Shown: positions 1 to 64,000 of the stretch, in pieces
How positions within the stretch are numbered: the first letter of the stretch is position 1
Layout of the letters: the number at the start of each line of letters is the position of its first letter
NCBI GenBank assembly: GCA_024305405.1
Contig: JAKNDB010000109.1
Location: 4,836,001-4,900,000, forward strand
Reading direction: 5' to 3'
Length of the DNA stretch: 64,000 nt
DNA from: Dirofilaria immitis
Lineage: Eukaryota > Nematoda > Chromadorea > Rhabditida > Onchocercidae
Notes under the pieces: generated by a model
What the model was told of the DNA's origin: nothing
The model's database searches: none
What the model saw: only the letters and a program-made list of their open reading frames with translations
Program-made: the position numbers and the translations under genes

Positions 1-1005
1 CCAATAGCATTCTCATTATTATGCAAGTTTGTGACTACAAGTTCACATTCAGTTGTAAAACGTAAAAACTAAGGTTGAGAACCATATAAAAAGCAGAAAA
101 GACACCAATAATTCCGTTACTATAGTACCAATAACTGCTGCCTGTGCAACAGCACGAATGCACTGCCTACTGTTGCAAACGTAAATTTGCAGTTAAATGG
201 ACGTACACCTGCAGACAGATGCAGCTTTTGCAACTTGACTGGCCCTCAAATCAATAGACATGCCGCCGCTACTTGACGTGATGTCACCTTTACTCAGACG
301 CATCCTGCCTACTTTTGTTTTTATGAGAATTAGAACACCCCAACACAAAATAGATATGAAACTGGCGAGTGGAACAAAGTGGAACAAAATGACCTACTAG
401 CGATTTATCGTTTTGCAGGACCCAGATTCGAAAATGCAACATATTTATTGCTTGTCTTTTATTCACTTTCAAATTTTACCGATGTTTTTGATATTGTAGT
501 TCCCTAATCTCAACAGAGCAATCTATAAATCCCGGATTTCGAACTGGCTATCAGTGTGGTTAATCTGCTTTTAAAGATCATATCTTTCGTATTTAGCAAC
601 TAATGTCAATTATTTAATTCAAACTCACAGCTATCGCTAGACCAGAAATTTTAGGATCAGCATTATTATATACTTATTTGCCAATTAGTACTTCTCGTCT
701 TCATGCGGCCACTAGATGCATCCCTAGACAGATATCTTCATAAAGGCAACCGAAAGTAGTAATCGTTAATTCACTTATTCATCGAACTGCCCACAGTTAC
801 TACTTCAACAGCTACTGATTACATACAGAAGTTCAATTAAAACGATAATAAATCAAACCGAAGTCTCGTTTTCTTTCACACTTCTCGAAGAACCGTTCAA
901 TATCTTGTTCAACATCTCTATATACTGAAGTGTCTGTATTACATCTGCCAACAATTATGTGGCTTTGTCAAACTGTATCAAATTTTCAAAAGAAAATATT
1001 TTCAG
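1..1005. other. No gene recognised
   Basis: AT-rich sequence with short open frames on both strands. None has protein-like composition together with splice sites. I see no RNA gene or repeat of note. Confidence 0.5.
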
Positions 1006-1136
1006 TGAAGCCGCTCTTCTTATCCCTGTTGAGAGTAGAGCATGCTAAGGTAAATACTACTCCAGTGTTCGTGTTCCCTAATAGAATCAAAAGTAATACA
1101 GAAGAAAAACAGCATCACTCAACTATAAACCTTCAG
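1006..1136 (+). CDS. Candidate internal exon, unknown protein
   Basis: A good acceptor (AAAATATTTTCAG) is followed by 131 bases open in one frame and then a CAG|GTATGC donor. The exon would enter after the first base of a codon and leave at a codon boundary. It gives 43 residues including EHAKVNTTPVFVFPNR and a polar tail (NTEEKQHHSTINLQ). I recognise no family and found no neighbouring exon to link it to. Chance splice-like signals are common in DNA this AT-rich, so this is a weak call. Confidence 0.22.
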
Positions 1137-2077
1137 GTATGCCAAATTTTGGACCGGAAACATCTAGGAATTATATCGAAAAAAAGCTTTTTGGAGCAAA
1201 ATTTATGCATTAATTAAGTCTAAACCTAGAAAAGGCTTTTCACCTAATGGGTAATTCGTTAAGATGATTTTTCTATAGCGAACATTACTTTATTATTCGC
1301 AGCACTGTCCATATTAAATGATAGGTCCACGTGGTGAGTTTGAAGATACTACTTTTCGTAACCGAAATTCAGAATAGCAAGAACAAAACGGATATGCCAA
1401 TATAAGAGTGGTGTGAAAGCAAGGAATAAAACAGTTGCAAGGAAGTAAAGGTATAGAAGGCGATAGGAAAGTTCAAGGAACAGTTGACAGAGTTCAGCAG
1501 CTGTCTTCGACCTTAAATGTATGAAAATCATCCGACATGGTGTCCGACGACCTCGCACAGTCCGTGCAATCATTTGAAATTGAGGTCTATGACCCCATGC
1601 ACCTATTCAATATATTTTGCATAACTTTTCAATGAAATCTATTTCCAAGGGAAGTTACCCATCAAAGTTATTTATTTTTCCACCAATACCTTAACAAACT
1701 ATTGCGCTAATAGTGTGATTGATCTAGTTGTTTCAATATGTCCGGGAAATGGTGAGGTCAAATTTCAGCAAAATGAAACGAATAATGCACGAGCCCTCAG
1801 AGTACATGTTTCAAGCAAGCAAACCACGCAGCAACGATATTTCGTTTCATTGCACTAAAATATTGATCAACAAAAAGCTAAGGAGAGGAAGTATGCAGAT
1901 GTGAGTGCAATGTTATCTACATGGACTGGGTGGCTCATTAAGCGATATAAAAGCAAAATACAGTTTGAGAGGTCATAACCCCTAGAAGTAAATTCGGGCA
2001 ACTTGAGACGATGTGCCACCTCTGCTCAGACATGCAGAGGCTCGCTGCAGAACATAAATCACTGCTGATCTTGCATC
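1137..2077. other. No gene recognised
   Basis: Ordinary AT-rich sequence. A 74-codon minus-strand frame at 1349-1573 has hydrophobic runs but no splice context or known domain. Confidence 0.45.
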
Positions 2078-2172
2078 TCATTTCTTCGACTCGTGCACCT
2101 TCCGATACCATTCCTCTTTTTTCTCCTTACCCAAATGACAATGAAAGACAATGCATCTGACTGCTACGAATG
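2078..2172 (-). CDS. Candidate terminal exon, unknown protein
   Basis: On the minus strand a strong acceptor (AAATTGTTTTCCAG) precedes 95 bases. In the frame entered after one base, they read 30 residues ending at TGA, with a charged end (KEKKEEWYRKVHESKK). The run leading to the single Trp resembles the last helix of a PH domain, but that is only a loose likeness. An internal GTAAGG could instead act as a donor and shorten the exon. Its entry phase fits the 30-base exon at 2607-2636, which leaves one base over. Confidence 0.25.
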
Positions 2173-2606
2173 CTGGAAAACAATTTGTAGGATGAGTGAT
2201 GCAGGCAAAAACGAGTATGTAAGAAGACACGTCGAAGACACGTAGCCTATGACTCACGACAATCTCCAAAGACATCCCCACTACTACTACTAAATGTAGA
2301 AATGAAGTGCGAAAGAGCAGGCAGGCTGCATGGCATCAACAGCAGCGGCTGCAACAGCCAGCCATCCATCCCATTCATCGTCAGTCGTTTGTCCACAGAG
2401 ATGAAATAATGAATTGCATATGGAGGCCGCTGGCCGTTAATTTCTCTTCTCTCTGAGCCCTACCCTCTGTTCTACGACCTCCTCTTTTTCCCATTGTGAC
2501 TTTTAGGTTCGTTCTTGCACTGACTTACTGCCGAAGAAGTGAAGGACGACTAGTTTGCAGGACTGATGGATCGCCATGCTATGAGCAGTCAACGGATCAG
2601 ACTTAC
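2173..2606. other. GC-richer stretch, possible intron or regulatory DNA
   Basis: About 2290-2580 is noticeably richer in G+C than its surroundings and holds CAGCAG/CTGCAA-type runs and pyrimidine tracts. Short frames are open on both strands but none is convincing. If the flanking minus-strand exons are real, this is an intron between them. Confidence 0.3.
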
Positions 2607-2636
2607 CTGCTTTGGTGCAACGAATATTATCTTGGA
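2607..2636 (-). CDS. Candidate 30-base mini-exon
   Basis: On the minus strand the acceptor ATTACAG and the textbook donor AAGCAG|GTAAGT bracket exactly 30 bases. Two frames are open: phase 0 reads SKIIFVAPKQ, and the frame entered after one base reads QDNIRCTKA and leaves one base. The second would join in phase to the candidate exon at 2078-2172; the first would follow in phase from the exon ending at 5130. The donor is among the best in the window. The product is unknown. Confidence 0.3.
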
Positions 2637-5129
2637 CTGTAATGACCTTTAACCCTTTGCAGGGTTATATGGCTCATTTTTAAGCTTCCTCAACTAAAAA
2701 CATACAAACGCATAAACAATGTCGGATCTTCTCAAGTGATTTGCTTAAAATCATGGTTAACGGAATATCGCAAACTACGTTGCCCATGAAAGACAGGCGT
2801 TACTACAACTCACCATTTCAAGCATGCCGATGTTCAACTCAAAAAATGCATTTCAGCACGATTACCTTCGTTTATCAACATATTTTTAGATCGTAAACTT
2901 TCGGTCAGTCTGCTCTAAATTTAGATGATTTCAAACAGTTGTCAGTTAGTTTCTTTCTATTTGACGTTAATTCTCTATGTGATTTTACTTCAACATTCTT
3001 TCCATGTGAATATCTTATGAGTCGGACATCTGCTTATATGTCTCCAATAATTTTTTTTTGTTGTCAACTGTAACTTATAGGCACATTATTTACTATAACA
3101 CAATCATATAACTGTTTTATGCCATTACCTAGGCTTAGGATCGCTCAGGATCATTATTTTATTTCTATCTGAAATATCGAAAAAGTTAATCAGCTGATGA
3201 TTATAATAAACTGCAATCAATTAGAGCAATTTTGACATAGTTTTAAAACATCGAAGTTTTTCCATCCTAGTTTTTCGTAAACGTTGCTTCATTTTCTAGC
3301 AGTTTTTTCTCACTTTAACAGTATGAGACAAAAATGGAGAAATTACGAAGAATAAATATCCATAAAATAAAAAACAAAGTGTTTGTCTGCACTTAAATTC
3401 CATATGCTTTTTTAGACTGATATGAAAATCTAAGCACTTTTCAACGTTTCCGGGCTGGCGAAACACTGTGAAATTGGGATATCAAAATCGGTTCCATCGG
3501 AAGAATACGAAAAAAAAGCATGTAGATGGATATTGAAAGGAAACGAAAATCATTATAGCGGGACAACAAGCTTCACTGCAATGAAGATGTAACTAATGTT
3601 CATAACGAACACTGCTTGGAAACTATGAGATCCGCAGGAAATAATGTGGTAGTTAGAAATGACAGATCAATAGCTTTTGAACTGGTCACCGCATAATCCT
3701 GATTGAATGCTTAGTCAGTCTTTGAAATCTCTGAATGATTACAACTCATCAGATTTTAAAATAATTATCGACAAATTTGGAGGAAGCAAAGTTTCCAACA
3801 GACTTTAATTTATGAGGGAAAATCTCCAAACCTTTTGCTGCAAAAATTTTCTTTCTGTAAATAAGTTATTTTTTCCTGTGCAGGAATATCACTTGTGGTT
3901 TCCCAACATTCACTACTGAGGATTTCATTTAATTTCTTCTACTGCAATGAAACCTAGTTTCAATTGTTCTATTTTTCTCAAATAATTTTCTTTTTAGTAA
4001 TTCGTTTTCCTATTTAGCTTTCACTGCTTTGAAATCATCTTTTCTTTTCGCGTCTTAGAATGAATGAGATATTTTTCACGAAAACATGGTAAGGGATCAT
4101 TTAGTAGTAGAAAAGATTTTTGAAAATGGAACAGGTTAAAATTAAGTTAATAAATTGTTTCTAATTAGATTTCCGTTGCTTTTTGTATATAGTTCTTTTG
4201 AAACATTCTTATTTTTTTGTTTTGGAAAATCTAACACGTTTTAAAAAAACTATAATTATTAAAGCAAAGAAAAAGATTGCATAAAAACGTTACCTTTAGC
4301 GTTCCCGCCACTCAATTTTTTTTTTTTGATCGTAAAATCATAATTCTGCTTACTTATTTGAAAAGTATAGAATATCTCGTTTTCGAACAAATAAATTTCG
4401 TGATGTCTAAGCAATAAAACCCTTTATCAAGCATCAGCAAACTGCTGCATTAAGGAAGCCGAGTAAAGTGTCACAACTACAGTGTAATTTTTTTAGATCA
4501 TTTTATTTAATACGGAAGAAGCATTTATCACCCTAATATTTTTGAAATAATTGCAGTGAAGAAAACGAACCTGACTACTATGTAGTGCAGACAACTGATG
4601 CAGTACTGCTGGCACTATTTGGCCATTTCTATCATTGCAACGATTATGATGAATTAGAGAATTATGTGCAGTAGCTGCCTAAATTATGTAGATTTCAGGA
4701 AGTGTACGAGTTCTTGTAAAACATATCATTGAGAATCTTTTGTTAATTAATATTCCAAAAAATGTTTCATAATTTCGAATTGGTCACTCAAATACATCAA
4801 ATTGATAAGCTTATTTGAACTATTTGATTTTCCCCAACTAAACATTCAGAAAGGGTCTTTGGCATGGTTTTAGATCTTCAAAAATACTACTTGTTTTGAT
4901 ATTTTCTCAAATTGATGTGAACATGGATTATAAAAACTTCAGAATTCCAACACCTAACCTTAGTTATTAACTTTCATTTCTCTTAAATATGGTAAAAACA
5001 GATTATGAGATTAAAATGCGTTCAATAAAAATGATTTCTACTGCCTCACAATACAATTGGCATCTTATCGGAGATCGGTTCAAAGAATTTAGTAATGAAC
5101 AAGAAAAAAGTTTACTGTCAAAAATAAAC
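2637..5129. other. Probable intronic DNA, no clear gene
   Basis: AT-rich DNA between candidate minus-strand exons. A possible 28-base minus exon (3438-3465, after TTTCACAG) would be phase-compatible between the exon at 5130-5306 and the mini-exon at 2607-2636, but its donor (GTGCTT) is poor. A + strand candidate exon is listed separately at 4557-4674. Confidence 0.3.
4557..4674 (+). CDS. Candidate terminal exon, unknown acidic protein
   Basis: After the acceptor AAATAATTGCAG, one base followed by 38 codons reads an acidic, tyrosine-rich stretch (EENEPDYYVVQTTD, then DYDELENYVQ) ending in TAG. The composition is protein-like and the G+C is above the local level. It lies opposite a presumed intron of the minus-strand candidate gene. 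No upstream exon was identified and no family is recognised. Confidence 0.2.
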
Positions 5130-5306
5130 CTGCATCATTGAAAGAAGAGTATTTGGAGTGCTAAGCAAGCCAATTTGCGCAGCCATCATCGCCTGGGTCA
5201 ACAATGGATTGAACGCAGTGACTGGTATACCACGAGATTGAAGTTTATTTGGGTTACTGTTTGTTCTTGTACTGAATGCACTTAGTGTTGGGGTTACGCT
5301 GTCACT
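5130..5306 (-). CDS. Probable internal exon of a minus-strand gene
   Basis: The acceptor CAGTATTTCAG and the donor ATGCAG|GTTTAT bracket 59 whole codons. They read a Ser/Thr/Asn-rich segment followed by a hydrophobic Met/Leu/Ala-rich segment (FNPLLTQAMMAAQIGLL, then NTLLSMMQ). Codon use and composition look coding, unlike most frames in this region. It joins at a codon boundary to the exon at 5455-5594. The style (low-complexity polar stretches, small exons, long introns) is common in nuclear or RNA-binding regulators, but I recognise no domain and assign no function. A slightly upstream acceptor (GTAAATTTTCAG) would need a different phase that no upstream donor supplies. Confidence 0.45.
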
Positions 5307-5454
5307 CTGAAATACTGTTGCATCTGAAAATTTACATGTCAAGTCGTTGTGGATGAAAAATATCAGTAACGAAATTTATACATCACTACGAAAAATACAG
5401 CGCGATCTACAATGTTTTATAGGCTAATAACCTTTTGGTAAGGTCTAAGTAAAC

Positions 5455-5594
5455 TAGCGGAGGTGACGGTATCGACGGTTGATGTTTTAGAGCTTCGTGA
5501 TGGTGGTGATGTTTTTGTTGAGAGTAACAGTTCTGTGTTTGATGAATTTGCTTCCGGGATTCCGCCAAAGGTCTGAAATCATTTTCCAATATTT
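5455..5594 (-). CDS. Probable internal exon, His-rich segment
   Basis: The minus-strand acceptor GATTTTATACAG precedes 140 bases: two bases completing a codon, then 46 codons, ending CCGCTA|GTTTAC. The product includes NDFRPLAESRKQIHQTQ, a KHHHHHE histidine run and PSIPSPPL. A second acceptor 22 bases further in (GATTTCAG) would also be open but does not fit the phase of the upstream exon. Entry phase matches the exon at 6653-6703 and exit phase matches the exon at 5130-5306. The function is unknown. Polar low complexity suggests a disordered region. Confidence 0.42.
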
Positions 5595-6652
5595 CTGTAT
5601 AAAATCTTTTAGAAAAGGCACATAATGTTTGCTATCGCTGTTTGTATATCGCATGAGTTTTGCTAACTAAATATTAGTTCAAGCAATGATTTTTCATACG
5701 TACGCGTTTTATTATGACATTAAAAATCTAGCTTGTCACTCGAACAGTCTAATCGGCATTCAATTATTTATATTTGAGCCAAAACAAGCTATTTTTTCCG
5801 GAGCAGTTATGGATTTTAATCTTTTTATCCGAAAAAATAAAGTAATTCGTTTTTATCATTTAACAACATTTTGGAGATTTTGCATAACAAAAAATCATTA
5901 TAATAACTGTTCAATATGTATCAAACTTTTCCGATACAATTTTATGCTATCCTGGAATACAATTTCCTATTTTTATCTTCTGAAAGAATTTCGATTTTTA
6001 TTCCTAGCTACACATGGACTTTTCAAACTATTCAAAAGTGATAATATTGTTGAAATAATGAAATATAAAGTCACAGCAAAAATTTCAAATTCCGAATAAT
6101 TTAATCTGAGACTGTGTTTCTTATCAAGCTGGAAAAATGCTATTAATGACAAGAAACGGCAAAATCATATCTGGAACGAATACATGAAAGTGCTCAAGAG
6201 ATTAGGAATTTGGAGATCTATCTTTTGCAAAAAGTGACGAATACGACAAATTGAAACATAATTTGAATTTATTTTCCATTAAATTAATAGTGAAAACTAG
6301 CATTTCCGTCAAAAATAGTATTTCAAACTGTTTTACTTATTAAATGCCACAGAATCTCAGACAATATTTACTGTTATCATTTTAACTTCCTATGGAATGG
6401 GATTGAGGATATCTAAATAGAAGTCACTGACTCATGCACTTAATGAAAGAGCTTGAAATTGTCCAAACTATCATACTGAATATTTCAAGTCTATAGCAAG
6501 ATAAAATGGAAGGAAGATCTTCACAAAGAATCTTGTTCGTCAAGGTTAAGTGTTTAGTAAAATAAATAAATGTAATGAAATGAGATTTTCAACAAAACAA
6601 ATTGAAACCAGCACATTTCAAAAGACTAGGGTGGAGCTCTGGGAACACTTAC
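5595..6652. other. Presumed intron of the minus-strand candidate gene
   Basis: AT-rich. It contains a 137-codon + strand frame (5686-6099) starting with ATG, but its Phe/Ile/Lys/Asn-heavy composition is what AT-rich DNA gives by chance, and it has no recognisable domain. Confidence 0.35.
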
Positions 6653-6703
6653 TATGATCGGTGATGTCAGTGAGTAAATGGAAGAGGCGAAAATGAGAGG
6701 GCA
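6653..6703 (-). CDS. Candidate internal exon of the minus-strand gene
   Basis: On the minus strand a pyrimidine-rich acceptor (TGGCTCTGTCTGTCCAG) and the donor ATCATA|GTAAGT bracket 51 bases. Two frames are open. The frame entered after one base (FRLFHLLTDITDH) leaves one base over, which is exactly the phase needed by the exon at 5455-5594 across a 1058-base intron. Phase 0 is also open but does not connect. Further upstream exons were not found. Both splice sites are strong; the protein identity is unknown. Confidence 0.35.
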
Positions 6704-6850
6704 CTGGACAGACAGAGCCAGCTTGACCCTTGACCGCACATTCATTCTCCCTAGTACTGCTCGTACCAGTCACCCGACTCAACAAACACGAGTCATTTCG
6801 TTCCTTGTGCTTTCACCTCCTTTCCTACATAAGTGTATACTTAGGGTCCG

Positions 6851-6876
6851 TATATAATATATATATATATATATAT
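6851..6876. repeat. (TA)n microsatellite
   Basis: Near-perfect TA dinucleotide run with one AA interruption. Confidence 0.9.
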
Positions 6877-7454
6877 CATCCCTGGGACATGTCGGTATTC
6901 TGCAGTACTTTATTTATGGAATTTTCATAAGATGATGACAGGAATAAAAAATCACTCATAAAGATATTATTAGTAATAATTGTAAGTTAAATTTGCAAAA
7001 ATAATCGTAAATCAAAACCCATAGAAGAATGTAATGAACAATAGAAAAGTTAAATTTAGAATTCTCAAATAATTGAGCCCATGTTTTCCATATATTGTCT
7101 TCGTTTGCCATATATTTGTCTGCAAGATAGTTACATTTAAACAGTATAAGAACCGTAAGTAGGCGGTATCTATCAAGAGCAGTGTCTGTGAAAAATAAAA
7201 CCTCTGAGCCGTTGAATAAATGTGTTTACTGATATGATCTGTTACTGAAAAGGTCAGATCCGCCCAATAACCTTGTTGTCATGAGTAATGGGGATGAATA
7301 TCAGAGGTCGTGAACTCATGGGTCACAGATCAGGTGCACTGTATTATAGTCGTTTGACCTTGTGCATATTTATTACTTTTAATATGTTGCTGTTACTGTT
7401 GGACACAGTAACATTTGGTGCACTGAGGAACCGCATACTGAATTACGCGCTAAC

Positions 7455-7742
7455 ATGAAGAGCGTGTTTGCGAGGAGGAAGGGGAGAGTTTGCCATTCGT
7501 TACTGAAGTGCATGATGATTGTGTCACAAAATGTTTTGCATCTTGTTCATCCCATTTCGATAATCGTTATTATTCATTACAGATTCGTGGAACGAAAAAG
7601 ATTCATGGAATGTGAAATAAATGATTTAATGAGGCAATGGAAATATATAGTGCTCAAGGGACGAACATTGCGAGATGTAGAAAAAGGTCATGGAATAATT
7701 TTTGATCAAATGTTTGATAGAAAGCAGCAACATATAGGGTAA
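7455..7742 (+). CDS. Unassigned 95-codon open frame
   Basis: Starts at ATG within a slightly GC-richer patch and ends at TAA. The N-terminal third is basic, the middle hydrophobic and the C-terminal third charged (FVERKRFMECEINDLM, then RDVEKGHG). A 73-codon frame is also open on the opposite strand, so the openness may reflect composition. No homology is recognised. Confidence 0.15.
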   Translation: MKSVFARRKGRVCHSLLKCMMIVSQNVLHLVHPISIIVIIHYRFVERKRFMECEINDLMRQWKYIVLKGRTLRDVEKGHGIIFDQMFDRKQQHIG

Positions 7743-10700
7743 AGAAGAGAGCGAAACGTCAGCCGATAGTGTGTCCTGTCTGCTTTTCATCTTAAATATC
7801 GCTTGACAACCAGAAGCAGTAAACAATGTGCGCTCTCTCAAGCTCATTTATTTCGCATTGCGATGCGCTCCTATTCTTCCACAAATGCAGTCCTAAAACG
7901 TCTTGAAATGAAGTTAGGAAGGTTGTATATTAATTAAAAAGAAAACCGGAATCGGTTGAAGCTGGAGAGAAAATTTGCTTAAGTTAATAATCCACCATCC
8001 GAATTTCTTATCATTTCGTGTCTAGATCAACAATTTTCGTCTTTATTCATAACTAGATACCTCCTTCAGACAACTTTTAATCATTTTATTTTATTTGATA
8101 AGCTTGAACATCCACAGTAGCTTTTGTAAAAAATGCAAGAGATGGGCAGTTATTGATGATGCCGGAAAAAATTTCTTGAGAAGTTATAAACGAAATCATG
8201 AAGTTATTTGAGTCACTGGACATGATTTTTTAGTTAAATGATGATATGTGAATCAAGCAGAGCGTAAAAACCCCACAATCATGCAACAGACATTAGCTTC
8301 AGATATCCATGGATTTATGACAAACCTGCCCTGAGTCATTTTGAATGTTGCAAACGACAAGACCATCTAATCTGGGTCTTAAAGGGGTGTTTGCAACAAA
8401 TGCAGCACAATATCTCCTCAACAAGCTTTAACTTTGAGATTTGTTACTATGAGCAGAATTATGTAACAAAGACAAATTTGAGGTGAACTTTAAAAGAAGC
8501 TTCAAAATAAGTCTGCGATTGTTACTCATGGATTTTGGAAATATGCAACAACATCCGACATGCAAAAGCAGAGTAAACTGAATCTGTTGTTGCAATCTTT
8601 GGAGTGACAATAACTCGAATTATCACTAAAGATGTACTGAGTCAGCTAAAAGGAGTAACTTCATAAGAACGCTTTATACGCAAGTTCCGAATTGCAAATA
8701 ACTGAAAGACGCTCGAAAAAGGATTAAGCGGAATATAGCGCTTTTCTCGTTGATTAGCAACAAATGATGTTGCTAGGAGACAATATCTACGCTATTTTTA
8801 TTAGATATCATTGTTAGAAATTTGTGAAGAATGTCAGGTAACTTGGTTTTGTAAAAGGACTCGTTTTTTAGAAAAATTTGAAGACTTTCCGGTTTTTAAA
8901 ATTCTAAATCTATATCCGTTCACATCTTTAATGAGCAAACTTCTTCTTTCTCCCTTGAAAAATTGTTCCCATTTACCTAAAAGATTGAGATGAGGAAGAG
9001 CGACACGAAAATCGCTACTACTGAGAAGCAGTCCTCGAAATTATTTCTAGATGCTGTTATAACTATTGTATATATAAATAAGAAATTTTCAATTTTTTAT
9101 CCTTTAGAATTTTTGTGCATAGAACGGTCCACAGAACTAACGAATATCTGACAAACGATAAAAACAAACCGATAAAAGAAGGAAGAAATACTGTCGAAAG
9201 GGCAGCAAGTATAAAATGACCAATTATTTGTTAAGTGGTTCATCTAGGATAGATCAACTATTGTCAAGAGAAGTTATAAGTGATAATTGCTGAAGAGAAA
9301 TATACAAATAATAAGAGTAGTTCGTTTTTAGGAATGAAAAGCATTTAAGATATAAAGTGACATTAGCATAACGCTGCGATGTCCAAAATTCGCAGAAGGG
9401 ATCAAGCAGTTATCGAGCACTATTCCTTGCTTTACAAAGTAAACAAATTACATGGCAGGCAAATAGTAAACAAATTGCTTGATAAGCCGTAACAAAATTT
9501 AATTTACAGCCAGTTTTTCCTTTAAAAATAACCAAATTATTGTTCATAATATCCATCATTCTATTCAATAGAAAAATGATAGTAGCATGATCATCATGAA
9601 TCATGATTATTTCCTTACAAAATTATCATTAAAAGAAATATGCCCAGAACAATACTGATCCATAAATTAACTTAAAAGAAAGATATCCCAAATTTTTACT
9701 CGATTTTTGTATGGGAAGCCGGCACGATCAGAGCGATGGATTTAAACAGTCATTGAAATAGTCATCGAAGCACTGGCAATTTATTGTCGTCGAGATAATA
9801 ACTTGCTTTTTATAAAATCTTTTGTTTAAAAAACGGTTCAAATTTCGATAAAACAAAAATTTCGTAAGACCACTTGGAAATGAAAAAACTATCGGGAAAA
9901 TAAGGTAATGAAGATTGAAGAAGACAAGGGAGACTGATCAAGTGAATAAGGAGTACGATGGATGAGACAGTACAGAGGTCAAGTGTCAAACCTTTCTGCC
10001 TGAGTTCAAGGACTGATTTTAGAGAAGGACACCGTAGCAAACATTTATTCGAGATAGAGAAAAAGGCGGGTAGAACAAACACCGAGATGGACGGGATAAC
10101 TATAGTGAAGGACGTAATTAACTATCGAGCTACGGTCATTACGCCTGTTACAATAATTTTCCTCCAACTACGTCTCGAATCCCTCCTCATTGATAAACAG
10201 TAATCCAATCGAGGGATCAAAACACCAATTTCCAAAAAAAGATTCTAGTGCAACTTCCTCCAGACATTCATAAGTTTAACAACATTGTAAATAAAATTCC
10301 AAAAACTTTCATTTTTGAACTATATGTTAAGCCAAAACCAAAAATTTGAACCGAATTTCGTTAATTTATAATAACAGGTCAAAATTTTGCGCAGTTTACT
10401 CCAAAGGTTACTATGCTTAATTCTAATATTTTCATTCTAATAGCATAAAACAAATAAAATGAAATAATTACACCAAGAGAGTGCTCGTTTCCATTTTCAC
10501 CAAGTAATATTGTGTTTCAGATTTACAAATTTGTCTTTTATAAATAATTATAAAAATTACTCAAGAAATACAAATAGCTTCCAAATTTGCCTTATTCGAA
10601 AGAAACGACGCACACCAGTGATGAAATGTCTTCTGTTATTCTGCATCTCTTTGAGCATGTAATTCACATTTAATATGAAAATGAGTTTTTTGAAATTTTC

Positions 10701-13700
10701 AGATTTCTTGCAGATAATCGAAAGATATTTAACGGAAGTTCTCACAAAAATACGCTTCAAAAAAATAAAGAGTAACAAAACTAGATAATATGGATGTAGG
10801 TATAACGATTGAGAACTAACCAGTTATATAAGCAACAAGAAGATTCCATTCAAACTCAACTTTTTATATATTCCATCTCTAAGCAGCCACACTGAAGGAT
10901 GAAATGCTCAGATTTACATGTGTTTGTTTGCTATGGACAATCGGGATCCTAATATAGAAACTGACCGCTTGAAGGAACACAAACATAGCATTAATTTATT
11001 TTAACAACCACAGATAATTTTAGATGATTTCAGATCGTTCTACAAAAATTAACGATTTGACACAAAGTTGAGCAATTCGGATATATCTCTTACCCTACAA
11101 TGATATTTTCCAATTAGTGGTCCAAATATACTCAGGAATTATTCATAGATTCTGAAAATCTGAACTAGCAAAACAAATTCTTCATATTTTGTTGGAAACG
11201 AAAAATTGACATTTGGCGGAGTATTAAAGATCTTCAGGTATATTTGTTGAAGGCTGGATTTTTTATTTTTACGTAAATATAGATGAAATCTTCGAATGAG
11301 AAGATACGGAACTTCGAAATTTTTCTTGTATGCCTTTATGATATATCTTTTTGCTTAGAAAATAAAAAAATATATCTTTAAGCAACATGAGCATTCGTTA
11401 TTTAGCGCAATTAATATGATAGGATTTTATTAATGCAAAAAATTTCACCATCATGCTTTAGGTCCATTTTTGCTCTCAGCTGAAAACAGCCAACAAGTAT
11501 GGAAGAACTAAAGAATTCAAGCCAAAACAGAAGGACGACTATAATTACTTCACTTCGCCTTTATGACATTTTTAAAGAATTTTAACTTTTTTAATATTCT
11601 GCTACCAGAAGTTAGAAGAAAGTCTTGCTTATTAATCAGTTTTAATTCGCAAATTATCTTGTCCAGTCAACAATTTCAATTTTGAGGAAAAATATCTTTT
11701 GTCAGCATTCCCAAAAAGAATTACGAGAGCTAATCTCATATTTTGAATCAAATGGAGACAGCGAACTAAGAGATTTTAACAAATAAAGAAAAAAAAATAA
11801 TTTTAATTAAAAAAGACTGATCACTAAAAAAAAACAGATGGCAGATATCTGGGGATAGTTACGAACCAAAAATCACCGTCGATATATTAAGCAAGTAATT
11901 AGTAAAAAATTCTCTCACAAACTGAACTGCACAATGTTTTAAATCATCAGCTTTTATCCATATGGTATAGATAACGCAAAAGTGAATAATTATGACCGCA
12001 TGTAACCAATGATTGATGCCGGATAGTACGCAAGTGGACCTGATCTTTAAGTACACAGCATTAATTTTGCCTTGCAGTCAATTCATTCTGTATTTTGATT
12101 TGTGTATCTCTTTCAAGAAGGACTTCATCTTTTCCATAAGAAGCGACATATAGCAATGATATTTTGTAGATGCGTTTCTTAACTTGCAAGAATCAAAGCT
12201 TAACATTTTTTCATCATCAAATCTTATGCACTTCTGATTTTGGATTCGATTTTAGATAGAAATCCACAGTTCTACTAATAAATCAAATCAGGAAGTTAAA
12301 TTAAACAGCGGCAGTTATTCTTTTTATTCCATTTGGAGAATAAAGAAAAAATTTAAATATTTGTGGCATGACCTTCAAATGCATCTATCACCCGACAAGC
12401 AAGCAGCTGCTTCAGTAATGATGGTTTAAGCTGTTTGGTAACAGTGTTGTATCCTTGAAATAAAAAAATCTTAAGAATAACCTTCTCACGTAATTTAAAA
12501 AAATCTACGATACAGTAGAAAAACTTTAGTTTTACAAGTATTAATTTTTAAAATTATATGAACTCCATCTGATAATACTAAATCTGCGCAATGAACTAAT
12601 ACAATCTCAATTTCTCTTTCATTAGTTTCTCGGACGAGTCATTTGGGAAACATTTATTACTTAAATAAAAATAAAAGAAAAAAGATGAACATGTTGAGAA
12701 AGGCATTTCCGAAGAATACTAAGTTATTGATCTTGAGCTCTGTAATATCAACATATGTTAACTTAGCTTGTATTCATTACTAAACGAATTTAAGCACAGT
12801 TTAACTGAACTGAAGTTTGATTAATTCCGTGTCCTTATTTAAAATTACATATTACAAATTTTTAAAATGAACGATAACTTCAAAAAACTTTTACAAAAAA
12901 ATGTTTCAGCTTATCTATTGCTAAGAGAAAAAGTCACCCCAATTGCATTCATCTGATAATTTTGTTTCTTGCTATCTCACAATTTCTCATTTATATTTTA
13001 GCATATGTTTTGATAAAAACATTCAAAATAAAACAGGAAAAATCCTCAGTACAATGATGAAATCATTTTTCATTTAAATACATAATAAGATCACAGTACT
13101 TTATTTCCACAGTTACACAATTCAACAAAACAGATTGCTATTTAATATAATTAATACCTGCGCCATTCAACTATCCAATCTACTTATTAAATTCTTCAAA
13201 CGATCCAGTAAGAGTAGCGCTTTAACTGTGTCTATCCTCCGCTTCATTTGAAAAAAATGTCAGTGAAAATTCAGTAATGCAATATATATATTTCTTTGAA
13301 GATAAATCATAGAATTATAACAAAAAATAGAACTATTGGAAAATGAAAGTTCATATACAAACAGAGATGGAACTGTTTATTTTGTAACTATCTTATTCAT
13401 CAACTGTTAAAAATCAACTTGTTACATTAACCTCTTGGCTATACGTCTCTTTCCTAGCCTTTTTGTTTCATATTTTAATTTCTGATGCCTTACCCTTCAT
13501 TTGTTTTCAAAGACAACTTGACAACATAAATGAATGTGGATATCCTGTTTTTTTTAGATTTTCGTTTCGTTCGCTTTCCTTCAGTCACTGACTCTGTAAT
13601 GACTTCGTAAAAAATTCAGCTGAATGATATCTAGCTTTTCCTTTAATTTTAATATTATTTTATATCAGAAATCTCTAACCATGTATAGTTATTTATATGA

Positions 13701-16083
13701 TTCAAGATCTATCTAGGTTTCTATACATACGGAGAATTTTGTTTCATGCTACTCAGAAAAAAAACTTGTATTTCACATTTACCAAAAGTCCTTCGCTTCT
13801 CCTTTCCCAAGTAATTCAATTCTGTAAACCATATTGGAAATGAATATGAAGTTATCCATTTAGAGAGAATGATGTTGTCACGTTATCGAGGTGATGTTTT
13901 CAGTGCCTGATATCGTCATGCTATTATGGCGATGCATCCGTTACTGATATCAGTGTTCGCAAGAAGATCCCATCGCATTTCATTTCTCGTCCCTGGTACA
14001 TCTATTCTCCCCACTCTTATGCAAACATTTCACGTCAATTTTTTCGTATAGATGAGACAAGACGAATTATACTTACACTTAACATTTATACATTTTTACA
14101 ATATCAATATACGATAATACATATTCCCTGTTCACACTCCTACTAACAATTTCTTCAAAAGTTCGTTAATATATTATTATTGTGACTACTCATACACACA
14201 TTTAAAGTTCATGCAAGCCTTTTCCTCCAGTTATTTTTGGAAAAGATCATCTCCTGAGAAAAATTTTTGCAATAGGGTACAATACGAGGTTTTTTTCTAT
14301 TCCATATTAGATTTTACTGCAGTTTAGGAGACGGTCCCTACTTATAATTTCATCATTTATTTCTGCCGAAAGAAATGTTCCACTTTAAATAAGTTGATAA
14401 TTACAAGCGAAGAGAAAAATTCTTTACTAGCTCAGAGATAAACGAAGATGTGCCTCATGAATACCTATAAAAAGATAAAGTGCTCTAATACAGTTCACGT
14501 ACCATGAGAATGACCAAAAACAATAATATTTAAAACTATTTTCAGTAAATGAATTTCATCGTTGTTAAAGTATCTAGAATTGTGAAACATGAGAGAGCAT
14601 CTGTGTCATCACTAAGTCAATCTCTATAATGTCAACTTCTAGTTATTTAAAATTTTCAAATTTATAAACTTTTTTGATACAATAAAAATTTGAGTTGACA
14701 ATCTAATAAAGAGCATACAAAACTGTTTGTGGGGTATACTTGGTTCTTTCTTTCAAAAGCCGCATGAATTATATTGAAATGTGATCATCGCAATACACTT
14801 CATATTGCTTGCGAAAAAAGGAGTCACTTTGAAAGTTCTTCGTTTAATTAATGGTCATTAATTCACGACATACTGATGTGCTATTGTAATTTAGAATGAA
14901 AACACGGTTGCTCTGGGGATAAATGATAATTTATGTAAGATAAAGGATAAATGCAATTACTGTGGGAGAAGAAAGTGTAAGAGGCAGAAGAGAAGGGAAG
15001 CCGGAAACATATCCCTGCAACCAATTTCGAGCAATGTAGAAAGTTATTCATAATGAATTCAGAGCTTAATGCGAAGAAGAAATAAATAGATGTCCTAACT
15101 ATGGACAATTCATCAAGCATCGATAACGGAAGAGAAGTAGCAAATTCAAATTAATATCAATCAAAATAAGATCGATTTCGCAATATATTTTATAGCAGAA
15201 CTTTACAATTTCTTTCTCTAATCGTTACTCGATAAAATGAATCAGTTGAAATCGCATAAATTTAGCCAATATAAATGACTTTGGTTTTAGCTATAATACA
15301 TGTAAATTAAGTTTTGAACGATTTAAAACTAGATGAGATCTGATTAGTATTGTATAAGCCTACAAATACGTTTCTTGCAAATCATGTATTTAGAAATGAT
15401 AATGGTTTTTAAATTTTCAGCGAATTAAATCTGAATTATCAGGGAATATGAAGTGATGAAAATATTTACTTCAGCTTAAAATAAACAAATGTCAGGAAAA
15501 ACTTCGGTTGCAAAATCACGTTGGATATAAGGATGATACTTACTAATGCTGTGAATAGTAGTGGAATATTTATTTCGAAATAACTGAACGGAAATGATAA
15601 TTTGGAAATAAATAACTTATAAAATTGTAGCAATGATATGCTTACGACTACTTTATTCAGTTTGAGTAACTGATGAAGTGTTCAATATCTCAAGTCTATC
15701 TTTTGGGCCTTGATCAAAGAAAATATGTTTTTTTTTTTTTTTTTTTAAAAAAACAGGAAAATGAAGCAAATGCATTGGAGTGGAATTAAAAGATTGCAAT
15801 GAAAATGTAGGCAGACAAAAGTACAACTGTAATATGGAAGGGAGGATGATTTAGTAAATGACAGAATTATATTTAAGATCAAATTGTTTAACTATGTCGT
15901 AATATATCAAAGTAATAACACTAAAAAATGTGAAATTGATTAATGATTTCAATTTCTCGGAGATCAACAATTTTGTAACAAAAATAGGGATAAGTTTACC
16001 AGCATTTATGAATGTTTCCAAACAGATGTCAGCGACCCGATGTATGAAAGGAGCGGCAGTGTCGTCTTAGGATTGATAATCGG

Positions 16084-16338
16084 TATTGCTATTATTATTC
16101 CTGCTGTTGATGTCGTTGTTTTTGTTGCTATTGCTGCTGTTATTACTGTTGTTCTTGCTGATGTTGTTGTTGTTGTTATTGTTGCAGTTGTTGCTATTGC
16201 TGTTGTTATCGTTGTTGTTGTTGCTATTACTGCTTGCTGTTGCTGTCGCCGTTGTTGCTATTGCTATTATTGTTGCCGCTATTGTTGCTGCCGTTGTTAT
16301 TGTAATTGTTGTTGTCGTTGTTATTGTTATTGCTGTGT
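16084..16338. repeat. Imperfect GTT/TTG trinucleotide repeat
   Basis: About 255 bases of GTT/ATT/GCT/GTC-type triplets. On the + strand, frames read poly-Val/Ala/Ile or poly-Leu. On the minus strand one frame is open through the repeat and reads Thr/Ala-rich and then Asn/Ser-rich residues to a TAA just outside. No splice donor or start was found that would make this a gene, so it is called a decayed microsatellite. Confidence 0.85.
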
Positions 16339-18170
16339 GTGGAGGTAACTAACTGTACATGGAGCAGCAGCAGAAGCAATGATTGTCCGTTGGGTGGCAG
16401 CAGAAGTCAGGGCAAGGGAGGCGAACTTGACCGTGATGGCAGCCTCGGATGGTCACTGGTCACCGGAATACGACACTGAACCGGACTGGTCGAAGGGCGT
16501 CCCGTCAATGCTCCGCCCTCATTTTCTATAATTTTGAAAACTAGAAACAGAAACAACTACTTTCGTTCAAAAATCCTCTCTCTCTCTCTCCTTCTCTTTC
16601 TACCTCTCTCTTTTCGGTTCCCTTTCCGACCGTAGCAAATTTCATACACATTTAGATTACACGATATTCCATTGTCTATCTATCTCTACCCCATTTATTT
16701 CTTGCCTCCAAATTTTGTTATCTTTTTGTCGCACACTAGCTTCTCCTCCACCTCGCATCGTTAGGGATAGTCGCACATATTGCATACTGAATTTCAGATT
16801 TATTGAAGCATGCACACTTTCTCTCCCGACTCTTCTGCTTTGTAAACTGGTCATCGATGAGATAGCAATATCATCATTGTTTACCTGCAGAGCTCTAGTT
16901 TCATGCGACTTTATAGCCAAGTGAACAATCTTCTTTTTGTCATTGATATATTGCGCCGTATTACAGAATCATCGTTTAAACTACAATGTACAAAAGATTT
17001 TCAAAAGAGAGCAAATACGAAATGGATCAGAAGTTCGAAGGGAGATTGGCATAGAGGTTCAGAAGAGGATACTTATAAAATTAGAAATTACTGATATCAC
17101 TTGAATACGAAAAAAAGAACATATTATTGGCATGTGCATGATGGACATTTTATTTCCAAACATCAGATGTACAGGAAGTTCGAAAGATAATTAAGAGTGA
17201 TTGAGATATTGATCAATGGGGAAGTATAGTGTAATTGAAACTGTTGAAGGATGTAGGCATGAGATAGATCGGTAGTTTATTGAGAATCTGGAATTCTTAC
17301 AAATCACAAATCGTAATCGGAGAAGAGAATGATGCGACAGTGGTATACGTGTCTATAGTGTGCAATAGTGGTGATATTGCTGGTTCCACTTCTCTTCCTC
17401 AAAGCTTGTTCCTTGGTTTATCGGTCCACAGTGTCATCGGATGACAAAAAAGCGAAATGTGGAGTGAAGGCAAATATATGTTATGTTGTCGACTTTCCAG
17501 TTTTCATTATTGCATGAGGAAAGGAGAGAAATTGAAGATTTTTAGTCCACGGTCATCTGGTTGCACTTTGAACTGACACAATGAGCGAGTGGATCCGGGA
17601 AGACCGGTACGCAGAGAGAATGCCATCTCGTCGCATTTACCGTCATGAGATAGACGAGTAAAGGAGAGGGCAATTAGTTAACAGAATAGACATTTACACC
17701 CTCGCATACACTACATCTTGGTATCCGGTCTGCATGGACACCCGCCCCGGTGAATCATGCCTTGCGGCCCTTTTCGGCCTCCAAGTCAGCTCCGGATGCG
17801 CTTTTGCACCTCTCCCTTTATACTCACATCTCTGTACATTGAGCAGCACCATAATCCACTATCTTCACCCTACTTTCTCCAATTTTATTCACTAATTCTT
17901 CGAAAGCTATTCCTAAATTATCCGTTTGTTCCTTGCCCGCAACGTGCAGCACTATCGGTTCACTCCACTTTCTTTTTCCTCCTCCCTGTCTCTACCCTTA
18001 CATTTCTCAATTATAATCCTACTACAATAGCTCCTCGTCGTGTTAATTTATTCCCTGCACTTTTCCATTCTGGATCATTTAAAATCGTTATCTGCAAAAC
18101 CAATCATGATCCAGAAGTACATAACATTGCAGCATTACGTATTACAACAATTTGTCGTGCTTAAAACAAT
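16339..18170. other. Compositional island without an identified gene
   Basis: G+C is raised at about 16,340-16,530 and 17,560-17,960 compared with the flanks. There are CT-rich tracts near 16,575-16,625. A 135-codon ATG-started + strand frame (17,757-18,164) exists, but its strand is pyrimidine-rich and the product (Ser/Pro/Phe/Leu) reflects that. This could be promoter or 5' regulatory DNA of an unseen gene. Confidence 0.3.
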
Positions 18171-21100
18171 TAAAGTATTTTTAAATTGGGATAGCATGAT
18201 TTCCGCATAATCAGTCATTGAAACGTTCCTTTTACCTTTTTTTTTTTTTCACTCTTTATGGTTTGAATAGTCCTATCTGTATGTTGAAAAATTCGCTGCT
18301 TGCTAACGATCATTCATGAGAAATTCAGCAATTCTTACGCTTGATTTCTCGTCGGTTATGATTGAATTTGCCGCGAGTTGTCAAAAAGGTCTCATGTAAG
18401 CACAAATTTAATTTATCATTTTGAGGAAATTTTCCAAGATAAATTCAGCCTAATTCCTGAATAATTACTGTAGAAAAAATAACCAAATGCTTTCTGTGGT
18501 GTTCAAGTGTCTAAAATGAATATTTCCCTGAATATATCTGAAGGATTTGTGCTACTAACAGTTGGGATCCACAAGAAATTCGTGGTTCGGAAGTTTGTAT
18601 ATATTTCCAGTTCATGCAGCGGTAAATTGTCCAAAACTCCTTTAGCTTGATTTAAAAGTTTCGATCATTTTTGCTATGCAAAAGTATTTCCCAGTAGCAA
18701 ATTATCAAGAAATCTGTAACTCAAATAGTGAAAACGAGCCATAATAAGATGAGGCTTTGCGAGCTTGGTGAGAAAAGACCCAGTTGTCTAAATCAGCTAA
18801 GAAACTGCAAGATGTTTCTTCGTAATAATTAAGCAAATAAAAAACAACTCCAGACTACGCATAGCCAACGCAGAAAATCTTCCCAACAACATTTCAAATT
18901 CCTTTCATGTTTTGTGGTACCATTACTGCAAATAATAATTCAGTCTTAATTTTTAGCCAAGCTATTATGGAATTTAATATTCCAAAACAATAAACTGAAG
19001 AAAACAAAATATTATATATCAACGAACAGTCCATCTATGAACGAGTGCGCTTCAATGATCTTCGATTTAATTCGCCGAAAAAAATTTTCTTGAAAGTAGG
19101 TCGTCGCAACGCTTCGTTGCACTTTCATCCCATTAATATATAGTTTAAGCAAGCGCAGTGGTTGTATGACATATATTAATCAGTTCTGAAAGACATTTTT
19201 CATTAAGTTAGTGAATTTCATCTTTTATGAAAAAGTCCCTTAAACTTATGTAGATATCTGAACAAATATATGCAACAATAAAAGTTTCTTTGATGCGGTA
19301 TTCAAACGAAATATGCGCCGCTAAATGAATTTTTGAATAAATTTTGGGAAAAAATGACTGGTTAGCAGAGAGGTATTTTTTTCTGAAATATTTTTTGGTA
19401 ATGAACACCGAAAAATTTTCTTAACTTCCATTTTAAAAATGAAAGTACCGGAAATTCACGTGACACAAGCACGATCCCTCGTTTTTCAGGAGAAAAAATG
19501 ATACGTTGATAAATGAACATAGTAACAAGCCGACACTTGCAAAGAAATGAAAGCAGAGTAAAACATCTGGCAACAGATGACTTCAGGGAAGTTTAAAAAA
19601 CTTCTATTTAGTTTGAATGCAATCAATGTTGATATACTTTCACTCCTCCTGTTGCAAAAACGTTTCTCACAATTCGTTATAGCGAGGGCAGAAATTTTTT
19701 TTTCAGTAATTAGCCCAACTTGTAACAAGTTTTGAAGATTATTGAGGAATGAATTCATTGACTCGACAAGTGATTCGTATTAATTCTGGTTTTCTTGGAT
19801 TTTCACATTCTAGTCATCATTTCATGACATTCTAGATGCGCAATCCCTAACGCAAGCTTTTATATGTTTTTTACGAAGTAGGACGTGGGTGATTAAATCC
19901 ATATGCTTTTTATGTGCTTTATTTTTCTACAGTGATTGTTGTCTCAATGAGGACATTTCACGAAACGTGTTTTGAAATCCTGTGTGGAAATCCTGTGTGG
20001 CGTTTTCTCGGTCCTAGATTTATTTTTTTCGAGAATATGGCAGATAGCATTGTTATATCATTTTCGTGGCGAGATTCAGTCAAAAGCAGAGTAACTGAAG
20101 GAGAAATAGAAATTAGAAAATGCCATTGATATGAGAATAGAAATTTTAGGCGAGTGAGGAAGCAGATAGAAGAAACGAGTATTTTGAGTTTTTCAGATAA
20201 GTATTTGTTGCGGCGAAGTTGGATGAACTGGTTTTCTAATGACATGTTTAGTTTTTTGTCGCTATTTGAATTGGGGTCGTAAAGTGCTTCGGGTTTTGCT
20301 CTAAACTGACCCTTTTGAATGCATCAAATTGGCTAGTTTACGCTCATGTGCATTATTATTAGACAAAATGGACTTATGGAGGTGACTCAATCGTCCAAAA
20401 ACTAATCTTGTCTAGCAATGACAAAAAAAACAGTTCTATCATGCGTTAATTTTTTGAAGTCTTAATTAATGGTTTGAGGTCCAAGTGCCTTTGATTTAAA
20501 AAAAAAAAAGAAAAAGGATGAAAATGAATCGATTAGAGCATGTTAATTTTCTGTTGATGAACTTACCGATCGAGCTATTAATGTCTTATGTTGGTAAGAC
20601 TTGAATAATGTTTGCTATACAGTGTATTGCTGTCATTTGATTGACTGCCAGACTGCGCAGTTGGACAGCCATTAATATCATAAAGATAAAATCAAATGGA
20701 AGGAAAATAAGAAAATGAAAATTTGTATATGACAAGTAGCGCATTGGACAAAAAAATAGTTCAGAATCAAAGTCTATCTTATCATGTTGTTATAGTTTCT
20801 TCATTTTTCGGTTAAAGAATTCGTATTAATTGAATGATGATAAAAAATAAATCAGAATCATATGGTCAAAATTCTAGCCAAGCTTTGCTTCTCTGCCAAT
20901 CTATCCGAAAAAAAAACTCTCTGGACGGATGCAAGTTATGGTGTTAATCTAGAATAATTAAACCAAGATTATCTTTAACGTATGCCTACATTCTGATGAT
21001 AATTCCTTTGAAATTCAAATGATCTTGATTAAAACCGTAAACATTGTTGTAAGCAAGAACAGAGTGTTTCTCCATTAAAGCCTTTGTAGTGAAGATGTGA

Positions 21101-24100
21101 GACAGTTTCCTGTACAATTTGGTTGCTTCTTGAAAGTGATTTTTCAACACTTCATGAAAGTTGACCCTTCTTTAGAATTTTGGGTCTTCTGAGAGTTAAA
21201 CTAATACTGTGAATTTGTTGTGCTTAATTTAAACATCTAGATGAAAAAGTATAATTTGAATAGTAAACTTATTATAGTGAATTCTGTAACATAGTCAGTT
21301 TTTTCTACGTTATAACTTCATAAGAAATGATAAAGTCTAAGATCTAAAATGATTAATCAATTTGTTGACAGAAATAATTCCATCCACATTCATTAAATCT
21401 TTGAGGTGGCATGTTAGTTCCAGTAAACGATCTTTTTCGAAATACAAAATTGAAACCGACGTGTGAACAAGAATATAAAGTGAATGATAAGATGATATGA
21501 CAGTGAAGTGGAGTCTTGGTTAAAAACAGTGCTCAAGAAGTGAATAGAGAAACATCTTTTAACCAAACCCAGCTGCAATGTAGGCAATGGTAATGGCGCG
21601 AGAAGATCCTTTAAATATGTTGATAGCATCAGTCCTTCTTTCTTTTAGTTTCATTCTCTACCTTTCTTTCTATTTTTTTGATTCATTTACTACTTTCTGA
21701 TAACATATCTTCGTACATTAATTTTTCAAATGTTTTTTAAAGCCACTTATAGCGTTGGCTTTGCTATTCATCACTAGATGTTTTTCCTTGTTGTCGCTGC
21801 TACTCAATATCCTCATGTCATTTATAATTCACAAATACATAGGAATTATTATAAATATAACATTTATTTATTCATTTGTGATCACTGTTTATCAATATTT
21901 TTAAAAACAATAGTGTACAAAAAATTGATCCCTTCAATAAATGAAATCAAGACTTCGCTGATATATTCTTTCCCTACAATCCATAGCATCTAACAAAAAA
22001 AAAGGAAAAAAACAACTTGCCATTTTAAAATCGCTCGGTGAATCGACTGATGAAAATGATGGCATTTCCTAAATAATTAAGGTCAATATGATTTATACAA
22101 GGTAATAAATTGGCAACAATTAGAATAGCAAGGCGAATATTGGCTGATAAAAATCCGATAGAACGAACCACCATATTTCTATTTTATTTAACGAAGCGAT
22201 TCGCAATTCAAAACGGTGAATCAGAAGTTACTGGTTTACAGAGATGAAAGAGACTTTTGGACTTATGTCAATTACTGGACTAGGATAAAAGAATCCCTGA
22301 ATTACGTATTGAGTGCTCATTATATGGCGACTGAAATTGCTAATATATATATATATATATGTATATAAATGTATTAAAGTTTTATTTCCGTCTCATTTCG
22401 ACATCAAGTTCAAGTGTAAGTTTAATATTTGAAACGATTACAAATTTAGCAAGCGACTTATTTGATTGCACTTAATTCCCCACCCTTAGTATTAAGAAAT
22501 TTTAAAGTTCCGAAAAATACATATAATAAGAGATAGGTATATTTGAAATACTAGAGAATGAAAATATCATGAGAGATTTATAGTGATGAGTAGCTGCCAT
22601 TATATATTGAATCTGTGACATATTAAAAAGAAAAATTGGAATTTTGTCAGGAATCATTTCATATGAAAAGTAGCGCTTTGCAGCTGGGAATCTAATACGA
22701 GTGCTGATCACCGAATTTTTTTTTTTTTCTATTAACTGTATTAATTATCAGAAAAATAGCACGTATAAAACATTATTTTTTGGAGATAGGAAAATAATAA
22801 TTTATTTTATCACTGAAAGCAATAAATATTTGACAGTGAAATTTAAGAAAATGATTAGAATGGAAGACTAGAAAATCAGAAAAATTAGAAAACTTCATGG
22901 GACGGAAAGTACGGCATATGAAAAAGAGCAAATATTTTATAAAAACAAAATAATGAATTGTGACGAAGTACCATGTGTTGCAACAAGCAAAATATGATTG
23001 TGGTGAAACAAAACAACATATGTTTTAGCAGGAGAAAATGTTTTTACATAGTACACAATGTCCATAGCGGAATTCAACAAAATCAAAAGTTTTCGATGAA
23101 TAATATTTGTTTCTTACTTAGAAAAGGGAAAATTGAAAAGGCACTCTTTTTTCCTGATGATATGGAAAATACAAATGAAACCATTGAACAAAAATGATTA
23201 TATTGATAAAATTATAACCCAATGATATTTTCTAAGCATTTTTTTGCAAAGATCTTTAATCCTTTCAAAAACAATTTGAATGCTTTTTGGCATTCTTTGC
23301 GAAATTTTCCGTTGTTTCGTGCGATTGACGGAATGAAAAGTAGCATGTCAAAGTAATAATAGATAAACGTGTTAGGGCGTTCCTTAAAAGCAAGTAATTA
23401 ATAATCAACCTAATAAAATTGGTTGACCGATGTGAAAAGTTCATCCGAAAAATAATAAGAGAAATAAAAATATGGTGATCCTCAAAGTTAATCTGAAAAC
23501 ACTATGTAATTATATTTTAATGAGAGTGTATGAGCGCCAGGTCACTTGGAGTGTTAGTCTTACTATAGCGAAATTGATTAGAAATTCGTGCCAATTACTC
23601 CTTATAAAAAGTTCTTACATAAACCTTTTTGTTTTAATAATATCGAAAACAGTAAACTGACATCAAAATCCCACTCGAAAAAATGGTTTATCCACTTCGC
23701 AATTTCATCCATAAAAGGTTATCCCACACAAGACAATTAAATTGTTACTATTCATGCAAAAGTCATTTATTCAAATTTTGTTTGACGTATGTAGCAAAAA
23801 AATAAACATATGAGTATAAGGCAACAAAAAAACAAAATTTTGTTTGTCAACACTAATGAAGAAGAAATGTAAATTGCCCAAAGATTTGATTGTTTCTGCA
23901 ATTTCAAGCCCTTTTAAAGGTAATCAGAACTATTTTTAAATTATGATAATACACAATTTTTAAAAATTAAATACCAAGGGTGGGATTTTGTAATATAACA
24001 ATGTCTAAATAATAATTTCACTGCAAAAATAAGAGGAAAGAGAGAGTCAAGGAGAATTTCACTTTAACAGTGTTTTTCAAAAGTTCTATGAGTTATAATT

Positions 24101-27065
24101 TATTATTATAGTTAAATATTCAAATACTGCATGAACAGTTGCATGGTCTAAGTTTTTCGAGAGAACAAACTTCATTCTGTCTGTTAACTATTTATTCCTT
24201 TTCACCGATGTTGGTTTAAATTGCTATTTTCTTTAAAATGAGTAACAAGGAATCCAAAATTTTTGTCGAAATAAATGTGTGAAATAAAATAGAGATGACA
24301 AAGAAAATGTCAAATACACAAATGAATTTATAAACTGTTGTCTTCATCATTTAAAACTGAAATTTAGCTTCGTAAAATATCTGTCATTTATTTTAACTGC
24401 TTTTACTAAATAAGAATTCAAACTGGTCTTGAAATGAGTATATTAACTGAGTTGCCATAGCATAGTATCGAAATCTAGAGAAATGAAGGCGTAGGACAAC
24501 CACCTTAAACAAATCAGAACTATGCGATTTTGTTGTAGTTCATTCGGTCAGAAAAACAATAAATTTAATTAGAAACTGACGTGAGTACTTGACATCAATT
24601 TAGTAGTTGTGGCAAATCGAAATTTACATTGTAATAACCAAAATGATCTAAAATACTGTATAAAAGTGATTTATAAGATTGGAATCAAATTGTATAAGAA
24701 AAAACTATTTGAATGTTATTATCAAAAGAAGGAAATTCCAATTTAACCTAAAGCTTTGGTCGTTAGATGAATAAAGAAATTGTCGAAGCTACTAAATTTG
24801 TTTAGATCTGATTGATATTCGTTTCATAAATTTAAGGAAAAAAGGTTTCCTGAAGTGGAACAAATAAATGGCACAAACTACATATGATATAAAGACATTT
24901 ATCAACAAAAGAACTTCGGTCTTGCTGAAAATAATAATTTCTTTCATTATTGTATATTCAAATAAATCTAAAATCTGGCACAAGTAGCTAAATGAGTAAT
25001 AGTGCGATATTAGCTGATTAGTTCGGCATCAGACTAAAAATACAGCGTTAATGTAGCATTTGTTGCTGTGACGACTATATGCTTCAGAGTAATAAGCGAT
25101 GTATATCATTGTGTTCTATAGCATATCACTGACTAATTCCTATACCTTTAAAAAGCAGATACTTCTACAAGTCAGAAGTTAACATTTTCTTTTTTTATTT
25201 TAGCATATTTCTCCAAAGATTGACTTAAGTCTTTCCTTGAAACTTATGGAGTAATTGGTAGATCGTTTAATAACTTTTGCAAAAAAAAATTTCAAATAAG
25301 AAAGGATAGATTGTTATAACTGGTTAGAATATTTCGAGAAAACTCGCTTAAGCAGTAATTGAAAATTTCTACTGCTTAACCCAAAAGAATCACCAGCAAG
25401 TATTTAGAAATTGGGCGTTTGTTCTTAACAATTATAATTCGGCATCAATAACTTAACATCATGTTTTATACTTTTCATTTATGTTCGAAATTTTTTTTCT
25501 AGAAGAATTCGACTTCTTTATTATAAGGAAATAAGAATCTTTATCACGTAGATTTAGCATGCATGTGATAGAAATCACTGTAGAATTCTGTTAGTATTCA
25601 CGTTTACCGATTATTTGTTGTATTTCAGTTCTATTAGCTTTTTGGTCAGAATTAAGACACACCAAAAATGAACAGGTTTGCAACGAGTGACGGCCTCTTT
25701 CATCAGTAGGTCTGAAATTTTCTCACTAATAAACATTTCAGAACTGAACTACCTATTGGGAAATTGATGATTGAGGTCTTCTTTAGGAATACATTTCTTC
25801 GAGCTCTGCATCTCTTAAATCGTATTTTCTATAATTTGTCGATATCAGTTGAATGATCTTGCTATAAATTTTTTCTGAATCCCTTATTTAAATGATGGTT
25901 GCAAAGAAATCTCAGACTATATGATCTATAAAAAATAGAGAAACTGTGCATTTTTTTTTTAGAAATTTGAGAAGCCTTTATAAAGAAAACGTGAATAACT
26001 TTTGTTATCTTTCTAGCTGCACGTATGTATCAAGGAATCGTCTGATTTGAGAATTCAAATAAATTCAAGATCTCAAACTCACAATCCACTTTAGAGCAAA
26101 GAGATATTAAGGTGATAAGTTGTGTGAAAGTTCGGTTTTCAAATTACTCTAGAGTTAGTGTAGGAAATTCTTGTATTGTTGTTAGTTATCGCGAGGAATC
26201 GAACGGAGAATATTTATTCAGTAACAGGATTGTCGAATAATCTTTTTTTTGATAATGTGATATAGAGAAAAAATAAATATGATTAGGCAGATTACGGCAA
26301 GGAAGACGAATAATTTTTATAAAAAGGAGATCCTTTTGGATGTTGAACGAACCTTAAGAATAATTATATGTATTACCATATGTAAGTTGGGCTTACAATA
26401 TTACGTAAATACAATATTATGTAAATTACATGAGCAGTGACAAAATTAGTATTTTATCAAGGAGGAAATTGTATGGGAATGGTTTTCTCAGAAGCAGTAT
26501 TCTCACAACTGTATGAGATTTGAAGACTTTCTCACTATTATATATGAGATTTGTAAATAAGTTCCTTACAGATAGCTGACGAGAACCTTTGTATAAGGAA
26601 GAAATATATACTTTGTACAATCTAAATTATTGAACAGCTGTTTCATCACCGTATATAAAGTGATGCGTCCTTTATTCCGAAAGTGATTTTTTTTTAATAA
26701 TGAATTCTTTTAACTGTCTGCCTTATCATCACTCTCTTTCGGTTCTTTCCCACAGTTAGGATCAGATCCTTTTTACTCTCTCAGTTCTTCTATTTTTGTT
26801 AAAATATTCTTAATGGTTTCGATTATTTCTGAGTTCACCAATCAATTCACCGATTTCCATAGTCCTTGACATTTACTGTAATGAAGACTCCATTTGACTA
26901 TGTCACTGTCATTGATACCTTAAACTGTGCTCATGTGATTAGCATTCGTCGAGCTGTGATTGCTTTCTCCTTTTTTGTATATGAGAGATAATCGTTAATC
27001 GGATTTAAACATTCGAATCTATTCTTTGTTATACATTTAACGTATCTAAGAGTCAAATGGTTACC
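18171..27065. other. Long gene-poor stretch
   Basis: AT-rich DNA with no recognised gene. A TA repeat lies at 22,341-22,366. A minus-strand candidate mini-exon near 20,567-20,614 has a perfect donor (TCG|GTAAGT) and 16 open codons but only a medium acceptor (CACTGTATAG). Everything else seen is short frames and A/T runs. Confidence 0.4.
22341..22366. repeat. (TA)n microsatellite
   Basis: Simple TA dinucleotide run with one G interruption near its end. Confidence 0.9.
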
Positions 27066-27153
27066 TTGATTAAACTATTTGCTAAATCTACTTACTGATT
27101 AAACTACTTACTGAATTAAACTACGTTATCTTGATTAAACTACTTACTGAATC
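27066..27153. repeat. Short imperfect tandem repeat
   Basis: About four degenerate copies of a unit close to GATTAAACTACTTACT, with spacers of different length. It adjoins the low-coordinate edge of the BEL/Pao remnant and could mark where that element was truncated. Confidence 0.6.
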
Positions 27154-27229
27154 GGCTTGGATCTATGAATGAAAATTGTTGATTCTTAGTCATTTGGGTA
27201 ATCAAATTTACATCAGTCCACATTGGCTT

Positions 27230-28400
27230 CTCTCTATTCGCTACTATCACGTTCTTGTGCTCGAAATTCCCATTGTAGCCACTCGCTTTCCTCCTCTTTT
27301 AACCATGGTGGTCTCTGCCACCACGAATTGTGAATTTTGAAATTTTTAGGAGAAAGTCCTCCTGTGGCCATATCCACAGGGTTTTAAGTATGTAGAGAGA
27401 GAGTAATGGAAGTTTAATTTCGCCTTTCGAATTTCGAATTTTTTTACTCGATTCTGGATAAATTTTGGATGTAATTTAGAATAATTCTTCATTCAATACA
27501 ATACACATTTAGAATCAGATCATAATGTTACCTTTTTCTAAATCTAACTGATTTAGTACAAATTATCTTGCTCGTACTGCGATGAGAATAACAAGCAGTT
27601 CTAATCGGGATATAGTCATTCCTTTAATCGGCGCTATACTGGATTTCGCATAAATTAGAAATGATTCCTTACCGTGCATTCCTTTTCGGAATTTGTATAT
27701 TGCTGTTGCATACATCATACTTGAAGCATCGATAAATATATGAATGTCTATATACTTGTGAGAATGGTTACAAATCGACGCAGTTATTTCATATATGTCG
27801 TCTTGTCGTTAGGAAGAAATTCCCAAATCTATTAATCTTCATAGTTTATAATTTGAACCCATGAATTATTTTTCCTCCATAAGTTTTGAATTACTGTTAT
27901 TGGAACTTAAAATCCCAGGAGAACATATTGTGATGCAACAAATTGAAGAGAAGTTCTTTTAGTTAATTCATTGCTCGTCCACTGTTTATTAGATAAGTCG
28001 GTAACCCCACTGTATCACACATCTGTCCTTTCTTTTCTTTATATTTAATTTAGATAAGATAGGACTCAGAGAATTTTTCAAATCAGATCGTTTTTCTTTG
28101 TCTTTAAAATCTATCATACCTCATATTTTTAAAAAAATATTTTATGAAGACTCATGAAAAATATAGAAATGAAGAATTTGGAATGGATCAATATTAGCAT
28201 CTAGAAGTACTTTCTTTTAAAAAGCCTGATTAGTCAAGAAAAGGCACAATTTTTTTATTGAAAGCTTATTTTTCATGGCTCATTATCGAAAACACAGAGC
28301 CATTACGACGTATTTATCCAAGCAAATTTCCCAGGAGATTTAGAATCCCTGACTACAAGTTCCGCGCGATATTAAGAGAAAACATCATTCAGAAATGACA
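27230..28400 (-). mobile_element. Decayed BEL/Pao retrotransposon pol fragment
   Basis: Conceptual translation of the minus strand gives BEL/Pao polyprotein landmarks in the right order. About 28.24-28.40 kb is loosely like the reverse transcriptase. Near 27.86-27.98 kb is the connection segment (FVASQYVLLGF, then QNLWRKN.SW, matching the family's PLGF...LW...W pattern). At 27,560-27,747 is RNase H, with the DAS motif (FIDASSMMYATAIY) and SRLELLVILIAVRA. At 27,230-27,385 is the segment after RNase H (NPVDMATGGLSP, then WWQRPPWLKEEE, like the family's NPAD.A.RGL...WW.GP.WL). In-frame stops and frame changes interrupt it, so it is dead. I see no LTRs, gag or integrase. The family call rests on recognised motifs and was not searched. 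Confidence 0.85.
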
Positions 28401-31400
28401 AAGACCGCTTTTTTTTTAGCTATTGCACTTAAAAAATAACAGCTTTTGTTCTGATTTATATGCATTTTAATGCACTCAATCCATTACTCATCAGAAAAGA
28501 TTCTTCAGAATCCATAATGCTTATTACTTTACTTATATAGACGTATAAGTATGCAATTCCTGATTAAATTTCGAATTTCTCTCAAGTCGTAGTTTATGTT
28601 CCACTAAAATGAAGTCAAATTTTTAAAAATGAGATGTGATCTGGGAAAAGTGAATTTGATAAGTGAATAAAACGGTGCTTGTACAATGATTTTTAAAAAT
28701 TGACTATTCGAGCTTATCAGGCTCACCTAAGCAAATTGAATTAAATCTGAATCAACATTGTTTGCATAAGGTGGTACAGTTGCTCTTATAAATCCAAATA
28801 ATCAAGATCATGTTACGTTTTGCACTACTGATAACTATAATTTCATCAAAAATAAAGTCTGCTCTCTGCATAGCAATTCCTTTAAAAGGATAAATAGTGA
28901 CAAACGAAATCATTTATAACGTATGAATAAAAGTCGATAAGTGTTCTTATGTTAAGCTGTTCAAGCTATGGTATAATATATTTTGCTTTGATATTGCACT
29001 AAATATATGTTATATCCCAAGATTTTCAAACAAAATAATTTAAAACAAAGGAAAAATGAGATAAAAACAATCAAAAAACTCATCAAAACGAATTATCTTA
29101 TCTTTAACGTTATTATTTGTTGATTTGCTACAGTTCTCGCAATAAGAAATTTGATTTCCCATTTCATTTTTAAATATAGATTCTTTTGCAATAATAATCA
29201 AATACTACATTGACCAGTTACCATTTCGTTATACACGCTTTTTCATTTTTTATTAGACGACAAGTGACTTTACTTTTTGAGATTTTCGAGCAAACTATGA
29301 ATTAACTGTTATTTTCTTCTGCATATCCTATAATCCTGAATGGTAATTTGGAAAATTTAGATTAGAATTATAATTTCTATGATATAATGAAAAGAAAAAA
29401 ATTTCTTCGCTTACATTATGAGTTTCAGTATTTCATTATTCGTGCATCAAGTGACAGATGACAGATTTTATATTCATCATTATCAGGAAGTTTCAATTTC
29501 GAACTTCTTATGAAGTATCAGAACTAAGCAGGTCGCTTTTAATCAAATACTTAAACAAACGTTTTACAAGAAGTTCAAAACAAATAAGACAAGAAGTAAC
29601 ACTACATAACCAATTTTTCAGATAGGAATAATGATGGCCTGCATGAAATCGTGTGGTACAGTAAGATTGCTATCATTGAATTTTTCTTTGGTTAATAATT
29701 CTACAACTCTTTGTTTGTACGGTAATTCCTAAAGAATGTTATCTGAAAATAACATATAACTGGCGCTGGTCTTATAATTGAGGAATTTAAAATAGTTTTG
29801 GTTGAAATTGTAAAGATTACAGTTTATCGAGCATTTAAGTTTAGATTCGCCTGATGTAAATTTGAGAGAACTTGTTTTAGTATCTGAGTATTTCAACAAT
29901 ATTTTGTAGTATTGCCAAATTGTAAAATCGAAAAATCCTCTTGAAGAGTCTAAAAATTCCTTCGAAATAAAAGATTTCTCCTAATTATGAAACTATGCCC
30001 GTTATATTTTGGTTGTACTACTTAATTTAATTCTAATGACATTAATAACAGTTTTTAAGCTCGAAAATATGAGTTTGTCATCTCTAAAATAGGTTAACAA
30101 AAAGAAAAGGTAAATTATTGGTATAATTTACTAATCTAGATTACACTTTGTATCAAAATCAAAGTGATTGAATGATTTCATGTGCTTTTTGGCATAGCTT
30201 TAACTTGATCTATAACCCACATGCAGATACCAAAAATGTTGAAATGTTGGTTATGATACGATATAACAGTGCGTATTTGAATGGATCTGAATCGATTTAG
30301 CGTCGTAATGGTTGGTCTATGCATTGCACTCGCCGCAAATGTAACTGGTTCAGTACTTCTACAATGTTTAATTTCTACTGCATATATCTTTTTATTTTCC
30401 ATTTATTTCATTTTTAGTCCCAATCATTTGTGTTTTTAGAAATGCTTTCAAAAAAAAAAACAGAAAAAAATTGAACATTTGATGCAGGAGAGATAAAACT
30501 TGTCACTGGCTTGTGCTGGACAGTAACATATGATGTTTTGTAATAGTTTCTATTTTTTGTAATATGCTGCTTATCGTATTAACACTCACGAAGCTGTTCT
30601 TTTTATAAACACTCAGCACTAATACATCAGTGCAGGAAGCGTTGCATTATATTAAACCCCAACTATTTTAGAGTTCATCAGAATGCAGAGAAATTGCTTT
30701 AGTTTTATAAAACAGTTGCTGAGTAACCGAGTAATTATAGTAGGAGAATGAAATCGATAAGAAATGCAGCATTTTCTGCAAAATTTGCCCCGTCATAGTT
30801 GAGTAGATATAATACTTCTGTATTGTGTGGTTATAAAATGCAATCTTTATCAGATGATTCTGTTTGGATTTCCAAATTAAGCACGAATTCAAAAAGAATA
30901 ATTAATAATAATATATTTGCTCAACCGTACCTGATTAAATCCTTTGGTTTGTAACATATAGCCCGTGTTCAGGTTTCAGTTTTCAATGTTTAGTTCAATG
31001 AAAGCGACATAATTGAGTTATTTTAACTAAAAGTTCACTTTTATTGAGGAAAATTTGTACCTCCATTATATTTGCCTACCTTTTTATAAGACTGGACTGA
31101 TTAAATTGGAAAGTTTGGCAAGCAAAGAATGATTCAGCCAGTAAAGTTTTTAATTTATAGAAGTATATGTAGTTTCTACTTTGACGAAGCCTGTTGCTAT
31201 TTTAATATATGAAAGACGAATAATTTCTTGTGAAAATGAAATAATCAATGATTTTCAAAAGATTTCATTTGATCAACTCACCAGGATAATTAAAGGACAT
31301 ATTGATGTTTTACAACAGCTACAGAGTCTTTGCTTCTGATGAATACGATTTTGTAACTTCTACTCTCAATAATCAGCGTTAGTTTTTGACCTCATTCTAA

Positions 31401-34400
31401 ATTTCTTGAATCGGATTGAAGATTTAATCTCAAGACCCACCTGTTCGATTTGAATTTTTTAGTGTGCTGTAGAATTCTTTGTTTGTTGAACTTTTCACAT
31501 TGATCTCTCCTGTCTAGCGAGAGTAATAAGCAAGTATAAAATAATACAAATTTGTTTCAGAAAAAAGATTTTAAACTTCGTTTAGTAGAGGATTTCATTA
31601 AAAGTACTCTTTTACATGAAGCTATCTCAATCTGTACTTTTAAATGTGATTGTCGAGATGGTCTTTTTAACCTCCATTATTTTATTTCGTCAAGTTAATA
31701 TGACAAAAGGTGTAGTCGTTTATGATCAGATAGTCCTAAGGATTCTAGGAATGAATTTCTTTGATTTTCTTGTATAAGTTCAGATATTTTCACAGAATAT
31801 TTCATAAAATTGAATTACCAAAATTTTAGTAAATGTTATGGGCATCAGAAATTTCGCTTATTCCTCGATTGGTAATGTAAAATCTTAATGAAGTACACCA
31901 TTTTCAGTGAAATCTTAAAATTCAGCCAAGTAATCTGCTAAATTATCCAAGTAATCTTTACAGCTTTATCGCTGTTAAGTGCATACATGCAATTTAACAG
32001 AATTCTGTGACAAAAAACTTTCGCACATTACTTTTAATGCAGTAAACAAAAATTTCTAATGACATTTATTTTCGTCACAATCCATAATGCAGTGATAGAA
32101 ATTTGCTGGATTTCTATTGTGTATTTTGCAACCATGTCATCGATTTCCTTCTAATCGCTATAGATTTTTGCATATAAATTTGAAATGTGTAAAAATTTAA
32201 TACGTAGTAATTTCGAAAATTTCCTTTATTGTATTGTTAGCATCATGTTTTTAGTCTCATTACTGTGGAACTGAGCTCAAGTTAACGTCTTCAACTGAAC
32301 ATTCGAAAATAGGGAGCTTTTCAAAAGTGCAAAATTATCGTTCTCCGACTTCAAACTTGCTTCACACTTGGTTGAGATAATCAGTTGAATATATTTTAAG
32401 ATTTGGAATTACAATAAATAATGTCTTTGTACTGACCATTTGAATTTTTATTCTTCGTCAATTCCAAATCTTGATTTCCTTATAAATATTCAGTTGCAGC
32501 TATTTCTTTTTCTCGATCCCGTCTCTTGAAAATAACTTTCAGCTGTTCTTTTGTAGCTCAAATCGGATATGATTGGGTGTGTAACTCATCAAATCAAGTA
32601 TCACGAAAGTTTTTGTAAATTGGAGAAAATGACAGAGAACTACAGTAAAATTTGTGTGAAAAAACAATATACTGAAAATTAGTCTCAACAAACACAATTA
32701 CATTGTTTCGTTTTTTTTTTTTTTTTTTTTTCAGCTGTGCAAGCAAGATTTCGATTAATGTAATGGTCGAAATAGGCAATAGCGGTATTCTGAGTCGAAT
32801 TTGGTAATAATACCACTGATACTAAAGTTTGACCTTATTGAGGAAAATAAATTTATCGATCCCTATTTTTGCCTAAAAGGATAAGTAACGAATATCCCTA
32901 GCAAAATTATCGCTTATTTTTATTTTCCGCTTTCGGTAAAATTCTTGTTTACATACGTTTCACAATGATCTCTATGATGGCTTGAGAATCTGATGCTTAA
33001 GTGTATTATCCAAAAACTGCAGCTAGAAATCAGTAAAATATTTTGAGATGCAATGAGAATATGCGAATCTTAATATATTCATGGAGTAATAAACGCGATT
33101 AACATAATAAGCAGGAGCTGAAAGCATCATCGTTGAAATAAATGTAGTGTCAGCAAAGCTGTAACAATAAAATGGTGTGAAGTTGCTTAATATTATTTGT
33201 TATTTAATTGCTCAACATTATTTTACTGAGTTCAAGAAAAATGAATATAAAATGTTACTTTTACGCATTGAGTCTGTTTATGCAGTGAATTCAGCGAAAG
33301 AATTTTTGATGAGAACATAATTCAATTTGTGTAGTAATTATTTAAGCTATTATTAACTTTTGGTACAAATTATTTGAGCTAATATTGACGCTTGATGTAT
33401 TTAAGCTGTTCAATATTATACGACGTCCATTCGAGCGACATGTTAAAAATATCGCAACTCACTAGCACAACATGGATTCCAATGCTGAATTTCATAGTAC
33501 AAGTTAATGAAGACGAACATTCGTTAAAAAATATTATGATATACCATCGCTTCTATTCATGAATAGTGAAAATAGATTTTCCTCAATAATAACTATTTAC
33601 ACTCAAAAATTATAAGTACATAACAGAAATTTGGTTTTTGTTTATTCGAATCTATTCACAATTTACTTTAATGTCAACTGTTACTAATATTACTTTTCAA
33701 ATAATGGGTTTTGTGGGATTTTGATAATTCTGTACTGTTTGTACAGCACATTCGGCCAGATTTATCGTAGTAGCAGGAAACAATTGTTATTATGCTTTGA
33801 AATCATTTTTACTGTATTTCGTCTTTTTTCATCAACTGAGATTTTGGGGATTGGAAGAATATTTAAAATTTCGTCGAAATCAGCAATTAAAAAGAAACAG
33901 GTATTTTAAAAAGTTACCCATAATTATCATGCAAATTTCGAAACATTCTCTAAATATGGGTTATTTTTAAGTAATGATAATGGTTGCTAGTGGATTTGGT
34001 GTTTATACGGAATATTTGAATAATTAAGCGGTACCAAAGTTGAATATTTCTTTCAAGAAATATTCGGAATTGAATATCAAAAATTCATTTTTGGTACGCA
34101 TTACTTCAATAAATTGGATATTATATAAAAAAGCAAGAAAGTAGTTCATTAACTTCCAGTTTATGGGAAACATCATTGCACTTGGAGTTTTCGTTTTGAT
34201 CTCATATTGGGATTTAATTGTATTATTTTGTAGTGAAATTCTTGCCTTACACATAGTTCAATACCCTAAAGTTTGGGCTAAAAATCTCCACTACTGTAAT
34301 TAAGTTTTAGCTCTAACTTTAAAGTATTGCTTAATGTGTACGATTTTTAGATGAAATGAAATTATTTTTCTCTTTCTCACCCGAAATTTCCTTTATCAAA

Positions 34401-37400
34401 TCAAGAAAATTCGTTACTCAAGAATCATGCGTATATTTAGCCACAGATTTAAAAATTATTAGGGAAGCAGTTTTTCGGCAGTATTTTTTTGGCAGTATCA
34501 TTATAAAAAGAAAACTTTATTTTCTAATGTCAATGAAGTACCTTGGCCAGTGAATTCAGAGCGAATGATAAATAACTGATAAAACAGAAAACTTACTGAA
34601 TTCTATAATCAATTCTCTTCCCTGCATCATTGATGAAACCAACAATTTTATCCACCTTCTTTAATCTTGTTTATGATTCATCCAGAACTACAAAAATAAA
34701 TGAAGAGAACTAATGTCTAATTAGCACTTTCCTTGAAGCTCGCTTTTGCAAATTGTAACATTTTATTTCCTAATTCATATCTTTCATTCTTGTCACAATT
34801 GTAAATCGAACCATATCTGACAATCTTTGCTATCTGAAATATCAATCTTGTTTTATTTCATTTCCAATTGGGTTATGTTCTGTCCTCAGATGCATAATGC
34901 TTCAAATCGAGAATCTGAATTGAATAACGTATATTTCTTTCAAACGTCTTTAATAACACAGTTTCTTAACACTTAATTACTTTAGAATGTTGTAACCGGG
35001 AACAAAGAAGATTTTTCCACAGAAGTTTTCAATTCTTAGAATTTTAACCACTTGAATGTTCGTTTCTTTTTTTCTCCTGCGTTTCACATCGAATTTCCTT
35101 CCACGCAAAACAAGTAGTGATTGAGCAAAATGTAATTCGATGAGCTATTAATTTTGCCGAATGATTTGTGCAATCACTATATTCAATGATGCAAAAATTT
35201 TGAAGCGACAAAAAAAACTAACAGTCATTAAGTTGATATTCAGGAAATAAGCTATCGCCAAGAAAAATTTTTTTAAATAGCTCTTCTTGGGTTTGCTGAA
35301 CAGCACAACACTGGAAAAAAGCTTTCGCCTTGAAAGCGAATTTTTTCCCAATATTTGGGTTACAAATAAAAAATTTACTCAGATTCTTTGAAGCTTTAAT
35401 GGACAGTGGATAGATTAATGAAAATCTCAGGAATGATACTGTATTTCTGGACAATAAAAAATGAATGTAAGATTAAATAACTATGCAGGAAGTAAGGATA
35501 TAGAAATGAAAAATGTATTTCAACACATTTAGAAGCGTTGGTTGAATAGAAATTTTGATCACGCTTTTTATTAATATATATTTATTTTAATTTTTAACAA
35601 GTTCTCAAAGTGAAGAACTGCGTCAAAAGAGCATTTGTAGAAACTCACTATTGTCTAGTGAGAATGTAACAAAAATCAAACTTCCTAGAGATCAAACTTT
35701 TCGCAATAAATTTAACCTTTTAGTACAAGTAGAAAAGTTAAAAAAACTGATTTCAGTTCCAACTAAAAAAGTTGCATAAGCTAAGTAATAAATTGATTTC
35801 ACACTTTTTGCTTAGTTGTACCAAATATGAAAATTGTATTGAATTTTAGTTTTGGAAGTAGTGTTTGCGGCAGTCAGTGATAATGGCATTAGCTGAATAA
35901 CAATTATGAATTGCACAGAATTAATGGATAAAATTAAAAAAATTTTATGATAATTTCTTCTACAAGTTCCCTATAATGGAATACCCGACAGGAATGATAT
36001 GCATCATTTTGCTTCTGACAACGAATGTTTATATTCCCAGCACTATGCAATATTTTTATCATCTTAAGTTCTTTTTTTTGGATTGATTTTCAATAATTGT
36101 GCTTATCTTTAGAATTTGTTTTTCAAATTAAAATTCCTCCTGTTTTCAAAGTGACTTTATTTTTTACCATTCATTTTTAGAGTTTGTGGGAAGAGTTCCG
36201 AAAATAAAAACATTTTAACAAAATTAGTTGTCTAAAATGGATGATGTTAATTTCTAATTGAGCAGCTTATCATATTGTTTCATTTACATTTTTTGCACGA
36301 ATGTAGTAACATACCATTTACCTGGTTCAACTTCAGACGTTTCATTTTCTTGATAATTGAAGGCAAATCCATGGAATAAATTAACCTTGATATAACCTTA
36401 TAGTCTTGACGATGTTGATAATAGCAAAACTGCATTTTTGAAATCGTTTCTTGGTAAGGGCGGAATGAATTAGCCAGCTATCTCAAAAATCGGCAAACTA
36501 ATATAGATGAAAATCACATGATCTATGGTTTTAAATAAATTTTGTTCCACACTGGCGAATAATTTCCATTTATTTATTCCTTTAGTTATCTGATTCTCTC
36601 TTCTTGCTGATCATAATAGCATCCTGGACTGCTTGAAATTGGAATAATCCAGTTTACAACTTTAGAAGTGCTTCTAATTTGCACTAGGATTTTCAAAAGA
36701 CAACATTTTTTTATTTTTTGTTCACAGCTGAGTTGTTTATGAATTTCTGAACATTGTGCAAGCTATTCGAACTGGTAAAATCTGTAGGGCCCCACACCTA
36801 ATATTGATTCGTTTGATGTTCAAAATGGCGTATGGAAATCATGCATTCTTGATTTTTTCAATATCAAAATTGATGAGACAATTTGGATGATATAAATATA
36901 TACATATAGAAGATTTTTCCATTAAACGACGCAGCAATATAATTATAAAGGAATCATTTCGTTTTGGAAAAAATTTCCTTTCCTGTCACTGTCTGCTCCA
37001 TAAAACATACAACATCCTCACTTTAATGATCATTGTTATGTTGATGCCATATAGGATAAACTTGTATTTGGCAAGACAGTAATCCCTGTTTAAGTCAAAG
37101 AGCGTTTCGGCAACACATTTCTTTTATGTGTAGAACATACAATAGCAAAAAACTATTTATTTTTTTTTATTTTGTACTTTCCTGCCTTACATTTTCTTTT
37201 CAATTTTGCAAACTTAGGCTGTTCTATTCTTTGAACTGAATGCGAGAAATTTTGTGGATTGTTTTTATCAATTTATTTGTTTGTATTCCCCACTACTTGA
37301 AATCCAAAATTCTGGAACCGACATCTCCCGAAGATGATATGCTGTTTCCGTGCTTTATTCAGATCCGCAGTCATATTTCACCTGCTAAATATAAAAAATG

Positions 37401-38971
37401 GCAGATCATATAAAGCCATGAAAAGGCATATGATAATATTTCCACTGTTAACTATCGATACTAACGACTGAATTACCCTATATAATTGCTGCTATTTGCT
37501 GACATTGAATATAATCAACAAAATATCTATTTTCTCTAACATTCTTCAAGGTGTCGAAAAAGAATATTTCAGAAAATATTAGCTCATCAAGATGAGTATC
37601 AATCACCTATTTTGATTTTGCACAAATATAATATAGTTTTCAACAGGAAACATCGTTTAACAAGCCCTTCTCCAAGTAATTGCGTATTCTCTGTAAAAAA
37701 ATCAGTATACAGTTATTGAACTTAGCTGGAATAAATGATGCAAATCAAATTAATATTTTTCATCCAATCGAGAGATTATAACAAATGAAATTATGTGACT
37801 TCATAATAGAGTTGATTACGAAAACTTTTGCTGTCGCTAAGTGTTGGAAAGAGTCTAATGTAAACTGGTTATCGGTTGATGACGTTACGTGTCTCGAAAA
37901 TAACACATTCGTTAAATTATATGCTTTTTTAACGGTATTACTTTTAGCTCTCCATATTTCTTAACTTCCTCAACATGCTCTTTCGTTGTCCGCACCGACA
38001 ACAAGTTACTTTAATTAAGGTAGTGCCTTTGATGAAATTGCGGTAATAAAATTTTCAATAACGGTTAACAACGGCAAAATCTTATGTGGTAATGTCATTT
38101 CTAATCAGCAGAGGCATGGTATTTAATCTTAGCACTTTCTGTTCAGATCAGGTAAACTTGAATGTTCTAAAATATTGGAAACAAACTGCACCTTACAAAA
38201 TGAAATTTAAATTTGATGCACTCGATTTCCGACATTGGTGATGGGTGAAATGATGAGGGTAATTCGTCCTGGGAATATAAGTTTTAAGTTGGAATGGGAG
38301 TTTTTTAGGTTCCTGTCCAAGAATTTCGTCTTATTTTGAGTGATATGGTAACACTTGTAACCTATTCAGGAGACTGAAACACCAACGAGAGACCCGATTA
38401 AAACCGTCGTGGAATTGCTTGCTATAGAAAGAATAACATGAAGTTGAGTTGCCTTTCGGCAACCGTTTGCAATTGCGCAGTCTTTTATTCCAAGCCACGT
38501 GTTGTAGTGTCGATTAGTGCCATATTCTGTAATGACCTTTCAACTATTAGTGCTGCTATTTGCTTTATCTCCTGCTCACGAATATGTTGATTTCCAAATG
38601 AACCGTTTCATCGCTCTCCTGCTTCTCCTGACTTTTTAAGTCTCTCTCGTTATCGACAAGATAGAATACGTTTGGACAAGCAATTAAAAATACCTTCTAG
38701 TTGGTATGTCTGACACGCATTAAGGATACCGTCGTTGAACTTATTAACTTGAATGGACTGCACTTTTCTAATTGTTGTATAGAAATTGTTGTGATGGTTC
38801 ATTAATCAAATTTCTGTATATTATGAAAGCTGTACTAATGCTTTAGTGAAATAAAAGCTGGCAAATACTGCAATAAAATATAGTATAATGAGATATATAA
38901 ACAGTTCACTTATACTCATAGAGATCATATAATTTTATCATCTTTCGTATACTATATTATTTGATTTTTAG
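28401..38971. other. Long gene-poor stretch
   Basis: No recognised gene. It holds a T-run (about 32,709-32,731), a perfect palindrome at 34,041-34,064 and scattered short frames. A GC-richer patch at 38,380-38,560 contains an ATG-started frame of about 53 codons (start near 38,440; MKLSCLSATVCNCAV at its beginning) of unknown meaning. Frames at 35,148-35,454 (minus) look like chance. Confidence 0.4.
34041..34064. repeat. Near-perfect palindrome
   Basis: Arms GAATATTTCTT and AAGAAATATTC separated by two bases. It contains the TTCnnGAA-type core seen in heat-shock elements, but the pentamer spacing is not a clean match and no gene is close. Confidence 0.7.
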
Positions 38972-39027
38972 GGCAAAAACAACGATTTAAATAACCCTGT
39001 TAATGACAACGGTGATAATACAGTACA
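38972..39027 (+). CDS. Candidate internal exon, Asn-rich
   Basis: A strong acceptor (TTTGATTTTTAG) and a perfect donor (GTACA|GTGAGT) bracket 56 bases open in only one frame: GKNNDLNNPVNDNGDNTV plus two bases. The exit phase would fit the alternative acceptor at 40,855 of the transthyretin-like gene, but such a joint would bury that gene's signal peptide. It may instead belong to an unseen gene or be fortuitous. Confidence 0.28.
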
Positions 39028-40843
39028 GTGAGTCGAGGATCATGACTGGATTTCAGGAATCAGAACCAACTTCATATAAGTATGCTTTTTTTTTTATTTT
39101 ATGTTTTTCTTCTTGTTTACCTAGTTAGTCTGCCTTCTGATACTGAATTTACCTCTTTTTCAGTACAGTCATACCCTAAAGAGCTGTGTAATACCAGCCA
39201 ATGGACTCTGTCATTCTTAACTAATGATGGTTTCTATGTCTAGTGTTCGCCAGTTAAGAAATACAATTGTTTTACTATTTTTTATTTCTTTTTTTTCGCA
39301 TGTCTTTATTGATTTTTGGGAAAATTTTGATATGATTTGTTGTCATAGTGAGCAACAAATAGATATGTTACAAATTGGTTTTATTTAGAAAAATATGCAA
39401 AATGCTAAATTCATATGCCGTCTTTTTTCTGTAAAACCGATTTAGTGTGTTTTGTCAGTAAAGTGTTAGATTTTGAAAATATTCTTAATATTTTCAAAAT
39501 ATCAGTTTATATTAACTTATTTATGTTATAATTTTATGAAGAAAATAAAACTTTTCTGTTTTTTCTTCTTCCCTTTCACTATACTCTATTTTGAAAGGTT
39601 GGCGACCAGATCCCATGTTTATGCCGTAGATGATTTTGCCTCTATTATCCTATTAGTTCCTTCACTGAGTATGCATTTGTTTTTTTTTGTGTTGCTTGAT
39701 TTGGCTAGTTTACACAACTTATTTGTACCTATGAATGAGATCTTAATTCTCATGCCTATGTTGTTTGAAAATTCGTTCCTTCTTGCGTCGTAGCAAATAG
39801 TTTTGTGGCTTCGATTCAATTGTAATGAACATGCCAATCTTTGATAGTCAGGATTTCACATCTTTTCATGGATTTTCTTCTCAGCTGTAAAATAACCATA
39901 CGATATATTTTATGTTTGCAAAAATTTGGAAGGTTAACTTCCGTGAATATTTGTTACATCATGCATTCTAAAGTTCAGTGAAATCTTTGAAATCGTTGTA
40001 CTTAGAGAAAATTCTGAAGAATGACTTAGCAGAATTGGAGTGCTTACATTTTGGTTCATTGGATTATTTTAGCCGCGCTGTTTATATGCTAAGTTTGAAC
40101 TCCAACTAATATATCAGCTGCGGATTTCCTTCTTTCACTTAAAATCGGATTAATTTCGTTAAAAGAATACAAACAAGATTGGATGTAGTAATTTGCCATA
40201 TGAAGGAAAGATGTTCAGGACGATTTTGATTGAGCTTTCGGAATAAAGCAGCATGAGACTACGCAATGCTTTCTCAATTTGCAGTATCAAGATTATTTTT
40301 TTTTGCAGTTTATAATACCATTGATTTCTTTCGTCGCTGCAGTTAGGAAAGCTTCGCAATGCAAAGGTTGTTCTTTTTATTCACTTATTTGGTCATGTTG
40401 TAAAGTTTTAATGAGTCAAATCGTTTACCTTTCATGATTAGTAAGATGTAATTGATTTATTTTATTTAGTTTAATTTTTCTGTCCGAAATCCATCAACTT
40501 CAGAATGATAAAGTTATTGTATCATGTGCTGGTTTATTTCAGAGCAAAATAAATCGTTACTAGTTTAATTCTTTTCCAGTTGCATCAGTAAATTACACTT
40601 TATTAGATACTCTGAACGTGTGATTAAACTCAACAAGTTTGTGATGTTCCAGTGATTTGGTAGATATCCTGATGATTTCACGATGGTCTAAAGCCTTGTT
40701 TTTTTTTCTTTTTGATTTTTGTTATGAAGCAGACCATGTTGCAGGACTTGTGTTTATCTTTTTGATAAGAATACCAGTTGAAATCGATTTGTAAGATGTT
40801 TATGTGAAGCATACGTCTTGTTAGTGCATCACCTTTGTGGTTC
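39028..40843. other. Upstream region of the transthyretin-like gene
   Basis: AT-rich. A 106-codon + frame at 39,473-39,793 is Phe/Leu-rich and unconvincing. A very good acceptor at 40,567-40,578 (ATTCTTTTCCAG) is followed by 24 open codons in one frame; it is not assigned. No TATA-like element can be singled out in this base composition. Confidence 0.35.
40822..40823 (+). other. Possible spliced-leader or splice acceptor
   Basis: ACGTCTTGTTAG ends 20 bases before the proposed ATG of the transthyretin-like gene. Many nematode mRNAs begin with a trans-spliced leader placed just upstream of the start. A second AG at 40,853-40,854 lies just inside the coding region and would remove the proposed start. 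Confidence 0.35.
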
Positions 40844-42454
40844 ATGAATTTCAGACATTTGGTATCTCTAAATGTTTGGGTTGTATTAATGATGCGATTT
40901 TCTTATGCAGAACATAAGTGTGTTTGGGTACACGGCACCGTACGTTGTCATAGGGATCCTTCAAGAAATTTAAATGTTGAAGTACGAGTTTATGATCGAG
41001 ATGGGCTATCAATTGCCAAGATTGTTGATCCTGATGATTTAATGGGGTTAGTTGACAAGATTCTTGCATTTTTGCTTTAACAGGTTCAACACGAGAATTT
41101 TCCAAACACGTTCGTTCAAGCAACATTAATGCTGGTATTTTTGGCAAGAATCACTTGCAAAAGCATATATGTTAGTTAGTGGTACGTTTTATTTTTAAAG
41201 CTTTTTTCGACTTACTCTGCTTGGTAAACTTATCTTGCTATGCTTTCACCACAACTTTGAAGCCGCCATTTGCTTTTTATTACTTATTTTAAAAAATATT
41301 AAGAAATAGTCAAACTGTGAAATTACTAGAGATGAGCAAGTTTGTGTGAGGTCGTATAAGAAAGATTGCGCAGAGCATCGTCGACTTTTTGTAGTTCTCG
41401 CTAGTACAATTCGGGGTGAAATAAAGCAATCTGTGCGCTTCACTGGGAATTTGTTATCGACGCACACATTAAATTGTGAGTTGCATTGGTGATTGTGTTG
41501 TTGGTATATTGAGTTTTTTTGAGGTCTCCTTTCGTTTATCTGAATAATATCTGTTGCTGTTGCATGGAATTAAATACTTGAACTTTCTTTCGTTTCTGCA
41601 AATTTCATTTTCTAATGGTACTAAGAATCAATGAATTGTCTAAAGTCTCTCTCCCTCTCCCTCTTTCAAGCTAGAAGTTTTAACTTTCAGAATATTTGTA
41701 TATGGAACCTTTTGTTTTATCCTTAAAAAGATTAATTGCTTTCATCAAATTATTTTCATTAAACAAACTTATTAACTTGAGAAAGAAGTCAATAAATTTG
41801 TTTGTTTATATTACATTCTCATCTGATGAAAAAAGGCCTATTACGATGGGAACAATTGACTGCGGAAATCGTGATTCTTTTCGCTAACGTCAAAAACATC
41901 TTCAAAAAATATAAGGCATCCATTGATGTTTGCTCAGAAAAATTGCTGCTCAGTTTTTTTGATTTGCGATTTCTAATTATCAAGTTGAGAATAAGTGCAC
42001 CTTTAACATATCAGCATACCGCTTCCACTTCTTGAAGATGTTGCGGTGTTTTACTACGTTGTGTTTGCAATAATGATCTTAAATAAACTTCAAATAAAAT
42101 TCATCCGGCATGAATTTATGATAATACAGCCATTGAAGTTATGAATACAAAAAAATTTCACTTATATTTCTTTTCTTTTAATAAATTTAGTTTTATTTAT
42201 TTAGAGTGACATTCACAAACGAAGACGGCTCGTTCCAGTTAGATGGATGTGGTGAAGATATTGATTGGATTCCTGGTATCCCGAACAATCCAGAACCCTA
42301 TTTACAAATTTTACATTATTGCAAAAGCGAAATGGGTGAAATTATAAGGCTTCCACCATTTAGAACTTTTGTGCCAAAGACGTATGAAATGGGTATAATT
42401 AATCTCGATTCACCGATTCAAATCTCACTTGCAAAAACAATACTGAGTAAATAA
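40844..42454 (+). CDS. Transthyretin-like family protein (secreted)
   Basis: Two exons, 40,844-41,046 and 42,205-42,454, joined through a 1158-base intron (GGG|GTTAGT ... TTATTTAG|A) that splits a Gly codon; 150 residues. Residues 1-22 look like a signal peptide (hydrophobic core LVSLNVWVVLMM, cleavage after SYA). The mature part shows the family pattern: CVWVHGTVRC, N-VEVRVYDRD, DPDDLMG, then after the intron NEDGSFQLDG and PYLQILHYC. Cysteines lie at about 26, 35, 83 and 107. Length matches the usual 130-150. These nematode proteins share the transthyretin beta-sandwich fold, are usually secreted, and mostly lack a known function. An insertion around IPGIPNNPEP is longer than in typical members. 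The start is the first in-frame ATG giving a signal peptide. An acceptor-like TTCTTATGCAG inside exon 1 (to 40,910) leaves open a different 5' structure. Confidence 0.88.
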
Positions 42455-42455
42455 A
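42450..42455 (+). terminator. Possible polyadenylation signals
   Basis: AATAAA overlaps the stop codon of the transthyretin-like gene. A second AATAAA lies at 42,829-42,834, about 375 bases downstream. Either could serve; the sequence alone does not decide. Confidence 0.35.
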
Positions 42456-43205
42456 TTAGTTTTCGAGATTTGTATGATAACGTAATGGAATTTTCTGTGC
42501 TGTGAGAATCACTTCCAAGGTTAATGGCAAGTGTAAATGATATATATGATTTTTTTGCATTTATAATTCTTTTTCTTTTTTGCTGTACTTCCTAACTGAC
42601 ATTTCGTGAAATCTGTCAGACCTATTATTAACACCTTTGAAAATAACAGCATATTTATTCATTTTATTTTCTTTTTGCTTTTTATTTTTGTTTTTCTTAC
42701 GTGGATTGATAATTCTTAATTTTATACTTGTCGTTTTTTCGCGCGCTATTTATATAATCTGTTGAATTTCAGCTTGTATCTTATTTTCCATTTTTCTTAT
42801 TCGAACTTTTTGTTTCAAATGCAAATGTAATAAAAATAGTACTTCAAGTTCAATCCCTCCTATTGACATCTCTGCTCTGTTAATAGGTAAAAATTCTTGC
42901 AATTTAACAGTCTGCAGAATCAAGTGAAATAGCTGGAAGGATCACTTGAAGAGTCAGAGTTCAGTTCTGTCCTAACAGCAGATTCGCAAGCCTTAGCGGC
43001 AATGGCAATGCATTTATTGTTGTAATTTCATTTCTGAAACTTTGTTTTTAAACAGGAAATAGTAAACGTATGTTTATTTATCCGATATCAGAATAACTTT
43101 CGATCATGGTCCTGCAAACGACAGAATTGAATGTGGAGATATTTTCTTTTGGCACTTGATGACGCTGCATTTCATGATGTGAGCGTCTTTGTTTCTCGTA
43201 GATTT

Positions 43206-43252
43206 TTTTTCCTCGGTGTCATTGTGTTTTTCCTCGGTGTCAATTGTGTTTT
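43206..43252. repeat. Tandem duplication, two units
   Basis: Two adjacent copies of a TTTTTCCTCGGTGTC-containing unit of about 23 bases, differing by one base in the tail. Confidence 0.75.
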
Positions 43253-45396
43253 GATTCTTTTATGAATGCTTTTTTTGTTCATATCTGTTCGCCAGTCATA
43301 GAGTGATGAATTCATATACTGCCAGATCATTCCCAGTTTTATAAAGGTAGATTGCTCGTTTTTATTGGAATTCTATAATCTTGATGAGAAATATTGTTTA
43401 CTATTTCATCAATATAGCGTGCTGTCAATTAAAGGCGTTAATTTTGCGAATGGTTGCCACATAAAAACTTGGTGGAGTCACGTTTCTATACCAACTTTTG
43501 TAATTCTGACTTGATAACTGGTCAAAACGCAGTAGTGGCGATAAGGTTCGTTCTAATCCAGCAGGATATATTTTACATAAATTCTAGATATTAGGAGGTG
43601 TGAATAGGTACCAGCTGAATAAAATCAAGACCAACGGTCTAAACAGTGAGTGGATGCACGATTAGCATTTCTGGAAGCTAGGCATTATCTTCATATTATT
43701 ATTGTTGGGGAGAAAATTTTTAAGCATATAATCCGCTGGTTTCATTGTCATGATTTTTTTCAATGCATAGTTTTACACTGAAGTAAAAAGTGATATCAGA
43801 TTGAGTAATACCTGGGTTGCGATGGAAGCAGAAACTGGCATCTTTCAAAAACAACACATTTACAGATGACGTATACCTCAATAGGCACTTCTTTTGATTT
43901 ATACAGCGTAATTAGTGTCGCTGAGAAAGAGTAATGGATACTTGATAGTTTTTAATAGCAATAGTCAGGAATGATTTACTCTGAAAATTTATGTATTACC
44001 TAAAATGTTAATTAATGTTGCAGTTCTCAGTCACTGACAACTTAAGCATTAGTCGGAATAGTCTCTAAGAGGCTGTGCTAAGCCGTGTCTATCATATAGA
44101 TATCAGCCTGGAGTACACAGCGTTACATAATGGGAAGAGCAATTCTTGTTGTTTTCATAAAACCTCCTCTCAAATAAAAATACATGAAATTACGATTTTC
44201 GAAGTATTTAGTAGTAGTATCGGAAGGTCTTCTTGAATTGAACACAACCTCTGAGATGAGATGCAAATTGTTTTTATTCTTGATAAAGTACTTTGTAATA
44301 ATGTTATTGAATTTCAAAGTTTCGCTGCCATAACATCAGTCGCTTCGCTTTGGTTCTACAGGATTTATTATTCCATTGCATTTTCGGCAAAGTAAGGATT
44401 TTATTCCGCTGTGGATCATGAATGCGTTGAACTTTAATTTTCTTAATATATGCGGCTTAAGTATTTCATTTAAGGGTTAATTTCATTTAATTTTGGAGCA
44501 ATGTATTGTTATTCCAGTCTCATTTTCCATCTTATGTATCATTAGTTGAACGTCACTTCAAAACTATGAGGAGCTTGATTCAAAATTGCATCTCTTTCTT
44601 ACTTACTGCAGAACTAATGGTGGTGAAACATTGGGTGAAACTTCTGTTCCAGTTGAACGATCGAATAAGCTCTGATAAATTAATGATTAGTGTTATCTAC
44701 TTTCAGGTGCAAACAACAAACTAGCACTTCTCTTAATGTAATCACAACTACCCTGCTACCATGCTTTTTCTATTTTTTTCCTCGATATTTGAATGGGTTT
44801 TGTTTTGTTATATATAATTTCGATGTGCCTACGAAAGTATCATTTTTGTGAAAGAAGTTTAAAGAATGTCATGATTTACCAGTAACTCCTCTTCTCATCT
44901 ATCAGATCTGTGAAATAACAAGAAATTTTATCAAAATTGATATGATTTGGTTGGATGATTAGGTCGCATCTGTGAGTCTTCATTTTAATGGTAATTGTTG
45001 AATCGAGATTTGGAGCAAATCTGAACAATTATTATCATTAAATGGACAATTTACGCATTCGTGGAATTATCTGCGGGATTATAACATTAGTTATTTGCTT
45101 TTTTTTCTTTTAAATTACGGGAAAGTAATAGATATAATTATTTCAATACTATTAATGAGCTAGATTTAATCTCCGATTTGGTCTCTGTATGTATATTCTA
45201 ATTATATAGACTAGCGAATTAGTAGAAAAGATGTTGAAAATGGTGCTGTAATCGGCAACAAAACTTATTATCGATGTGCTCTCATTAGATCTTTGTGCAT
45301 CAGGTCAGAGAAAGGCAGTTGACATCAATAATTAAAATGGGCAGTGATTTTTTTCAAAAAAATACTTAGAAAATTTAAGCGATTTGTTTCGCAAGT

Positions 45397-45435
45397 AGAG
45401 AGAGAGAGAGAGAGAGAGAGCAAGAGAGAGAGAGG
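45397..45435. repeat. (GA)n microsatellite
   Basis: GA dinucleotide run with a single CA interruption, about 220 bases upstream of the PAPS synthase first exon. Confidence 0.9.
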
Positions 45436-45648
45436 GGATATTTATACAGAAAGTTAACTAATTGTTGCGACAAGTATATTCTATTTGATAACAGGTCTGA
45501 TAATTGAGTGATAACGCTATGGACACCTTGCTCCGCCTATGTCTGGTGTTTACTCAAACATACGCAGCAAGTGTTTGTAGGTTTGCCTGCTTTTTGTTTA
45601 CGGCATTTGCCGTTATATTTGGATTCATTCCCAACCGCAATCTTCAAC

Positions 45649-45650
45649 AG
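45649..45650 (+). other. Possible spliced-leader acceptor of PAPS synthase
   Basis: CGCAATCTTCAACAG ends seven bases before the proposed ATG at 45,658. A 5' leader this short is typical of SL trans-spliced nematode messages. This is inference; no transcript is available. Confidence 0.45.
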
Positions 45651-45657
45651 CATCAGA

Positions 45658-48600
45658 ATGCGAATTGGTCCATTTCTCGATCTGCAGGTTTGAGTTTGAT
45701 TGCATAACTTTCTTATTGCACTTATCCTGCTATTGACGTAAATCTTTTGCATTTCAATGCGTTGCTTGCACTATTACTGAGGTGTTAACCTTTCTATCTG
45801 AACATTCTTTAAGTCATCATTTTGCTCCAGTTTTTCACTGGTATCTTTGTATGTTGTAGGAATCGTTTTGCATGTCTGTTATTATCATTTCAGTACACCA
45901 GAATTATGAACTAAAGATCAGGAAGCTTTTGTATTCTTTGTATATGTTTTTGCAAATATTTTACTTAGTCGCTCATTTAATTTTAGATTTTGAAGAATAA
46001 TTTTTACTGCACTTACAAATAAGTTTGCGTTGTCTCTCACCTTTGAAAAGTCACTGCCTTACTTTGTTTTCATTCAGAGATCTTTTTTTACTCATAAACA
46101 TGATTTGATTGAAGTGAAGGTGTTCGTGACAATAAAGATTTTCACTGTACCAAGTGTGATATAATCGAAAATTATTTTTGACCGCACTGCTCGATTCTGC
46201 CGGAAATGATGCATAGTGAAGGAAGTGCAAACATTATTAGCAATTTCATTCGCTCAATTTCTCAGGAATTTGTTACTCTGATATAAATAAAACCGCATTA
46301 TTTTGTTGACAACGGGGAAGTTTTTATAGAAGTTATACATTCATTTACTGAAATTATCCCTGAGCTTGACTTGGTTAATTTATTTCTCTTTTAAACCTGT
46401 GGCTTTTTCGATTTAAAGCTCGTATTTAATTGTAATATATGCGTTTTAACTTCTTTGAAAATTGTTTAAGGATTATGGAATTGGTGCTACAAACGTAACG
46501 TTTCAACAGCATAAAATAGGGCGAGAGGAACGTGCACGAATTCTTGGACGCCATATTGGTTTTCGGGGTTGTACTATATGGTTCACCGGTTTGTCTGGTG
46601 CTGGCAAAACAACAGTTGCTTTTGCAGTTGAGAAAATTTTGACACAGGTTTGCTGCTGCCGTTTAATTTTGTTGATTTTTTCAATTTACAAATCTGTCTG
46701 TGTTTTCAACGTGTTACATTTTAGCTTGGCGTTCCTGCTTACGCTCTAGATGGTGACAATGTTCGACATGGACTTTGTAGAAATCTCGGATTTTCCAAAG
46801 AAGAAAGGCGAGAAAATATTCGTCGTGTTGCTGAAGTTGCCAAATTATTCGCTGATATGGGCATTGTAGCTCTTGCTTCATTCATTAGTCCATATAAATG
46901 TGACCGAGACGATGCAAGATCTATTCATAATCAAGTAAACAATCGGTTTATGATGTATTGTTCTGAAAGTTAAACATGATTTTTGGTTATGACAAGGATT
47001 TTTATTTCCAGGACAATCTTGCCTTCTTTGAAGTATATGTGAATACACCATTGAAAATTTGTGAACTTCGCGATCCTAAGAGTAAATTTTACTTCAATTC
47101 AAACTGAACATTTTTATAATCATTCATTTTTGCTAAAATTTTTAAGGATTAAATCTATATAGAAACAAATATGTACAAATAATTTATCATGTTATAGATT
47201 TGTATAAGAAAGCACGTGCCGGAGAGCTGAAAGGATTCACAGGGATTGATAGTGTGTATGAAGCACCAGAAAAACCAGATCTTATACTTGAATCAGGCAT
47301 TGAATCTGAAGCTGAATCCGTCAGGAAAGTATTGGATTTTTATTCCAGAAGGTAACCGTAAGTTTCCTTTCAAATGAACATAAGCTTTTTAGGTAACTTC
47401 ATTTTATTACCAATAAAAAAAGAATTTCGTTTCACGCAGATGTTCCAGAAGTTCTACATACGCTTTTATGAAAAAATGAATCATTGTATTTACAGAATGT
47501 TTTGCCGGTAAAAGCTTATCAGCAGATTTCTGGGCCGCCTATACGAGAGTTATATATTGATGAAGAATCGAAAGACAAACTATTAAAGCGTGTGAACTCT
47601 CTACCAAAGGTGCAGTTGACCAAAATTGATCTGGAGTGGTTACAGGTTTCATTATTTTCTTACTTTCAGTAGTAGAAATTCATAGCTTTTATATCATATA
47701 GCAGTGTTATGCTATATGGTGTCTTTGTATTTTTAGGTATTGGCTGAAGGCTGGGCATCTCCTTTGCCTGGATTCATGCGTGAACGTCAGTACTTGCAGT
47801 GTTTGCATCACGGTCTCCTTTTGGATTTAAAAAGAAATGTTTTATCCCTGGTATATCATTGTCAGAAGATATTGAAGAAGATTCACTTTGGTCACTTAAT
47901 GAACCATTGAATCAGTCAATACCAATTGTGTTACCGATCGATGATGATACAAAAATCAAACTCATGGATGGTTGGCATTTTTTTCTACTATTTAAAGTAT
48001 TTCGTATCGAATAATTTGGCTTTGTCTGCATTATGTTTGGATTATCGAAAATATCATACTAAGATTTCTTCGTGATATATGGAACTTTTCGAGGACATTC
48101 GACCAGTCCTGAAATTGCTCTTGTGTACAACAACGAGATGGTTGCTGTTGTGAGAGATGGCGAAATATTTGAACATAGAAAAGAGGAACGAGTTGCTCGT
48201 CAATTCGGTCTTGTCGATCCTAGACATCCTGCAATAAAACAAATTTTGGAAAGTGGAAGTTGGTTGCTTGGCGGTGATGTACAGGTAGCTGTTTATGATG
48301 TATTATTGATTTCCTGTGTTTATGTAATATATTTTCAACAGTACAGTGGTTTTTTTTATTACAATTCACTGATAGTTGTCTCACTTTCCTAAAAATTAAA
48401 AATTAAAAAAAGTTTTCGAGACGCAAATATGAATCTTGAAATTCCTCCTTTTAATGAATTCAGGTATTGAAACGAATTCAGTACAACGATGGTCTGGATT
48501 GCTACAGGATGTCACCGCTAGAACTTCGAAATATTTTTGCAAAAGCTAATTGCGATGCAGTTTTTGCTTTTCAATTGCGAAATCCTATTCATAATGGACA

Positions 48601-49623
48601 TGCCCTTCTTATGCAAAATACAAGAGAGCAGTTGCTAACAAAGTACAAAAATCCCATGTTGTTACTTCACCCATTGGGTGGTTGGACAAAAGTTTGTTTT
48701 TGCGTTGTTTTGTTTTTCAATGATTATTATGATGTAGAGTTTTGATCTCTGAGAGAAATACAGATTTATTTGTTTCCTATCATGAAATTGAAAAAATTTG
48801 TAATTTTCAGGAAGACGATGTACCACTGGATGTACGCATGAAACAGTATGATGCAGTTTTATCGGAAGGTGTTTTAGATCCAAAATGGACCGTCCTTGCC
48901 ATTTTTCCTTCCCCAATGTTATATGCTGGACCGACTGAAGTGAAAATTTCTATTTTCTTTCTTTTTGATCTATTGTTTTCATATTTTTCTTTTTATAGAT
49001 TACATAGTTTCAGGTACAGTGGCATGCTAGAGCTCGATTAGCAGCTGGTGTTTCAACTTACATAGTAGGACGAGATCCTGCAGGCATTCAACATCCCGAA
49101 ACTGGTGATTATTTGTATGATCCGACGCATGGATCGAAAGTTAGCATTAATTATTACAATCAGTTATTAATAATTAGCTCAATTCTGACACGTTTGAGAG
49201 GAGCAGTATGTAAGTCGTGGTAAATTCGAATTTATGAATTATTGATGAGTTTTTAAGGTATTATCTATGGCTCCCGGTTTACCCAATTTGGATGTGATAC
49301 TGTATCGGGTAGCTGCATATGATAAAACGAAAAACAAAATGGCTTTTTTGATCCTTCACGAAGTGATGATTTCAAATTTATAAGTGGGACGAAAATGAGA
49401 TCGTATGCTCGTGATGGTATTGAACCACCAGAGGGTTTCATGACTCCCAAGGCTTGGAAGGTAATTGTAGAATTTGTGAATATGTTTTTGCCTTTCATAT
49501 ACTGCTTTTTGGAATCACAAAGATTATCATCTTTAATTCTTGCTTATTAATATTTTCAGAATATTGCAGATTCTGTCATCTTACTATCAGGAATTGGCAA
49601 CGAAGCGAAGTGGAAGTAATTAG
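45658..49623 (+). CDS. pps-1: Bifunctional PAPS synthase (APS kinase / ATP sulfurylase)
   Basis: Makes 3'-phosphoadenosine 5'-phosphosulfate from ATP and sulfate in two steps, supplying sulfotransferases; eukaryotic animal-type fusion. Exons: 45658-45687, 46471-46647, 46725-46934, 47012-47081, 47198-47351, 47496-47645, 47737-47970, 48094-48284, 48464-48691, 48811-48939, 49014-49139, 49258-49460, 49570-49623. About 652 residues, the size I recall for the C. elegans protein. Kinase first: P-loop GLSGAGKT (residues 50-57), [27 protein letters not shown]. Then ATP sulfurylase: [28 protein letters not shown], the HxGH motif in [10 protein letters not shown] (about 443-452), [27 protein letters not shown] and GRDPAG. 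Exon 1 ([10 protein letters not shown]) is inferred from an in-phase CAG|GTTTGA donor and is less certain. One base is missing at each of 47,351-47,352, 47,829-47,833 and 49,344-49,349; otherwise all junctions are canonical and in phase. The symbol follows the C. elegans orthologue. Confidence 0.93.
47351..47352 (+). other. One-base deficit at the exon 5 donor of PAPS synthase
   Basis: Canonical splicing AGAAG|GTAACC to TTTACAG|AATG shifts the frame by one. The conserved spacing (VLD...LP) calls for one more base, for example a third G. A consensus GTAAGT seven bases further on would include an in-frame stop. Confidence 0.65.
47829..47833 (+). other. One-base deficit in PAPS synthase exon 7
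   Basis: An A5 run. The protein reads LLLDLK up to here and continues correctly (KKCFIPG..., then [10 protein letters not shown]) only in the frame reached if the run had six A. No intron fits. Confidence 0.8.
49344..49349 (+). other. One-base deficit in PAPS synthase exon 12
   Basis: A T6 run. Upstream reads [14 protein letters not shown]; the conserved FISGTKMR and PPEGFM stretch follows only in the frame reached with seven T. Confidence 0.8.
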
Positions 49624-50071
49624 TGACACCGTCTATCGGTAATTGGAAAAAAATTTTTTTGTTTAGTCGCTAAATTATAACATATATCATTTCGTCGGTA
49701 ATGTTTCTGCAACACATTAAAAGGTGATTTGTAACATTGCAGGATGTTTTGAAATATCTTTAAATAATTGATTAATTTTATATCATCCCAAGATAAGATG
49801 GTCATACATTATGCTGCTATGTTGATTAGAGTGCTCGAAGTGTCTATTACTAGCATGTTGGCAATAGCATGCAGAATAAAATTCGAACAGATGACTTGTA
49901 CTTTTTGAATGATCATTACATAAAGAAGAAATTTTCCAGAATTTCCTTATTTAGTTACGATAAAATAATTTTTATATTGAACGTTACTACCAGCTAATAG
50001 AAATTTTAACTGATATCACCTATTTTTGCTTTGTCACTATGTCTTTATCATCAGACGGAGGCTAATAGTAG
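49624..50071. other. 3' flank of PAPS synthase
   Basis: AT-rich with no gene. An AATAAA at 49,875-49,880 is the nearest canonical polyadenylation signal after the stop. Confidence 0.4.
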
Positions 50072-50380
50072 TCATTTTAAACATCTGTAATCCAAAAACG
50101 GCAGTAAGTCGAGTCGAAGAAACGTTTGGTTTGCTACTTGAGATTGGTTCTTAAATCTCATTTTTATTCTAGAACCGAATTCCAGAGCAAAGCTTTGCTT
50201 CTCTAGAACGTGTATGGGGAGTGATTTTTTCATATTCGCTTTGGTTCCATAGATGATTGATTGAATATGTTTCCATATTTTAGCTATGTCAGGATAAGTT
50301 GCTCTGCTGGTGCTTTTCACTTGGGGTTTGAATTGTAATGCTCCACAAAAAAAAAAAAACGAAAGACCAATAAGGTTCAT
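50072..50380 (-). CDS. Hypothetical small protein, possibly secreted
   Basis: ATG-started frame of 102 codons on the minus strand, convergent with PAPS synthase. It starts MNLIGLSFFFFCGA, which resembles a signal peptide, although the Phe run comes from a T13 tract and may be accidental. The rest is basic and polar (PDIAKIWKHIQSI, then KMRFKNQSQVANQTF) with more G+C than the flanks. No domain is recognised. It could instead be the last exon of a larger gene, since the T tract followed by GTGGAG resembles an acceptor. Confidence 0.28.
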   Translation of the reverse strand: MNLIGLSFFFFCGALQFKPQVKSTSRATYPDIAKIWKHIQSIIYGTKANMKKSLPIHVLEKQSFALEFGSRIKMRFKNQSQVANQTFLRLDLLPFLDYRCLK

Positions 50381-52191
50381 AGACAATTTGTACTGAAGTA
50401 AATTAAATTTCGTCTATTGAATATTTATCCAATAACACCATCATAATTTGGTCAACATAATTTATTCGCTATCGCGTGTCATTGCGTTGTTGAAAATTCA
50501 TTTATCTACATATCGGTGTATTAAGCTGGTTTAGCACACATTCTTGCCAATGTTCAGCAGAAGTTATAGGCCAATGGCACATTTTATCCATATTCTCGAA
50601 GAATTTTTTAAATTTTCAAGTTTCTAAAATCAGTGGCAGAGTGCGTCTTTTTTTTTTTTTAATTTTGTATTTCAACTTCTTAACGACTAGTGATTTTGTT
50701 GCATAATGTGCGTTGATACATTGTGATACAGAGGAGAGATCCTAGAATTATATTCAGAGAAAGAATGCTAACAGTAATGCTCAGTGTTTAAGGGCTAGTC
50801 TATATTATTAATTACTTTTTGGCATAAATTTCCTGGAAATGCTAATTGCTAATGTTATCAATAATCATTTTATCGAGTATTTAACCTTGTGGTTTCCAAA
50901 TCATACGTTAGTAGCATAATTTTTATTCCATATTCCGTATGAAAACAGTTTTTGCCTGTGTCGAGTGAAGTTATATTAATAAGTTTTTATGATGCGCTGT
51001 GTCTGTGCTACTAAAACTGCAGATCATATTCATACTTATACGTTTTCAGGATGGTCTTAGGTTCTATTTTTTAGGCATTGTTTGTAGGAATCATGCCGGT
51101 CTTTCCGTTCCTGAAATATTGGGAATTTTTAAGTCGTTTTGAAAATCATCTAGAATCTGTCGTAACTCCTGGCCAAAGGAACATATCATTATGCTTATTT
51201 TATATTGATTTTATACTGGAATTCTCCTAAACGAGTAATTTTATCGACCAAAATTAATATCCGAAAATTTCAAAATAAAACTGTTTTTGATATCCGAATA
51301 TTCTAGTCATTTTTTTCAGTCTTTTACAGTCTGATAGAGTAATTTCACAAGCTTTCCCAATTCCTAACTTACATGTTAATGCTATTAATTTTGTATAAAA
51401 TGCATATTTTCTTCATAGAATAAATACCATAAATTTTTGCACATACTTCGATCAAGAAGAATTGTACATGGTAATGTGTTCAGGCCATATTCGCTCTGCT
51501 GATTTACATGTCACAATACCGGAAGAATTACAACAATTATCTTCTATTTTTATTTCAAACTGTATAATAAAGATGTTATAATTCTTATATTTAATGATTA
51601 GAACCATCACAACATGTCTGAATTCATTCTCACCACTTTTTCATTTTTTTCGCAAAAACTGTTTCTCATTTTTCATGTTCAATTTTTCATATTTCAAGTA
51701 CAATACTAAGGTGGTATAAATATAAATAACTTCTTTATAATCGCTGCTATTTTATTTCCTCTTATTTTTTTTTTTGAAAAATTTCGTTGGAATAACTTGC
51801 TTCTTAATTTCTTTCTATTTTAGCAATTCAACATATTTCGACTTTTTCAATTCAGCTTCTTTCCAAATCTGACTATCACTATAGCATCCATTGAACATGT
51901 TTTGACTGCTGCTTTTCGAATAATGGATGAAAAGCAAAGCTTGAAGCATCATTAATTAGAATAAGAACTTCTGCATATTATCCTAAAATTAGTTGTACAG
52001 CATTATGGCATCCCACTCAACGTTTCAAAACTTTAAGAATCTAGAGCGATCGTTACTTTGAGAAACACTTTTATACTTCATAACGAAATATGTCTATTAG
52101 AAAATTGAAGAAAATCCATCGAATGTGATGTAAACGATCCATCAATGGTTGAAACATATTCGAACGTATTCATTTTGATAAGTTTTAACAA
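50381..52191. other. No gene recognised
   Basis: AT-rich DNA with T/A runs; nothing with protein-like composition or RNA gene features. Confidence 0.45.
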
Positions 52192-52422
52192 TTATTATTC
52201 ATTCTTATAAAAATAGCAGTCTAATATATTTCTCTCTGTTATTATTTATTATTCATTCTTATAAAAATAGCAACTTTCGTTTCCGGGAAGCTGCCCATCA
52301 AGGCGTATTTACCGCCGACGGAACGCTAGTTGGTATCGTTTACGGTCAGAACTAGGGCGGTATCTGATCGACTTCGAACCTCTGACTTTCGTTCTTGATT
52401 TAATATATTGCTCTCTGTTATT
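52192..52422. repeat. Duplicated flanks around an rDNA fragment
   Basis: A 27-base sequence (52,192-52,218) recurs identically at 52,246-52,272. A 22-base sequence (52,222-52,243) recurs with one mismatch at 52,401-52,422. The order is A-B-A-[18S fragment]-B: a tandem copy of a roughly 54-base target with the rDNA piece between its two halves. Confidence 0.9.
52273..52400 (-). pseudogene. 18S rRNA gene fragment (nuclear pseudogene)
   Basis: The minus strand reads a core 18S rRNA segment: AATCAAGAACGAAAGTCAGA at its start, then GGTTCGAAG, GATCAGATACCGCCCTAGTT, CCGTAAACGAT, CCGTCGGCGG and AGCTTCCCGGAAACGAAAG. It covers only about 128 bases of an approximately 1.8-kb gene and carries changes at normally invariant sites (GAAGTCGATC where GAAGGCGATC is expected). 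It is therefore an inserted fragment, not a working rRNA gene. Its sharp edges coincide with the duplicated flanks. Confidence 0.92.
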
Positions 52423-55076
52423 TTATCTTGAATTCCCGATATCGGTTGTTTGCATGGATTTATGTTTAAGTATTTTATACAACTTATGCCGTAACGAAGC
52501 TCCATAGTTTCATAATGTTGCACTTTATTAAGTCGAATTTAAATATTCAAATATTTGTTATTTTACTATGGTACGAAATGTAGTTTATTTAATTAAATGC
52601 ATTTGGCGTTGTAATCGTTAGAAAAGTAGATTTGCTTTAAATTTATGATCAAATGCCATCAATATAAGAGGGCCGTTAAAAAAACACTGAAGTAGTAGGA
52701 AAGATTTCAATTCAGTCTCTAACCGATTTTGTTATTAAGCCATAATTCACCCCTGTTTGATTATCGGCGCTCGTTTTGATTAGTTTGAGAAGCTTTTAAA
52801 TGAAATTTTACGATATATGAATTTCTATTACTGTCTATGATTATTGTTTTTATACATCAAATAAAAAGAATTGCTGGCAGCATAATGACGAGGTAATTCA
52901 AACGAAATAGTTAAATGTATCTTATTTTTTTTAAAGGTGTAAGGGAAATGCATGGCACTCGAGTTATTTGAATGACATTTGGAGATCGAACATATTTTTA
53001 ACCAGACAAAAAGTTTTTTAAAATCGATGAGTTAATTATTCTATAGTGATAATTATAATTTCTAGTTAAGATCAATGAGAAATCGTTGTTAGCTAGGAAG
53101 AAATTTTTAAGTGATGTTTCAATGTCTATGGATTTAAGATGGCACTGATATTGAAGAATGCACAAGACCGGAAACAGTCATCTCATTACTGTGATTGGCT
53201 ACTGTAATAATTTAGGCTTACTGCATTTGAACGATTTCAAAATTTGTTTTGTGGACTTACGAAATTTGAAACAAATGTTTGAAACAGGAATGACCTCTCC
53301 TCTTGTAATATATTTACTATTTATTATTTTTACGCCAAATTTTAGAAGCACAAATCAGAAGCCTATCTTTTCCTGTTAGTCTATTGACATTTCATGAAGC
53401 ACTGATGAAAGAAGGTCAAATTCGCATAGAAGGATTGGATCTGGCAATACCAAAACGATTGTCTTGGATGATCAACTTTTTAAATTAGATAGAATATTAA
53501 AGATATTTGTTACGTTCAACTAAAGCAGTAAGAAACTAGCAGTAAAATTAGCAGTAACTTTGTGACAAGTAAATGATAGGGCAAAAGATTTCGGATAGTA
53601 TCATCTGAATTTTTGCCCATATTAGCTTTGAGTAGATTATTGCTGAAACCTTTTTCAAACGAATTTATATTTTTATTTTTCATATGTTTGTTTTGTTCAT
53701 AAAATACCTGAGAACTTATTCCATTACAATTCAGTTTTCTACTACAAGCAATAATGTAGGAAAGAGCTGTTTTTATATAATTCTTTCTTGTTTCGTCTAT
53801 CCTTCTCTCTACCTCTCTCCCTTTCTTTCTCTCCTTTCATTTATATAGAAATTATCATTTTTTTCCCAATTTCATTTTACTATTGCATTGTTTTTAAAAA
53901 TGCTAGCTTATATATAGTGTGGAGAAATGTGAGTTGCACTTACGACTTCATGAAGTCGAAATAATAAATGAAGCTGTAGAACGGAGGAGAGAAAGGCATG
54001 TGCATCAGTGCATGCATTGATAAAGAGCTGATCAAGGACTGTTTTTAGTAGAATTAAATTGAAAACCTAATATTATAAAAGCAATTTCAGGGCATCTACT
54101 GAAATTTAGAGGATCGTATAATTATTTCCAGATCAAAAACTATTGATGTTAGTTCTTTTGTCCTTGCTACTATATATCTATAATTTAACTGTCATTTCTT
54201 AAAACTGGGGAAGTCAGGAAACTGCGAAAAAAATAATTTGATCATGAAAAATATAAAATAATATCCCTGCTTCAGCTTTGGCCATATATGCAACACTTTG
54301 TACGAATTCATAATCGTGTTCTTTTTCTGATTCATTATTTCCAGTTAATCTATTTTATTTCCAGGTATTGTCAATGAGTATATTACTGGAATAATGTGAA
54401 AACTGCAATGAGGTTGAATAAACGACAGTCCATCGTCAAAAACCAATTTTTATATATAATCAGATACTATTATGATGTCAACGATTCATACACTATTTAT
54501 GATCAGAATGTCCTTGAACCTAATCCATCTCATCCAATAATACACTAACTTTGATATAGATTGATGAGCTAGTTGGGATTAATTTCGATATGCTTCAAAT
54601 AGAAACAATGGGAAACTAAATTATTTTTTCTCTGAATAGAATTGGGAAATTGTTTAGCCCTCCATCCCTCCCTCCTTTTCCCCGCAAAAAAAAAATAGAA
54701 ATTCATTGGCGAAAGAAATATGGTTTCACTGACTTCTCATATATCACTTTTCCTAATCCGTTTATTTCATTTTAATGTCATTTCCACATTCTTCAATTTA
54801 TATTAATTAGTTTGTTACAAAAGATACAAAAGCCACGTGCCAAATGGCCCCCTGTAGCTAAATGATGAACACTGTACTCGTGACCTTGTTTATTTTAGAA
54901 AGACGAAAATCGTGGAATTCGCGAAGAAGACATGTGCTAAAATATGGCATCACGGGTAAAGGAAGAGATTCGTAGTCGGTTGACCGGATGGGTCATATTC
55001 AATGACCTTCAGTAGCAAATAAGAATGAGATGGAAATAACTATATGATGACAAATACGCGAAATAGTGCATTTCAG
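52423..55076. other. No gene recognised; one GC-richer patch
   Basis: Mostly AT-rich. From about 54,820 the G+C rises. A strong acceptor at 54,898 (CTTGTTTATTTTAG) precedes about 50 bases open in two frames up to GGG|TAAAGG, with a possible GTAAAG donor. It could not be joined in phase to the candidate exon at 55,077. Confidence 0.35.
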
Positions 55077-55154
55077 GAGGAGATTGCGGAAAACGATAGG
55101 CCATCAATGAAGAAGGGAGAAGGCATCAAAGAAAGCGCTTCATTAGATAGATAA
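55077..55154 (+). CDS. Candidate terminal exon, unknown protein
   Basis: The acceptor AATAGTGCATTTCAG is followed by 25 codons and TAA. The product is highly charged and polar (EEIAENDRPSMKKGEGIKES), unusual for chance frames in this DNA. It lies in a GC-richer patch. No connecting exon is assigned and no family is recognised. Confidence 0.28.
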   Translation, partial: EEIAENDRPSMKKGEGIKESASLDR

Positions 55155-58100
55155 CTAAATGATGTGATGCGGACTTATGGCTCGACCTTAATGGCCACTG
55201 ATATTGATGGTTATGTTGATGCCTGCTCTATTTACCACATTTATTCTGCTATCTCTCTCATCATTAACATCAGTAGTCGTTCAAGTTTAGCCATATGATC
55301 GTACCATTTCTGTTCACTAATTTCACATCCATTACATAATTTTAATCTGTAAGTAACCTACGCATGGTATTTGTGTATTTATTTGTTTATTGTCCGAAAA
55401 CGCAAGCCAGGATTATCAATAACAGTTACTATCTCCTCATCATGTCTTTTGCTCTTCAACAAACTAAGTAAATGAAATTACATTAATTATGTGAAAATTA
55501 TCACTTTGAAATCTTCAATTCACATTCTGTTTATTGTCTTTCAGCTTGAATTTTAAACATTTTGAAGATCTTTAAAGTATTCATTTGCAAAAGCTGCTCT
55601 ATAAACAATATCTTTGGGAATTGTCAAGTTCACCAATCTGAAAGTGATTCATATATACTTTAAACACCTCACTTCGTTAGTTGATGCTATTCTGCCGGTC
55701 TTATATTCAAAATTTATTCATTTTTAACGCGGCAAAAGGTTACAAAAAGTCGTTCTATAGCACATGGTCACCATATGATACAGCAGAACTCTCCACTGCT
55801 CAAAAATTTTCATTTATTTTCATTTCTTCGATTCTTTCCTCTATTCGAATTAATCCATATTTGCATAGAGATTTAAAGTCAAAAAGTATTTAACTTGTGT
55901 AGATTTTAATTTTTCAGTAATGGTTGAATATCCTGCCCTTCACTTTAATTAAAAAATTTCCTATTGTACTGGAATATACAGTAAGAATACTGAATCCCAA
56001 ATGAGGTATAAAATAAAAATTATTCCGGTAACATAACTATTTCTAATTCATTCTTCTTAGAAAACTCTTATCAATTTTTTGAAAGTTTCTACTTGTGTAA
56101 TAATCTGTTCTTCCACATATGTAATCATGTTTAGAGTTTGGTTGCGATGTTAAAGCCAACTACTTTGTAAATTTGCTGCTGTAATATTGTTACGTAAAGA
56201 ACCCTCAGTTTTAGTTAGCACTATGTTACTAATGAAATTCAAAAAATTTGCCAAAAATTAGGGTAACTTCTCCAGTGATTAAAATTCTATTGTTGCTTTT
56301 TCTAGTGTACCGATTTTTGCCCATGTAACTCCATTTTACAGAAAAATTATTTTGAACGATGCTGAGAAAATTACGCATTATTAAATTACACATTATTTAA
56401 TTTTTATGTTTATTCAGTATTCATTTCCATATTCCAACAAAAATAAAGCAAAAAAATGGTGGATGAAGTGAATTGCTATTGGAAATAAAAACCAAATTCA
56501 GAGGTATACTACGATTTATAATTCTTTCTATTAACAGATATATCTCTTTTGTAATGCGTAATAATTTACTCATATACCATTGAAAATGTGAAAGTATAAG
56601 CGATTTAAGAGCAAGACATTTTTAATCCTTTCCCGTTCTGATTTACGTTTTTGAAGTTATATTATTTTAAAATTATGCGACATTGATGTTCATGTATTTA
56701 TCCGGAACAATTGCAATAAATAAATAAGTTCAGAACTGTCCCAAGTATGACACTCATCTGATTATTTAGATTCTAGGTTTCTCGAGATTTTAAATTTATC
56801 TATCAAACTCATTAAGTTTTTCATAATTTCAAATTTCAATTTGAAGAAATCTTCCAGTTTTTAAAAATATTTCAAGACTCTCTTTTCAGAGTAAGAAAGT
56901 CTGTCCGAATTTCTGAAGCGCAACTTTTAAATCAGTTTTAGGAAAAGCTACTCATTTAAAAACGGATAATTGTACAACTCTAACGAATTTAACGTTTATA
57001 CTAAATATCGAGTTATCGAATAATACTTTGTTTATTATTTTAAAATTCATGATGCTCTATAATAATACATAACCGAATAAAATAATCTTGAGAGACATTT
57101 ATCAGAAAGAGGAAGCTTTACATCATGCTCAGGATTATTTATTTACATTTCTACTTCGATGTTCTAACGATATTGATATAATGCTGATATATGTATTATG
57201 AAATTAAATTATTCATTCATGGATGCTGTCTTCGATTTTTTTCAGAATATCGCACCTACTTTTAGTTTTTTCCACCAATATAAAGTATAATTATGCTAGC
57301 AGAGGCATATCTTCTACCGTAGAAATAAAAATTACTAATTGGATTAGTGTTAAAATTTTTCCTTAATTTGATATTTGATGAAAAAGATGATATAATAAAG
57401 TAGTTGTTTGACTATCGACAAGTATTATCCATGTATTCTGCTTTAGAAAATCTTATCTCTTCATTTTTGAAGGATCGTAGGTAACTGATTTCAATAGAAT
57501 TGCTTCAGCATAAAGCGTAATCCGATAATTACATTTTGCTTGCAACTGCTGTAGAAGGAACAGTGTGTTGCGAATAAGTTCACTTATTAGGAATATAATA
57601 AACGTGCAGTTGGGTTTATGAGGATAATGTCAGCTATATACATTCATTTTGTATCGATAATTATATGGCTTTTTCCAATATATTTGTATGATATTCCTAT
57701 CACTTCTATCCGTGATTTCAAATTATTAATTCACTTGACACAATAACGTGACCTGTCATGTAGCAACTACAACACATTCAAATAGTTTCCTGATCTTTTG
57801 GAATAATCTTGCCTTGATTTTTAACACCCTATCCTAAATAAACTAACTTTCGATTTTGAGAAGGAGCGTTTCAAACGGAATCGTTTGCCATGCAATTTCT
57901 TTAATATCTGAATAAGTTGTACATTCATCTCACATGATTAAATCATTACTGGTCACTGAAATTCAGACAGCAGCGCATTCATGATTTATTCTGCATCATA
58001 AATCAGTCATCGTTTTGGAATTTTTATTGTCTCTTTCAATGATTGATTTTCAGAGACTCATTAAAGAGTATATTTATAACTAGAATATATTGCTGTTCCA

Positions 58101-59385
58101 GCTCCCTCATTCACACTTTGTTGATTGGTGAAACATAGGATAATAAAAGCTTAATATTGAAATGAGTCGGAAGTGAGATTCGAGTTCCCGAGATCACTTT
58201 TTTTACTAATGGTATCATCAATCTCCGCTACTATTTGTCTGTGTATATATGTTGTACGTATAATCCATCCTTCTCGTTTCAGTCCACGCCGACTTTTCCT
58301 CGTAATCTTCACTTTTTTTTATCCTACGATACACCATCTGTCGCGTAGAAGTTCTTTGCGGTCACCTTCATCCACTGATACTTGTAATTACAAATTCTTT
58401 CAATATTTCATTAGAATTTTTTTATTAAAATTTCAATTTAAAAGCATCAGCATTGAGTATCTGATACTAGTTTTTGAATAACATCATATTTTTGTTTTTT
58501 TTTTTTTTTTTTATCTTGAGGTTTGTTTCGCTTATAAATGATTAGTTTTAATTACGTATTTAGAAGAAGGCTAAAGATAGGCATTGATTGATAGGAAGAA
58601 ATAACTTTGGGGTTTTAGCTGAATGAGATTAGTGTGTTATATTCGGAAATAATAGCGTGAGCGACAGGAGATGAGGATAAGAGAAATTCTTATTGAACTG
58701 GTGTAGGATATAAGTTTAAGAAAATGATTGCTAAAAATAATGATTGTCTTGATATTTCGAAAAGAAGATAAAGAGATAATGTGATGATAGTCTGATCGCC
58801 ATGTAAAAGAATTCAGCTTCAGCTTCGATCTTTCAAGAAAGAGTTGAAAAAAAAAAGTTCGAAAGGTTATTTTTTACTGCCTGCAAGAGTGTGAGAAATA
58901 ATGATTGCGTGAGATTTGTAGAAAATCATTATTTCGATACATTTCTATTCATTCTATTCGTTTTTTCATTGCACCGTCTTTTAGTATTTTTCCATGATTA
59001 TTCAAAAAACAGAAAATACTATTACCGATTGATACCGAATTCTCTTCTGCTTTTCATCTAATCGTCCATTCATAATTCCAGATATTAGCTTTTGAATAAC
59101 TTGCAAAGGTATAATGTTGGTATAAATTGAAAAAGCTTTAGAATAGTAGTATTCTTCAATAAGCAACTTCCTAAACAAATTCATAGTAATAAATGACTCT
59201 GAATAAAGCCATTCTAAATAATAGCTTTCTAGCATTATTCTTTTGCATACTTCCTTTTTCAATATATTTCAGTTGCAGTATTGTGACAATTCAGTTCATT
59301 CAATGGGGAAACTATTGAATTACCCGAAGAAGGGTGCTGTCCCATCGAGAATTTCAACATTTGACTTTCCAAAATATTGTTTGAG

Positions 59386-59447
59386 ATTATTGTAATCGCA
59401 TATTTACATGTAAATGATTATTGTAATCGCATATTTACATGTAAATG
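59386..59447. repeat. Perfect tandem duplication with palindromic core
   Basis: Two identical adjacent copies of a roughly 28-31-base unit containing ATTGTAATCGCATATTTACA. Each ends in the 12-base palindrome TTTACATGTAAA. Confidence 0.85.
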
Positions 59448-60973
59448 TGTATTGCATAATAGAATTCTGGAAAAGGATTTCATGGAAGTGTTATCAGAAA
59501 TTGGAATGGAAAGTCACCTCACCACTTATATTTAAGTGTGATTACGAAAAAATGTGCGTGTAATAGAATTGAAAACGATCTTTCAAATTTGAAATTTGTG
59601 AAAAGGCTAAAATGAGAGACCAATTTTGACATTTCGGAGGCATGCACCAGCTATCTATTCATTGTTGAATTTATCAAAAGTTTTTCTTTATTCTCCCGTC
59701 ATTTTTTCTGCTGCCACATCAGTAAGGTCGTTGTCCTAGAATAACTGTATGAAAAATTTATGATTTCATCAACGCTTAACTGATTTTCCTTGGTAATTTT
59801 GAAAAGGAACTGAAAAGTACATATTTTATAGCAGCTTTGAATGATTACAAAATACTCCACATCTCTCGATGGAGCTTTTTCGAAGGGAAATTTGATCGTT
59901 GGAAAGATTTAAAGTTTTTGACTTCCAGACGAAAAATTTTAGAAAAGATAACGGTCGCTAAATATTTATATTATCTAATACGAAATTTACCACGTAATTC
60001 TACATTTACAGCAATGCAATGTTATCAACAATAACAGGATAAAAACACATTAGGCTGGACGAAGTAACGGTAACAAAAGAAAAGAAAATCCATCGAATGA
60101 TAGTACTCATAAATCAAATGACTGCTTAGATGGAAAACTTCTGGTTGCCTTTCCAAGTTCTAAACCAGTTTCAAGAAGCGAACGTTGCTTTCGACCTTGG
60201 ACACTTTCTTGTGTTGATTTGCTGTCATTTGTGACTGTCAGCCATTGAAGTATGTAGACAGTTCAGACTTGTTTGCTAAATATATATGTATATACGCATG
60301 TATATATGTATCCGTCTATATGTCCGTTTGTTTGATTAAAATCTGCCTTATAAACAACCTTCATAAATCTTCCGACAACAGTTTTTAGCAGCACATTTTT
60401 CCATTTTAACGACACATCGTATTTTTTGCTTACTGGGTGGTCGTGGTTATGAATCCATATGTACTTGCATATTTTACATTCTTTAGATCTACTTCATTCG
60501 AAATTTGCCTTCAACTTCCTTGTAAATATGTTGTACAATAAGCCAGAATATTATGTTGAAAATAATTTTCTTAACAATCATTCTATAACTACACGTATTT
60601 GTTAATACTTACCACTAAGAACTTAGTCGTTATAAAAGAATTTGGAATTCATCATTTCCCGAAATCTTCCTCCGTTAATTTCATTTTGATCTTAATTTCA
60701 TGAATAGATCATAATAAATATTGTGCTGCTATATGGACCCGAAATCTTGTTTCTCATAATCGAAAGCGATTTCTTTTACTGATAATTATCAGTCTCAAAA
60801 TACTGATGAGTTAATTAAGAAATAAAGAAAGTTTATTGTATTATTCGCTCCCTTTTCGGCTTTTCAATTCATTCACACTGCGTTTTGAAGGATTCAAACT
60901 TGAGACTTGGACGTCGTGTTCACCTCTATAATTGCTTAATTAACTGTAATTCTCAATTCTGTCATCGTTTTGC

Positions 60974-61013
60974 AAATCTCTTTTTTAAAAAAAGATCATG
61001 AAAAAAGAGATTT
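60974..61013. repeat. Perfect 13-base inverted repeat
   Basis: Arms AAATCTCTTTTTT and AAAAAAGAGATTT around a 14-base loop. No element or gene context explains it. Confidence 0.8.
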
Positions 61014-61249
61014 GATTTCATTCAAGTTTTTCAATTTTTAATTCTTTCCTTACCTTTTCTACGTGACATTCTTGCAATAATTGCCGTTTCAAAATTCTGT
61101 ATCTCCAGTTTATTTCACCAAGTATAGGTTGTTGCTCATTGTGATAAATCACAATTTTTGAGAATCGTTTTGTGAAGTCTATGATTTTTGCTAGTTGTTT
61201 CAGCGATAACTCAACCAGTGGTGGTAGATGAACAATACTGATGGCTGAT

Positions 61250-61342
61250 TCAGCGATGTAGTTGCTTTGCTAGGTTTGTTGTGAAGTGTGATGTATTACC
61301 ATTAGTCCTGTACAGCCTACAGCCAGAAATAAAACCTACCTG
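61250..61342 (-). CDS. Candidate terminal exon, unknown protein
   Basis: On the minus strand a long pyrimidine tract ending CACTCTTGCAG precedes 30 codons and TGA. The product is polar (CRLYRTNGNTSHFTTNLAKQ). The acceptor is one of the best in the window, and G+C is above background. The first bases (CAGGTAGG) also look like a donor, so the AG could instead end a longer exon on its upstream side. No linked exon was found. Confidence 0.3.
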   Translation of the reverse strand, partial: QVGFISGCRLYRTNGNTSHFTTNLAKQLHR

Positions 61343-63712
61343 CTGCAAGAGTGAAGGAGCAGCAAAGGAAAAAATTCATTCTTCATTTATACCAATGAAT
61401 AAAATTTTTTCGACAAAAGTAATTTATTTATAATGTGACAGTTTAAAGAAACAAAGTTCATCCCTCATTCTATGTAACCGTAATTTTGGCGAAATGCGAC
61501 GAAAGTTTTTTCGCCTTCAAGCTAATTTAATAAAAAAATTTGCAATATTGAAGGAGACATTTTTTCAAACAAATTTCTTTCTTTAATTTGGGAAGCGCTG
61601 TAAAAAATGATAAGTTACAGTGTAAAAAATTGTTCCACAAATTATCCTATTGCTGTATTTTTTTACTGTATTCGATGCTTGCGTTATTTTAAATTAAAAA
61701 TGCAATTCAATAAATGTATGAGGCTGCAGCGAATTATCCCATAGATCACTTTATAAAAATTGAATCGATAGACAAATTAATTTTTGCATGATGAACTAAT
61801 GCGAGAAAATCACTCAGTAGAAAAAATTGAGAGAATGAAGCGAGCGTTGTATAAGCGACTGTTCTATGCCAAAATTTAACTTGAGGCGTTTAAGAACATG
61901 AGAAGGAAATGGAGAAATTTTCGAAAATTTTTTAATAAAATTAAAGTATCCAAAAGAGTTCAATGTAAATAATAAGGAGGCAGTTATAATAAGTTTTCGC
62001 AATTACTCATTTCCAAAGGAAATCTGGTCCGGAAATATTTATATCGGATAATCTGTAGAGCAAAATATCATCTAGGAGATTAGGTCGCACTTATTAGTAC
62101 TAATAACTCATTTTCATATTTTCTCTCTCCAAATATAAGCTATCTGGTTCAAAACAACTGAACAACAGTTGTAGTCTGGCGGCATAATTTATTTCATCAC
62201 CAACTTCATATTTCAGTTCTTGGCTGAATAGACATTTTCGTTCGTTCCTCATTTTGACTGGGTTCCCGAACCAATATTTTTGGCAACAGATGTCTGGGAA
62301 ATACTATTAAAACGCATTTTGGCCTGGCGCATTTTAGTTTCATGAGCATAGTTTCATGAGTATTGCTTCTCTAGAAGGATTTCGTATAGCCTTGCTCTCA
62401 GCACTTTAAGCGCTTTGGCCTTAACATAGCCATCAAAGAATTCTTTCATTTCAGTTTAAATTTAATTCATTATAGAAATTTGTACTCTTCTGGCTTACAT
62501 CACTCACTAATTCTGTAAAGCAAGCATCCACTGTTCAAGGAAATCCAGTGTTACCAATAAGTTTATCACAATAAAGTACGAAAATATATTTTATCAATAA
62601 CATAGGAGCCAACTAAGAAAAATTACAGATATTTATGCCTCGTATATCATATATGCAGGTCTAACAAGTAGATATTAATCTGACATAAGTTCCAGCCATA
62701 TACCATCCGTGAGCAGAAGCAATAGCATGCTATTCGTAAGACAGTGCGAAGATTTGAATTTAGAATGAGTGATGCACAAAGGAAAAGTTACTATCTAAGA
62801 ATTGCTGATATATCGATTCTGAATAAATATTATCCTTGCTCTGAAAATAGTTTAATAAATCATAGTAACGGCATTCCCAGTGTGGTACACAGCATTCTTC
62901 GTGTCACACTCTTTTATCCTAGTCTTCGAGCAATGCAATCTGAAAATTCATTTACTGTTGCGCAGTGTGTCGAGATGTGTTGCCCGCAGAACAGCCATCA
63001 ATCATGTCCGCTGAGAAGATAGGCAAAGGGACGGAATGGGAAGGATAAATTTTCAGCTTTTTCCATTTATGTTCAGATTCCACTGCTATTAATTTTCTCA
63101 GTATCCAAGAAGGAGAGAATATTGTTATATTTCTTAATATTTCACCGAGATATCTTTTTTCTCCTGCAGCTTTTATGCTACCCCACTTCCAGCAGTCGCC
63201 TGAAAGTTTTCCAGTTTGAGATATAATTTAAACCATCATCATAATATAGCTTTCTTTTCTGATTCCCTTTTATCTACTTATTTCATCTTTGCAACTGTTG
63301 GATAAGCTTTATTTAAATAATTGAAGCTCTATGAAGCTGTACTCACATTGCTTATTTGTTACTCTCTTCATAACTTTTCCTATTCTAAAGCAAATCTCAT
63401 TATTTCCGATTATAATAAAAGATACTTAATATTTGTTCACTCTTCTGCATTCCCTTATCTCTCAGTTTATCACTTGCATGCTGCTTGAACAGCTTTAGTA
63501 TAGTCATTAAAAAGAAGGGCATTTAGTTGTTCTAATTTATGCTTTGCTGTTAATTTCGCTTATTCGGAAGTACTGGTTTAACAATTTATGTAATATTCAG
63601 CAAGAAAATTTGCTTTAAAATAGAAATGTGGTAAGTTTCCCACCCGAAAGGATGTCTTTTTTAGCGTAAAATTTTAAGTTCGTATTCAATTAATATATAC
63701 TTATTTGATCAC
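61343..63712. other. No gene recognised
   Basis: AT-rich. It contains an ATG-started + strand frame at 62,765-63,022 (85 codons) with a cysteine-rich end (CVEMCCPQNSHQSC), listed separately. Otherwise nothing is supported. Confidence 0.4.
62765..63022 (+). CDS. Unassigned 85-codon open frame
   Basis: Starts at ATG (MSDAQRKSYYLRIADIS) and ends at TAG. Composition is more balanced than most chance frames here, and the last 20 residues hold four cysteines. It has no signal peptide and no recognised domain, and no splice context was identified. It may be a chance frame. Confidence 0.18.
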   Translation: MSDAQRKSYYLRIADISILNKYYPCSENSLINHSNGIPSVVHSILRVTLFYPSLRAMQSENSFTVAQCVEMCCPQNSHQSCPLRR

Positions 63713-63917
63713 CTACTATTATTATCAATTATTAATACTATTATTATTATCAATTATTATTATTAATTATTATTATTAATTACTATTATTACTATTATTA
63801 TTATCATTTATTATTATTAATTATTATTATTATCAATTATTGTTATTAATTATTATTATTAATAATTATTATTATTAATTATTATTACTAATTATTATTA
63901 TTTATTATTATTGTTAT
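63713..63917. repeat. (ATT)n trinucleotide repeat
   Basis: About 205 bases of ATT/AAT triplets with scattered ACT, ATC and GTT variants. It is a long, moderately decayed microsatellite near the window end. Confidence 0.92.
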
Positions 63918-64000
63918 TTTTTGTTCATCGAAACCAAGATTTTTTTGATGAATCAAGAGGAATCTTTCACGAAACTCTAGGCACGTTTACTGTAATACTG

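What the first reader, a model, noticed from the sequence alone, without database searches (positions are those of the whole stretch)
52192..52422. 18S rDNA splinter inserted in a duplicated target
A 128-bp antisense piece of 18S rRNA gene sits between two half-copies of a 54-base flank (A-B-A-[18S]-B). This is not a normal retrotransposition footprint: there is no poly-A, and the duplication is larger than a usual target-site duplication. It looks like break repair that copied a foreign template while duplicating the ends. The few substitutions suggest it is not ancient.
Basis: partly seen in the sequence, partly recalled or inferred. Interest (0 to 1): 0.75.

Follow-up and report, generated by a model that had tools for sequence, protein, structure and literature searches.

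The report
Ribosomal DNA fragment captured during repair
A 128-base scrap of a filarial worm's own ribosomal DNA sits inside a small local duplication, most likely patched in when a broken chromosome was repaired, and it is one of about a hundred such scraps found in this genome.

Summary
Window 52273-52400 is an antisense 18S piece; 52272-52400 has 2 mismatches in 129 to the genome's own 18S. It sits inside the second copy of a 54-base tandem duplication, A-B-A-[18S]-B. Its flanks match only themselves. It is not unique. Merged genome searches give 98 18S-derived loci besides the full gene, this one included, on 23 contigs, a lower bound. Pieces of ITS, IGS and 28S occur elsewhere too.

Some pieces cross the 18S/ITS1 border or join scrambled rDNA segments, there is no A-tail signal, and mutual similarity is close to that of independent captures. 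So the source is most likely rDNA, not mature rRNA and not a spreading repeat. Four of 67 sites, this one included, have 19-52 bp direct repeats near the insert. Best reading: an rDNA fragment was captured at a double-strand break by end joining. Whether the duplication came first or formed in the same event is unresolved, because no relative is held for an empty-site test. This is a new member of a known kind; the genome-wide record is the more interesting object.

The parts
52192..52218 (+). A1: first copy of the left half of the duplicated flank, 27 bases
   Evidence: identical to A2
52219..52221 (+). GTC between A1 and B1; absent at the insertion point, so probably lost there
52222..52243 (+). 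B1: first copy of the right half of the duplicated flank, 22 bases
   Evidence: 21 of 22 identical to B2
52239..52257 (+). TTATTAT stutter at the joint between B1 and A2 (tandem duplication junction)
52246..52272 (+). A2: second copy of A; its last base is shared with the 18S match
   Evidence: 27 of 27 identical to A1
52273..52400 (-). antisense piece of 18S rDNA, about positions 980-1107 of the gene
   Evidence: 127 of 129 identical (52272-52400) to the genome's own 18S at L011:7284-7412; Rfam SSU_rRNA_eukarya 95.4 bits
52401..52422 (+). B2: second copy of B, directly abutting the 18S piece

Best explanation
A double-strand break in non-coding DNA, probably with staggered ends, was closed by end joining. 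A loose fragment of the worm's own rDNA (128 bases of 18S) was joined into the gap with the loss of three bases, and the 54-base neighbourhood was duplicated at or near the same time by fill-in of the staggered ends or by slipping onto a TTATT microhomology. Shown here: the anatomy, the own-18S source, flanks that match only themselves, many sister pieces from every part of rDNA that was searched, and three others with flanking repeats of 19-52 bases. Inferred: the break, the staggering, the end-joining pathway, and that duplication and insertion belong together. No function is proposed; the sister pieces drift towards the genome's base composition like dead sequence.
For: The junctions have 1 and 0 bases of overlap, with 3 target bases missing, as expected of fragment capture by end joining. 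There are 98 18S-derived loci besides the full gene, this one included. Sources include ITS1/5.8S/ITS2, IGS and both ends of 28S. Some pieces cross the 18S/ITS1 border (L032, L036) and some are chimeric: L022 is SSU plus inverted ITS2, L042 is antisense LSU plus SSU. The A fraction is 0.35 after the sense 3' end against 0.37 before the 5' end in 51 single-piece sites. L033 (52 bp), L058 (28 bp) and L067 (19 bp, perfect and exactly abutting) carry direct repeats flanking the 18S piece. Near-junction repeats of score 18 or more: 4 of 67 sites; 0 of 1583 window positions with a 200-base gap; 3 of 1590 contiguous window positions, one of which is this very site; and 20 of 1003 positions in the locus flanks, 11 of them in one minisatellite of L035. 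The duplications differ at 1 of 49 bases and the 18S piece at 2 of 129, compatible with one age.
Against: The other three flanking-repeat sites (L033, L058, L067) place the insert between the two copies, as simple fill-in predicts; this site has it inside the second copy, which needs an extra step. 63 of 67 sites show no such repeat near the junctions. By the locus-flank control taken whole (20 of 1054; 20 of 1003) the excess is only about threefold. With a simple-sequence filter, which removes L033, it is 3 of 67 against 3 of 1054 and 2 of 1590 at score 18, and 3 of 67 against 9 of 1054 and 3 of 1590 at score 16. At L033 and L067 the flanking copies are much less diverged (50 of 52 and 19 of 19 identical) than the 18S pieces (90.7% and 89.6% identical to rDNA); if repeat and insert were equally old I would expect more differences. 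Detection bias and faster decay of G+C-rich sequence may explain this, untested. Divergence counts at this site are too small to prove one event.
Confidence: 0.62

Rival explanations
1. Two unrelated steps: a 54-base tandem duplication arose first by slippage or break repair, and later an rDNA fragment was captured by blunt end joining inside its second copy.
For: Any insertion into a second copy gives A-B-A-[18S]-B automatically. The B1/A2 joint has a TTATT microhomology and stutter that fit slippage in this AT-rich stretch. The 18S junctions themselves need no duplication. Straddling duplications exist in the background: 2 of 1590 window positions besides this site, and 9 of 1003 locus-flank positions outside one minisatellite.
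Against: It needs two rare events within 54 bases. The duplicate copies are no older than the 18S piece as far as 1 of 49 against 2 of 129 differences can tell. Other rDNA pieces also sit at duplicated flanks more often than controls.
Confidence: 0.33
2. Retrotransposition of rRNA by a non-LTR element's machinery.
For: Direct repeats flank a minority of pieces.
Against: Pieces include ITS and IGS, some cross the mature 18S end, and some join sense and antisense segments. No A-tail signal over 51 sites, though 2 of 51 (L023, L036) are A-rich there. Most examined sites lack target-site duplications. A precursor RNA is not formally excluded for pieces within the transcribed unit.
Confidence: 0.03
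3. A dispersed repeat family (mobile element) that happens to carry 18S sequence.
For: Many pieces in the genome; L025 and L026 are near-identical copies of each other, and L047 and L083 are closer to each other than to the rDNA. Pieces share more derived bases than chance.
Against: Pieces come from every part of rDNA searched, with different ends; this site's flanks match only themselves; mutual identity of 18S pieces (0.855) is near the star expectation (0.834), and 3 of 259 overlapping 18S pairs are closer to each other than to the rDNA.
Confidence: 0.02

Closest known systems
Capture of rDNA, mtDNA and transposon fragments at double-strand breaks in yeast (PMC10802722, PMC11724301; passages read)
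   Same: Short own-genome fragments, rDNA among them, inserted at breaks; some inserts made of two pieces, direct or inverted; capture by end joining proposed
   Different: Here they are natural, inherited insertions in a worm genome; the break and the pathway are inferred, not induced
Diverged, rearranged rDNA fragments scattered over the human genome (PMC8954558; abstract and passages read)
   Same: Dispersed, rearranged pieces of rDNA units; their origin is there called not clear, with break-prone rDNA as one suggestion
   Different: Here the genome is 86.7 Mb, and junctions and target duplications were examined; no small-RNA role was tested
Small tandem duplications at staggered breaks (CST/Pol alpha-primase, PMC8355091; cNHEJ at protruding ends, PMC5730883; passages read). 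Rice natural insertions (Vaughn and Bennetzen 2014) known only through citations in these papers (not held)
   Same: Short direct duplication at a break, explained by fill-in of protruding ends
   Different: The rDNA filler lies inside the second copy rather than between the two copies
Numt-mediated double-strand break repair in primates (PMC2567098; search listing only)
   Same: Filler DNA from a high-copy source recorded in genomes over evolutionary time
   Different: Source is nuclear rDNA; COX1-like mitochondrial pieces also occur in this genome

Membership tests
Dispersed rDNA fragments | Sequence derived from the species' own rDNA, outside the array | tested here: met
   127 of 129 bases match the own 18S; the locus is on contig C60, the full gene on C3
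Dispersed rDNA fragments | Independent pieces rather than one spreading repeat | tested here: met
   Varied ends; near-star relationship among the fetched pieces; this site's flanks match only themselves
Filler capture by end joining at a double-strand break | Little junction microhomology and small target loss | tested here: met
   1 and 0 bases of overlap, GTC missing, assuming GTC stood in the empty site
Filler capture by end joining at a double-strand break | Known empty site | not testable with these tools
   No relative of this genome is held
Filler capture by end joining at a double-strand break | Dependence on Ku/Lig4 or Pol theta | not testable with these tools
   Needs genetics
Staggered-break tandem duplication with filler | Duplicated target near the junction | tested here: met
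   54-base duplication; similar repeats at L033, L058, L067
Staggered-break tandem duplication with filler | Filler lies between the two copies | tested here: not met
   The 18S piece lies inside the second copy
Non-LTR retrotransposition of RNA | 3' A-tail and short target-site duplication | tested here: not met
   No A-tail signal over 51 sites, 2 of them A-rich; no simple target-site duplication here

The most novel reading that the evidence does not exclude
This filarial genome keeps a dense and still growing fossil record of rDNA-fragment capture: at least 98 18S-derived loci besides the full gene, plus pieces of spacers and 28S, in 87 Mb, some as young as 0-2% divergence. The source profile is uneven (more first-look candidates per kb near the 18S 3' end, ITS and 28S 5' end than in the 28S 3' part), and a minority have 19-54 bp target duplications. 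It would let break repair, rDNA fragility and the neutral mutation spectrum of a parasite be read from sequence alone, because each insert's starting sequence is known.
Probability: 0.5. Interest if true: 0.55.

Novelty: new member of a known kind. Interest (0 to 1): 0.36.

Why it matters
By itself the site is one repair scar. Together, the scars give a set of roughly dated insertions whose original sequence is known (own rDNA). That would allow the germline mutation spectrum and the style of break repair in a filarial worm to be estimated without experiments. It also warns that PCR or metabarcoding with 18S or ITS primers in such worms could pick up nuclear fragments outside the array.

Tried and rejected
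Rfam scan of the whole window at gathering thresholds listed nothing, although the 18S piece scores 95.4 bits in a short scan: a filter effect, not absence. Retrotransposition and a mobile repeat family were tested and judged unlikely. A first flank test on 28 sites was superseded by that on 67. A second rDNA match in the window at 63713-63757 (80% over 45 bases, E 0.002) was not followed and may be chance. The COX1 search rang only at short stretches, most with stops by the standard code, so no mitochondrial contig was available and capture of mtDNA could not be counted. Species: both pan-filarial DIDR primers match exactly (primers and product sizes then seen in PMC2857864), but the 526 bases between their outer ends (worked out) equal none of the six listed sizes, so I do not name the species. 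Excess sharing of derived bases between pieces (567 against 122 expected in 18S pairs, 68 of them in the duplicated pair L025/L026; 72 against 12 in ITS) was not explained in detail; older states of the master gene or mutation hot spots are likely. Papers: searches gave listings; passages seen. I saw no title or abstract start on dispersed rDNA fragments in filariae among the rows listed (20 of 40; 15 of 134; 10 of 85), which is no proof of absence.

Full report
What is there. Window 52192-52422 reads A-B-A-[18S]-B. The A copies (27 bases) are identical and 54 bases apart; the B copies (22 bases) differ at one base. The piece between A2 and B2 matches the genome's own 18S gene in antisense over 52272-52400 with two mismatches in 129. 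The own gene is complete on contig C3, with 5.8S and parts of 28S beside it. With the insert taken out, the longest exact repeat in the neighbourhood is 26 bases, while 2000 dinucleotide shuffles never exceed 15. Three bases (GTC) that stand between A1 and B1 are missing at the insertion point; the left junction has one base of overlap and the right none. The flanks on both sides match only themselves in 86.7 Mb. That tool skips very common words, so this is evidence of low copy number, not proof. The piece lies about 3 kb beyond the last matched exon of a gene whose open stretches at 46.5-49.0 kb hit APS kinase, PUA-like and ATP-sulfurylase families, that is a PAPS synthase gene (5 of 8 stretches tested hit a family, 4 of them here; the gene name and the non-coding setting are my reading).

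Organism. Both pan-filarial ITS2 primers match the rDNA unit exactly, and these primers are described for Dirofilaria, Brugia and Acanthocheilonema species in PMC2857864 (passages). So the genome is most likely filarial; the species stays open.

It is one of many. I searched the genome with 18S as a whole and in thirds (48, 42, 42 and 41 rows). I left out 59 rows of the thirds that repeat or extend rows already listed and merged the remaining 114 pieces within 2 kb. This gives 99 loci on 23 contigs, one of them the full gene and one this site; median length of the best piece 164 bases; best identities 69-100%. It is a lower bound: one search scored 40 of 140 candidates and one search scored 40 of 81. 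The list includes two long partial rDNA stretches (C10:47902 and C6:1213978) that may be parts of true or broken arrays. ITS1-5.8S-ITS2 gave 46 matches (40 of 159 candidates scored), the 5' end of 28S 41 matches (40 of 52), the 3' part of 28S 19 matches (18 of 18), and a spacer stretch 122 matches (40 of 91), most of them to a minisatellite and several near contig ends. Each list includes the true gene. Two stretches of 672 and 699 bases from this site's flanks gave only themselves.

Source is DNA. Some pieces run from 18S into ITS1 (L032, L036); several join distant or opposite rDNA segments, for example L022 (18S plus inverted ITS2), L030 (18S next to 28S without the spacer), L042 (antisense 28S plus 18S) and L021 (two parts of 18S). 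In 51 single-piece sites the A fraction of the 15 bases after the sense 3' end is 0.35 against 0.37 before the 5' end; 2 of 51 are A-rich after the 3' end. Mature rRNA and poly-A retrotransposition are therefore poor explanations; a precursor RNA is not formally excluded for pieces within the transcribed unit.

Not a spreading repeat. Among 259 overlapping 18S pairs of fetched pieces mutual identity averages 0.855 against 0.834 for a star from the rDNA; 3 pairs are closer to each other than to the rDNA, among them the duplicated locus L025/L026 and L047/L083. For ITS it is 0 of 47 pairs, 0.886 against 0.870. Pieces share more derived bases than chance (567 against 122 in 18S, 72 against 12 in ITS), which I ascribe to change in the master gene and mutation hot spots without having tested it.

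Flank geometry. I compared 150 bases on each side of 67 sites: L021-L086 without L046 (same place as L021), plus L001 and L006; the three longest rDNA stretches (L018-L020) were left out. These are the fetched 18S and ITS sites, picked mainly by match strength, not all loci. Score 18 or more: 5 of 67, against 0.14% of 4422 mismatched flank pairs. One (L069) lies about 90-100 bases from both junctions in simple sequence. The other four are near the junctions: L033 (52 bases), L058 (28 bases), L067 (19 bases, perfect, exactly abutting) and this site. The proper control for pre-existing tandem duplications is contiguous sequence: 3 of 1590 window positions and 20 of 1054 positions in locus flanks pass the same test. 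A recheck shows that one of the 3 window positions is this site itself, and that with neighbouring rDNA pieces left out 20 of 1003 flank positions remain, 11 of them in one minisatellite in L035. So the excess is about threefold to manyfold by control. With a simple-sequence filter, which removes L033 because long repeats score low in it, it is 3 of 67 against 2 of 1590 and 3 of 1054 at score 18, and 3 of 67 against 3 of 1590 and 9 of 1054 at score 16. Exact short repeats of 7 bases or more at the junctions occur in 4 of 52 sites of at least 85% identity against 0.24 expected; two of these four are AT runs (with flanks). So target duplication accompanies a minority. In the other three cases the piece lies between the copies; seen by eye, none has the extra half copy found here. 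At L033 and L067 the copies are less diverged than the 18S piece would suggest (50 of 52 and 19 of 19 identical against 90.7% and 89.6%), which either reflects detection bias and faster decay of G+C-rich DNA or speaks against equal age; I did not resolve this.

Age. The two mismatches in this piece are both G/C to A/T. Over 25 18S pieces of at least 88% identity there are 255 substitutions in 5117 bases; G/C changes to A/T at 5.9% and A/T to G/C at 2.8%, predicting an equilibrium G+C of 0.32, close to the window's own values, mostly 0.27-0.38 per kb. The pieces thus decay like neutral sequence. This one is among the younger: 19 of 99 loci (the full gene included) are at 97% or more.

Mechanism. 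Capture of an rDNA fragment by end joining explains the piece; PMC10802722 (passages) reports 2 of 8 insertions in wild-type yeast from rDNA, and mostly rDNA among genome-derived inserts in aged cells. Fill-in of staggered ends explains short duplications at breaks (PMC8355091 and PMC5730883, passages). The special feature here, the insert inside the second copy, needs either a second step or a loose 27-base A fragment or template switch. One difference in 49 duplicated bases and two in 129 inserted bases fit one age but do not prove it. I put the single-event or near-simultaneous reading at about two in three.

Verdict. The more interesting object is the genome-wide set.

Noticed in passing
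G000:C9:6515, C34:10620, C12:9428, C6:25315 and C6:1741239, C25:12597, C51:19594, C11:71: Sequences related to the first 320 bases of the tested rDNA spacer stretch lie near contig ends, as if spacer and subtelomere share a repeat (contig lengths were seen for some of these contigs only).
   Followed up: no
G000:C17:8986k, C17:1587k, C21:253k, C4:163k, C18:1692k, C63:2245k: A spacer segment of about 80 bases (query 413-492) recurs as minisatellite arrays at several places.
   Followed up: no
G000:C64:1211108, C26:1610144, C26:881535, C58:519462-520413: Short COX1-like stretches in nuclear contigs, most with stops by the standard code, perhaps nuclear copies of mitochondrial DNA; no complete COX1 listed.
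   Followed up: no
L011 and call tables: First-look candidates per kb differ along the rDNA: about 66, 63 and 134 for the thirds of 18S, 156 for ITS, 131 for the 28S 5' end, 23 for the 28S 3' part. Crude, but it hints at an uneven source of fragments.
   Followed up: partly
L025 (C10:1976066) and L026 (C10:1737665): Two copies of one composite rDNA piece in opposite orientation about 238 kb apart, 99.5% alike over 570 bases though each is about 88% like the rDNA: a later segmental copy.
   Followed up: partly
window 46459-49038: Open stretches matching APS kinase, PUA-like and ATP-sulfurylase families, a PAPS synthase gene upstream of the site; a transthyretin-like (TTR-52) stretch at 42191-42451.
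   Followed up: partly
L035:2490-3090: A diverged minisatellite array beside an rDNA piece, seen in the control test.
   Followed up: no
window 63713-63757: Weak match (80% over 45 bases, E 0.002) to the rDNA unit, perhaps chance.
   Followed up: no
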